The notes under the pieces: generated by a model
The model's input: the letters and a program-made list of their open reading frames with translations, nothing else
What the model was told of the DNA's origin: nothing
Database searches by the model: none
Part shown: positions 1-42,483 of the stretch, one piece after another
Position numbering within the stretch: the first letter of the stretch is position 1
How the letters are laid out: every line of letters begins with the position of its first letter
From: Archaeoglobus sp.
GTDB lineage: Archaea > Halobacteriota > Archaeoglobi > Archaeoglobales > Archaeoglobaceae
Direction of reading: 5' to 3'
Length of the DNA stretch: 42,483 nt
Assembly: GCF_017656475.1 (NCBI RefSeq)
Contig: NZ_JACDNT010000016.1
Location: forward strand, 1-42,483
Made by a program: the position numbers and the translations under genes

Positions 1-709
1 AGCTGTCAAGCTCATCAGGATCATCGAAAATGATGTTCGTCCGGAGGTTTGTGTAGTTGCGATGGAATATATACATGTATTTCTCCACACCATTGCAGGA
101 AATGTCTTCAAGCATGCTGTCAAGCATTAGCGGAGTTATTTTGTCGTAGTAAAGAAAGTCCCTCATGATGTAGTACCATATTTTGTAGTAAGATCTATCT
201 TCCAGCTCGAATCCGACGGCATCGATCAATTCATCAAAAGTCTCTTTGAGAATGAGTTCCTTAGCAACCTTCTCATCCTCAAAAAACTTCTCCTCAAGCC
301 TCTCCTTAAGCAGAACAGAAAGGTGACCGTAAACCTCCGTTTCGTATGGGTCAAGCCTGGGTTCAACGACTTGGTACCTATACTCCTGCTCCTCCTCATT
401 GTAGATGATAAAAGCCTTGCAGTAAGGCTCAAGCAACCAGTACTCTTCAATAACACTCCATCCAACTGGAGGAGAGTATTCTACGAGTTCTCCATGCTCT
501 TCAACACTGTACTCCTTTCTCTTGGGCAGTCCTATTTTCTTTTTCTTCTCTCGCTTGGCTTTGATTACCTCTTCCTTCTGCTTTACTTCCTCTATTGCTT
601 CTAAGGCCTCTTTTTCGTAATCTTCAAGTTTTTCGGTCTCTTGTTCCAGCTCCTGCTCTTGGTCATCCTGTTCCTTGCCTCTGAGTCTCAGTCGTTTAGG
701 TTTCAACAT
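1..709 (-). CDS. Type II/IV secretion ATPase, GspE/VirB11 family (N-terminal part, cut by window edge)
   Basis: Reading the minus strand from the ATG at 709 gives an uninterrupted frame running off the left edge, about 236 residues. The first ~60 residues are highly charged (Lys/Glu-rich, probably coiled). They are followed by a segment typical of archaeal GspE/TadA-like ATPases (LVEYSPPVGWSVIEEYWLLE), then LMLDSMLEDISCNG and FHRNYTNLRTNI, the region just before the ATPase core. The Walker motifs lie outside the window. Such ATPases power assembly of type IV pilus-like filaments or archaella. In-frame starts at 715 and 751 are possible. An AT-rich TATA-like stretch at about 731-745 would suit a nearly leaderless start at 709 or 715. 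The gene lies downstream of the deaminase gene on the same strand. The family call is from remembered motifs. Confidence 0.85.
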   Translation of the reverse strand, partial: MLKPKRLRLRGKEQDDQEQELEQETEKLEDYEKEALEAIEEVKQKEEVIKAKREKKKKIGLPKRKEYSVEEHGELVEYSPPVGWSVIEEYWLLEPYCKAFIIYNEEEQEYRYQVVEPRLDPYETEVYGHLSVLLKERLEEKFFEDEKVAKELILKETFDELIDAVGFELEDRSYYKIWYYIMRDFLYYDKITPLMLDSMLEDISCNGVEKYMYIFHRNYTNLRTNIIFDDPDELDS

Positions 710-769
710 TATCATAATGTTGACATAGGAAATAATTAAAATTTTCTCCATTTTTTGCGAAGATTCTGG

Positions 770-2020
770 TCAGCCTTCCAGCAACTTCTGAGCAGCATTC
801 TCTGCCTTTTCGATTACTTTATCCTCCTCGACGTTTACGAGAATTCCATCCTCCATCACAAGCACACCATCCACCAATACATGAATCGCCTGGTTTTCAA
901 CAAAAAGCATGGCAGCGGGATTGTGCATAGGGGAGTTTCTGCAGGTTTTGCCGAAAACTGCAATGTCAGCGAGGTAGCCTTCGGCAATTCTCCCGCCGTT
1001 GAGTTTGTAAGCCTTGTATCCGTTCTCAGTTGCCATTTTCAGCCACTGCACGGGATTCAGACTTTTACCTCTCAAATTCTGGAGCAAGGCTCCGATTCTC
1101 GCATCTGACAGCACGCTGAGCATGTTGTTGCTCGCAGCGCCATCGGTGCCAATGCTCACGTTAATGCCAATCTCAATAAGCTCCGCTACCTTCGCAATTC
1201 CGGATGAAAGCTTCAGGTTGCTTGTCGGGCAGTGCGCAACGCTGGCTCCCCTCTCAGCCAGAATCTTCATCTCTTTGTCGGATAGCCAAACTGCGTGTGC
1301 CAAAACAGTGTTCGAGTCGAGAAAGCTCAGGGAATCCAAAAACTCCACCGGCCGTTTTCCGAATTTTTTCTTTGTCTCCTTAACCTCCCAGAGTGTTTCG
1401 GAAAGGTGTATGTGCTTCAAAAGATCCTTCTCCCTTGAAATCTCGGCAACTTTTCTTAAAAATTCCGGAGAGCAGGTGTATGGTGCATGAGGAGTTAGCA
1501 TGGTGGTAATTCTTCCCTCAAAGCTGCCGTTCCACTTTTCGGCAAAGTCGACACCAATTTCAAGCTCTTTTTTTGCCCTCTCCTCATCTCCTCTGTCCGC
1601 CATTCCGTAGCCGAGAACAGCTCTCATCCCTGTCTCTCCCACAGCCTCAGCTACTGCATGCATGTGGATGTACATGTCCGAAAAAGCTGTTACGCCGGAT
1701 TTCAGCATCTCAACGCATGCAAGCATCGTCCCCCAGTAAACAGCCTCATCGTCAAGCCTTGCCTCAAGCTCCCAGATTTTCTCAAGCCACTCTCTGAGCG
1801 GGAGACCCTCAGCATAACCTCTCATCAAAGTCATTGCCGCATGCGTGTGAGCATTGAAGCAGCCGGGCATTACGATGCAGCCATAAGCATCAATCTCTAT
1901 CTCCCCCCCCTCAACTTCCTTGGCCACGTGCGTTATCTTGTTCCCATCAACACCGATGCTGCACTCGATAAATTTGCCCTCAATAAAACAAAGACCGTCT
2001 CTGATGACAATATCGTGCAT
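770..2020 (-). CDS. mtaD: Amidohydrolase: 5'-methylthioadenosine/S-adenosylhomocysteine deaminase-like
   Basis: The 416-residue protein has the complete metal-dependent amidohydrolase signature. It shows the HxH pair in NAHTH (H58, H60), LTPHAPYTCSPEF (176-187), HIHLSE (H205 metal ligand, E208 likely proton shuttle), LAHAVWL, and the metal Asp in GTDGAASNN (D293). Length and motif spacing fit the MTA/SAH deaminase (formerly TrzA/N-ethylammeline chlorohydrolase) group, which deaminates methylthioadenosine or S-adenosylhomocysteine to the inosine form. It is cytosolic and probably takes part in recycling SAM by-products. Other purine-type or chlorohydrolase substrates cannot be excluded from sequence. 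It starts with ATG at 2020 and is divergent from the ferredoxin gene, sharing an 85-bp promoter region with it. Confidence 0.85.
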   Translation of the reverse strand: MHDIVIRDGLCFIEGKFIECSIGVDGNKITHVAKEVEGGEIEIDAYGCIVMPGCFNAHTHAAMTLMRGYAEGLPLREWLEKIWELEARLDDEAVYWGTMLACVEMLKSGVTAFSDMYIHMHAVAEAVGETGMRAVLGYGMADRGDEERAKKELEIGVDFAEKWNGSFEGRITTMLTPHAPYTCSPEFLRKVAEISREKDLLKHIHLSETLWEVKETKKKFGKRPVEFLDSLSFLDSNTVLAHAVWLSDKEMKILAERGASVAHCPTSNLKLSSGIAKVAELIEIGINVSIGTDGAASNNMLSVLSDARIGALLQNLRGKSLNPVQWLKMATENGYKAYKLNGGRIAEGYLADIAVFGKTCRNSPMHNPAAMLFVENQAIHVLVDGVLVMEDGILVNVEEDKVIEKAENAAQKLLEG

Positions 2021-2105
2021 GTAATGCTTTCAAACCCTAAGATTAATACCTTTCGCTGAAAAGTAAACGAGAAGTTAATATGCCAGCCTTAAGGAAAATC
2101 CAGAC

Positions 2106-2288
2106 ATGGCTGCAATAGTTGTCCTTGAAACCTGCAACGGGTGTGGGAAATGTGTGGATGTATGCCCTTTCGCTGTTTTCGTGATAATCGATTCCTATGC
2201 TGTTCCTGAAAGAAGTGATGACTGCGTTGAGTGCTGTGCGTGCGTTGAAGCATGTCCGGAGAATGCTGTAGTAATGGATGCCTGTTGA
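2106..2288 (+). CDS. Small 2x[4Fe-4S] ferredoxin
   Basis: The 60-residue protein carries two classical cluster-binding motifs, CNGCGKCVDVCP and CVECCACVEACP. It is therefore a bacterial-type 2[4Fe-4S] ferredoxin acting as a soluble low-potential electron carrier. The second motif has an extra cysteine (CVECCAC). The length is normal for the family and there are no additional domains. The ATG at 2106 lies about 28 bases after an AT-rich TATA-like stretch (about 2071-2084), compatible with a very short leader. The redox partner is unknown. The gene stands alone between two unrelated transcription units. Confidence 0.92.
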   Translation: MAAIVVLETCNGCGKCVDVCPFAVFVIIDSYAVPERSDDCVECCACVEACPENAVVMDAC

Positions 2289-2355
2289 GTTTTGATTTTT
2301 GAACTTCGGCAAATTTATTACGCAAAATTTTTAATTCTTCATAATAACTTATAAT

Positions 2356-3324
2356 GTGAACTGGAAAAAGCTCCTTGAAGAACTGCCTGCTGGGGTCGCA
2401 ATCCTTGATGAGAACTTTAATGTGGTAATGCTCAATAAAAGAATAGCTGAAAAAACCGGCCTAAGTGCTGGAAGTGTAGCCAATCCGCTTCAAACCGTGC
2501 ATCCTGAAGATGTGCCAAAAGCTATTGATGCCTTCAGAAAAATCGCAACGGGAAGAGAAGATGAGGTGGAATACCCTCTTTTGTTAAGAGTTATCAGGAA
2601 AGGCGGTTACCAGTGGAACGAGATAAGGTGGAGGGTTGTTGAGGATGAAGGAAGGAAGTATTACCTTATCGTATTCACAGACGTCACGGAAAGGGTTGAA
2701 ATGCAGAAAAGGATTGAGAGTCTTCTTGAATATGTCAGGTTGCTCAATAGCATTCTCAGGCATGATATACTCAACATTCTGACAACGATTAGTTCCTATG
2801 CAGAACTGCTGGATGAGGAATTCAACAGAAAATTTCTGGATAAAATAAAGGAAGCGGTGTCTAAAGGAGTATCTTTGATAAAGAAGGTAAGGGCGCTTGA
2901 ATTATCAACAGGGGATAATCTGAAGCCTTACGATTTGAGGAGTGTTATCGAGGAATCGGCAAAAGGATATGACGTTGAGGTTAATGTGGAGGGAAATGCC
3001 GTTGTTTATGCGAACGATAGTATATACAGCGTCTTCGAGAACCTCATTGGCAACTCTGTCAAGCACGGAGGGGCAAGCAAAATAGATGTGAAGATTGAAA
3101 CCTCTGACAGAGTGTATGTAATCTACAAGGACAACGGAGCAGGAATTCCAGAAAACGTGAAAAACAAAGTGTTCGAAAGGGGTTTTTCGACATCAGGAAG
3201 CACAGGTATGGGGCTTTTCATCGTTAAAAAGCTTGTGGAGAGCTACGGTGGGGATATAAGGATTGAAAAATCTGGTAAGGAGGCGGAATTTATACTCTCG
3301 TTTCCAGTCGTGAATCGGACTTAG
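2356..3324 (+). CDS. Soluble PAS-domain sensor histidine kinase
   Basis: The 322-residue protein begins at a GTG codon. Residues ~5-115 resemble a PAS sensor domain (ELPAGVAILDENFNVV at the N-terminus, a PAC-like end at FTDVTERVE). A HisKA-like helix with phospho-acceptor H136 follows (ILRHDILNILTTISSY). The HATPase domain has an N box at ENLIGN (N233), DNGAG (259-263) and GMGLFIV (284-290). No membrane segment is visible, so it should sense an intracellular signal. No response regulator lies nearby, so it is an orphan kinase. A TATA-like stretch about 25 bases before the GTG supports this start. The gene converges on the crotonase gene, with 7 bases between their ends. Confidence 0.9.
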   Translation: MNWKKLLEELPAGVAILDENFNVVMLNKRIAEKTGLSAGSVANPLQTVHPEDVPKAIDAFRKIATGREDEVEYPLLLRVIRKGGYQWNEIRWRVVEDEGRKYYLIVFTDVTERVEMQKRIESLLEYVRLLNSILRHDILNILTTISSYAELLDEEFNRKFLDKIKEAVSKGVSLIKKVRALELSTGDNLKPYDLRSVIEESAKGYDVEVNVEGNAVVYANDSIYSVFENLIGNSVKHGGASKIDVKIETSDRVYVIYKDNGAGIPENVKNKVFERGFSTSGSTGMGLFIVKKLVESYGGDIRIEKSGKEAEFILSFPVVNRT

Positions 3325-3331
3325 CCATCTC

Positions 3332-4096
3332 TCAATCCCATTTAGGTTCTCTCTTCTCAAAGAATGCCTTAATCCCCTCCTTAGCATCATCTGTGGAGCT
3401 GTAAAGCGAAATTGCTTCTGTGGCATAGGCAAGGGCCTGAAAGTCTTCCATGAATATCTGCTTGTAGAAAAACCTCTTTCCAGATTCGAGAGTGTTGAGA
3501 CTGTAGAATGCAATACTCTGTGCGAGCTTCATGGTTTCTTCCTCAAGCTTCTCATCTTCAACCACTTTGTTTACGAGCCCGAACTGCAAAGCTTCATCAG
3601 CGGTTATAAACTCTCCCGTAAAGCCCATTTCAAAGGCCTTCTTTCTCCCCACCGCCCTGCTGACGAAAGTTATGGGGGTGAAGCAGAAAAGTCCGATTTT
3701 AACACCTGGGGTGGCAAAGAGGGCAGATTTTGCTGCAACTGACAAGTCACAGGCTGCAACGAGCTGACAACCAGCTGCGGTGGCAATGCCGTGGACCATG
3801 GCTATGTAGGGCTGAGGGGCATCTCTGATGGCAAGCATCACTTTGAAACATTGGTTGAAGAGCTTCTCAACCTCAATAGGATGTCTGTCGATAATCTCCT
3901 TCAAATCGTGTCCGGAGGAGAATGCTTTGCCCTCTCCCTTTACTACTACAACTCGAACCCTTCTTTCTCTGGATATTTTTCCAATAAGGTCTTCGAGTTC
4001 CTGCAAAAGCTCCAGAGAAAGGGCGTTCCTCGTTTCAGGGCGATTTAGGGTTATAATGCCAACTTTCTCCTTTCCCTCGTATTTCAGATTTTTCAT
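3332..4096 (-). CDS. Enoyl-CoA hydratase/isomerase (crotonase) family protein, ECHDC3-like
   Basis: The 254-residue protein has a full crotonase fold: the oxyanion-hole segment FSSGHDL at 59-65 and the second segment HGIATAAGCQLVAACDLSVA at 102-121. The positions that hold the two catalytic glutamates in ordinary enoyl-CoA hydratases appear to be Q111 (in GCQL) and G131 (in TPGVKIGLF). A classical hydratase mechanism is therefore doubtful. The wording of these segments resembles the ECHDC3-like subgroup, whose reaction is poorly defined. A CoA-thioester substrate is likely from the fold; the reaction is not known. The ATG at 4096 is clear, and the gene precedes or overlaps nothing else. Confidence 0.85.
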   Translation of the reverse strand: MKNLKYEGKEKVGIITLNRPETRNALSLELLQELEDLIGKISRERRVRVVVVKGEGKAFSSGHDLKEIIDRHPIEVEKLFNQCFKVMLAIRDAPQPYIAMVHGIATAAGCQLVAACDLSVAAKSALFATPGVKIGLFCFTPITFVSRAVGRKKAFEMGFTGEFITADEALQFGLVNKVVEDEKLEEETMKLAQSIAFYSLNTLESGKRFFYKQIFMEDFQALAYATEAISLYSSTDDAKEGIKAFFEKREPKWD

Positions 4097-4127
4097 GAGG
4101 AATGAATGTTATAATTAATTAAAAAGT

Positions 4128-5366
4128 TTACTCGCCAAATTTCAGCAACTTTAACATATCACCCTCAGCTACAACAACCTGCTCCTGCGTTTCGAGGTTC
4201 TTTATGGCAACATTCCCCTCTTTAACTTCCTCTGGAGCTATGATGACTGCATATTTTGCCCCAATCTCGTTTGCGAAGCTCATCTGCTTTTTCAGACTCC
4301 TTTCCATAACATCGACAACCGCAGTGATGCCAGCATCTCGAAGCTTGCTGGCGATTCTGAAAGCATGGCTTTCAAGTCCTTTGAATGAGATGACTGCGAC
4401 AACATCCCTCTTCTTCTCTCCAACTCTGCAAACCTCGCAAACCCTGTCGAAGCCTATTGCAAACCCAGTTGACGGAGTCACAGGCCCACCGAAGAGTGAG
4501 GAAAGTTCATAGCTCCCTCCACCGCAGACCTGCTTCTGCGCTCCGAGACCTTCAGCGTAACATTCGAAGACAACACCCGTGTAGTAGTCCAGCCCCCTCG
4601 CTATGCCCAAGTTGAGCGTGAAGTCAACGTCAACATCTCTCAGCAATGAGGAAAGCTTTTCAAGATAGCTGAAATCGTAATCAACTATTTCCTTTGCCTC
4701 ATCAATTACTGATTCGTCGCCTTTTAACTCAACCAAGCTGAAAATTTTATCTCTCAAATCATCCTCAACCCTTATCTCTTCGAGGTACCTTTCAAGCCCC
4801 TCCCTATCCTCCTTATCTATCAGCCTCATGATTTTCGATGCCCTCTCCTCACCAACCGGTTTCAGAAGGTGTCTCATTATTCCTACATGCCCTATTTCAA
4901 GGCTGAACTTCACACCGACCTCTTTCAGAATTTTGTCTGCTAAAATTATCACTTCGGCATCTGCAAGGTAGGATTTGGAACCGATAAGCTCAACACCAAA
5001 CTGCCAGAACTCTCTGTATCTGCCCTTCTGCGGTCTCTCGTAACGGAAGCAGTTGGCGAAGTAGTAAAAGCGAAGCGGTCTTGGCATCACACTGCACTCG
5101 TTTACGAACATTCTCATTACAGGAGCAGTGAGTTCAGGTCTTAAAGCGAGGTCTCTCCCAGACTTGTCCTTGAAAACGTACATCTCCTCCACAATCCCCT
5201 CTCCGGACTTCCTTGTGAAGAGTTCGAGGTGTTCGAAGGTCGGTGTCATCACTTCTCTGTACCCAAAGCTTTCCGCAATTTTTCTCATTTTTCTCTCAAT
5301 CTCTCTCCTTCTTTCCATCTCTTCTGGCAGAAAATCCCTTGTTCCTCTCGGTCGTTCAATTTTCAC
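4128..5366 (-). CDS. hisS: Histidyl-tRNA synthetase
   Basis: This 412-residue class II aminoacyl-tRNA synthetase charges tRNA-His. Motif 1 begins at RPRGTRDFLPEE. LRPELTAP and FRYERPQKGRYREFWQFG form motif 2 and its surroundings. The HisRS-specific segment GLDYYTGVVFE follows, and motif 3 is GFAIGFDRV. The C-terminal ~90 residues look like the anticodon-binding domain. Length is normal. The only reasonable start is GTG at 5366. The upstream sequence up to 5519 (about 150 bases) is AT-rich and must hold the divergent promoters for hisS and the UbiD-like gene. Confidence 0.96.
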   Translation of the reverse strand: MKIERPRGTRDFLPEEMERRREIERKMRKIAESFGYREVMTPTFEHLELFTRKSGEGIVEEMYVFKDKSGRDLALRPELTAPVMRMFVNECSVMPRPLRFYYFANCFRYERPQKGRYREFWQFGVELIGSKSYLADAEVIILADKILKEVGVKFSLEIGHVGIMRHLLKPVGEERASKIMRLIDKEDREGLERYLEEIRVEDDLRDKIFSLVELKGDESVIDEAKEIVDYDFSYLEKLSSLLRDVDVDFTLNLGIARGLDYYTGVVFECYAEGLGAQKQVCGGGSYELSSLFGGPVTPSTGFAIGFDRVCEVCRVGEKKRDVVAVISFKGLESHAFRIASKLRDAGITAVVDVMERSLKKQMSFANEIGAKYAVIIAPEEVKEGNVAIKNLETQEQVVVAEGDMLKLLKFGE

Positions 5367-5519
5367 GTTCCAGCTTTGGTGAGGGTGTTTAAAAAACTTT
5401 TACGTTTTTCATAACTTTGCTGAAAAATTGATTTTTCTCTCGGCTGTAACTTTTTCAGGAGAAATTTTAGCGTCCCGACAAACGGAAGAGATTTATTTGT
5501 CTGGGTTGCACAACTATGC

Positions 5520-6749
5520 ATGAACCTTCGTGACGCTCTTGCCCTGATTAATCCCGTTCAGATTGAAGAGGAGTTGAGACACTATGAGGTGGTGGAGTTT
5601 CTCAAATCCCGCAATCTCCTTGATTCTCCAGTTTTACTGAACGTCGAGGGGAAAAAAGTAGCCAAGAACTTCGTATCGTCGAGGCAAATGCTCGGAAAAT
5701 ATTTAGGCGTGGATGCGTACAGTATAGCCAAAGAGCTGTCGAAGATTGAAGACAGGGAAGCTGAGATACGCGTTGAGCCCTTCTCCGCCCTCAACATGAA
5801 GAAAGTTGATGTCAACCTCCATGAGCTTCCCGTCATAAAGTACTTCCCGCGTGATGGTGGTAGGTACATCACCGCCGGAGTTGTAATTGCTAAGAGAAAT
5901 GAGGTTTTCAACGCGAGCATCCACCGCATGCTTCTTCTTGATGAAAGAAGGGTTGCTGCACGTCTTGTTCCACCGAGACACACCTACCTGATGTGGAGGG
6001 ATGCGGTGGAGAGTGGAGAGGAGCTTGAAATAGCTGTTGCCATAGGCACTCACCCGCTATTCCTCTTTGCCTCCGCCACGAGAGTTGGTGAGGGGGAGGA
6101 GTTCAGCTACGCTGCAAGCCTGATGGGTGGTCTAACTCTCTATGAAAAGAAAGGTCTGCTCGTCCCCGATTCCGAGATAGTTTTGTTCGGAAGAATCACG
6201 GCTGAGACTGCTAAGGAGGGGCCGTTTGTGGATATCACGGGCACGTATGACATTGTTAGAGATGAGCCGGTCATTGTTTTCGACGAGATGTACGTTAAGG
6301 ACGACTTCATATATTACTCCATAACTCCCGGCGGAAAGGAGCACCAGATGCTCATGGGAGTGCCGTATGAGCCGGTAATCTACAAGTTTGTCTCGAACGT
6401 CTGCAAGGTTAAGAATGTCGTCATGACTCCGGGAAGCTGTCACTACTTCCACTGCATTGTTCAGATTGAAAAGCGTTCGGAGGGGGATGCCAAGAACGCC
6501 ATTATGGCTGCACTTTCAGCAAATCCGAGCATGAAAGGGGTTGTGGTTGTTGATGACGACATCGACATTCTGAATTACGAAGACGTGGAGTTTGCTATAG
6601 CGACAAGATTTCAGCCGGACAGGGACTTGGTGGTGGTTAAGGGGGCGAGAGGAAGCAGTCTTGACCCATCAGCGGACGGAACTACTTCGAAGTGGGGAAT
6701 CGATGCCACAAGGCCGTTGGGAAAGGAGGGCTTCGAGAGAGTTATTTAG
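5520..6749 (+). CDS. UbiD-family prenylated-FMN decarboxylase (possible anhydromevalonate phosphate decarboxylase)
   Basis: The 409-residue protein is a UbiD-type non-oxidative decarboxylase using prenylated FMN. Family segments visible are NASIHRM (131-137), the ETAKEGPF segment (229-236) and GSSLDPSADGTTSKWGID near the C-terminus. Where fungal and bacterial enzymes have EGPFGE, this protein has E233-GPFV-D238, so the last acidic residue is Asp. Archaea use such a UbiD homologue in the modified mevalonate route to isopentenyl phosphate, and the ~410-residue size suits that enzyme. Ubiquinone synthesis is not expected in archaea. The specific substrate is inferred. A TATA box at about 5490-5498 sits 26 bases before the ATG at 5520, pointing to a leaderless transcript. 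Confidence 0.8.
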   Translation: MNLRDALALINPVQIEEELRHYEVVEFLKSRNLLDSPVLLNVEGKKVAKNFVSSRQMLGKYLGVDAYSIAKELSKIEDREAEIRVEPFSALNMKKVDVNLHELPVIKYFPRDGGRYITAGVVIAKRNEVFNASIHRMLLLDERRVAARLVPPRHTYLMWRDAVESGEELEIAVAIGTHPLFLFASATRVGEGEEFSYAASLMGGLTLYEKKGLLVPDSEIVLFGRITAETAKEGPFVDITGTYDIVRDEPVIVFDEMYVKDDFIYYSITPGGKEHQMLMGVPYEPVIYKFVSNVCKVKNVVMTPGSCHYFHCIVQIEKRSEGDAKNAIMAALSANPSMKGVVVVDDDIDILNYEDVEFAIATRFQPDRDLVVVKGARGSSLDPSADGTTSKWGIDATRPLGKEGFERVI

Positions 6750-6785
6750 CAAAGAGTTAAAAGTGTTTAAGAATAGGAGTGAAAG

Positions 6786-8111
6786 GTGGCGGGAATGGAA
6801 GTGGAGAGAGACCTTGAGATGCTGGAAGATGGTAAGTTCCGCTACTTTCAGAGAGCAGAAGGTGAGTTGAGGGAGCTTTATTACGATTACAAGTGGTGCA
6901 ACGGTTGCGGAATTTGCGTTTACGCCTGCCCGGTAGGAGCAATCGAGCTTGGGCCTGTGCACGACATCGCAATAGGGCTCGATATGCCCCCTGTTATTAT
7001 AGACCACCTGAAATGCGCTTACTGCGGAATATGTTACTCATTCTGCCCATTCAACTCCTTCGATTTTTACATAAACGGAGAGAAGGTGGACAAGTCAACT
7101 CTCACACTCTCACCAGTGATGTATACCTACAAGTACGAAACCTGCAGGGAGTGCACTCTCTGCTACAAAGTCTGTCCGACGAACGCCATAAAAAGAGAGG
7201 TTAAGATTACACGCCAGCAAATTGAGGAGAAGAATGAGGGGATAGAGGGAAAGGTTGAGATTGACAGGGACAAGTGCAATTTATGCGGCATTTGTGCAGA
7301 ATTCTGCGAAGTCTTCAAGATGGTCGAGAAGGAGCCCCATCCGGAAGATGTTATGCCCTATTCTGACATTCTTATTGACGAGACTGCCTGCGACTACTGC
7401 AAGCTCTGTGAGGAGGTTTGCCCTGAAGAAGCAATAAAAGTAGAGGGTAAGCGCATTTCCTTCCAGCTTCCGGAAAAGATTGCAGAGATAACCATAGATC
7501 AGGAACTCTGCTCACACTGCGCTTACTGTGAAGAAGTCTGTCCCTACGATGCTGCAAAAACAATCAAGCCGATGGAGGGAAAACTTGAACTTTTTGAGGC
7601 GAGAATGGCTCGCTGCGACCCGGTAGGCTGTGCAGCGTGCATAATCATCTGCAAACACAACAGAGTGTGGTATATCTCGAAGGACAAGGGGAGGGTGCAC
7701 TTCAACGAGAAGTTCTGCATTTACTGCGGTGCATGCGAGAACGCCTGCCCCTACGATTTGATAAAGGTCACAAGAACAAGCTACTACACGAAGGAAGTCG
7801 CAACGGATGCACCGTGGAGAGAAGCATGGGAGGAAGCGGTTGAGAGGATTGTTGAAAAGAAAAGGGTTGAGGAGCCATTCAAGTTCTTCATAGGGGAGGA
7901 GGAGCTTGAGGTTGAGGAGGAGGAGCTTGAAGTTCGGCCAGTTGATGAGGAAAAGCTTAGGGCTTTGCAGGAGAAAGTCGAGATTTTGGAGAATGTCTTA
8001 AAAAAGGCGAGGTATAGAAGGGCCCTGGAGAGTGGGGACGCAGAGGTGTTTGTGAGAGGTGTTAAGCGTGCACTTGGAGAGGATAAAGGGGAAGAGAAGC
8101 AGAAAGCTTGA
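6786..8111 (+). CDS. fwdF: Eight-cluster polyferredoxin, FwdF/MvhB-like
   Basis: The 441-residue protein contains eight four-cysteine motifs, among them CNGCGICVYACP, CAYCGICYSFCP, CRECTLCYKVCP, CNLCGICAEFC, CDYCKLCEEVCP, CSHCAYCEEVCP, a looser CDPVGCAACIIIC and CIYCGACENACP. It should wire electrons over a long distance. Formylmethanofuran dehydrogenase has an eight-cluster subunit, FwdF, and fwdG-B-D lie 3.7 kb downstream, so that role is likely. An MvhB-like role is the alternative. The last ~100 residues are cysteine-free and acidic (repeated EEEEL and ELEVEEEE runs), an extension beyond the usual FwdF length. GTG at 6786 is chosen because GGAG at 6776-6779 is well spaced; ATG at 6795 is the alternative. 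Confidence 0.8.
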   Translation: MAGMEVERDLEMLEDGKFRYFQRAEGELRELYYDYKWCNGCGICVYACPVGAIELGPVHDIAIGLDMPPVIIDHLKCAYCGICYSFCPFNSFDFYINGEKVDKSTLTLSPVMYTYKYETCRECTLCYKVCPTNAIKREVKITRQQIEEKNEGIEGKVEIDRDKCNLCGICAEFCEVFKMVEKEPHPEDVMPYSDILIDETACDYCKLCEEVCPEEAIKVEGKRISFQLPEKIAEITIDQELCSHCAYCEEVCPYDAAKTIKPMEGKLELFEARMARCDPVGCAACIIICKHNRVWYISKDKGRVHFNEKFCIYCGACENACPYDLIKVTRTSYYTKEVATDAPWREAWEEAVERIVEKKRVEEPFKFFIGEEELEVEEEELEVRPVDEEKLRALQEKVEILENVLKKARYRRALESGDAEVFVRGVKRALGEDKGEEKQKA

Positions 8112-9273
8112 GAGGAGAAAGATTGTACTTGGGGTTACTGGCAGTATTGCAGCAATTGAGACTGTCAAGCTTGCGAGAGAGCTCGTGAGGAGGGGGGCTG
8201 ATGTTACTGCGGTAATGAGCGAAGCAGCCAGAAAGATAATACACCCATACTCTCTTGAGTTTGCAACTGGCAAGAGGGTGGTTACGGAAATAACGGGAAG
8301 CATTGAGCACGTCAACCTTCTTGGCGAGTACGGGGATGCAGACCTCTTTCTTATCGCCCCCTGCACAGCTAACACAATTTCAAAAATAGCTCAAGGTATC
8401 GATGACACTCCTGTAACAACATTCGCAACCACAGCGTTGGGTTCAGGAAAACCTATAATCATCGTTCCGGCAATGCACGAGGCCATGATGAGGAACAAGG
8501 CAGTTCTGGAAAACATACAGAGATTGGTGAGCATGGGAGTTGAGTTTGTTCAGCCGAGAATTGAAGAAGGGAAGGCGAAGTTCCCCCATATTGAGACAAT
8601 CTGCCTCCACGTAGAGAGGGAACTGTATCCGAAGGAGATGAGGGGTAAAAGAGTTATTGTAACCTCAGGCCCCACTTATGAGCAGATTGACCCGATAAGG
8701 TTTATCAGCAACAAAAGTTCAGGCAGAATGGGGCTCGAAATTGCCCTCGAATTCTGGAGGAGAGGAGCTGAGGTTGTTCACATAACCTCAAAACCTTCCG
8801 GCATGAATCTGCCGAACTACAAGGAGATAAAAGTGTGGTCGGTGGAAGATATGATGAAAGCCGTCCTCTACGAAGTCGAGAAGGGATGCGACCTCTTCGT
8901 CTCTTCCGCCGCAGCTGCCGACTTCATAGTCGATGCGGAAGCTAAGAAGATAAAGACAGCCCCAGAACTGGTATTAAAGCTGAAAGAATCCCCAAAAATC
9001 ATAAAGGAAGTAAGGAAGATTTACAGTGGGCCTATTATCGGTTTTAAGGCTGAAACCGGACTCAGCGATGAGGACCTTTTGAGGGTAGCAGAGGAGAAGA
9101 TGTCGGTTGACAGGCTGAACATGGTTGTTGCGAACGACGTGCTTGAGAGAGGGATGGGAACGGAGGACACAAGAGTGCTTATTTTGACACCAAAAAGGCA
9201 GGAGTGGGTTGAAGGGTTAAAACAGCACGTTGCGGAGAGAATTGTTGAGGCTTATATCGAAGATTGCCTATGA
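8059..9273 (+). CDS. coaBC: Bifunctional phosphopantothenoylcysteine decarboxylase / phosphopantothenate-cysteine ligase
   Basis: This protein of about 400 residues (Dfp) makes 4'-phosphopantetheine. The N-terminal flavin decarboxylase half has GVTGSIAAIE, EHVNLL with the likely catalytic His, APCTANTI, and PAMHEAMM, a variant of the usual PxMNxxM clamp. The C-terminal ligase half has TSGPTYEQIDPIRFISNKSS and a Lys-rich KKIKTAPELVLKLK strap. The frame opens at GTG 8059, overlapping the polyferredoxin gene by 53 bases. GTG 8068 and TTG 8074 are also possible, and the true start is uncertain because the conserved core begins only at about 8121. It is followed by pantoate kinase with an ATGA overlap, giving two CoA-pathway genes in tandem. 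Confidence 0.93.
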   Translation: MLSVHLERIKGKRSRKLERRKIVLGVTGSIAAIETVKLARELVRRGADVTAVMSEAARKIIHPYSLEFATGKRVVTEITGSIEHVNLLGEYGDADLFLIAPCTANTISKIAQGIDDTPVTTFATTALGSGKPIIIVPAMHEAMMRNKAVLENIQRLVSMGVEFVQPRIEEGKAKFPHIETICLHVERELYPKEMRGKRVIVTSGPTYEQIDPIRFISNKSSGRMGLEIALEFWRRGAEVVHITSKPSGMNLPNYKEIKVWSVEDMMKAVLYEVEKGCDLFVSSAAAADFIVDAEAKKIKTAPELVLKLKESPKIIKEVRKIYSGPIIGFKAETGLSDEDLLRVAEEKMSVDRLNMVVANDVLERGMGTEDTRVLILTPKRQEWVEGLKQHVAERIVEAYIEDCL

Positions 9274-10055
9274 TTTTTGCTCCTGCAAGCATAACCTGCA
9301 TTTTCTCTCCTAATGTGGAGAGTGATCCGAGGAGGTCGGGTAGTGTTGGTGTGGGATTTACGATTTCAAAGGGTTTGACGGCTGAGAAAAGCAGCAGAAC
9401 CACAATCAATGGCGAGGAGTGGGGTTTTCCCACTCTCGAACACGTAATTGAAAAGGCTGGCTTGAAGGGTGTGAAAATTGAATCGGAGCTGCCATTTGGA
9501 TGTGGATTCGGCATGAGTGGAGCTGCAGCATTGGCTACGGCAAATCTTGGAGATATGAGTTACATTGATGCTGCAGACCTCGCCCACATTGCAGAGGTGA
9601 AAAACTTCACGGGTCTTGGTGATGTCGTGACACAGACATTTGGCGGTTTGGTGGTGAGGAAGAACGCCGCATGCCCTTCTATGGCAAGACTGGAGAGGTT
9701 TTTCTGGGATGTTGAGTTTGATTTTGTTGTAATGGGAGAGGTTTCCACAAAGGACATAATTGGAGACGATGTTCAGCGAAAAAGAATTGCCGAGGCAGGA
9801 AGGACCTGGACAAAGGAGTTTCTGAAAAAACCGACGCTTGACAATCTCTTTCATTGCTCCAACGGATTTGCTAAGGAAACGGGTCTGCTGGAGCTTGTTG
9901 GAGATGCCATTGAGGCAGTTGAGAGTGCTGAGGGGAGGGCTGGAATGGTTATGCTTGGCAGGACGATCTTTGCGGTAGATGGGTATGATGCCCTGAAGGA
10001 GTTTGGTGAGCCCTTCAAAGCGAGATTGGACTGCTGTGGTGTGAGGAGAGTATGA
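9270..10055 (+). CDS. Pantoate kinase (archaeal CoA pathway, GHMP kinase family)
   Basis: The protein of 261 residues is a GHMP-type kinase. It has an N-terminal SITCIFSP strand, a GSVGVGFTI segment, and the glycine/serine-rich ATP loop FGCGFGMSGAAALATA. This matches archaeal pantoate kinase, which phosphorylates pantoate before phosphopantothenate synthetase acts. The start is placed at ATG 9270 because it overlaps the coaBC stop as ATGA; an in-frame TTG at 9264 is less likely. Position directly after coaBC supports the CoA role. Its C-terminus in turn overlaps the next gene by ATGA, so coaBC, pantoate kinase and the amidase are very probably co-transcribed and translationally coupled. Confidence 0.87.
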   Translation: MIFAPASITCIFSPNVESDPRRSGSVGVGFTISKGLTAEKSSRTTINGEEWGFPTLEHVIEKAGLKGVKIESELPFGCGFGMSGAAALATANLGDMSYIDAADLAHIAEVKNFTGLGDVVTQTFGGLVVRKNAACPSMARLERFFWDVEFDFVVMGEVSTKDIIGDDVQRKRIAEAGRTWTKEFLKKPTLDNLFHCSNGFAKETGLLELVGDAIEAVESAEGRAGMVMLGRTIFAVDGYDALKEFGEPFKARLDCCGVRRV

Positions 10056-10825
10056 GGTTAGCTGCGATACAGTGCAGGATTGGTGATTTGGGAAGTGCGG
10101 AAAAGGGAGCGAGAGAGGCGGCTGAGAGAGGGGCGGAGATATTGCTGTTCCCCGAATACTTCTCATACTCTAAGCTGGCTCCAGAGGTGCTGGACGAAAC
10201 TCTCGCCTTTTTGAAGAGAGTGAGTTCAGAGTATGGTGTTGTTGTTTCGGGAAATGCTGTCGTTGATGATAATGGATATAAAAACAGATCCTTCCTTTTC
10301 GATAGTGGAGAGCTTATTGGAGTTCAGGACAAGATTCATCCAACGAGAGTTGAGAGAAGCCTTGGAATTCAGTGTGGGAGTAAGCTTGAGGTTTTTGAGG
10401 TGAGGGGAGCATTGGTAAGCACTTTGGTCTGTGCGGACATTCTGTATCCCGAAATATGTCGAGTTGCCGCTCTCAAAGGAGCGGAAATCGTTCTGAATCC
10501 GGTAGTATCGTTCAAAAAGTCCGAACTGCCGGGTCAGGAGTACAGACACTGCCTTTACTTCACCAGATCGTTCGACAACGCCTACGCAATTGTCAAGGCG
10601 GGAGGAGTCGGGAGGACTTTTACAGGCAGTGAAGCGGTTGGAAGAAGTCTCATCGCAAGCTTCGATGGGATTCTGGCAAAGTTTAGCGACGAAAATGCGG
10701 ATGAGGTTGTTGTCGCTGACGTTGATTTGGAGAAAATAAGGGAGTATAAAACTATAAACTACTCTCTTGTTGACAGAAATGTCAGAGCATACGAAGAGTT
10801 GCTTAACAAAAATTTTAAATCATAA
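10052..10825 (+). CDS. Carbon-nitrogen hydrolase (nitrilase superfamily)
   Basis: The 257-residue protein has the Glu-Lys-Cys catalytic triad of the nitrilase superfamily: E35 in LLFPEYFSY, K94 in VQDKIHPTR and C127 in STLVCADILYPE. It should hydrolyse an amide or a related C-N bond, in the cytosol. The substrate cannot be told from sequence. It overlaps pantoate kinase by four bases (ATGA), so a link to CoA or pantothenate metabolism, such as salvage or repair of an amide, is conceivable but unproven. Length is normal for a single-domain amidase of this family. Confidence 0.85.
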   Translation: MRLAAIQCRIGDLGSAEKGAREAAERGAEILLFPEYFSYSKLAPEVLDETLAFLKRVSSEYGVVVSGNAVVDDNGYKNRSFLFDSGELIGVQDKIHPTRVERSLGIQCGSKLEVFEVRGALVSTLVCADILYPEICRVAALKGAEIVLNPVVSFKKSELPGQEYRHCLYFTRSFDNAYAIVKAGGVGRTFTGSEAVGRSLIASFDGILAKFSDENADEVVVADVDLEKIREYKTINYSLVDRNVRAYEELLNKNFKS

Positions 10826-10841
10826 CAGTCTTTCAAAATTC

Positions 10842-11753
10842 ATGGAAAACAGTCTTGCTAACATCAATCAAGTCGAAATCCCTTCAAAATTCTGGCGACT
10901 TCTTCGCCCTGTGGCGTGGCTCTGCTTCCTTCTTCCCTATGCTGTCGGATTTGGGTTCGGTATAACTCCAAACACGAGTCTTCTGCATGCAGTTCTCGGC
11001 ATTCTCTCTTTCATCTTCTGGATGAGCTTCAGCTTCACGATCAACGCCCTCTTCGACAGAGATGTCGACAGACTGCACGACGGGAGAGTGAAAGATCTAA
11101 ATCTTTCCCTTCAGCCCCTCGTTACGGGGGAGATATCAGTAAGGGAGGCGTGGCTTTACTGCTTTATCTTCTTCGTCCTCTCATTGGCAACCGCTGCAGC
11201 GATAAATGAAAAGTTCTTCATTGCGATGCTTTCGGCAAATGTTGTCGGTTATGTCTATTCTGCCCCACCACGATTCAAGGCAAAGCCGGTTATGGATGTG
11301 GTGTGCAACGCCCTCGCTGCTACGCTGGCATTTTACGCTGGTTTGAGCATTGGCGGGGCAGAAGTACCGACGGCGATTTATCTGGCAGCCTTTTTCCTTG
11401 CGGCAACCTTCTACATTCCCACTGCCGTCTCAGACTACGAGTTTGACAAAAAAGCGGGTCTGAAAAATACGCCGGTTTACTTCGGCCCTGAAAGGGCTTT
11501 GAAGTCGCTGTATCCTCTTTCAGCTATCACCATTGCTCTTTGGGCTTATGTATTTGCCATCTCGGAGAGAGTTGAGGTGAAGCTGATATCTCCCCTTATA
11601 ATCCTCTATACCATAGCTTACACTATCGTAATAAATTCGAAATGGGATGGCAGAAAGCTTAACGTCACTCCAAACATCATCCTGACACCGTTTGGCATAA
11701 TCTCGGCCCTTTTCATTGCGTATGGTTTTGGAGTAATTTCGGTGTTGGGCTAA
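10842..11753 (+). CDS. UbiA-family membrane prenyltransferase
   Basis: About 303 residues with roughly eight hydrophobic membrane segments. The first Asp-rich motif is NALFDRDVDRLHDGR and the second is SDYEFDKKAGLKNTPVYFG. These bind the Mg-diphosphate of an isoprenoid donor. The protein transfers a prenyl chain to a lipid-phase acceptor, which could be a menaquinone precursor, glycerol ether lipid or carotenoid-like compound; the sequence does not decide. The frame is open further upstream to 10767, but ATG 10842 is preferred because a TATA-like AATTTTAAAT at 10811-10820 lies ~27 bases before it and the upstream frame overlaps the amidase gene. Confidence 0.85.
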   Translation: MENSLANINQVEIPSKFWRLLRPVAWLCFLLPYAVGFGFGITPNTSLLHAVLGILSFIFWMSFSFTINALFDRDVDRLHDGRVKDLNLSLQPLVTGEISVREAWLYCFIFFVLSLATAAAINEKFFIAMLSANVVGYVYSAPPRFKAKPVMDVVCNALAATLAFYAGLSIGGAEVPTAIYLAAFFLAATFYIPTAVSDYEFDKKAGLKNTPVYFGPERALKSLYPLSAITIALWAYVFAISERVEVKLISPLIILYTIAYTIVINSKWDGRKLNVTPNIILTPFGIISALFIAYGFGVISVLG

Positions 11754-11802
11754 AAGGTAGAAACAGCAAAAGAATTTTAATTAAATTATCCAAGTAATTA
11801 TC

Positions 11803-12273
11803 ATGGCGCTCAATCCGATGGACATTTACAAACTTTTGCCAAAAACCAACTGCAAGAAATGCGGTGAGGCAACCTGCATGAGCTTTGCCTTCAAACTCCT
11901 CAACAGGGAAAAAAAGCTTGAAGACTGTAAACCGCTTTACGAGGACAAAAAATACGAGAGGCAGAGGAAGAAGCTTGAAGAAATGCTGAAGCCTCTTGAG
12001 GAGGCAACCGAAACGGGTCTGATTGTTGATGAAAGCTTATGCACCGGTTGCGGTAACTGTGTCGTTGTCTGCCCGGTTCATGTGGAGAAAGACCCCAAAG
12101 GGGCGGCAGTGGGCAACGGCCCTACCATTGATGATCCAATTCTGAGAGTTGAAGATGGCGTTGTTAAGGTTATAAACATGCAGGCTTGCAGGAGATACGG
12201 TAAAAATCGCGTACTGTGTGTGGTTTGCAGGGAGAACTGTCCGAGTGACGCGATAAGATTTCTGGAGGGATGA
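11803..12273 (+). CDS. fwdG: Iron-sulfur protein, probable formylmethanofuran dehydrogenase subunit G
   Basis: The 156-residue protein has two parts. An N-terminal four-cysteine Fe-S domain (LPKTNCKKCGEATCMSFAF, then C at DCKPLY) is like that found in corrinoid/CO dehydrogenase and Rnf proteins. The C-terminal ferredoxin-like part has CTGCGNCVVVCP and a second set, CRRYGKNRVLCVVCRENCP, with unusually wide spacing. It is immediately followed by fwdB with a coupled start, so it is most likely the electron-transfer subunit of formylmethanofuran dehydrogenase. The extra Fe-S domain makes it longer than the usual FwdG of ~80 residues. A TATA-like stretch at 11776-11786 precedes the ATG by 27 bases. 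Confidence 0.78.
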   Translation: MALNPMDIYKLLPKTNCKKCGEATCMSFAFKLLNREKKLEDCKPLYEDKKYERQRKKLEEMLKPLEEATETGLIVDESLCTGCGNCVVVCPVHVEKDPKGAAVGNGPTIDDPILRVEDGVVKVINMQACRRYGKNRVLCVVCRENCPSDAIRFLEG

Positions 12274-13469
12274 TTATGATCTGCCCAGGTTGTTCGTGTC
12301 TTTGTGATGATGTATACATCAAAGAAGGAAAGGTTTTCAACGCGTGCAGAAGGGGGAAGGAGATTTTTGCAAAATACAACGAAAACAGAGCGGTAGCGAG
12401 GGTTGACGGCAGGGAAGTTGACGTTGACACAGCGATCGAGAAGGCAGTTGAAATTCTTAAGGAAGCGAAGAATCCCGCTATCTACGGCCTCGACACGACG
12501 GTTGTTGAAGCTCAGAAGATCGCAATAGATGTTGCGGAGAAGCTGAATGGATACATTGATGACAACTCTTCCTTCTGCCTTGGCGAGTTAGTTGAGGCTG
12601 TTTTGAAAGGAGAGATGCCGACAACAACTCTTGACGAGGTGAGGGACAACGCGTACGTGCTGGTTTACTGGGGGACAAATCCCTACCACAGCCTTTCAAG
12701 GCACCTGTCGAAGTATACGTATTATCCGAGGGGGAAAAAGAGGCCGAGAGGTTATGATGAGGATCGCTTTCTGGTCGTTGTCGATGTGAGAAGGAGTGAA
12801 ACCGCAGTTCTGGCGAAGAAGAATGCAAGGTTTATCAGGGTCGATGACGATGCGGAGTTGGTGGATTCCTTCGTAAAGGTCGTTGAAGGCAAGGCGGCAA
12901 AGTACGCAAAGGATGCGGGAGTGATAATAAATGAGATGAAAAGGGCAGATTTCAATGTGATTTTTGGCGGTCTTGGCCTCAAGTATGGACTGAAGGACTT
13001 AAACCAGTTCAAGGAAATGGTCAAAAAGCTGAATGAAGTCGCTCCCGTTTACTTCATCCCCGCTGGATTCCACGGCAACATGAGGGGCTTCAACGAGACT
13101 CTTTTCGAGAGAGTGGGGCATGTGAACAAGTATAGCTTCAGGGACGGCAAGAGTGACGAGGAGTTCGCTTTCACAGAGCTTTTGAAGAACGAAAAGATTG
13201 ACGCCGCTCTGATTGTAGGAACGGATCCAGTTTACTCTCTCCCCTTCGAGGTGTCGTCAAAGCTCGGAAAAATCAACACCATAGTTGTCGATCCGAGAAT
13301 GAGCTTCACCGCAAGGATTGCTGACGTGGTGATTCCTTCGGCCATATCTGGCGTGGAGGCTGGAGGGACGATGGTAAGAAGTGATGGAGTGAGGGTAAAG
13401 CTTGAGCCTCTGGAGGAGAAGGAAGTCAACGACGTTTACATCCTTAACAAGATAAAGGAGGGATTGTGA
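12270..13469 (+). CDS. fwdB: Formylmethanofuran dehydrogenase subunit B (Mo/W-pterin catalytic subunit)
   Basis: The 399-residue protein belongs to the molybdopterin oxidoreductase superfamily. It has an N-terminal [4Fe-4S] site (CPGCSCLCDD, then C at FNACRRG). C103 in SSFCLGE sits where FwdB/FmdB place the Cys (or Sec) ligand of tungsten or molybdenum, and VLVYWGTNPYHSLSRH follows. It interconverts CO2 and the formyl group at the first step of the C1 pathway. In sulfate-reducing Archaeoglobus the oxidative direction is expected during lactate growth. The start ATG overlaps the fwdG stop and its end touches fwdD. FwdA and FwdC are not in the window. Confidence 0.92.
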   Translation: MIMICPGCSCLCDDVYIKEGKVFNACRRGKEIFAKYNENRAVARVDGREVDVDTAIEKAVEILKEAKNPAIYGLDTTVVEAQKIAIDVAEKLNGYIDDNSSFCLGELVEAVLKGEMPTTTLDEVRDNAYVLVYWGTNPYHSLSRHLSKYTYYPRGKKRPRGYDEDRFLVVVDVRRSETAVLAKKNARFIRVDDDAELVDSFVKVVEGKAAKYAKDAGVIINEMKRADFNVIFGGLGLKYGLKDLNQFKEMVKKLNEVAPVYFIPAGFHGNMRGFNETLFERVGHVNKYSFRDGKSDEEFAFTELLKNEKIDAALIVGTDPVYSLPFEVSSKLGKINTIVVDPRMSFTARIADVVIPSAISGVEAGGTMVRSDGVRVKLEPLEEKEVNDVYILNKIKEGL

Positions 13470-13828
13470 TGATGCGCTTTTCCAAGTTTTTGAAGGTAGA
13501 AGCTGACATCGTTGTGGCGAGGCACGCTCTGGTTATGGACGAGACAAAAAGCAAAGCGGAGCCAGTCATCTTTCTCCATCCAGAATTTGCCAAGAGGAGC
13601 GGAGTTAATGACGGCGATGTGGTCGAGGTTGAAGCCAACGGCAGAATTGTTAAGCTTAAGGTAAAACTATCTGATAAAGCACCTGAAAGTGGTGGAGTAA
13701 TCCCGAACGGCATCTACGCGAGCTACTTGACAAACTTCGATGGCTTTAAGAGGTTCAAGGCGAACATCGAGGTGTCGGAGGGAGAGCTGACAAGTGTTGA
13801 GGAGTTGCTGGGAAAAATAAAGAGTTAA
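13469..13828 (+). CDS. fwdD: Formylmethanofuran dehydrogenase subunit D (pterin-binding domain)
   Basis: About 119 residues form the molybdopterin-dinucleotide-binding beta-barrel that other family members carry fused to the catalytic chain. VIFLHPEFAKRSGVNDGDVV is the characteristic segment, and GGVIPNGIYASYL binds the cofactor. Possible starts are GTG 13466, ATG 13469 and ATG 13472. ATG 13469 is chosen because GGAGGG at 13457-13462 is six bases upstream and the codon overlaps the fwdB stop. The stop codon overlaps, on the opposite strand, the stop of the large protease gene (13825-13828), so the two transcripts converge with no spacer. Confidence 0.9.
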   Translation: MMRFSKFLKVEADIVVARHALVMDETKSKAEPVIFLHPEFAKRSGVNDGDVVEVEANGRIVKLKVKLSDKAPESGGVIPNGIYASYLTNFDGFKRFKANIEVSEGELTSVEELLGKIKS

Positions 13829-16800
13829 GAAACTTTTATTTCTTTAACTACCAGTGCGGCAATCTTGTAGTCTGGAGTGAGAACAGCCATTTTTACTGTG
13901 TACTCACCAGGACTGCTGAAGGACATTGTCGTGGTCTGACCCATCCTCATCCTGCCGTTGCTGAATAACCATATTATCTGTTTGTACTCTATACCCTCCA
14001 CATAAGCTTTGAAGGTCACCCTCTCACCGACCTTTGGATTTTCCGGTGTAAAGGTGAAGTCAGCTACAATCTTTTTCTTAGTGTACTCGTAAACCCCAAT
14101 ATTTCCTGCCAGGTCTTCCATTGTTATCGTTATTTCTGAGTCAGATATGCTGCATGTCCAGACTTCACCTTCTTTCTGCATTTCTATGCCATTGGCCTTT
14201 GCCCACTTCAGCTCCTCTGACGGTTTTACTGTCAGCGTATTTCCATCCAATTCAACGCTGACAACTTCTGGCGGTTTGGTGTCGAGCGTGAAGCTGAGCT
14301 TTTCGCTCTCAGTACCAAAGGCCCTGACCCACCATACGTGCTCTCCATCTGAAAGCTCAAGGTTAACAGCAATCTCGCCTGAGCCAGTTCCCTTGTAAAC
14401 TTCTTTCCCATCAACGTATATCGAGTAACCTGCCTCATACGGCAGAATGAATCTCATCTCAGCAGTGTTTGTTAAACCACTCGGAGCAATAAGCTGTATG
14501 TTGACTTCAGGGACAACTATTTGCATTGTCTCGTAATTTCCAGCCCTGTCAGTTGCTTGGAGTGTTACAGTACTTCCAGACTTTACAAGAACGACCCAGT
14601 TCAAACCGTCTCCCTGTATGCTACAGTCTCCTCCTTCTGCAGTGATTTCCACTTCCTCAGAGGTCTTCAGCGTAACTTTGTAACCTTCGGAACTCCACTC
14701 TGCATCTATTAGGGTTATTTCCGGCTTTGTTACGTCAACTGTGAAACTTAACGCAGCTTCAGCAGCATTCCCGTCATAATCAGATGCCCGGACCTTTATT
14801 TCGTGCAACCCCTCTGAGAGCTTAACAGTATTTTCCACCTCTGAGCCATCAAGGTAGTAGACAACCTCAGAAACACCCGTTTCGTTGTCGAAGACTTCAG
14901 CATTTATCTCAAGTTCGGTGTAGTTTATGTACTCACCGATTTCAGGAAGATGTATCTTCGGTGGAGTTATGTCCTTCAGCGTTATGTTGTAATATCCGTC
15001 CTTTTCAGCAGTAAAAGTGTACTCTTCATAACCTTCAGCCAAGACAGTTACCGTCGCATTCTTTTCCACTTCAACAACGTAGTATCCGGAATCATCTGCT
15101 GAAACGACCATGTCAGGAGTTACTATCTCTGCCTTAACCGCCATCCCTACGGAGTTTTTAACATATCCCTGAACTGTAACTGTCGCCTCGTAAACTCTCA
15201 GAGTGGTGGATGTGGAGTTTGTCAGTCCTTTATCATCGCATGCTGTTATTGTTATCGTGTATTCTCCCGGTTTCTCGTACACGTGGAGCAATCCAGGCCC
15301 AACTCTGGACTCACCATCACCGAAGTCCCACCTGACCCACGAAATCTTGCCATCAGGGTCGTAGGAGAGTGATTTGAAGAGAACTTCTTCCCCTGCAACA
15401 GGCTTTTCAGGGGTGATTTCAAAGAGAACCACTGGCGGTTGATTTTTCTTAACTTCAATGTTCATGGCCGCGGTTAGGGCCCTGTAGGCATCTACAAGTC
15501 CACTGCCGGACTTGACGTCCTTTCCAGCCTCTTCTATGTCGGTGGCAGATTCCTCTATTGCTCTTTTGACATCATTCGGGCTCATATCCGGGTTGAATTG
15601 CAGAAGAATTGCTGCAATTCCCGAAACGTGTGGTGTGGCCATCGATGTTCCAGAAAGTGATGCGTAACTGCCATCTCTCCACGTTGAAACTACAGAAACA
15701 CCGGGTGCGACTACATCAGGCTTTATGTACTCTTTCTCGTAACCAACTGGCCCCATGCTGCTGAAGTAGGCGACTTTTCCGTTTTTGTCAGCTGCTCCAA
15801 CAGTTATTGCCCTTTCTGCCGAACCTGGCGAGGCGATACTCCTCTCTCCAAGCTCTCCAGAGTTGCCTGCTGCAACGACCGTAACAATACCTCTGCTTAC
15901 AATTTCATTTACAGCTTCGCTGAGCAGGTCGTGGCCGTTGGATGGGTAGACGACATATGCTGTGACATCAACCTCCACCTTCTTTGTCGAGGAGCTTGAG
16001 AGCCTGATTGTCCAGTTCCCCTTCTCAAGAACATTTGAAGGTGAATACTGGCAGTCATAATATGAGGTGGTGACAACGCAGTAGGGTTCAACCGCACTTC
16101 CGGATGGGCTTATCAATTCGAAATCAAAGCCTTCTGGAATTTCTTTGGATAAGGTGTGAAGAACTATGAACCACCCGCTTGCATTCCAGCCACTGTTTCC
16201 GTTCTCCACATCGTCATAGAAGTCGTATTCGGGAATGGCTATGTTGTCAAGCCAGATGTAGTTATCACCCTGCGACTCAAATATAAGCTTTCCACCAGCA
16301 TCTGAGGATAACTCGAATGTTTTCCAGGTGTTGTAGCTTGATGACGAAATTCTCAGAAGCTCTCTGACTTCTCCATTGTTTTCGAGCTTTACGGCAAACT
16401 CTCCGTTTACGTATCCTATTAAATCAAATTTCAAAGTAAAAGGCCCCTCCACAACTCTCTCCAGCACTCTGGCACCGCCGTATGGTGGTGCAGCCCATAC
16501 GTAGTTCACTGTATCCGGATTTATCCTCATCTTGATGTAGCTCGGAACGAAGTTGTCCATCTCATCGTAGATTTCTCCAAGAGATGAGTAAACCGGCAGC
16601 TGGATTTCGGCAACTTCATTACTGCTGATAATTCTGCTGAAGCTCCCTCCTATGCCGGGAAGTGCACCAAGACTCATGCTCACAACATCAGCACCATTCT
16701 CGTAAGCCCACTGAATACCCATAAGGACAGTAGATAGCTTACCGCTTCCCCTGCTATCGAGTACCTTTACAGCTAGTATTTCTGCTTCCGGTGCAACACC

Positions 16801-17337
16801 TGTCCTCGACCCTGCAATTATTCCAGCAACATGTGTTCCGTGACCATGGTCGTCGTAGGGTTCTGTTTTACCGTTTACAAAGTCTGCAAATCCTGTTATT
16901 CTGTTTCCAAAGTCGGGGTGCGGTGCGATGCCTGTGTCTATTACTGCCACTTTTACACCTTTTCCTGTGTAGCCCATCTCCCAGACTCCTGAAACGTTAA
17001 CGAAATTCAGGTTCCACAGGTCTTCAGTACCATCTGATGTGGCTGTTGACGAGAACAAATCCGGCATTGAAAGCATCTGGATTTCATCTACAGCCTTTAC
17101 ATCCACGTCGTAGTAAATACCAAGCACTGCTGGATTCTCTGAAAGTTTCTTGATTTCTTCGTAGCTCAAATCCGCAGAAATTGCATTGAACAGCTCTATT
17201 TTCTTTGCATTTTTTATTGAATTGGCGATTTCATCTAAGTGGCCTTCCGAAACCTTTATTATAACCGGCATCGCTGCTGCACTCTGCATACTGAAGGCAA
17301 TTATTAAGCTCATTATTATTGTAATTGTTCTCATCAT
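13825..17337 (-). CDS. Large secreted subtilisin-like serine protease with inserted beta domains and PKD repeats
   Basis: The 1170-residue protein starts with a signal peptide (residues 1-~22) and an inhibitor-like propeptide (~25-90). The S8 protease catalytic triad is D134 (AVIDTGI), H166 (DHGHGTHVAG) and S565 (SGTSMATPH), with the oxyanion Asn at N492. An insertion of about 235 residues (~230-465) sits between the His and Ser parts. Its second half, ELISPSGSAVEPYC to GNWTIRLSS, resembles a convertase P domain. After the protease come a PKD domain (~634-716), a carboxypeptidase-regulatory-like domain (~717-790), several Ig-like repeats and a final PKD-like domain (~1090-1170). No C-terminal membrane anchor is visible. 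It probably acts outside the cell and lies just downstream of the TasA-like operon, with its own 150-base promoter region. Confidence 0.93.
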   Translation of the reverse strand: MMRTITIIMSLIIAFSMQSAAAMPVIIKVSEGHLDEIANSIKNAKKIELFNAISADLSYEEIKKLSENPAVLGIYYDVDVKAVDEIQMLSMPDLFSSTATSDGTEDLWNLNFVNVSGVWEMGYTGKGVKVAVIDTGIAPHPDFGNRITGFADFVNGKTEPYDDHGHGTHVAGIIAGSRTGVAPEAEILAVKVLDSRGSGKLSTVLMGIQWAYENGADVVSMSLGALPGIGGSFSRIISSNEVAEIQLPVYSSLGEIYDEMDNFVPSYIKMRINPDTVNYVWAAPPYGGARVLERVVEGPFTLKFDLIGYVNGEFAVKLENNGEVRELLRISSSSYNTWKTFELSSDAGGKLIFESQGDNYIWLDNIAIPEYDFYDDVENGNSGWNASGWFIVLHTLSKEIPEGFDFELISPSGSAVEPYCVVTTSYYDCQYSPSNVLEKGNWTIRLSSSSTKKVEVDVTAYVVYPSNGHDLLSEAVNEIVSRGIVTVVAAGNSGELGERSIASPGSAERAITVGAADKNGKVAYFSSMGPVGYEKEYIKPDVVAPGVSVVSTWRDGSYASLSGTSMATPHVSGIAAILLQFNPDMSPNDVKRAIEESATDIEEAGKDVKSGSGLVDAYRALTAAMNIEVKKNQPPVVLFEITPEKPVAGEEVLFKSLSYDPDGKISWVRWDFGDGESRVGPGLLHVYEKPGEYTITITACDDKGLTNSTSTTLRVYEATVTVQGYVKNSVGMAVKAEIVTPDMVVSADDSGYYVVEVEKNATVTVLAEGYEEYTFTAEKDGYYNITLKDITPPKIHLPEIGEYINYTELEINAEVFDNETGVSEVVYYLDGSEVENTVKLSEGLHEIKVRASDYDGNAAEAALSFTVDVTKPEITLIDAEWSSEGYKVTLKTSEEVEITAEGGDCSIQGDGLNWVVLVKSGSTVTLQATDRAGNYETMQIVVPEVNIQLIAPSGLTNTAEMRFILPYEAGYSIYVDGKEVYKGTGSGEIAVNLELSDGEHVWWVRAFGTESEKLSFTLDTKPPEVVSVELDGNTLTVKPSEELKWAKANGIEMQKEGEVWTCSISDSEITITMEDLAGNIGVYEYTKKKIVADFTFTPENPKVGERVTFKAYVEGIEYKQIIWLFSNGRMRMGQTTTMSFSSPGEYTVKMAVLTPDYKIAALVVKEIKVS

Positions 17338-17353
17338 ATATCAAATTCACCTT

Positions 17354-17414
17354 TTGCAAAATAAATTTTTTGTTGCAAAATAGAAAATTTCAGAAAATTT
17401 AGAATTCTAAATTT
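17354..17414. promoter_or_regulatory. Upstream region of protease gene: direct repeat and perfect palindrome
   Basis: The 151 bases between the DUF5305 gene end and the protease start are AT-rich. Within 80 bases of the protease ATG there is a direct repeat TTGCAAAATA (17354-17363 and 17373-17382, 19 bases apart). Further upstream is a perfect 20-bp palindrome, AAATTTAGAATTCTAAATTT (17395-17414). The ribosome binding site AGGTGA is at 17348-17353. The repeats are where a regulator could bind, and the palindrome could also end the operon transcript coming from upstream. Function is inferred from position only. Confidence 0.4.
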
Positions 17415-17488
17415 AAGAATTTAAATTAGAATATTAATTCGATTTTTTAAAATATATGTCTTTTCAAAAATAAATTATTAGGAGTAAT

Positions 17489-18475
17489 TCATTTTTCTCT
17501 GCAATAGTAAAGCACACCTCCGTGCACGAAGAAAAACACTTTTTTGTCCCTGTCATAGAAAATGTGTTCGAGGTTCTCATTTGCAGCCTTGAATATGTCT
17601 TCAACAGTCTCAACCTCGACTTTTTCAAGGTTCGTTTCGGGTATTTTTGCAAATGATGCGCTTTTAATCAGTCTATCTCTTTTTGCAGCCTCAATCTCTT
17701 TTTCAAGGAATTTTACGTCTTTATAGACGATCCTAAGCAAAATTGAAGCAATAAGAAATGCTGCGGACAAAATCACAAATGCAGCAGGAATCAAGGTGGC
17801 GTAAAAAGGCTTGGGAACGTTTATAATTCTTTTTTCAGGTATTGTAAATTCCTTGGTCTCGTTTAATGTGGAGAATGAATAATAGGTGCTCTGTACATCT
17901 ACAGGTATTGTGAAGGTAAGTGTTTCGTCAACCTCCCTTCCTTTAATGATTCCACTATATTTGACTTTTTCAATCACCTCAGCGCCCGTTTTACCAAGGA
18001 AGACGCCAAAGGAGTTTTGCGCATCATTTATCCTGCTTTTAAGATCGGACACGTTTATCTCGAAAATAGTCCTTATCTCTCCCTTTGAGCTGTTGGTGGC
18101 AGTAAAATACACTTTCTTCCATACAGGCACGTCATTTACTTCGTAGAAGTAAACCACACTCGTTTCGACGGTAATATCCACATCACTTTTCGGTGACGTC
18201 GTAAAGTAAAATTCTCCTCTGTATTCAGGAGTCAGAGAGTAAGAATAGACGGGAAGAGTCACAAAACTTCCATTTGGCCAGATGGGGTTATCTTTTTTAA
18301 CTTCAGCACCACCCCTGAAATACGCTAGGGCGGAATAGTGGTTAATTAAAACCTCAGTTTCCCTAGTTTCGGGTTTTAAGCCGTTGTAAAGCATATAGGA
18401 AGATATTATCAGGGTTAACAGTGAAGCGACTATAACGACCTTGTAATTTTTTCTCATGTTCAACTTAGCTTCCAT
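17489..18475 (-). CDS. DUF5305-like membrane protein, last gene of the TasA-like operon
   Basis: The 328-residue protein has a membrane segment at ~13-31, a beta-rich extracytoplasmic region of about 200 residues, and a second membrane segment at ~228-250. A charged cytoplasmic tail follows (KDVKFLEKEIEAAKRDR). This two-span architecture matches the archaeal DUF5305 family as I remember it, which often sits next to signal peptidases. No enzymatic motif is visible. It may anchor or assemble the exported subunits. The start at ATG 18475 is supported by GGAGGTGAG nine bases upstream; ATG 18457 is the alternative. It follows the second signal peptidase gene by 19 bases. The function is unknown. 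Confidence 0.65.
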   Translation of the reverse strand: MEAKLNMRKNYKVVIVASLLTLIISSYMLYNGLKPETRETEVLINHYSALAYFRGGAEVKKDNPIWPNGSFVTLPVYSYSLTPEYRGEFYFTTSPKSDVDITVETSVVYFYEVNDVPVWKKVYFTATNSSKGEIRTIFEINVSDLKSRINDAQNSFGVFLGKTGAEVIEKVKYSGIIKGREVDETLTFTIPVDVQSTYYSFSTLNETKEFTIPEKRIINVPKPFYATLIPAAFVILSAAFLIASILLRIVYKDVKFLEKEIEAAKRDRLIKSASFAKIPETNLEKVEVETVEDIFKAANENLEHIFYDRDKKVFFFVHGGVLYYCREK

Positions 18476-18494
18476 GTATATTTCTCACCTCCAT

Positions 18495-19352
18495 TCATAT
18501 ATATTTCTTTTGTGTTTTATAATACAACGGTTTTAAGAAAAATGTGACGATCGAGGCCATAACGAATTGGATGAAGGGGAGTATCCCATATTTGTAGGCT
18601 GGATATAATATTAAAAGGGGTAAAAAGGCATTTATGACTGTAAAATCTTTGATTTCTACTTTTTCATTGGGTTTTAATACTGTGTAGTATGGTGGGGTCT
18701 CGTGGAAAACGTAAACGTCAAAGAATCCATTATTGGTAACAACACCGTTTTCTTCGGTTAGCGATGGAGTTGATAGCAGTGAAACCACAATCAACGAGCC
18801 AGCAAAAATGATTGTGGCTTTCCAGATAGAAAAATGCTTTCTGTATTTTCTTAATTTTATCTCCTTTAATCTCGCCTCTCTTCTCAACTCTTTATCGTTT
18901 TTTGTAAGAGTTTTGAATTCAGAGACCATAAGAACTGATGCAGGAAGCAGGATGAAAAGGAAATACATAAGAAAATTTCTGCTCTTGAATTCATGGAAGA
19001 GGTATCCTATGTAGGGAATTCCGAATTTAAAAGTACCGTAAATATCTTTCTTGCTGACGTTAAACGGATCCGGGTCTTCTACAGCATCACCTTTAGTTTT
19101 AATTCTTTCATCTTCCACTTCGATGATCCTGTGAGTAATTAGCACTTCCTTTTTACCCGAAGGATCGGAAAAAGCTATTACATCGCCAACCTTAACTTCC
19201 GAATTCTTTTTCACGATGATGAGGTCGCCGGGGTACATCAGAGGCTCCATACTGCTGCTCAAAACAACGAGTATTCTGACATCATCCGTGAGAATCTCGT
19301 ACCCGGAAAAAAGGATGAAAAAAACCACCAAAGCAGTAAAAATCCGGTTCAT
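18495..19352 (-). CDS. SipW-type (Ser-His) signal peptidase I with long C-terminal extension
   Basis: The 285-residue protein has an N-terminal membrane anchor, then the catalytic serine in SSSMEPLMYPGDL (S34). H74 in LITHRIIE stands where bacterial type I peptidases have Lys, and KGD (D89) follows. This is the SipW/archaeal/ER Ser-His type. The core ends near residue 120. The remaining ~160 residues add a membrane helix (FLMYFLFILLPASVLMV), a basic stretch, another helix, a short extracytoplasmic beta region and further hydrophobic segments. The family core does not need this extension. GGAGGA lies seven bases before the ATG. It follows the small TasA-like gene with one base between them, so it is clearly co-transcribed. 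Confidence 0.88.
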   Translation of the reverse strand: MNRIFTALVVFFILFSGYEILTDDVRILVVLSSSMEPLMYPGDLIIVKKNSEVKVGDVIAFSDPSGKKEVLITHRIIEVEDERIKTKGDAVEDPDPFNVSKKDIYGTFKFGIPYIGYLFHEFKSRNFLMYFLFILLPASVLMVSEFKTLTKNDKELRREARLKEIKLRKYRKHFSIWKATIIFAGSLIVVSLLSTPSLTEENGVVTNNGFFDVYVFHETPPYYTVLKPNEKVEIKDFTVINAFLPLLILYPAYKYGILPFIQFVMASIVTFFLKPLYYKTQKKYI

Positions 19353-19353
19353 A

Positions 19354-19788
19354 TTATTCCTCCAGAGTAATCGTTACGGGAATTTCCAGAACTTTATATG
19401 GATAGGAAGGGTAGCTTATTTTGAGAATTCCGTTATAAGTGCCGTTCGCATGAGGCTGGATAACCATCCCGACTATCCAGTCATTTAAGTCTTTTTTGAG
19501 GTTGAATTCTACAAAATTCTCCCCATCCCAGTCTAATTCCGGAACTCCGGGGGCATCAACAATTCTGAAAATAACGTCATATTCATACCTAATACCTTCT
19601 TCTCCTTCGAAAACGATTCTCACATCGCTTTCCTTTAAAACGAAGCTCTCTACTGGGTAAATCTCCGAAGCCCAGTGTCCGCTTGTAAAGTAGCCTCTTT
19701 GCACTTCTGAGTCGTAAAAGTAGCTGAGCGTTCCCGACACTAAGATTAGCATCCCTGCGAGCAGTGAAAAAATCAGAGTTCTTTTCAT
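19354..19788 (-). CDS. Small secreted protein with SipW-type signal peptide (TasA-like, fifth in operon)
   Basis: This 144-residue protein begins MKRTLIFSLLAGMLILVSGT followed by LSYFYDSEV, the hydrophobic helix plus T-x-x-YF-x-D cleavage-site pattern of SipW substrates. The mature part of ~120 residues is beta-rich, cysteine-free and ends in strands typical of a single Ig-like domain. It sits between the two signal peptidase genes, with an ATGA overlap upstream and a one-base gap downstream. It is the shortest of the five exported proteins and could be a chain terminator, adaptor or minor subunit. That role is inference; only the signal type and position are directly visible. Confidence 0.72.
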   Translation of the reverse strand: MKRTLIFSLLAGMLILVSGTLSYFYDSEVQRGYFTSGHWASEIYPVESFVLKESDVRIVFEGEEGIRYEYDVIFRIVDAPGVPELDWDGENFVEFNLKKDLNDWIVGMVIQPHANGTYNGILKISYPSYPYKVLEIPVTITLEE

Positions 19789-20234
19789 TTTAAGTCACCG
19801 CCTACAATACTCTTTAATTCAATAATTAATAAAGCTAATCTTGGGAGTAGAATGAGAAGCATATAGCCCCAGAAAGTTCTGACAAAGTTTGCTACAAGGC
19901 CAACTTTTGGTATTTTACCCAAATAAACTCCCACAACCTCTTCTGCCTTCACATTTTCATCCACACGCTGAAGGTTGTCTCCCTTGGTTACGAAACCATT
20001 CTCCGTTTTGCCCACCACACGGTGGGTTATTAAATACGTTTTTCCGTTTATGGTTTTTTTGTAGGTTATAATATCTCCCAGCTCGACATTCTCTTTGGGA
20101 TGTATTACAATCAGGTCTCCCGTCTCAAGCTCTGGAAGCATTGAGGTGCCGTATGTATTCAGAACTCTAAATCCGCTCAGGTAAAGAACAGCAGCCGTGA
20201 GTGTCAACGAGATAGCAGCAATCATAATTTTCAT
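19785..20234 (-). CDS. sipW: SipW-type (Ser-His) signal peptidase I, short form
   Basis: 149 residues from the ATG at 20234. One N-terminal membrane helix is followed by the catalytic serine at S31 (YGTSMLPELETGD) and H71 in LITHRVVG, then KGDN (D86) and a C-terminal membrane helix (LLILLPRLALLIIE). The Ser-His arrangement is that of SipW and archaeal signal peptidases. It probably cleaves the five preproteins encoded around it. The frame is open to 20264, but ATG 20234 overlaps the upstream stop as ATGA and starts directly at the membrane segment, so it is preferred. It overlaps the next gene in the same way. Confidence 0.9.
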   Translation of the reverse strand: MKIMIAAISLTLTAAVLYLSGFRVLNTYGTSMLPELETGDLIVIHPKENVELGDIITYKKTINGKTYLITHRVVGKTENGFVTKGDNLQRVDENVKAEEVVGVYLGKIPKVGLVANFVRTFWGYMLLILLPRLALLIIELKSIVGGDLK

Positions 20235-21157
20235 CTTCTCACCACGCCATGGGCAGCTATGCAATCCCCACTGTTAACGATGTATTCGTCAAAAGCAGCG
20301 TTAACGGATTCGTGCTTGTAGGGGAATCTTCCTGGCGATGGTTTTGGGGGTGGGCAATCTCCAACATAAAGGTGAGTATCGAGAAGTTCCCATCCCTGCA
20401 TGTTGTATGTAACCCTAATTTTTCCATTTCCAGCGTCCTCAACTTTAAGAAATCCCGCAAAGTTGTGTTTCCCAGCATAGATTGGAATCTGAACTGTGCC
20501 TCCGTTATATTGGAAATAACTACCCCATCCCTGCTTGAATTCAATGAAATTTTCACCTATTGCCCAGCAGGTTTCTTCTTTACCTCCATCCAGCTGCTCA
20601 AGGGACAGTTCGAGGTCAAATTTTGCAATATCCCCCTGATACTCGTTTCCTGCGGTGCTGTTGATGTGGAAAGTAAAGTGGATGTCGCATATCTCTCCTG
20701 GATTAATGGGCGAGGTGTAGAATTTTACGTCTTCAAGGTCTCTCAGAGTTTTGTTATCGTTTTCAACAATCATCTGAGAAAAGCTGTCGCACTCAATCCA
20801 AATACCGGTAAAGGTCTGATAGGAGACTTTGTTCACCTGGTTGAGCGGATCGAATCTTGCCTCCTCTTCCGTAAACTCACCACCGAAATCCCTTACATTG
20901 TATATTTTCAGGTCAACTATTGCGGGATTGTTTCCGGCATTCTTTATCCTGATTATTTTTTCCTTGTATTCGCAGGGTTTTGCTTCGATGTCAATTAGCC
21001 TTCCCGGATTATCTGTCCAGCCGTTTTGCCAGAGTTTCAAATCAATATAACCCGTTGTGTAAGTGGATGGAGAAAATTCAATGTCTGAAAAGTAGGCCAG
21101 AGTTCCTCCGGCAAATAAAATTAAAGAAATGGAAAAAAATATGACGTAACTTTTCAT
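20231..21157 (-). CDS. Secreted TasA/camelysin-like protein with extra C-terminal domain (fourth in operon)
   Basis: 308 residues from ATG 21157. A SipW-type signal peptide ends in GGTLAYFSDIEF. A TasA/camelysin-like beta domain follows (~25-185), with TTGYIDLKLW near its start and AGNEYQGDIAKFDLELSLEQ near its end. A second domain of ~110 residues contains two Cys and the segment THLYVGDCPPPKPSPGRFPY, a pattern I recall from other secreted prokaryotic proteins of unknown function. This two-domain build differs from its siblings and could suit a tip or anchoring subunit. The GTG at 21160 is an alternative start. The start and end overlap the neighbouring genes by a few bases. Confidence 0.8.
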   Translation of the reverse strand: MKSYVIFFSISLILFAGGTLAYFSDIEFSPSTYTTGYIDLKLWQNGWTDNPGRLIDIEAKPCEYKEKIIRIKNAGNNPAIVDLKIYNVRDFGGEFTEEEARFDPLNQVNKVSYQTFTGIWIECDSFSQMIVENDNKTLRDLEDVKFYTSPINPGEICDIHFTFHINSTAGNEYQGDIAKFDLELSLEQLDGGKEETCWAIGENFIEFKQGWGSYFQYNGGTVQIPIYAGKHNFAGFLKVEDAGNGKIRVTYNMQGWELLDTHLYVGDCPPPKPSPGRFPYKHESVNAAFDEYIVNSGDCIAAHGVVRR

Positions 21158-21915
21158 CACTCACTCGCCACCTGCTCCAGCTTTACCGTTATGTCAACAA
21201 ATGTGATATCGCCCTGATATTTGTTTCCAGCAGAGGTGTCGAAATCGATGTACATTGCCAGTTCAAGATAACTATCAGTTCCATTTTGCCATCCATCGTT
21301 ATCTATTTCTGGGGGAGGTACGTTGTCGAATCCTGTCATTGCCAGATCTTCTAAATCCATGTATCCGTTGCCATTGGCATCTACAAGGTTGTAAGGCGCT
21401 GCCAAGCCGACAGCTGTGGGTTGATAGTTGTCTATAATTTTGTCTACTCGGGTAGGGGGCAAATCATCATCTATATACCACTTGAAGTGCAGGTGGTGAA
21501 TTTTGATGAATTTTCCCATTCTATTCGCTCCAAGATGCCCGGTAGCATATGGAACACCGACAATCGGGCTCTGGCTTTTTTCTGAGTCGCTCTCCGGCCC
21601 AGCTAAGAAGCCGTCGGTAATGTTTCCGTTGTCATCTTCGTAGTATTCAAAGCTGAAGTTTATCTCCAGATGGTCTCCCCTGTTCTCTCCCCAGTTCCAG
21701 ATTTTAAGCTTTCCATCCTCTCCTGGTTCACCGGGTTTCCAGTCGTAAATGTCGAGAATAACATGTCTTGGAAAACTGTTAGTCAGGCCAATATCCAGTG
21801 ATCCAGCCTCGAAGTAGTTGTTTTTAGCTTCCTCAACATCTGCGAAGTAGGCGTAGGTGCTGAGGGTCGCCATTGCAACTGCTGCAATAAAAACAAATGC
21901 TGCTGCTGTCTTCAT
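21157..21915 (-). CDS. Secreted TasA/camelysin-like protein with EF-hand-like loop (third in operon)
   Basis: The 252-residue protein has a signal helix ending in [14 protein letters not shown], the SipW cleavage pattern, then [10 protein letters not shown], the conserved first strand of the mature fold. Near residue 190 it carries [15 protein letters not shown], a D-x-N-x-N-x-x-D-x-x-D loop that looks like a dockerin/EF-hand calcium site. The end, [20 protein letters not shown], is nearly the same as in its siblings and marks the last strands. It is probably an exported structural subunit that binds Ca2+; the binding is inferred from the loop only. GAGGTG precedes the ATG at good spacing. 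Confidence 0.82.
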
Positions 21916-21925
21916 TTTTCACACC

Positions 21926-22525
21926 TCAGTAAGGGACACCATTGTCATTTACCTGGAAGGCCTTGAACACAATGTCAAACTGCATCTGGTCTCCCTGATA
22001 CTCGTTTCCAGCATCGCTCTTCATGTGGAAGCTGAACGCCACGTTCACACATTGATTGGGCTCAAGCGTTGTTAGTTCATGCCAAATTCCTTCAACATCC
22101 CTCACGGTCAGTACTCCTTCCCAAATGAGGACATTCCATCCCTCTCCCTCGTTGTATGCGAGATCGAACCACGTCACGTTTGAGAGGTCGTTTACAAGCC
22201 CAGATGGGTCAGCTTCAAGCTCAGGTTCTGTTTCAACGTTGTTCGATTCTGTGATGTTTTCTATTTTCGTATAAACAACAGCCGGATTAGTTCCGTTATT
22301 ACACACGAGCTTGTAAACGCAGAAGTTCAAGCTCGGTTTTGCATCGTCTGTAACAACTACCGATGTGGTCCAGGGGTTCTCTCCGTCAACTGAGATGTCA
22401 ATTGTTCCAGCCGTTATTGTGTTATTATCACTAACCTCAACGTCGTAGAAGTAAGTCAGGGTGCCCGTGGCAATCACTGCCATCATGAAGCCAATGGAAA
22501 GAATGCTCAGTATCGCTTTTCTCAT
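21926..22525 (-). CDS. Secreted TasA/camelysin-like protein (second in operon)
   Basis: 199 residues from ATG 22525, which has GGTGGTGG just upstream; an in-frame GTG at 22537 is less likely. The signal helix ends in TGTLTYFYDVEV, matching the SipW-substrate pattern. The mature domain starts with ITAGTIDISV and ends with SDAGNEYQGDQMQFDIVFKA, the hallmark strands shared with the neighbouring proteins. Three cysteines (FCVYKLVC and NQCVN) suggest a disulfide. Asn-x-Ser/Thr sites are present. It is predicted to be a single-domain subunit of an exported fibre. No HExxH zinc-protease motif is visible, so the camelysin name does not imply peptidase activity here. Confidence 0.82.
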   Translation of the reverse strand: MRKAILSILSIGFMMAVIATGTLTYFYDVEVSDNNTITAGTIDISVDGENPWTTSVVVTDDAKPSLNFCVYKLVCNNGTNPAVVYTKIENITESNNVETEPELEADPSGLVNDLSNVTWFDLAYNEGEGWNVLIWEGVLTVRDVEGIWHELTTLEPNQCVNVAFSFHMKSDAGNEYQGDQMQFDIVFKAFQVNDNGVPY

Positions 22526-22560
22526 TTCCACCACCAAAAAATAGGGAGTGTGTATTTGTA

Positions 22561-23310
22561 TTACCCTGCGAACGGGTTGCTGTTATCGTTAAGCTGCGTA
22601 ACAGCGAACTTCAGGTCTGCCCCCCAGCTGTCTGACTGGGCCATGTTGTCAGTAGCAGTTGAATCCCAGCTCCAATATATTCCAAAGCAGTAAGTTTCGC
22701 AGGGTTCCATGTATCCATCCGGCAAGTGTTCGCTCAGGTTGAAGCTCTGGTCTGAAATCTCGTTGAGGTATCCTTCCCACAAGATTTGTTCGCTTTCAAT
22801 CCCATTTCCGTTGCCATCGCAAATTGGGCACTCACATTCATCTTCATAAACGTCCAGCTTATTGTCACAGTCATCATCTCTCCAGATCATTACGTATATG
22901 TAGTCATCAAGTTCTCCCTCTCCAACTCCGTCGGTGCTGTCTCCAGCTTCACTTTCAGGTTCTGTTATTCCGTTGTCATCATCTTCTTTGACATCGACCA
23001 TGAACCACAGGTATCCAGGGTTGTCGTAGAGATGCAGGCTAACTGTCATCTCTCCAGAATCGCCAGGTTTAACGTCATCAAGCTGCCAGAAGTAGTCACT
23101 CTCTCCTAAATCCTTCTCACTAAAGTTGTGGTAATAGACATTTCCATCCCACTTCCAGTATGTGCTATTCAAATCCACTTTCAGGTCGAGGCTGCCAGCC
23201 GTGAAGGTTCCTGGAGCCATCTCGGTGTCGCTGAAGTACGCAATGGTTCCCGCACCCAGTCCAATTCCAATAAGCCCCACAACAAGGAGGCTATACCAAA
23301 CATTTTTCAC
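22561..23310 (-). CDS. Secreted TasA/camelysin-like protein, first gene of the operon (candidate major subunit)
   Basis: 249 residues from GTG 23310, chosen because GAGGTG lies seven bases upstream; the frame is open to a TTG at 23316. The signal segment ends in [20 protein letters not shown], the most typical SipW-substrate sequence in the window, and SLDLKVDLN opens the mature beta-sandwich. [20 protein letters not shown] is the usual second conserved block of TasA/camelysin-like proteins. An inserted acidic, cysteine-bearing stretch (residues ~140-175, with CDNKLD, CECPIC and DGNGNG) could bind calcium or form disulfides. First position in the operon, next to the promoter, suggests high expression. 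Confidence 0.85.
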
Positions 23311-23344
23311 TTCCAATCACCTCGAAAAGTAGTTGTCAGCCATT

Positions 23345-23378
23345 TTTAATATGCTTATTGAAATATAATTACAAATTA
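23345..23378 (-). promoter_or_regulatory. Promoter/operator element of the TasA-like operon
   Basis: This 34-bp AT-rich stretch matches 28 of 34 positions with 23677-23710 in front of the nearby winged-helix gene. Shared blocks on the plus strand are TTTAATATGC, TATAATTA and AATT at identical spacing. On the minus strand it contains a TATA-like ATTATATTT about 50 bases before the first gene, leaving a leader that carries the ribosome binding site. It probably combines a core promoter with an operator site. Binding by the neighbouring regulator is inference. Confidence 0.55.
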
Positions 23379-23443
23379 AAAATATGTATTGCTTGTTCCG
23401 ATTGAAAATTGGGAAAAAAGGTACATAAGTTTCTTATGTATTA

Positions 23444-23656
23444 TTAGTACACGTCAAGTTCAACCAGCTTCCTACCGCTTTCACTCAGTCTGAGCCTCAG
23501 ATTATCGCTTTCAATGAAATCCATCTCTTTCAGGAACTCAAGCACTTTTTTCAGAATTTTTCGCTCCACCCTTAGAATTTTGGCCAACTCTCTTTCAGTC
23601 ATTTCTTTCTCACTCAAGATTAGAAGGATTTCATCCATTAGTTCTGGAAAGTTCAT
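23444..23656 (-). CDS. Small winged-helix DNA-binding protein
   Basis: The 70-residue protein is built of helix, helix-turn-helix and a short wing: ELMDEILLILSEKEMTERELAKI, then RILKKVLEFLKEMDFIES and LRLRLSESGRKLVEL. The whole protein is one winged-helix domain with no sensor part. It lies 130 bases upstream of the TasA-like operon on the same strand, and its own promoter carries the same 34-bp element as the operon. This suggests it controls both itself and the operon, perhaps as a repressor, analogous in position to the matrix regulators of other organisms. Family assignment is by pattern only. Confidence 0.72.
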   Translation of the reverse strand: MNFPELMDEILLILSEKEMTERELAKILRVERKILKKVLEFLKEMDFIESDNLRLRLSESGRKLVELDVY

Positions 23657-23676
23657 AAAATTACTCTTCTTTTAGC

Positions 23677-23710
23677 TTTAATATGCATTTTGAAGTATAA
23701 TTATGAATTT
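23677..23710 (-). promoter_or_regulatory. Promoter/operator element of the small winged-helix gene (second copy)
   Basis: This second copy of the 34-bp element found at 23345-23378 lies 20 bases upstream of the ATG at 23656. Differences are confined to six single positions. In both places the element sits in the same orientation relative to the gene and at a similar distance (20 and 34 bases) from the start codon, as expected of a shared promoter with operator. Confidence 0.55.
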
Positions 23711-23771
23711 ACATTAAGAATAATTTATCAGAAACTTTATTTCATATTTTAGTTTCTATTTGAATCAAAAA

Positions 23772-24050
23772 TCAAAAAATGGGATTTTCCGCACTTTTTA
23801 GTGCCTCGAGATCTTCCTCTATTTCTCTGAATTTCTTTATGAACTCTCTTCCTTTACCGGTGGTTCTGTATTTTGTTCTTTTTCCGTCGAGAACGGATTC
23901 GATAAAACCTTCTCTTAAGAGGCAATTAACGTAATCCTGGGCGACTTTAGAGTTCAAATTTGCTTTGTAAACGATTTTCGTGATGTTTACTCCGTTTCCG
24001 GAGCAAATTTGAAGAATTTCTGCAACGATTTCAACTTTAGACCTTTTCAT
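23772..24050 (-). CDS. Winged-helix transcriptional regulator
   Basis: 92 residues from ATG 24050, which has GGGTG at suitable spacing; an in-frame GTG at 24059 is the alternative. The sequence KVEIVAEILQIC, NITKIVYKANLNSKVAQDYV, then LLREGFIESVLDGKRTKYRT and TGKGREFIKKF is the pattern of the archaeal winged-helix group often called HTH_45, with a C-terminal dimerisation helix. It lies upstream of the other small regulator and the TasA-like operon on the same strand, separated by 115 bases. Its target is unknown; local regulation is a reasonable guess. Confidence 0.82.
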   Translation of the reverse strand: MKRSKVEIVAEILQICSGNGVNITKIVYKANLNSKVAQDYVNCLLREGFIESVLDGKRTKYRTTGKGREFIKKFREIEEDLEALKSAENPIF

Positions 24051-24120
24051 TCTGAACACCCGAAGTATTCAATGTGCCGTAAATTTTGTTTTTAATGATA
24101 TTTATAGATTACGCTAAATT

Positions 24121-24195
24121 ATAACAACAATAATGATGAGAAAAACAACAATAAAAAACAACAATAATTATGAGTAAAAAATCAAAAACTAAATA
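24121..24195 (-). terminator. U-rich terminator region of the ribonucleotide reductase gene with triple direct repeat
   Basis: On the transcribed minus strand, directly after the nrdJ stop, the sequence is very T-rich, including repeated ATTGTTGTT and T5-T6 runs. On the plus strand this appears as three near-identical 12-base copies of AACAACAATAAT at 24123, 24144 and 24157 (the middle copy differs in its last base). Oligo-T runs are the usual archaeal termination signal. The same region must also contain the promoter of the winged-helix gene. Confidence 0.5.
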
Positions 24196-24204
24196 AAAAG
24201 TTAT

Positions 24205-26466
24205 TCAACCACACCTCGTAAACCCGCAGAACCTGCAGGTTGCACAGCCCTCCCCATACTCTAGGACGTTACCGCATTCAGGGCAAACACCGCCAATCTG
24301 CTTCGTCCTCGACTCCTCTTCTTCTTTTTCTCCGGTGAATGCTGTCAGCGGTTTGATTCCTTCAACCTCGAACTTTATCTTCTTGTACTCTCCCTTGAGG
24401 TGCTTTTCGAGAACCTTCGCCACACCATCCGCACATGACGTGATGACCTCTCCGTTGTCGAAGCCCGGCGAGGGACAGCGGATGTTCTTGAGCTGCCTTA
24501 TCAGCACTTCTGGATCAATCCAGCTCCTCAGTGCGACGGACAGAAGTCTGCCCATAGCTTCTGTCTGGGAAGCGGCACAGCCTCCGCTCTTTCCGAGCTG
24601 GACGAAAACCTCTGCAATTCCATATTCATCTTCATTGATGGTAACGTAAAGGGATCCACAACCAGTCCTCGTTTCAATCGTTCTGCCCGTTGTTATTCTG
24701 GGCCTTGGCCTTGGCTCGATGTACTTTGCCGGTGGTCTCGGCTTCGCTTCTCTCTCTTTCTTCTCCTCTTCAGCCTTCTTTATCCTCAAAACCTGCTCTT
24801 CTCTGCTTCCGTCTCTGTAAACAGTAATCCCCTTGCATCCAAGCTCGTAAGCCAGCAAAAATGCCTTCTCCACGTCTTTTCTTGACGCAGAGTTCGGCAT
24901 ATTAATGGTTTTGCTAACTGCGTTGTCTGTGTACTTCTGGAAGGCTGCCTGCATTTTGACGTGCCACTCTGGCGGGATGTCGAGAGCGCATTTGAAAACT
25001 CTCCTTATATCTTCGGGAATCTCCTCTATATCCTGAATGCTTCCTCTCTCAGCAACCTTCTCAATAAGCTCGTCGCTGTAAAGCCCTATCTTCCTTAAAA
25101 CATCCTCAAATATCTCGTTTATCTCGAAAAACTCCTCTCCATCGAGAATGTTCGTTCTTTTGTATGCGAGAGCAAAAATTGGTTCAATCCCGCTCGAACA
25201 TCCCGCTATGATGCTTATCGTCCCAGTAGGGGCAATAGTTGTGGTTGTTGCGTTTCTCATCTTCATCCCTTTCTTTTCCCACACGCTCCCCTTCCAGTTC
25301 GGAAAAACTCCTCTCTCCTCAGCAAGTTGCTGTGAAGCCTTGTGGCTCTCCTCCTGTATGAACTTCATCACTTTCTCAGCAAGCTGAATTGCCTCTTCGC
25401 TGTCGTAGGGTATGTTGAGCAGGAAAAGAGTGTCTGCCCAGCCCATCACGCCCAGCCCAATTTTCCGATTTGCTTTCGTCATTTCCTCAATTTCGGGGAT
25501 GGGATAGCTGTTAACGTCAATAACATCATCAAGAAATCTTACAGCAGTCCAGACAACCTCTCTAAGACCCTCCCAGTCGATTTCACCATCTTTAACGAAT
25601 TTTGCAAGGTTTATGCTGCCGAGGTTGCAGGATTCGTATGGCAGTAAAGGTTGTTCACCGCATGGGTTTGTAGCTTCAATCATCCCCACGTGAGGAGTGG
25701 GGTTGTAGCGGTTGATTGTGTCGATGAAAATCATCCCCGGCTCTCCGTTTCTCCACGCACCCTCAACGATGAGGTTAAATATCTTCTTGGCAGGAACTTT
25801 CCTCACAACTTCCCCCGTTCTGGGATTGATAAGTTCATAATCCTCATCCTTCTTCAAAGCCTCCATAAAGGCATCTGTAGCTGCGACGCTGATGTTGAAG
25901 TTCCTCAGCACACCCTCCTCCCACTTTGCCGTTATGAACTCCTCGATATCAGGGTGATGGACATTCAGAACTCCCATGTTTGCCCCTCTTCTCCTTCCTC
26001 CCTGCTTTATTTGCTCCGTGGCAGCGTCGAATATCTTCATGAAGCTCACTGGCCCACTTGCCACACCCATCGTTGATTTTACTATGTCTCCTTTCGGTCT
26101 CAGCCTAGAGAAGCTGAACCCCGTCCCACCGCCGCTCTTCTGAACCTTTGCCGTGTCCCATAAAGCCTTAAAGATGCCGTCAATGGAGTCCTCAACGGGA
26201 ATTACAAAACAGGCAGAAAGTTGATTCAGCTCAGTTCCGGCATTCATCAACGTTGGTGAGTTGGGCATGAACTTCTGCTCCCACAAAAGTTTGAAGAACT
26301 CCTCAGCCCACTTTTCAACATCGTTTCCGTAATTCTCTTCAGCTTTGGCAATTGCCCTTGCAACTCTCCAGCACATTTCTTCAGGCGTCTCAATTACGTT
26401 ACCCTCATCATCTTTGAGAAGATACCTCTTTCTGAGCACAGTTTCGGCAGTACGATTGAGCTTCAT
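24205..26466 (-). CDS. nrdJ: Adenosylcobalamin-dependent (class II) ribonucleotide reductase
   Basis: 753 residues from ATG 26466. An ATP-cone-like N-terminus is not obvious. The catalytic barrel has NSPTLMNAGTELNQLSACF with C86, SGGGTGFSFSRLRPKGD, the NPCGEQPLLPYESCNLGSIN block with N267, the radical cysteine C269, E271 and the second redox cysteine C280, and APTGTISIIAGCSSG. A C-terminal tail with CPECG and CRFCGFTRCG supplies the reducing cysteines and probably a zinc site. It makes deoxynucleotides using vitamin B12 instead of a metal-radical subunit. The frame is open to 26568, but TTTTATCTTT at 26484-26493 is a TATA box 23 bases before ATG 26466. Divergent from ala. Confidence 0.94.
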   Translation of the reverse strand: MKLNRTAETVLRKRYLLKDDEGNVIETPEEMCWRVARAIAKAEENYGNDVEKWAEEFFKLLWEQKFMPNSPTLMNAGTELNQLSACFVIPVEDSIDGIFKALWDTAKVQKSGGGTGFSFSRLRPKGDIVKSTMGVASGPVSFMKIFDAATEQIKQGGRRRGANMGVLNVHHPDIEEFITAKWEEGVLRNFNISVAATDAFMEALKKDEDYELINPRTGEVVRKVPAKKIFNLIVEGAWRNGEPGMIFIDTINRYNPTPHVGMIEATNPCGEQPLLPYESCNLGSINLAKFVKDGEIDWEGLREVVWTAVRFLDDVIDVNSYPIPEIEEMTKANRKIGLGVMGWADTLFLLNIPYDSEEAIQLAEKVMKFIQEESHKASQQLAEERGVFPNWKGSVWEKKGMKMRNATTTTIAPTGTISIIAGCSSGIEPIFALAYKRTNILDGEEFFEINEIFEDVLRKIGLYSDELIEKVAERGSIQDIEEIPEDIRRVFKCALDIPPEWHVKMQAAFQKYTDNAVSKTINMPNSASRKDVEKAFLLAYELGCKGITVYRDGSREEQVLRIKKAEEEKKEREAKPRPPAKYIEPRPRPRITTGRTIETRTGCGSLYVTINEDEYGIAEVFVQLGKSGGCAASQTEAMGRLLSVALRSWIDPEVLIRQLKNIRCPSPGFDNGEVITSCADGVAKVLEKHLKGEYKKIKFEVEGIKPLTAFTGEKEEEESRTKQIGGVCPECGNVLEYGEGCATCRFCGFTRCG

Positions 26467-26613
26467 CAGTAATGGTAGATATGAAAGATAAAACAGTTTT
26501 GCCTGCTTTTCCAAAGCATCAACTGAAGGAATATTTCTGCATTGAAAAATTTTCTTACAAAATATCAAGAAAATTTGACACTAACTTTAATACATTTCAA
26601 TAAGATGAATATC

Positions 26614-27582
26614 ATGGAAACTCTGATTTTAACCCAGGAAGAGGTTGAATCTCTGATATCTATGGATGAGGCGATGAATGCTGTCGAGGAAGCGTTCAGA
26701 CTTTATACACTCGGAAGGGCTGATATGCCTCCAAAGGTGTATCTTGAGTTCGAGAACGGCGATTTGAGGGCAATGCCAGCACATTTAATGGGATATGCGG
26801 GGATAAAGTGGGTGAACTCACACCCGTACAACCCTGAGAGGGGTTTGCCGACGGTTATGGCGCTCATGATTCTAAACAGCCCCGAAACGGGATTCCCTCT
26901 TGCAGTAATGGACGCAACCTACACGACCTCTTTAAGGACCGGCGCGGCAGGTGGAATAGCTGCAAAGTACCTGGCGAGGAAGGACAGCAGGGTTTTTGGG
27001 TTCGTTGGCTGCGGAACTCAGGCGTACTTTCAGCTTGAAGCTCTGAGGAGAGTTTTTAACATCGAGGAAGTTAAGGCGTATGATGTAAGAAAAGAAGCTG
27101 CCAGAAGGTTCGTAAACCATTGCAAAGAGAAGGGAATTGCCGCCTCTGCAAAGTTAATCGAAGAAGTGTGTAAGTGCGACGTCCTCGTCACAACCACTCC
27201 ATCGAGAAAACCTGTTGTTAGGGCTGAGTGGGTTGAGAAGGGGACGCATATAAACGCAATTGGAGCGGATGCCGCAGGAAAGCAGGAACTCGACCTTGAA
27301 ATCCTGAAGAGGGCAAAAATTGTTGTTGACGATTTGGAGCAGGCAAAACATGGTGGTGAGATTAACGTTGCAATATCTGAGGGCGTTATAGGGATTGAGG
27401 ACATTCACGCAACCATTGGAGAGGTTATAGCCGGTCTGAAGGCTGGAAGGGAGAGTGAGGAGGAGATAACGATTTTCGATTCAACAGGATTGGCAATTCA
27501 GGATGTGGCTGTGGCGAAAGTCGTTTACGAGAATGCGATTAAGAGTAACCGGGGAAGGAGAATAGAGTTCTTTAGAATATGA
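26614..27582 (+). CDS. ala: Alanine dehydrogenase, mu-crystallin/ornithine cyclodeaminase family
   Basis: The 322-residue protein matches, as I recall it, the A. fulgidus alanine dehydrogenase of known structure. That enzyme interconverts alanine and pyruvate plus ammonia with NAD and belongs to the ornithine cyclodeaminase/mu-crystallin fold rather than the bacterial Ald family. Visible are the substrate region MPPKVYLEF, GYAGIKWVNSHPYNP, the dimer and active segment SLRTGAAGGIAAKYLAR, and the Rossmann motif GFVGCGTQAYFQ. The start at ATG 26614 is supported by a TATA-like ACTTTAATAC 26 bases upstream. The last bases overlap the next gene (ATGA). Confidence 0.9.
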   Translation: METLILTQEEVESLISMDEAMNAVEEAFRLYTLGRADMPPKVYLEFENGDLRAMPAHLMGYAGIKWVNSHPYNPERGLPTVMALMILNSPETGFPLAVMDATYTTSLRTGAAGGIAAKYLARKDSRVFGFVGCGTQAYFQLEALRRVFNIEEVKAYDVRKEAARRFVNHCKEKGIAASAKLIEEVCKCDVLVTTTPSRKPVVRAEWVEKGTHINAIGADAAGKQELDLEILKRAKIVVDDLEQAKHGGEINVAISEGVIGIEDIHATIGEVIAGLKAGRESEEEITIFDSTGLAIQDVAVAKVVYENAIKSNRGRRIEFFRI

Positions 27583-28247
27583 AAGTTGCCGCACTCATTT
27601 CAGGTGGAAAAGACTCCATTCTCGCACTGCACAAGGTGGCAGAGAAGCATGAACTTGTATCTCTGGTCGGTGTATTTCCCAGGAATGCCGATTCTTACAT
27701 GTTTCATTCCGTAAACCTCCACATGCTTGATGTTGTAGCAGAGTCAATTGGTTTGCCCTTGAAAAAGCTCTACGTTTCTGGTGAGGAAGAAAAGGAGGTG
27801 GATGAGCTTGCTGAGCAGGTTGGAGAAATTGATGCAGAGGCTCTTTGCATTGGGGGAATAGAGTCAAATTATCAGAAGAAGAGGTTTGAAAGGGTTTGCA
27901 GAGAGGCTGGGATGGAGCTAATTGCACCACTGTGGAAGATGGACCCTGAACGGCTAATGCGCGAGGTTGCTGAGAAATTTGAAGCGGTAATTGTCAGTGT
28001 TTCAGCAATGGGGCTTGACGAGAGTTTTCTCGGCAGGAGGATTGATGAAAACTGCATTGAAGACCTTAAAAAGCTAAATAAGAAATACGGAGTGCATTTA
28101 GCTGGAGAGGGGGGAGAATTTGAGACTCTCGTCCTTGACACTCCTCTTTACAGGTTCAGGATAAAAATCGACGGCATGAAAAAGTTCTGGGATGGTGTGA
28201 GGGGGTACTGTTTAATTGAAAGTTATTCGAAAATTTCGAAATCATGA
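27579..28247 (+). CDS. dph6: Diphthine-ammonia ligase (Dph6, ATP-PPase family)
   Basis: The 222-residue protein has the PP-loop SGGKDSILALHK near its N-terminus, followed by GGIESNYQKKRFERVCRE and LAGEGGEFETLVLDTPLY, signatures of the DUF71/Dph6 group. It amidates diphthine on elongation factor 2 using ATP and ammonia, the last step of diphthamide synthesis, in the cytosol. It overlaps the alanine dehydrogenase stop by four bases, so the two are translationally coupled. The ammonia connection between the two is suggestive only. Confidence 0.87.
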   Translation: MKVAALISGGKDSILALHKVAEKHELVSLVGVFPRNADSYMFHSVNLHMLDVVAESIGLPLKKLYVSGEEEKEVDELAEQVGEIDAEALCIGGIESNYQKKRFERVCREAGMELIAPLWKMDPERLMREVAEKFEAVIVSVSAMGLDESFLGRRIDENCIEDLKKLNKKYGVHLAGEGGEFETLVLDTPLYRFRIKIDGMKKFWDGVRGYCLIESYSKISKS

Positions 28248-28281
28248 ACGAGAAAATTTTAGAACCCTTTCGGCGTTAGTT

Positions 28282-28408
28282 TTCGAAGGGTTTGAAAGCT
28301 TCACGGTTTTGAACAAATTTGAAAATTCGAAAACCTTTAATCATTAAAATATTTTTCGAAACCTTTATATAAGGTCGTGAAAAAAAATACATCATAGGTT
28401 AGGAGGTG
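28282..28408 (+). promoter_or_regulatory. sat-apr promoter region with TTCGAA palindromes, TATA box and strong ribosome binding site
   Basis: TTCGAA occurs at 28282, 28326 and 28355 (and twice more at 28226 and 28235, inside the end of dph6). The copies at 28326 and 28355 continue as an almost identical block, TTCGAAA(A)CCTTTA, 29 bases apart. GGTTTTGAA at about 28306 forms an imperfect inverted repeat with the 28326 copy. TATA box TTTATATAA is at 28364-28372 and AGGAGGTG at 28401-28408 before the sat ATG at 28415. The repeats flanking the TATA box look like operator sites; the regulator is not known. Confidence 0.6.
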
Positions 28409-28414
28409 GAATAG

Positions 28415-29785
28415 ATGCCTTTGATTAAGACACCGCCACCACACGGCGGAAAACTTGTAGAGAGTGTTGTTAAAAAGAGAGACATTGCTGAAAAAATGAT
28501 TGCTGGATGCCCAACTTATGAACTGAAGCCCACAACGCTGCCGGATGGAACGCCAATTCGCCACGTTTACAGAGAAATAATGTCCGTCTGTTACGGCTTT
28601 TTCAGCCCCGTTGAGGGCTCAATGGTGCAGAATGAGCTGGAGAGAGTTCTTAATGAGAGAAGATTGCTGAGCGAGTGGATTTTCCCGTATCCGATTCTTT
28701 TTGACATCAGTGAAGAGGACTACAAAGCTCTTGACGTCAAAGAGGGGGACAGACTGCTTCTCATGCTGAAAGGTCAGCCCTTTGCGACACTCGACATTGA
28801 AGAGGTTTACAAGATTGATCCTGAGGATGTGGCAACCCGCACATTTGGAACGCCTGAAAAGAACCCCGAGGTTGTTAGAGAACCCTTCAACGACAAGCAC
28901 CCTGGATATGTGATTTACAAGATGCACAAACCCGTAATTCTTGCTGGAAAGTACACGATCGTGAATGAGCCGAAATTCAAGGAGCCCTTTGACAGGTTCT
29001 GGTTCCCACCGTCAAAGTGCAGAGAAGTCATAAAGAACGAGAAGAAGTGGAGAACAGTCATTGCCCACCAGACGAGAAATGTTCCCCACGTGGGACATGA
29101 GATGCTGATGAAATGTGCTGCATACACTGGCGATATTGAGCCATGCCACGGAATTCTTGTCAACGCAATAATTGGAGCCAAGAGGAGAGGAGACTATCCG
29201 GATGAGGCAATACTTGAAGGTCATGAGGCTGTCAACAAGTACGGTTACATCAAGCCTGAGAGGCACATGGTTACCTTCACGCTCTGGGACATGAGATATG
29301 GCAACCCAATCGAGTCGCTGCTACATGGAGTTATCAGGCAGAATATGGGATGTACGCACCACATGTTTGGAAGAGACCACGCAGCTGTTGGTGAGTACTA
29401 CGACATGTACGCAACACAGATTCTCTGGAGCGAGGGCATTCCGAGCTTCGGCTTCGAAGCCCCACCGAATGAGGTGGACTATGGCCTGAAAATCATCCCG
29501 CAGAATATGGCTGAGTTCTGGTACTGTCCGGTCTGCCAGGAGATTGCCTACAGCGAGAACTGCGGACACACCGATGCAAAGCAGAAGTTCAGTGGAAGCT
29601 TCCTGAGAGGAATGGTGGCTGAGGGTATAATGCCGCCGAGAGTCGTCATGAGACCTGAAGTCTACAAGCAGATTGTAAAGTGGTGGAAAGTGTACAACTA
29701 CCCGTTCGTTAACAGAAGGTACTTGGACATGAAAAACAAGGAGCTTGAGATTGATCTCCCGGCGATGGAGGTACCTAAGGCGTGA
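28415..29785 (+). CDS. sat: Sulfate adenylyltransferase (ATP sulfurylase), dissimilatory
   Basis: The 456-residue protein forms adenosine-5'-phosphosulfate from sulfate and ATP, the activation step of sulfate reduction. The active-site motif is HQTRNVPHVGHE (HQTRN at 218-222) and the second is FGRDHA (318-323). A four-ligand metal site is likely at CPVCQEIAYSENCGH near residue 370. Length equals the homo-oligomeric archaeal and bacterial dissimilatory enzymes, without an APS kinase domain. It is first in the cluster with the apr genes and preceded by a very good promoter and ribosome binding site, consistent with high expression. Confidence 0.97.
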   Translation: MPLIKTPPPHGGKLVESVVKKRDIAEKMIAGCPTYELKPTTLPDGTPIRHVYREIMSVCYGFFSPVEGSMVQNELERVLNERRLLSEWIFPYPILFDISEEDYKALDVKEGDRLLLMLKGQPFATLDIEEVYKIDPEDVATRTFGTPEKNPEVVREPFNDKHPGYVIYKMHKPVILAGKYTIVNEPKFKEPFDRFWFPPSKCREVIKNEKKWRTVIAHQTRNVPHVGHEMLMKCAAYTGDIEPCHGILVNAIIGAKRRGDYPDEAILEGHEAVNKYGYIKPERHMVTFTLWDMRYGNPIESLLHGVIRQNMGCTHHMFGRDHAAVGEYYDMYATQILWSEGIPSFGFEAPPNEVDYGLKIIPQNMAEFWYCPVCQEIAYSENCGHTDAKQKFSGSFLRGMVAEGIMPPRVVMRPEVYKQIVKWWKVYNYPFVNRRYLDMKNKELEIDLPAMEVPKA

Positions 29786-29795
29786 GGTGATGGAG

Positions 29796-30143
29796 ATGCC
29801 GCACTACATAGCCGTATATTTGGATGATGCGAGATACGAGAAGATCAAGGGCACACCACTTGAGGAGAAAATCACTTACCTCTTTGGCGGACAGCTGAAG
29901 TCCTTGGTCGTGGAGGTTCCAGAGGATAAGTCTGAGAAGATTCTCAAAGCTTTTGAGAAAGCGAGAATTGACTCAAGAGGTTACATTGAGGATGTCCCGG
30001 TAGCGTTCAGAAGAGCATTGTTTGAAGAAATTGCTAAGGCGAAGTCTCTGGATGTCATTGATAAGGTCCTTGAAAGGCTGGATGAGCTGGTGGAGGCTGC
30101 AAAGAAGGAGGATGAGTATATCCCTCCACCAGACATAGAGTAA
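29796..30143 (+). CDS. Conserved small protein between sat and aprB
   Basis: 115 residues starting MPHYIAVYLDDARYEKIKGT, followed by an alpha/beta core and a charged helical C-terminus ending PPPDIE. There are no cysteines, no membrane segment and no known catalytic motif. ATG 29796 is preferred over ATG 29790 because GAGGTG at 29784-29789 is then correctly spaced. It lies 10 bases after sat and 46 bases before aprB, so it belongs to the same operon. A small gene is known at this place in Archaeoglobus. Its role is not known; helping assembly or electron transfer around APS reductase would be a guess. Confidence 0.8.
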   Translation: MPHYIAVYLDDARYEKIKGTPLEEKITYLFGGQLKSLVVEVPEDKSEKILKAFEKARIDSRGYIEDVPVAFRRALFEEIAKAKSLDVIDKVLERLDELVEAAKKEDEYIPPPDIE

Positions 30144-30189
30144 AATTAAATTTTTTAAAATGGTATGGAAAAAGTTGGAGGTGAGTTGA

Positions 30190-30642
30190 ATGCCATCGTT
30201 TGTGAACCCGGAAAAGTGTGATGGATGTAAGGCTTTGGAGAGAACGGCGTGTGAGTACATCTGCCCCAACGACTTGATGACGTTGGATAAAGAGACAATG
30301 AAGGCCTACAACAGAGAGCCAGACATGTGCTGGGAGTGCTACAGCTGTGTTAAGATGTGCCCGCAGGGTGCCGTTGATGTCAGGGGTTACGTGGACTACT
30401 CCCCGCTTGGCGGTGCATGTGTGCCAATGAGAGGTACGGATTCGATTATGTGGACAGTCAAGTACAGAAACGGGAAGGTGCTGAGATTCAAGTTCGCAAT
30501 AAGAACGACCCCATGGGGTTCAATTCAGCCATTTGAGGGATTCCCCGAACCAACTGAGGATGCCCTGAAGAGCGAACTTCTGGCTGGCGAGCCAGATATT
30601 ATCGGGCTGAGCGAATTCCCGCAGGTAAAGAAGAAGGCTTAA
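30190..30642 (+). CDS. aprB: APS reductase beta subunit (2x[4Fe-4S])
   Basis: The 150-residue iron-sulfur subunit passes electrons to AprA. Two four-cysteine motifs are visible: C10, C13, C21, C25 (CDGCKALERTACEYIC, with an enlarged loop between the second and third Cys) and C47, C50, C53, C57 (CWECYSCVKMC). The asymmetric loop is characteristic of AprB. The C-terminal ~70 residues without cysteines wrap around AprA in known structures. GGAGGTG precedes the ATG. A short T-run between the previous gene and this one could give partial termination or a secondary promoter. Confidence 0.96.
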   Translation: MPSFVNPEKCDGCKALERTACEYICPNDLMTLDKETMKAYNREPDMCWECYSCVKMCPQGAVDVRGYVDYSPLGGACVPMRGTDSIMWTVKYRNGKVLRFKFAIRTTPWGSIQPFEGFPEPTEDALKSELLAGEPDIIGLSEFPQVKKKA

Positions 30643-30658
30643 AGGTGAGGTGGTAAAA

Positions 30659-32590
30659 ATGGTATATGTTCCGAAGAAGGTTGAAACGTATAAGGCTGCC
30701 GATGTGCCGACAGAGGTAGTCGAGACGGACGTCCTGATTATTGGAGGCGGTTTCTCTGGCTGTGGCGCAGCTTACGAGGCTGCCTACTGGGCAAAGCTTG
30801 GTGGACTTAAGGTTACACTCGTCGAGAAGGCCGCTATCGAGAGAAGCGGTGCTGTTGCTCAGGGTCTCTCGGCCATAAACACATACATTGATCTGACCGG
30901 CAGGTCTGAGAGGCAGAATACCCTTGAAGACTATGTGAGATACGTAACCCTCGACATGATGGGCCTTGCAAGAGAAGACCTCGTTGCAGACTACGCAAGG
31001 CATGTTGATGGTGCTGTCCACCTCTTTGAGAAGTGGGGGCTGCCAATCTGGAAGACCCCCGAGGGCAAGTATGTTAGAGAAGGGCAGTGGCAGATAATGA
31101 TCCACGGTGAGAGCTACAAGCCAATCATTGCCGAAGCTGCGAAGATGGCTGTTGGCGAAGAGAACGTATATGAGAGAGTTATGGTCTTCGAGCTACTCAA
31201 GGACAAGAATGATCCCAATGCGGTTGCTGGAGCTGTTGGCTTTAGCGTAAGAGAACCCAAGTTCTACGTGTTCAAGGCCAAGGCCGTCATTCTTGCTACC
31301 GGTGGTGCAACACTGCTGTTCAGACCAAGAAGCACTGGAGAGGCTGCTGGAAGAACGTGGTATGCCATCTTCGACACTGGCAGCGGTTACTACATGGGAA
31401 TGAAGGCTGGAGCGATGCTCACCCAGTTCGAGCACCGCTTCATCCCGTTCAGGTTCAAGGACGGTTACGGGCCAGTAGGAGCATGGTTCCTGTTCTTCAA
31501 GTGCAAGGCGAAGAACGCTTTTGGAGAACTCTACATCGAAACCAGAGCTGATGAGCTGAAGAAGTATGAGCCATATGGAACTGCCACTCCAACACCAACG
31601 CCACTGAGAAACCACCAGGTCATGCTTGAGATAATGGACTGCAAGTGCCCGATCTACATGGACACCCCAACTGCACTTGCCGAGCTTGCAGGTGGTGACA
31701 AGAAGAAACTGAAGCACGTCTACGAGGAGGCCTTCGAGGACTTCCTCGACATGACAGTAAGCCAGGCACTGCTCTGGGCGTGCCAGAACATCGACCCACA
31801 GGAGGTTCCAAGTGAGGCAATGCCAGCAGAGCCGTACATCATGGGTTCACACAGCGGTGAGGCTGGATTCTGGGTCTGCGGTCCAGAAGACCTGATGCCA
31901 GAAGAGTACGCCAAGCTCTTCCCACTGAAGTACAACAGAATGACGACGGTCAAGGGACTGTTTGCAATCGGTGACTGTGCCGGAGCCAACCCGCACAAGT
32001 TCTCCAGCGGTTCGTTCACTGAGGGCAGAATCGCTGCCAAGGCTGCAGTGAGGTACATCCTCGAACAGAAGCCCAACCCAGAGGTTGATGATGCTGTTGT
32101 TGAGGAGCTGAAGAAGAAGGCCTACGCTCCGATGGAGAGGTACGAGCAGTACAAGAACCTCTCAACCGCTGATGATGTTAACCCAGAGTACATCCTGCCG
32201 TGGCAGGGTCTTGTGAGGCTGCAGAAGATCATGGATGAGTATGCTGCAGGTATTGCGACAATCTACAAGACCAACGAGAAGATGCTTGAGAGGGCACTCG
32301 AGCTGCTTGCCTTCCTTAAGGAGGACCTTGAGAAGCTTGCAGCAAGAGATCTGCACGAGCTGATGAGAGCATGGGAGCTTGTACATAGAGTCTGGACCGC
32401 TGAAGCTCACGTTAGACACATGCTGTTCAGAAAGGAGACCAGATGGCCTGGCTACTACTACAGAACCGACTATCCAGACCTCAACGATGACGAGTGGAAG
32501 TGCTTCGTCTGCAGCAAGTACGACGCAGAGAAGAACGAGTGGACCTTCGAGAAGGTTCCGTACGTCCAGGTAATTGACTGGACCTACTAA
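30659..32590 (+). CDS. aprA: APS reductase alpha subunit (FAD catalytic subunit)
   Basis: The 643-residue flavoprotein reduces adenosine-5'-phosphosulfate to sulfite and AMP. It has the FAD-binding N-terminus VLIIGGGFSGCGAAYE, QGLSAINTYIDLTGRSE, and the active-site region YIMGSHSGEAGFWVCGPED. GLFAIGDCAGANPHKFSSGS is the second FAD contact, and a C-terminal helical domain is like that of fumarate reductase flavoproteins. ATG 30659 is chosen over GTG 30650 because GAGGTGG at 30647-30653 is then properly placed. It follows aprB by 16 bases. The protein is close to, but not the same as, the A. fulgidus sequence as I remember it. Confidence 0.97.
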   Translation: MVYVPKKVETYKAADVPTEVVETDVLIIGGGFSGCGAAYEAAYWAKLGGLKVTLVEKAAIERSGAVAQGLSAINTYIDLTGRSERQNTLEDYVRYVTLDMMGLAREDLVADYARHVDGAVHLFEKWGLPIWKTPEGKYVREGQWQIMIHGESYKPIIAEAAKMAVGEENVYERVMVFELLKDKNDPNAVAGAVGFSVREPKFYVFKAKAVILATGGATLLFRPRSTGEAAGRTWYAIFDTGSGYYMGMKAGAMLTQFEHRFIPFRFKDGYGPVGAWFLFFKCKAKNAFGELYIETRADELKKYEPYGTATPTPTPLRNHQVMLEIMDCKCPIYMDTPTALAELAGGDKKKLKHVYEEAFEDFLDMTVSQALLWACQNIDPQEVPSEAMPAEPYIMGSHSGEAGFWVCGPEDLMPEEYAKLFPLKYNRMTTVKGLFAIGDCAGANPHKFSSGSFTEGRIAAKAAVRYILEQKPNPEVDDAVVEELKKKAYAPMERYEQYKNLSTADDVNPEYILPWQGLVRLQKIMDEYAAGIATIYKTNEKMLERALELLAFLKEDLEKLAARDLHELMRAWELVHRVWTAEAHVRHMLFRKETRWPGYYYRTDYPDLNDDEWKCFVCSKYDAEKNEWTFEKVPYVQVIDWTY

Positions 32591-32592
32591 AA

Positions 32593-32613
32593 TTTTTTAT
32601 TATTTTTATATTT
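32593..32613 (+). terminator. T-rich transcription terminator after aprA
   Basis: Directly after the aprA stop there are two runs of T (six and five) in an otherwise A/T stretch with no stem-loop. This is the typical archaeal oligo-T termination signal and marks the end of the sat-apr operon. Confidence 0.55.
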
Positions 32614-32686
32614 GGCTTACAGTTAGTCGTAAAACGGTAGAACTTGTTTTCGATACATTTTAAAAAAATAATGTAGCTATTAGATT

Positions 32687-33499
32687 ATGAAAGATAAACT
32701 TGTTGACCTCGACGCTGCAGTAGATTTAGTGGGAAGCGGCGACACTCTAACCTTCAGCGGGGTATCGATGGTCAGAAAACCCATGGCATTTATAGCCAAG
32801 CTGATTCAGTCTGGAAAGAAGGATTTCACCATTGTTGACAGGGAACCCGGAATGGATTTTGATATCCTCATAGCTGCAGGATGCGTTAAGTGTGCAAGAG
32901 CTGCGATGGTCGGATTTGAACTTTTTGGCTTAGCTCCAAACGTTAGAAGGGCTGTCCAAGAGGGCGAAATCCAGTTCATCGAAGAAACATGTGGGGCAGT
33001 TGTGAATGGCTTGAGGGCTGGTGCAATGGGTCTTCCATTTCTGCCCGTCAAAGGCATAATTGGAACAGATCTCGTTGAGCTGCACGAAAAACTTGGAAAC
33101 TGGAAAATTATCAACGACCCATTTGGAGGCGGGGAAATTGTGGCTGTTAAAGCCATAGTTCCAGATGTAGCGGTTATCCACGTTCAGAAGGCTGATAGAT
33201 GTGGCAATGCCAGTTTGGAGGGAAGCAGATTTGAAGATGTTTACAAGGCGAAGGCTGCGAAGAAACTCATAATCACGGCTGAGGAGATAGTTCCAACGGA
33301 TTACTTCAAAGAGAATCCAGAGAAGAACACGATCCCTTACTGCTACACCACAGCAGTTGTTCATGTTCCGAAAGGTGCGTATCCAACAGCATGTCCCAAC
33401 TACTACCCACCAGACTACGAAGAGGTGCTGAGATACCTCAAAATGTGCAGAGAGGGAAAGGTAAAAGAGTATATTGACGAATTCATAAGGAGGTGGTAG
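32687..33499 (+). CDS. CoA-transferase family I, alpha subunit (glutaconate CoA-transferase-like)
   Basis: The 270-residue protein shows the SGDTLTFSGVSMVRKPMAFI opening of GctA-like subunits, the segment FIEETCGAVVNGLRAGAMGLPFLPVKG, and ADRCGNASLEG near the middle. It should pair with the following gene product to move CoA between carboxylic acids. The acid is unknown. A TATA-like stretch (about 32658-32669) lies ~25 bases before the ATG, indicating its own promoter and a leaderless message, separate from the sat-apr operon. The coding end overlaps the ribosome binding site of the beta subunit. Confidence 0.85.
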   Translation: MKDKLVDLDAAVDLVGSGDTLTFSGVSMVRKPMAFIAKLIQSGKKDFTIVDREPGMDFDILIAAGCVKCARAAMVGFELFGLAPNVRRAVQEGEIQFIEETCGAVVNGLRAGAMGLPFLPVKGIIGTDLVELHEKLGNWKIINDPFGGGEIVAVKAIVPDVAVIHVQKADRCGNASLEGSRFEDVYKAKAAKKLIITAEEIVPTDYFKENPEKNTIPYCYTTAVVHVPKGAYPTACPNYYPPDYEEVLRYLKMCREGKVKEYIDEFIRRW

Positions 33500-33501
33500 A
33501 A

Positions 33502-34239
33502 ATGCACCCCGCAGACGTTATGATAAAGGTCATGGCATCGCAGATAAAAGATGGGGAGGTGTTCCTTCACGGTCTCGCATCACCAATGCCAGCTCTCGCA
33601 ATGTTTCTCGCCAAACTGACTCATGCCCCCAATATGGTGTACCTTGCTGTTGCAGAGGGTATAGATCCAGACCCTGAAAAGTTCAAACTCTACCCTTCTT
33701 CAGCAGACCCAAGACATGCTGCTGGATGTATCGGCATTGGCGAGCTCGCAGAAGCGTTTGATCTTGCTGCAAAGGGAAAAGTGGACGGAATGTTCCTCGG
33801 TGGGGCGCAGATAGACAAACATGCCAACATAAACCTGACGTGTATTGGCAGTTACGATAAGCCAAAGGTGAAATTGCCAGGAGGGGCTGCGGCAGCGTAT
33901 CTCTCACCAATCGTCAAGAAATTGATACTGTGGACAACTAACCACTCAAAAAGGACTTTTGTCGAAAAACTTGACTTCAAGACAGGGATTGGTTATGAGA
34001 AGGGCAAAGACAAGAAAGTCGTAGTCGTCTCGAACATGGCTGTTTTCGAGGCCGAGGAGAGTGGTTTGAGACTTATAAGCGTGCATCCCGGCTTCAGCAT
34101 TGATGATGTGCTTTCCGAGATGTCATTTGAACCGATAATTGACGGTTACGCAACAACACAACCTCCAAGTGATGAGGAGATGAAGATAATTCAGAAACTT
34201 GACCCAGAAAATGTAAGGTATCTTGAGTTCAAAAAATAG
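33502..34239 (+). CDS. CoA-transferase family I, beta subunit
   Basis: 245 residues from ATG 33502, preceded by GGAGGTGG; the in-frame GTG at 33493 overlaps that site and is rejected. The probable catalytic glutamate that carries CoA is E52 in YLAVAEGIDPDP, by analogy with the glutaconate CoA-transferase beta subunit. MFLGGAQIDKHANINLT and KLPGGAAAAYLSP are typical of the family. It forms the enzyme with the preceding subunit. Downstream lies a phenylacetate-CoA-ligase-like gene, so an aryl or branched organic acid is a plausible substrate, but this is inference. Confidence 0.85.
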   Translation: MHPADVMIKVMASQIKDGEVFLHGLASPMPALAMFLAKLTHAPNMVYLAVAEGIDPDPEKFKLYPSSADPRHAAGCIGIGELAEAFDLAAKGKVDGMFLGGAQIDKHANINLTCIGSYDKPKVKLPGGAAAAYLSPIVKKLILWTTNHSKRTFVEKLDFKTGIGYEKGKDKKVVVVSNMAVFEAEESGLRLISVHPGFSIDDVLSEMSFEPIIDGYATTQPPSDEEMKIIQKLDPENVRYLEFKK

Positions 34240-34287
34240 GTTAAAATTTTTATTCTCCATCCCTCATCTTTAAACCGGTGGTGATAA

Positions 34288-35589
34288 ATGTACTGGAATC
34301 CAGCAATTGAAAGACTGTCAGCGAAGGAGCTTGAAGAAATTCAGGAGAGAAGACTCAGAGCGCTGGTAAACACAGTTTACGACTATTCGCCCTTCTACAG
34401 AAAGAGGTTCAAGGAGGCAGGTCTACATCCCTCGGATATCAGAAGCATTAACGATTTGCCAAAAATCCCCTTCACGAAAAAGCAGGATTTAAGGGACACC
34501 TATCCGTTTGGTATGTTCTGCGTCCCCCTCTCCCAGGTTGTGAGATTCCACGCGTCGAGCGGGACAACAGGCAAACCTACAGTAGTTGGCTACACTGCAA
34601 ACGACATAAGAAACTGGGTGGAGAGCCTCTGCAGGGCTTTGGTGAGCTGTGGTGTTAGCAATGACGACATCATGCAGATCGCTTACGGTTACGGCCTTTT
34701 CACAGGAGGATTGGGTTTTCACTACGCTGCCGAAAGACTCGGTGCCACAGTTTTACCAATCTCAGCAGGTAACACGGCAAGGCAGATCGAGCTTATGAAA
34801 GATTTGGGCAGCACCGTTATAGCCTGCACACCTTCATACATGATCTACCTTGCCGAATACGCGTCGCAGATGGGAGTGGATATAGCTGAAGACACGAACC
34901 TCAGAGCTGGGATTTTTGGAGCTGAGCCATGGAGTGAGGAGACGAGGAAAAGGATTGAGGAAAAGACTGGAATAACGGCCTACGACGTTTACGGCACCTC
35001 TGAGCTCAGCGGGCCACTGTTCACTGAGTGCACTGAAAGGAGTGGAATCCATGTCTGGGCCGACATGTTCTTAATAGAGATAATCGACCCCAAGACTGGA
35101 GAGCAGGTTGGAGAGGGAGAGAAGGGAGAGCTTGTGGTCACGACCCTCACAAAAGAGGCCTTACCGCTAATAAGGTGGAGAACTGGAGACATTACCTACA
35201 TGGAGAATGACAAGTGTGGCTGTGGAAGGTCACATCCGAGAATAATGCGCATTCTTGGAAGAGCTGACGACATGCTGATCATAAGAGGAGTTAACGTCTT
35301 CCCAAGCCAGATCGAGCATGTGCTGATGCAGATTCCTGAAGTGGGAGAGCACTACATGATAATTGTGGATCGCAGGGAAGATGGTCTGGACGAGCTTACG
35401 GTGCAGGTTGAGCTTAGCGAGAAAGCGGAGATAGACACGACTGGTGACATCCTGAGACTGGAGAGAAAGATTGCTGAGAAGTTGAAGAGTGTGCTCAATG
35501 TGTGGGCAAAGGTTGAGGTCGTCAATCCAGGAACGTTGCAGAGGTTCGAGGGAAAGGCTAAAAGAGTAATAGATAAAAGAAAGATATAA
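34288..35589 (+). CDS. paaK: Phenylacetate-CoA ligase-like acyl-CoA synthetase
   Basis: The 433-residue protein belongs to the adenylate-forming ligase family. The phosphate loop is HASSGTTGKPTVVGYT (88-103). YGTSELSGPLFTEC and RTGDITYMENDKCGCGRSH form the later core motifs, and GRADDMLIIRGVNVFPSQIE is the hinge to the C-terminal lid. Size and motifs match PaaK. It converts an arylacetate or similar acid to its CoA thioester, with ATP going to AMP. The ribosome binding site GGTGGTGA precedes the ATG. It is followed at nine bases by a double-ACT protein, a pairing common in archaea, and preceded by CoA-transferase genes. The exact acid is unknown. Confidence 0.9.
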   Translation: MYWNPAIERLSAKELEEIQERRLRALVNTVYDYSPFYRKRFKEAGLHPSDIRSINDLPKIPFTKKQDLRDTYPFGMFCVPLSQVVRFHASSGTTGKPTVVGYTANDIRNWVESLCRALVSCGVSNDDIMQIAYGYGLFTGGLGFHYAAERLGATVLPISAGNTARQIELMKDLGSTVIACTPSYMIYLAEYASQMGVDIAEDTNLRAGIFGAEPWSEETRKRIEEKTGITAYDVYGTSELSGPLFTECTERSGIHVWADMFLIEIIDPKTGEQVGEGEKGELVVTTLTKEALPLIRWRTGDITYMENDKCGCGRSHPRIMRILGRADDMLIIRGVNVFPSQIEHVLMQIPEVGEHYMIIVDRREDGLDELTVQVELSEKAEIDTTGDILRLERKIAEKLKSVLNVWAKVEVVNPGTLQRFEGKAKRVIDKRKI

Positions 35590-35598
35590 GGTGGTAAC

Positions 35599-36012
35599 AT
35601 GATAAAGCAGATTTCTGTGTTTGTTGAAAACAAGCCCGGGAGGCTTGCTGCGGTAACAGAAGTTCTTACGAAGCACGACATAAACATAAGGGCGTTCACA
35701 ATCGCAGATGCCGGGGACTTTGGAATAATCAGAATGGTTGTTGACAAAACTGATGAGGCGTACAAAGCTTTGAAGGAAGCCGGGTTTACCGTAAGACTGA
35801 CAGATGTGCTGGCTGTTGAGGTTGAGGACAAGCCGGGAGCATTGCACAGAATTGCGAGAGCACTTGGGGATGCAGGTGTAAACATCGACTATGTTTATGC
35901 ATTCACGAGCGAAAAGCACAAGGCTCTGATAATCTTCCGGGTTAATAATAAGGAGAAGGCAAAGGAAGTTCTCGAAAACCTTGGAGTCCTCTTCAAGGGT
36001 GAAATAAGCTGA
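35599..36012 (+). CDS. Tandem ACT-domain protein
   Basis: The 137-residue protein consists of two ACT domains and nothing else. The first starts KQISVFVENKPGRLAAVTEV and the second LAVEVEDKPGALHRIARA; both have the Pro-Gly turn that binds small ligands. ACT domains bind amino acids or related acids and modulate enzymes. Its place directly behind the paaK-like gene (nine bases, GGTGG) suggests it senses an aromatic amino acid or its breakdown product and regulates the ligase. This is inferred from linkage only. Confidence 0.88.
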   Translation: MIKQISVFVENKPGRLAAVTEVLTKHDINIRAFTIADAGDFGIIRMVVDKTDEAYKALKEAGFTVRLTDVLAVEVEDKPGALHRIARALGDAGVNIDYVYAFTSEKHKALIIFRVNNKEKAKEVLENLGVLFKGEIS

Positions 36013-36013
36013 G

Positions 36014-36958
36014 ATGAACTCAGCATCTATTCCTTTTTTAAAGATTGCAGCTTTTCTTTTGCTCGTTATCCTGGCGGGGACGGCAGGTTATCACTTCGTT
36101 GAGGGCTGGGACTGGTTCGATAGCCTTTACATGACCGTTATAACAATAACTACAACCGGATATGGCGAAGTCAGGCCGATGGGGACGGGAGGGAGAGCAA
36201 TCTCGATGCTTCTCATGTTTGTTGGTGTAGGGACGTTTCTGTATGCGGTAAACATCTTTATGGGGCTGATAATAGAGGGCAGGATTGATAGAAGGTGGGA
36301 GAAAATGGTTGAAAAGATGGAAAACCACTTCATACTGTGTGGTTACGGGATTATGGGGAAGGAGATAATTAAGGAGCTTCCCAAGGATAAGGTGGTTGTT
36401 GTTGACGCAGACATGAGCAAGGTCTCAGCAGCCAGAGAAGACGGGTATGTTGCCGTTCACGGTGATGCAACCGATGAGCTGACCCTCGAAAAAGCGGGAA
36501 TAGGAAAAGCCAAGGCGATAATTTGCTGCATGAGTGATGCTAACAACGCTTTTGCCATTTTAACAGCCAAGGAGTTAAATCCGAACGTAAAGACTGTTGC
36601 AATCCTCAGAAGTCCGGATGCGGAGAAGAAGGTGAGAAGGGTGGGTGTGGACATCCTTCTTTCACCCTACAGGGATGCGGCAAGGAAGATTGTTTCACTG
36701 CTATCAGAAAAAGCTGCCGCGGAGTTTGTTGAGACAGTTATAAGCGGGGCAAAGTCCCTAAACCTTGAAAAGGTTGTTGCTGATGATCACATGGACGGAA
36801 AAACTCTGAGAGAGCTTGATTTAAGGAGAAAGACGGGTTGTATAGTTGTTGCTGTCGTGAGGAGAGGAGAAGTGATACTGCCTGAAGCAGACACGAAGCT
36901 TGAAAAAGGAGATATACTGTACGTCCTGTGTTCTGGTGAAGCGCCGCTTGAGCTTTAA
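36014..36958 (+). CDS. RCK-gated potassium channel, MthK-like
   Basis: The 314-residue protein has two membrane helices (~8-27 and ~63-86) flanking a pore loop with the K+ selectivity filter TTTGYGE (46-52). A cytoplasmic RCK (TrkA-N) domain follows, starting FILCGYGIMGKEI at ~106, with the dinucleotide-fold acidic residue in VVVDADMSKV. A TrkA-C-like domain ends the protein. Such channels are tetramers with an RCK gating ring opened by Ca2+ or nucleotides. Met98, just after the second helix, is preceded by GGTGG and could start a free RCK subunit. It follows the ACT gene after one base and converges on egsA with a 4-base overlap. Confidence 0.93.
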   Translation: MNSASIPFLKIAAFLLLVILAGTAGYHFVEGWDWFDSLYMTVITITTTGYGEVRPMGTGGRAISMLLMFVGVGTFLYAVNIFMGLIIEGRIDRRWEKMVEKMENHFILCGYGIMGKEIIKELPKDKVVVVDADMSKVSAAREDGYVAVHGDATDELTLEKAGIGKAKAIICCMSDANNAFAILTAKELNPNVKTVAILRSPDAEKKVRRVGVDILLSPYRDAARKIVSLLSEKAAAEFVETVISGAKSLNLEKVVADDHMDGKTLRELDLRRKTGCIVVAVVRRGEVILPEADTKLEKGDILYVLCSGEAPLEL

Positions 36959-38010
36959 GCTACGCCTGTTTTCTCCAGAACAAGCTCAAATTCCTCCTTT
37001 GTTGGTTTAACAGCTTCAAGAATTGTAAACCTCTTCTTTCTCAGCTTCATTGCCAGCAAAAGTGCCTCCACCACCTGCTCTCTCGTCAGGCCTATTTCCT
37101 TTGCAGTTGTCGGAGCATGAACTTTCTCAAGGGAAGTCTTCACCTGCTCCCAGTCTCCCCTGCCATAGTGCTTTTCGTGCAGGTACTCCATGATTATCGT
37201 TCCGAGGGCAACCTGCTCTCCGTGAGTGCCATTGCCGTAACCGAGGTAGTCGAGGGCATGGCTGAACTTGTGCTCCGCTCCACTTGCCGGTCTGCTTGAG
37301 CCGACGAAGGCTATGGCGACACCGCTCATTATCAGTCCTCTCAGCAGCATCTGGAGATGGGGGGGGAGTGTTAGGTCAAGCTCATCTGCCTTGGTCACCA
37401 TTAGCTCAGCTGGCATGACAGCCAGGGATGCAGCAACCTCGTTGTAGTCCTCTCCCACGAGATCTCTCGCAAGCTGCCAGTCCTTCACAGATGAGACATT
37501 GGAAACCAAGTCTCCATAGCCAGACCTTAGCAACCTTATAGGACAGTTCTTTATTATGTTGAGGTCAGCCACAACAGCTGAAGGGGGATTTGTGGATATC
37601 GATAGGGGCTTACCGTTCTCCTTAAAGCTTGCAACAGGAGAAGCGATGCCGTCATGGGAGGCTGTTGTGGGTATGCTGATCAGAGTTGCGTTGAGTTCTG
37701 ACGCAACGACCTTTGAAACGTCAAGCACCTTCCCGCCTCCAACACCCACAACGGCATCGTAATCTGCAAAACCACCCCTTAAGACTATCCTCCTGGCCTC
37801 CTCCATCCTTGCTGATTCGACGAGCATCAGGTCGTATTCGAACTCAGACAGCATTTCTTTTAGACCAACAACTACGAGGTTCTTCACAATCTCATCAGTC
37901 AGTAGAAGGAAGTAATTTGCATCTAAGCTTCTAAGAACCTTGGGGAGCTTTTGAATCACATCCTCTCCAATATACACGTGATACGGAAGATCAACCGTCT
38001 TGAACCTCAT
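36955..38010 (-). CDS. egsA: sn-Glycerol-1-phosphate dehydrogenase
   Basis: The 351-residue NAD(P)-dependent enzyme makes the sn-1 glycerol phosphate backbone of archaeal membrane lipids from dihydroxyacetone phosphate. It contains the nucleotide motif GVGGGKVLDVSK, PTTASHDGIASPVAS, and the Zn-binding region with SGAEHKFSHALDYLGYGNGTHGEQVALG. Size is normal. The start ATG 38010 has AGGTGG at good spacing. The gene's end overlaps the channel gene end by four bases on the opposite strand. Confidence 0.95.
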   Translation of the reverse strand: MRFKTVDLPYHVYIGEDVIQKLPKVLRSLDANYFLLLTDEIVKNLVVVGLKEMLSEFEYDLMLVESARMEEARRIVLRGGFADYDAVVGVGGGKVLDVSKVVASELNATLISIPTTASHDGIASPVASFKENGKPLSISTNPPSAVVADLNIIKNCPIRLLRSGYGDLVSNVSSVKDWQLARDLVGEDYNEVAASLAVMPAELMVTKADELDLTLPPHLQMLLRGLIMSGVAIAFVGSSRPASGAEHKFSHALDYLGYGNGTHGEQVALGTIIMEYLHEKHYGRGDWEQVKTSLEKVHAPTTAKEIGLTREQVVEALLLAMKLRKKRFTILEAVKPTKEEFELVLEKTGVA

Positions 38011-38071
38011 TCTACCACCTCATCAAAACCAGTGTACGAAGTTCGTGGTGTTTGTATATAAATGTAATCTG

Positions 38072-38455
38072 TTACTTCTCAAGCACCTGCATGAGCTCTT
38101 CAGGAAAAGCTGTAGAGAAGCAGGAGAGGTTATCATCGAAGCCCGTGCAGAAAACGGGAACTTGGAAGACTACAACCGGAGGTTTTTCTCTCGTTGCATC
38201 CACGTAAACGGGAATGTAGTTCTCCCTTATGAATTCCATTGCAGATTCGTTTTCCCTGAAGAACTCCTTAAACTTCTTGCATACCGGACATTCGGGCGTG
38301 CCTATGAACACGAACATCTTTTTGTCCTGCTCTTCTGAAAGCTTTTTCCCCTCCTCGTAGCTGTACCATCCTTCAAGCGAATCGCTCTGGCTGAACGTAG
38401 AAATGGCAATGAGCGCAATTGCTACTACGGCTATCAGGACATACGCCGCCTTCAC
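38072..38455 (-). CDS. Membrane-anchored thioredoxin-fold protein with CPVC motif
   Basis: 127 residues starting at GTG. An N-terminal hydrophobic segment (AYVLIAVVAIALIAIST) is an uncleaved anchor or signal peptide. A truncated thioredoxin-like fold follows, with FVFIGTPECPVCKKFKEFF containing the CxxC redox pair. A second pair of cysteines lies near the end (VFCTGFDDNLSC), and the cis-Pro region is QVPVF. It probably works outside the cell as a thiol oxidant, reductase or holder. The substrate is unknown. Its neighbours egsA and sir2 are unrelated. Confidence 0.8.
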   Translation of the reverse strand: MKAAYVLIAVVAIALIAISTFSQSDSLEGWYSYEEGKKLSEEQDKKMFVFIGTPECPVCKKFKEFFRENESAMEFIRENYIPVYVDATREKPPVVVFQVPVFCTGFDDNLSCFSTAFPEELMQVLEK

Positions 38456-38504
38456 AAAAACACGGATTCAATAAAGATTTATGAATATTTTGCGACATTT
38501 CTTC

Positions 38505-39242
38505 ATGGAGGAAAAACTTGTTAAGATGTTGATTGAGTCAAAGCACCTCGTCGCTCTAACAGGTGCTGGAGTGTCGGCTGAGAGCGGGATACCAACCTTT
38601 CGGGGAAAAGATGGCTTGTGGAACAAATACAGCCCTGAAGAACTTGCTAACCCGCAGGCATTTGCCAAAGACCCTGAGAAGGTCTGGAGGTGGTATGCAT
38701 GGAGGATGGAGAAAGTCTTCGGTGTTGAGCCGAACAAAGCTCACTACGCTTTTGCAGAACTTGAGAGAATGGGAATCCTGAAATGCCTAATCACTCAAAA
38801 CGTTGATGACCTGCACGAGAGGGCTGGAAGCAGAAACGTCATCCATCTGCATGGCAGTTTGAGGGTTGTGAAGTGCACATCCTGTGAGAACTCCTTTGAG
38901 GTTCAGGAACCTCCGAAAGTCCCTCCCCTGCCAACTTGCGATAAATGTGGCTCTCTTCTGCGACCCGGAGTTGTGTGGTTCGGTGAGATGCTCCCCCCTG
39001 ATGTGCTTGAGAGGGCGATGAGGGAAGTAGAGAAAGCTGACGTGATAATTGTCGCCGGAACCTCAGCGGTGGTTCAGCCGGCAGCGTCACTACCGCTGAT
39101 AGTCAAGAGAAATGGTGGTGTCATCATCGAAATAAACCCCGACGAGACACCGCTAACTGCTATCGCCGATTACAGCCTGAGGATTAAGGCTGGAGAGATG
39201 ATGGAAAGCTTGGTAGAGCCGGTCAAGAAAGCTCTTTCTTGA
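38505..39242 (+). CDS. sir2: Sir2-family NAD-dependent protein deacylase
   Basis: The 245-residue protein has GAGVSAESGIPTFRG (20-34) and TQNVDDLHERAG (98-108). The catalytic base is H116 in HLHGS. A four-Cys zinc site is formed by C124, C127, C145 and C148, and GTSAVVQPAASLP lies in the NAD pocket. It removes acetyl or other acyl groups from lysines, producing O-acyl-ADP-ribose; chromatin protein Alba is a known type of archaeal target. The frame is open to 38481, but ATG 38505 matches the remembered A. fulgidus protein and sits ~28 bases after a TATA-like stretch (38470-38483). Its 3' end overlaps truD by 20 bases. Confidence 0.95.
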   Translation: MEEKLVKMLIESKHLVALTGAGVSAESGIPTFRGKDGLWNKYSPEELANPQAFAKDPEKVWRWYAWRMEKVFGVEPNKAHYAFAELERMGILKCLITQNVDDLHERAGSRNVIHLHGSLRVVKCTSCENSFEVQEPPKVPPLPTCDKCGSLLRPGVVWFGEMLPPDVLERAMREVEKADVIIVAGTSAVVQPAASLPLIVKRNGGVIIEINPDETPLTAIADYSLRIKAGEMMESLVEPVKKALS

Positions 39243-40458
39243 GAAACTCTCTCAGGAAAACCGTTGCGTAGCAACCTCTTGGCAAGTAAAAGCTGAACGC
39301 ATCCCCATCAAAATTTACGTTTGTATGCTCGATTAACATATCCGCCGGTCTGTATGACCCGCTGGATGAAAACTCCTTGTATTTTGTCTTAAAGCTGCTC
39401 AAATCGAGGTTATCTTCACTGAGGAAGTCGAGGGCTATTCTGCTCCACCCCTTTAACTCTGTGCCATAACCCACCAGCGGCAACGCCAGGGATGCGACCC
39501 TCTCCCTTATCAGGTATCTCACCCTCGCCTCATTCACGTCAATCTCGCTGCAGTCTGAGAAGGTCGGGCGTGTTTTGAAGGTCAGGTAGCAGGCGAAGTC
39601 TCCTTTCTCCACAGTTTTGAGCTCTCCGAACTGCCTAATCCTCTCAGAAAGAAGCCTGTTGAAGGTGTAGGATTGATATGCATGAATAAACATCATTTTC
39701 AGGTTTTTTGGAAGTGAAAGTAAAGCCTCCTCCTCGCTCTTCCCTTCCCTCAGCTTCTGGAGAAGATTCCTCTCATACCTCAAGTATTTCGGCAGTTCTC
39801 TCAGGCCGAGCTTTGCATCTCTCGTATTCCACAGTATTTCCCTTATTTTCCTGACCTCCTCATTCTCGCCCTCAAAGGGCTTTGCAACGTAAACCCAGAA
39901 CGCCTCCTTGTAGTTGTTCTGAAGAATAAGCTTTCCAACCTCGTGCGTAATGAATCTAATCGATCCAAACCGCTGGAGACCAAAAAAGTTCGGAGTGCCT
40001 TTCTCAATCAGCTCGCTTTTCGTTTCCCGGAATATCTCGCTGTCTCTGCAGTTTTGGACTTTTATTCTGAAAATGTTTCCGAACAAATCTCCGAGTTGAA
40101 TAGCCCTCCTCGCGTATCCAACCACTTCAATTTTCGCATCTTTCAAATTGACCTTCTCAATTTCTTCTCTCTTAACTCCGTAGATTGAGAAGTACTGAAC
40201 CGTAAGAGCTCTTTTGTCCTTCGTCCCGGCAAAGCTTATCCTCCTCTGACTTATGCCGAGAGCGTTGGAAAGCACCCTGACGAAGTTGAGAGTGTCCCAG
40301 TTCTTCTTTTCAACTCTGATTATCAGAAAATCCCCATCATCGCTTAAATTAAGCTCAGCTACCTCTTCAACGTAAAAATCACTCGCATCAGCCTTTATTT
40401 CTCCCCCCATTCCGGGAGTTGAGGTTATGTAGCACTCAATTCCTACTTTCTCTTCCAC
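39223..40458 (-). CDS. truD: tRNA pseudouridine(13) synthase TruD
   Basis: 411 residues from GTG 40458. The catalytic Asp is in ISFAGTKDKRALTVQY; with this start it is residue 81, close to Asp80 of the E. coli enzyme. NFFGLQRFG and the insertion domain with MMFIHAYQSYTFN are also family signatures, and the C-terminus has LPRGCYATVFLREFL. It makes pseudouridine at tRNA position 13. The frame is open to TTG 40500, but that region carries a TATA-like AAATATAAAG (about 40477-40486) some 25 bases before GTG 40458, so the shorter form is preferred. Its 3' end overlaps sir2 by 20 bases in convergent orientation. Confidence 0.92.
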   Translation of the reverse strand: MEEKVGIECYITSTPGMGGEIKADASDFYVEEVAELNLSDDGDFLIIRVEKKNWDTLNFVRVLSNALGISQRRISFAGTKDKRALTVQYFSIYGVKREEIEKVNLKDAKIEVVGYARRAIQLGDLFGNIFRIKVQNCRDSEIFRETKSELIEKGTPNFFGLQRFGSIRFITHEVGKLILQNNYKEAFWVYVAKPFEGENEEVRKIREILWNTRDAKLGLRELPKYLRYERNLLQKLREGKSEEEALLSLPKNLKMMFIHAYQSYTFNRLLSERIRQFGELKTVEKGDFACYLTFKTRPTFSDCSEIDVNEARVRYLIRERVASLALPLVGYGTELKGWSRIALDFLSEDNLDLSSFKTKYKEFSSSGSYRPADMLIEHTNVNFDGDAFSFYLPRGCYATVFLREFLKKELS

Positions 40459-40514
40459 GTAACCAAGTGACTTAACGGCTTTATATTTTGTTCTATTCAA
40501 AAAAATTGGGAAAA

Positions 40515-41138
40515 TTAGGGATCTGTGTCGATTTCAATAGAGTTCTGCAACTCGTTGTACTTTCTTACTGTTGCTATGTTTCTCATCATATATGCGAGGT
40601 CTCCCTGAAGCTTGAGCTTCCCCTGCATGATCATCGTAGTCGGGTCAATTTTCTTGAAGATCATCTCCTTGAAAGCCGCATAAGGCCCACTGAGCTTGAA
40701 CCTTGCATCCTCCTTCTCTCCCGGCGCCACTGGCTCTGCATGCCTCATTTCCCCATGCCAGAAGTCCAGCCAGATGTACATTGCTGCCCCTTTAACCTCA
40801 TCGAGCTTAATCTCTGCAACCTTCTTGGTTAACTCATCGTAGTTCAGCGAGTCAATGTCCACATCCTCGTCGACCGACAAACCGAGTTTCTGCAGAAAAA
40901 CCTCTGAGGGTGTGCCCTTGAACTTCTCTCTTCTCTCTTTCGGTATCGCGTAAACCAAGGAAAGGAACCCTCTTAGTATTTTCGGGTTCTGAAAGTCCTT
41001 CAAAGCAGTCTCATCGATTTCGGAAATTACCAGATAATCCCCTTCCCAGTTTGCCGCAACCCTCTTATACTCCTCATCGCTGTTGACAACTCTCAAAAGC
41101 TCATCGAGCCACTCCTTCGACGGATACACCACTGCCAT
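40515..41138 (-). CDS. SCP2 sterol-carrier-domain protein
   Basis: 207 residues. The N-terminal half has IDETALKDFQNPKILRGFLS and an acidic middle. The C-terminal half resembles SCP2-type hydrophobic-ligand-binding domains: WHGEMRHAEPVAPGE, FKLSGPYAAFKEMI and DPTTMIMQGKLKLQGDLAYM. The last segment is the signature helix-strand of the SCP2 fold. Such proteins bind lipids or acyl-CoAs and are common in Archaeoglobus and other archaea with unknown roles. The ATG at 41138 has a TATA-like stretch ~27 bases upstream on the minus strand. There is no membrane segment, so it should be cytosolic. Confidence 0.75.
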   Translation of the reverse strand: MAVVYPSKEWLDELLRVVNSDEEYKRVAANWEGDYLVISEIDETALKDFQNPKILRGFLSLVYAIPKERREKFKGTPSEVFLQKLGLSVDEDVDIDSLNYDELTKKVAEIKLDEVKGAAMYIWLDFWHGEMRHAEPVAPGEKEDARFKLSGPYAAFKEMIFKKIDPTTMIMQGKLKLQGDLAYMMRNIATVRKYNELQNSIEIDTDP

Positions 41139-41227
41139 GTTTAAAAATTGCCAAACCTAATTTTAAATCTTTCTGGTTTTCCAAGGATTTTTGATGATGA
41201 TAACGATTGTTATTTTAAACAAAAATT

Positions 41228-41237
41228 TTATATAAAA
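41228..41237 (+). promoter_or_regulatory. TATA promoter of secreted esterase gene
   Basis: TTTATATAAA lies ~24 bases before the ATG at 41255, and no ribosome binding site is visible, so the transcript is probably leaderless. On the other strand the same region holds the promoter of the SCP2-domain gene. Confidence 0.55.
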
Positions 41238-41254
41238 ATATACTAACATTCTAC

Positions 41255-42430
41255 ATGCGGTTCGCTTTGGCAGTATTGATGTTAGTCCTGAGTGTTGCAC
41301 CATCTCTGGCACTGGGCAGCTATGAGGTTGTGGAGGAAAGGTATGCGGACCCCTTTTCTGTGGACATTAGCAGTATGCCATCTTTCAGTGAATTACCCGT
41401 TGACGATCCGGATGATGGGATCGATTGGGTGAAGGTTCCGCTCCCAGAACCATGCGTTAATGGGATGGGGGAGAAAACTTTCATAATGGTGAGAAAAGGC
41501 TCTTCAAACAACCTGCTCATCTTCTTTGAGGGAGGAGGGGCGTGTGCTGACTACAAAACCTGCAAACCAATGCTATGCACAGACTTCGACAATTGTAAGC
41601 CCCTTCTTGGGATAGGTAGTGTTGTGGCCTTGGAGTCAAAGTTCTGCTTCCTTTCGGCGTACTACAGAGGCGGAATCTTTGACGTCAGGAGGCCAGAAAA
41701 CCCCTTCAGAGACTGGACAATAGTCTTTGTTCCTTACAACACAGGAGATTTGCACATGGGAAACAGTGTGGTGAAGTATTTCTACCACGGTAAGACCAAG
41801 ACGATTTACCACGTCGGCTACGTTAACGCAGTCGTTGCAATGAAGTGGATAAAAGAGAGTGGGGAGTTTGACAGGGTTGTTGTTACCGGTTCGAGTGCTG
41901 GTGGTTACGCCACGCTTTTGCACGGATACACGGCATGGAAGATTTTCGGAAAGTCAGTAACCGTGATCAACGATGCTGGACCCGGGATTGAGCCGGATAA
42001 AGACAGCAAGTTTCAGCTTGACAAAATACTGGAGCGGTGGGGCGCTATGCAGAACATCCCTCAAGATGCTCAGTCCTACTTTGAGGGTAGGGATCCAACC
42101 TACGTCATTGAGTACCTGTTGGATAAGTGTGAGGACTGTCATTACGGCTTATTTGAAGACCAGAAGGATTTGATAATAGGAAGCATATTTGACGCGTATT
42201 ATCCATGGCAGTTCAAGGCGAGACTTTTGAAGGTCACTGGTGAGATTAGAGAGGACAATGAGAGATTCTGCAGGTTCATGTCTAACGATTACCAGCACAC
42301 AGCCATCACTGGTGGTCTTCTTTACCCTCTACAGAAAGACCGCTTTTACTACGAGAAAATTGACGGATACAGGCTTTACGAGTGGGTTAATGAGGTTATG
42401 AATGGAAACTGTGTTGATCTTGTAGAGTGA
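41255..42430 (+). CDS. Secreted pectin-acetylesterase/Notum-like hydrolase
   Basis: The 391-residue protein has a signal peptide (MRFALAVLMLVLSVAPSLAL) and an alpha/beta-hydrolase of the PAE/Notum group. It shows the oxyanion segment LLIFFEGGGACADYKTC, a family-specific cluster of cysteines (CADYKTCKPMLCTDFDNC), and the nucleophile S214 in VTGSSAGGYA. The catalytic His is likely in NDYQHTAITGG near the C-terminus. Such enzymes remove acyl groups from polysaccharides or lipids outside the cell. The substrate in a sulfate-reducing archaeon is unknown; exopolysaccharide deacetylation is a guess. It has an independent leaderless-type promoter. Confidence 0.85.
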   Translation: MRFALAVLMLVLSVAPSLALGSYEVVEERYADPFSVDISSMPSFSELPVDDPDDGIDWVKVPLPEPCVNGMGEKTFIMVRKGSSNNLLIFFEGGGACADYKTCKPMLCTDFDNCKPLLGIGSVVALESKFCFLSAYYRGGIFDVRRPENPFRDWTIVFVPYNTGDLHMGNSVVKYFYHGKTKTIYHVGYVNAVVAMKWIKESGEFDRVVVTGSSAGGYATLLHGYTAWKIFGKSVTVINDAGPGIEPDKDSKFQLDKILERWGAMQNIPQDAQSYFEGRDPTYVIEYLLDKCEDCHYGLFEDQKDLIIGSIFDAYYPWQFKARLLKVTGEIREDNERFCRFMSNDYQHTAITGGLLYPLQKDRFYYEKIDGYRLYEWVNEVMNGNCVDLVE

Positions 42431-42449
42431 TTATGGTTTTGAGCAAAAC

Positions 42450-42458
42450 TATTTATAC
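42450..42458 (+). promoter_or_regulatory. TATA-like box of the next gene beyond the window
   Basis: TATTTATAC lies ~26 bases before an ATG at 42480, at the very end of the window. The spacing is right for a leaderless archaeal transcript, but the gene itself is not visible. Confidence 0.35.
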
Positions 42459-42483
42459 CAAAAATAACAGACCAGCTGCATGG

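Follow-up and report, generated by a model that had tools for sequence, protein, structure and literature searches.

Genes for DUF5305 membrane proteins stand beside genes for signal peptidases in nearly all of the archaeal loci checked, and this linkage is the main new result of the analysis of a contig of 42,483 nucleotides from Archaeoglobus sp., a heat-loving archaeon (the whole contig is called the window below). In the window the pair lies at the end of an eight-gene operon that is likely to encode an extracellular fiber of the TasA type, known from the biofilms of Bacillus, and DUF5305 is read as a candidate for the membrane base, or for an assembly factor, in a fimbria cassette that is shared.

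Organization of the operon

The eight genes, five for substrates with SipW-type signals, two for Ser-His signal peptidases and one for a DUF5305 protein, occupy positions 17489-23316 on one strand, as an earlier note on this DNA had proposed (Table 1). Its description of one tight operon also holds, with gene junctions between -34 and +23 bp, while its statement that the genes mostly overlap is somewhat too strong, since overlap is found at three of the seven junctions, at one of these only with an upstream alternative start. The span given there is right for the eight genes and omits the two winged-helix genes immediately upstream of S1, which are part of the operon neighborhood.

Table 1. 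Features of the operon and of the region upstream of it (positions in the window).
Feature	Position	Strand	Description
DUF5305	17489..18475	-	membrane protein: TM, beta-rich ectodomain, TM, small cytosolic domain
SPase2	18495..19352	-	long Ser-His signal peptidase, 4 hydrophobic segments
S5	19354..19788	-	144 aa SipW-type secreted protein; GxW variant after signal
SPase1	19785..20264	-	short Ser-His signal peptidase, 2 hydrophobic segments
S4	20231..21160	-	309 aa TasA-type subunit with extra C-terminal domain of ~110 aa
S4 extra C-terminal domain	20231..20563	-	no NCBIfam or PDB match
S3	21157..21915	-	252 aa TasA-type subunit
S2	21926..22537	-	203 aa TasA-type subunit; candidate main fiber protein
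S1	22561..23316	-	251 aa SipW-type secreted camelysin-like subunit; TTG start
31-bp block	23341..23371	-	upstream of S1; same as G004 copy (pairwise alignment)
Small winged-helix gene	23444..23656	-	70 aa; PF01022 HTH_5, E 1.9e-5
HTH_45 winged-helix gene	23772..24059	-	95 aa; PF14947, E 7.5e-23

The SipW-substrate pattern noticed earlier at five N-termini is borne out, with the motif [GS]Txx-YF-x-D-x-E present in all five S proteins and the NCBIfam TIGR04088 cut-off passed by each of them, with E values from 7e-6 to 7e-10 (S1 6.8e-10, S2 7.9e-10, S3 7.9e-7, S5 6.9e-6). Across the whole 2.04 Mb genome there are six such signal peptides, five in the operon and one elsewhere, and the chance of five of six falling inside 3.7 kb is about 3e-10.

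The peptidases are likewise dedicated ones, as had been claimed. Both exceed the TIGR02228 cut-off of 51.85 bits (SPase1 79.6 bits, E 1.7e-22; SPase2 80.0 bits, E 2.2e-22), and they are assigned to the Ser-His type because both carry the invariant Ser-Met-x-Pro, His-Arg and Lys-Gly-Asp...Asp blocks, with S34, H74, D89 and D95 as the invariant residues. In the tree, the SPase1 clade (support 99/91) spans archaeal lineages and the SPase2 clade has a support of 98/98; on this phylogeny, SPase1 and SPase2 are two old orthologous lineages that have been co-retained in several archaeal groups.

Linkage of DUF5305 to signal peptidases

The last protein of the operon matches PF17231 with an E value of 6e-25 (88.4 bits, gathering score 29) and has two hydrophobic segments. 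Among the Archaeoglobales, 23 of 24 DUF5305 loci have a signal peptidase gene no more than 3 kb away, where 0.29 would be expected by chance, and the remaining one is at a contig end. Outside this order all 20 sampled loci have a signal peptidase gene within 4 kb; these counts overstate the number of independent events, given that related loci are not independent. A literature search found no paper on the DUF5305 family.

Haloarchaeal Tat-fimbriae (tafi) have reportedly been the subject of work by Galeva et al. (2025, iScience 28:111793), and DUF5305 is also found inside a known cluster of this kind (L150), whose TafA, TafC, TafE and TafF exceed the NCBI cut-offs. The account of these fimbriae here follows PMC12687288 and the NCBIfam names. 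The tafi cluster shares with the operon a TIGR02228-type signal peptidase, a winged-helix gene, a DUF5305 gene and small secreted proteins, which are fimbrial in tafi. It differs in that its subunits TafA/C/E/F are exported by Tat and its peptidase falls in a different clade, and TafA has no match in the genome that holds the operon (G000). From the position of the genes in L150 and in the window, the signal peptidase and DUF5305 would be part of the tafi machinery.

The fact that DUF5305 stands beside a peptidase in nearly all checked archaeal loci, the tafi locus included, suggests one shared kit for building fimbriae. In a wider form of this reading, which we hold to be about evenly balanced between right and wrong, the signal peptidase and DUF5305 form a core that archaeal fimbria operons of a broad class have in common, with exchangeable subunit families and with DUF5305 acting throughout as the conserved base in the membrane or as assembly factor. 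Slotted onto this core would be TasA/camelysin proteins (Sec, with a SipW-type signal), in Archaeoglobi the DUF1102 proteins, and in haloarchaea the Taf proteins (Tat). A common fold is not claimed for camelysins and DUF1102 or the "276" proteins, because the profile comparison gave a prob of 3 for the former and, for the latter, an alignment confined to the signal region.

Instead of being a fiber base, DUF5305 may have a sensory or regulatory role in the cassette, or act as a partner that presents substrates to the peptidase; we consider this less likely than not, though a real possibility. The second TM leads into a conserved small cytosolic domain, and the linkage to the peptidase holds whatever the type of subunit, both of which would suit such a role. 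Nonetheless, the large beta-rich ectodomain with an anchor on each side suits a structural role equally well. The predicted model of DUF5305 is weak (pLDDT 73, from three sequences), and its fold search returned poor matches, to weak Ig/FnIII/arrestin-like sandwiches.

Relationship of the subunits to TasA

The earlier note had taken all five secreted proteins as TasA-like, and this stands for four of them. S1 to S4 pass the gathering score of PF12389 (camelysin/TasA) with E values of 1.4e-6, 1.1e-10, 3.2e-8 and 3.6e-9, respectively. S2-S4 each have a proline box as well as a C-terminal YQG motif (DWKPGE and GNKYQGD in S3; GNEYQGD at residue 171 of S4), while S1 has the proline box DVKPGD and a diverged C-terminal motif, DNMAQSD. 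S5 has no Pfam match and does not reach the camelysin cut-off, and neither the proline box nor the C-terminal YQG motif is present in it; for this reason it is not a clear TasA-fold protein. No HExxH zinc motif occurs in S1-S5, so that there is no sign of the metalloprotease (M73) implied by the Pfam name.

In the PDB, a profile of S2/S4-type archaeal sequences matches TasA best (8aur, E 3.6e-5; 5of1, E 9e-5), with the region of the N-terminus and proline box in register, as is the C-terminal QNKYQG...Q region, and TasA is also the top match of the A5 profile (E 5e-21). S1 searched alone gave no match in the PDB. Mature S2, the one subunit among the five whose fold was predicted, is all-beta in the AlphaFold2 monomer model (pLDDT 87.9), with a free N-terminus of lower confidence (residues 1-19). 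A fold unrelated to TasA, which the earlier note had named as grounds for rejecting its proposal, did not appear: the best PDB match in Foldseek is the fiber form of TasA seen by cryo-EM (8aur, E 2e-5, prob 1.00), with moderate TM-scores of 0.58/0.46. The matches of S2 to GlmU were judged to be chance, as they are short and GlmU is an enzyme of unrelated fold.

Taken together, the TasA/camelysin-type subunits (by profile, motif and predicted fold), the dedicated peptidases and the tight operon make an extracellular fiber likely, as had been proposed, and the TasA type is well supported because the predicted fold of S2 finds its best PDB match in a cryo-EM TasA fiber. That the S proteins are monomeric or form sheets, as an S-layer-like coat or matrix with no filament and with DUF5305 as an ordinary surface protein, is unlikely. 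Beta-sandwich folds are common to S-layer proteins, and one S-layer protein is matched by the A5 profile (E 0.086); against this, TasA is the best match of both that profile and the fold, the latter in its fiber form, its proline-box and YQG motifs are kept in S2-S4, and known fimbriae have a related cassette. That the operon makes a tube resembling the CanA cannulae of Pyrodictium, in place of a TasA/ABP-type pilus, is very improbable, given that CanA (9hdi, E 4.5e-3, prob 0.97), while among the fold matches of S2, trails far behind TasA, and that the sequence profiles match TasA and weakly AbpX, not CanA.

Proposed assembly

In the TasA-type fiber that we favor, the S proteins would be exported via the Sec pathway, and one or both peptidases would cut immediately before the aromatic YFxD motif. 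By analogy with TasA, cleavage would free a flexible N-terminal segment that may act as a donor strand by entering the groove of the following subunit. The shaft would consist of S2 together with S1, S3 and S4; the extra domain of S4 may make this subunit a tip or adhesin, and S5 may initiate or anchor the fiber. DUF5305, next to the peptidase, would hold the growing fiber at the membrane or help to load it, and the same pair would serve other secreted subunits, of DUF1102 or Taf type, elsewhere in archaea.

If this is true, DUF5305 would gain a testable role, and TasA-like fibers and haloarchaeal Tat-fimbriae, which have been studied apart, would be joined by one shared machine. It would also offer an answer to how archaea keep donor-strand fibers at the membrane, and it predicts fibers in Archaeoglobus and related genera, in ANME-1 and in Methanosarcina-like archaea.

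Comparison with known systems

In Bacillus, the tapA-sipW-tasA operon gives rise to TasA fibers (PMC9674648, PMC10151520). The operon has in common with it the SipW-type signal peptides, an in-operon Ser-His signal peptidase, the TasA fold, the proline box and the YQG motif. It has five substrates where Bacillus has two, two old peptidase lineages against one, a DUF5305 gene and upstream winged-helix genes, and no TapA by profile. The S subunits and the peptidases stay below the cut-offs of the B. subtilis TasA and SipW equivalogs (NF046066, 450 bits; NF046067, 190 bits), with best scores of 21.6 and 75.4 bits. The sipW-calY1-bc_1280-calY2 locus of Bacillus cereus (PMC10151520) also combines several camelysins with a single SipW-type peptidase; DUF5305 is absent from the bacterial loci examined. 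Among archaea, the bundling pili AbpA (Pyrobaculum) and AbpX (Pyrodictium) are TasA-like donor-strand fibers (PMC9674648, PMC11952670). The S2/S4-type and A5 profiles match AbpX only weakly (E 0.024-0.14, with values of 0.13 and 0.024 among them), and AbpA gave no sequence match.

Distribution and upstream region

The same arrangement of genes is seen in ANME-1 and in further euryarchaea: it is kept in G004, whose S2 is 90% identical, in G011, in ANME-1 (L071) and in L077, and a shorter version occurs in L144. Proteins placed like S5 are found in L040, L041, L042, L043, L077 and L143. Five subunits had been thought many, compared with one or two in simpler loci; the number is not exceptional, as three to six SipW-type substrates are encoded at other loci. 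Within the family the camelysin-type cassette has a patchy distribution, with 5 of 55 genomes carrying it. In a search of sister genomes for the empty site, the flanking genes were on different contigs or 27-34 kb apart. The papers found document no fiber of TasA type for Archaeoglobus, and the literature search found none on A. fulgidus AF16xx gene names, on SipW in Archaeoglobus or on DUF1102.

The 31-bp block upstream of S1 may be a promoter or operator. The HTH_5 and HTH_45 proteins encoded beyond it are candidate regulators. The gene of the former is also present in G004 (L040:11717-11986), and relatives of the latter adjoin most SPase-DUF5305 cassettes in Archaeoglobales.

Operon structure and TasA relationship

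It is highly probable that the eight-gene operon of Archaeoglobus sp. is a TasA-type fibre operon. The earlier note had read the locus as encoding an extracellular fibre or biofilm matrix, and this reading is correct in outline given the SipW-type signals, the dedicated peptidases, and the match to TasA by both profile and predicted fold of S2. An ORF check of the window reproduced the eight ORFs, strands, and coordinates it had listed, with intergenic distances of -34 to +23 bp. The SipW-type signals that it had assigned to five secreted proteins all score above the cut-off of the NCBI curated SipW-dependent signal model (S1 to S5, the last with the motif GTLSYFYDSE), and its two signal peptidases, the short SPase1 and the long SPase2, pass the archaeal signal peptidase model and retain the Ser, His, and Asp blocks. 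In a whole-genome profile search, the signal model is found at six places in the 2.04 Mb genome (Archaeoglobus-like, 92 contigs, 96.5% complete), five of them within the operon.

S1 to S4 pass the Pfam camelysin cut-off. The top PDB match of a profile built from eight archaeal S2/S4-type proteins, none of them from Bacillus, is TasA; two stretches are aligned, the N-terminal/proline-box region and, at the C-terminal end, the QNKYQG...Q region. Within TasA-like proteins, no part is better conserved than the proline box, which sits where subunits meet (PMC10151520). S2 to S4 keep both this box and the C-terminal YQG motif, S1 keeps the box alone, and S5 neither. The mature S2 sequence, modelled from an alignment of 42 sequences (pLDDT 87.9, pTM 0.81), is predicted to be all beta save for a few short helices, with about 19 unstructured residues at the N-terminus. 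In a PDB fold search with this model, the TasA fibre 8aur ranks first (E 2e-5, prob 1.00, TM 0.58/0.46), followed with a lower score by CanA of the Pyrodictium cannulae. In TasA fibres, the N-terminal strand of each subunit is donated to the next subunit (PMC9674648).

S4 is 78% identical overall to its copy in G004, a genome of the same genus; its last 110 aa have no match in Pfam, NCBIfam, or PDB. The 31 bases 5' of S1 are identical in these two genomes, with diverged flanks, and are possibly a promoter or a binding site for winged-helix proteins; from their position, the winged-helix genes by the operon are putative regulators.

Signal peptidases and distribution

In a tree of 36 signal peptidases, SPase1 and SPase2 fall in separate clades (support 99/91 and 98/98, respectively), both with members from Archaeoglobus, G011, ANME-1, an unplaced euryarchaeal MAG (L077), and G198. 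Because both clades span the same archaeal groups, the tree indicates an ancient pair rather than a recent duplication. Two genomes (G008 and G017) have SPase2 alone at their loci. L077 has the order of the window: three camelysins, SPase1, a small SipW-type protein, SPase2, and DUF5305. Small proteins at the S5 position recur before SPase2 in other loci, several with G-x-W after the signal, versus G-x-[LI]-D in S1 to S4. Methanosarcina-like genomes have, before a signal peptidase and DUF5305, very large proteins of 877 and 1343 aa whose N-terminus resembles that of S5 (SASFTDA/SASFSDT ... GVW).

The camelysin-type cassette occurs in 5 of 55 Archaeoglobaceae genomes. A search of G003 for the SipW-type signal found none, and since its copies of the operon's flanking genes are 96-97% identical to those of the window, the cassette seems to be readily gained or lost.

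DUF5305 and the link to Tat-fimbriae

Each of the three DUF5305 genes of this genome adjoins a signal peptidase: in the operon, on contig C20 with SipW-type substrates, and on contig C3 with proteins of the secreted family DUF1102. Among this genome and 60 relatives, 23 of 24 DUF5305 loci have a signal peptidase within 3 kb (0.29 expected under random placement; the 24th lies at a contig end), although the loci share descent and cannot be counted as 23 separate events. Across the wider phylum, DUF5305 occurs in 100 of 393 genomes, and all 20 loci hand-picked across the E-value range have a signal peptidase within 4 kb; the peptidase ORF of L142 is short. Their subunit genes encode camelysins (L143, L144, L145) or, in haloarchaea, DUF1102/Taf-like proteins. 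Among Archaeoglobales, the DUF1102 cassette, a second type, is carried by more genomes than the camelysin one.

DUF5305 neighbours in haloarchaeal loci match the NCBI families TafA, TafC, TafE, and TafF, and DUF5305 lies within about 3 kb of TafA in 5 of 7 genomes with TafA above cut-off. In L150 (G376), all four exceed the curated cut-offs, in a cluster that also contains a signal peptidase, a DUF7344 winged-helix gene, and DUF5305. A signal peptidase and DUF5305 are common to this cluster and the operon. Tat-fimbriae are surface filaments known from experiment, according to a citing paper (PMC12687288), and the co-clustering thus ties a peptidase-DUF5305 cluster to a real fimbria; it supports, without proving, the fibre reading of the operon. 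This shared cassette is the point of specialist interest.

Proposed assembly

From their signals and the peptidases, the S proteins would be exported and cleaved in SipW fashion, and from family and fold they would polymerise by donor-strand exchange. S4 might be a tip or adhesin through its extra C-terminal domain, and S5 might be an initiator or anchor. DUF5305 may be a base or assembly factor, as suggested by its linkage, its TM-ectodomain-TM-tail layout, and the Tat-fimbria cluster; a role as sensor or regulator, or in presenting substrates to the peptidase, is the alternative, with a probability of roughly one third.

Gingipains are the trigger for donor-strand assembly in type V pili. 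Proteins of the gingipain family, peptidase family C25, abut SipW/DUF5305 cassettes of the C20 type, and the two scanned carry PKD and dockerin domains; protease-triggered fibre assembly there could be considered as a lead only.

Locations of features in the window and in compared loci
Feature	Location	Strand
Operon	window 17489-23316	-
Last 110 aa of S4	window 20231-20563	-
Conserved 31-base block	window 23341-23371	
Secreted subtilase with PKD domains, 151 bp downstream of operon	window 13825-17337	-
G004 counterpart of subtilase, two overlapping ORFs	L040:2090-4822 and 4789-5601	
Very large proteins with S5-like N-terminus	L142:3080-5713; L146:413-4444	
DUF1102 cassette (winged helix, two to four DUF1102 proteins, signal peptidase, secreted 276-aa-type protein, DUF5305)	L049:5336-10302 (contig C3); also L050-L067	
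C25 proteins	L039:10480-12990 (contig C20); L045:12562-15177; L065:691-3336
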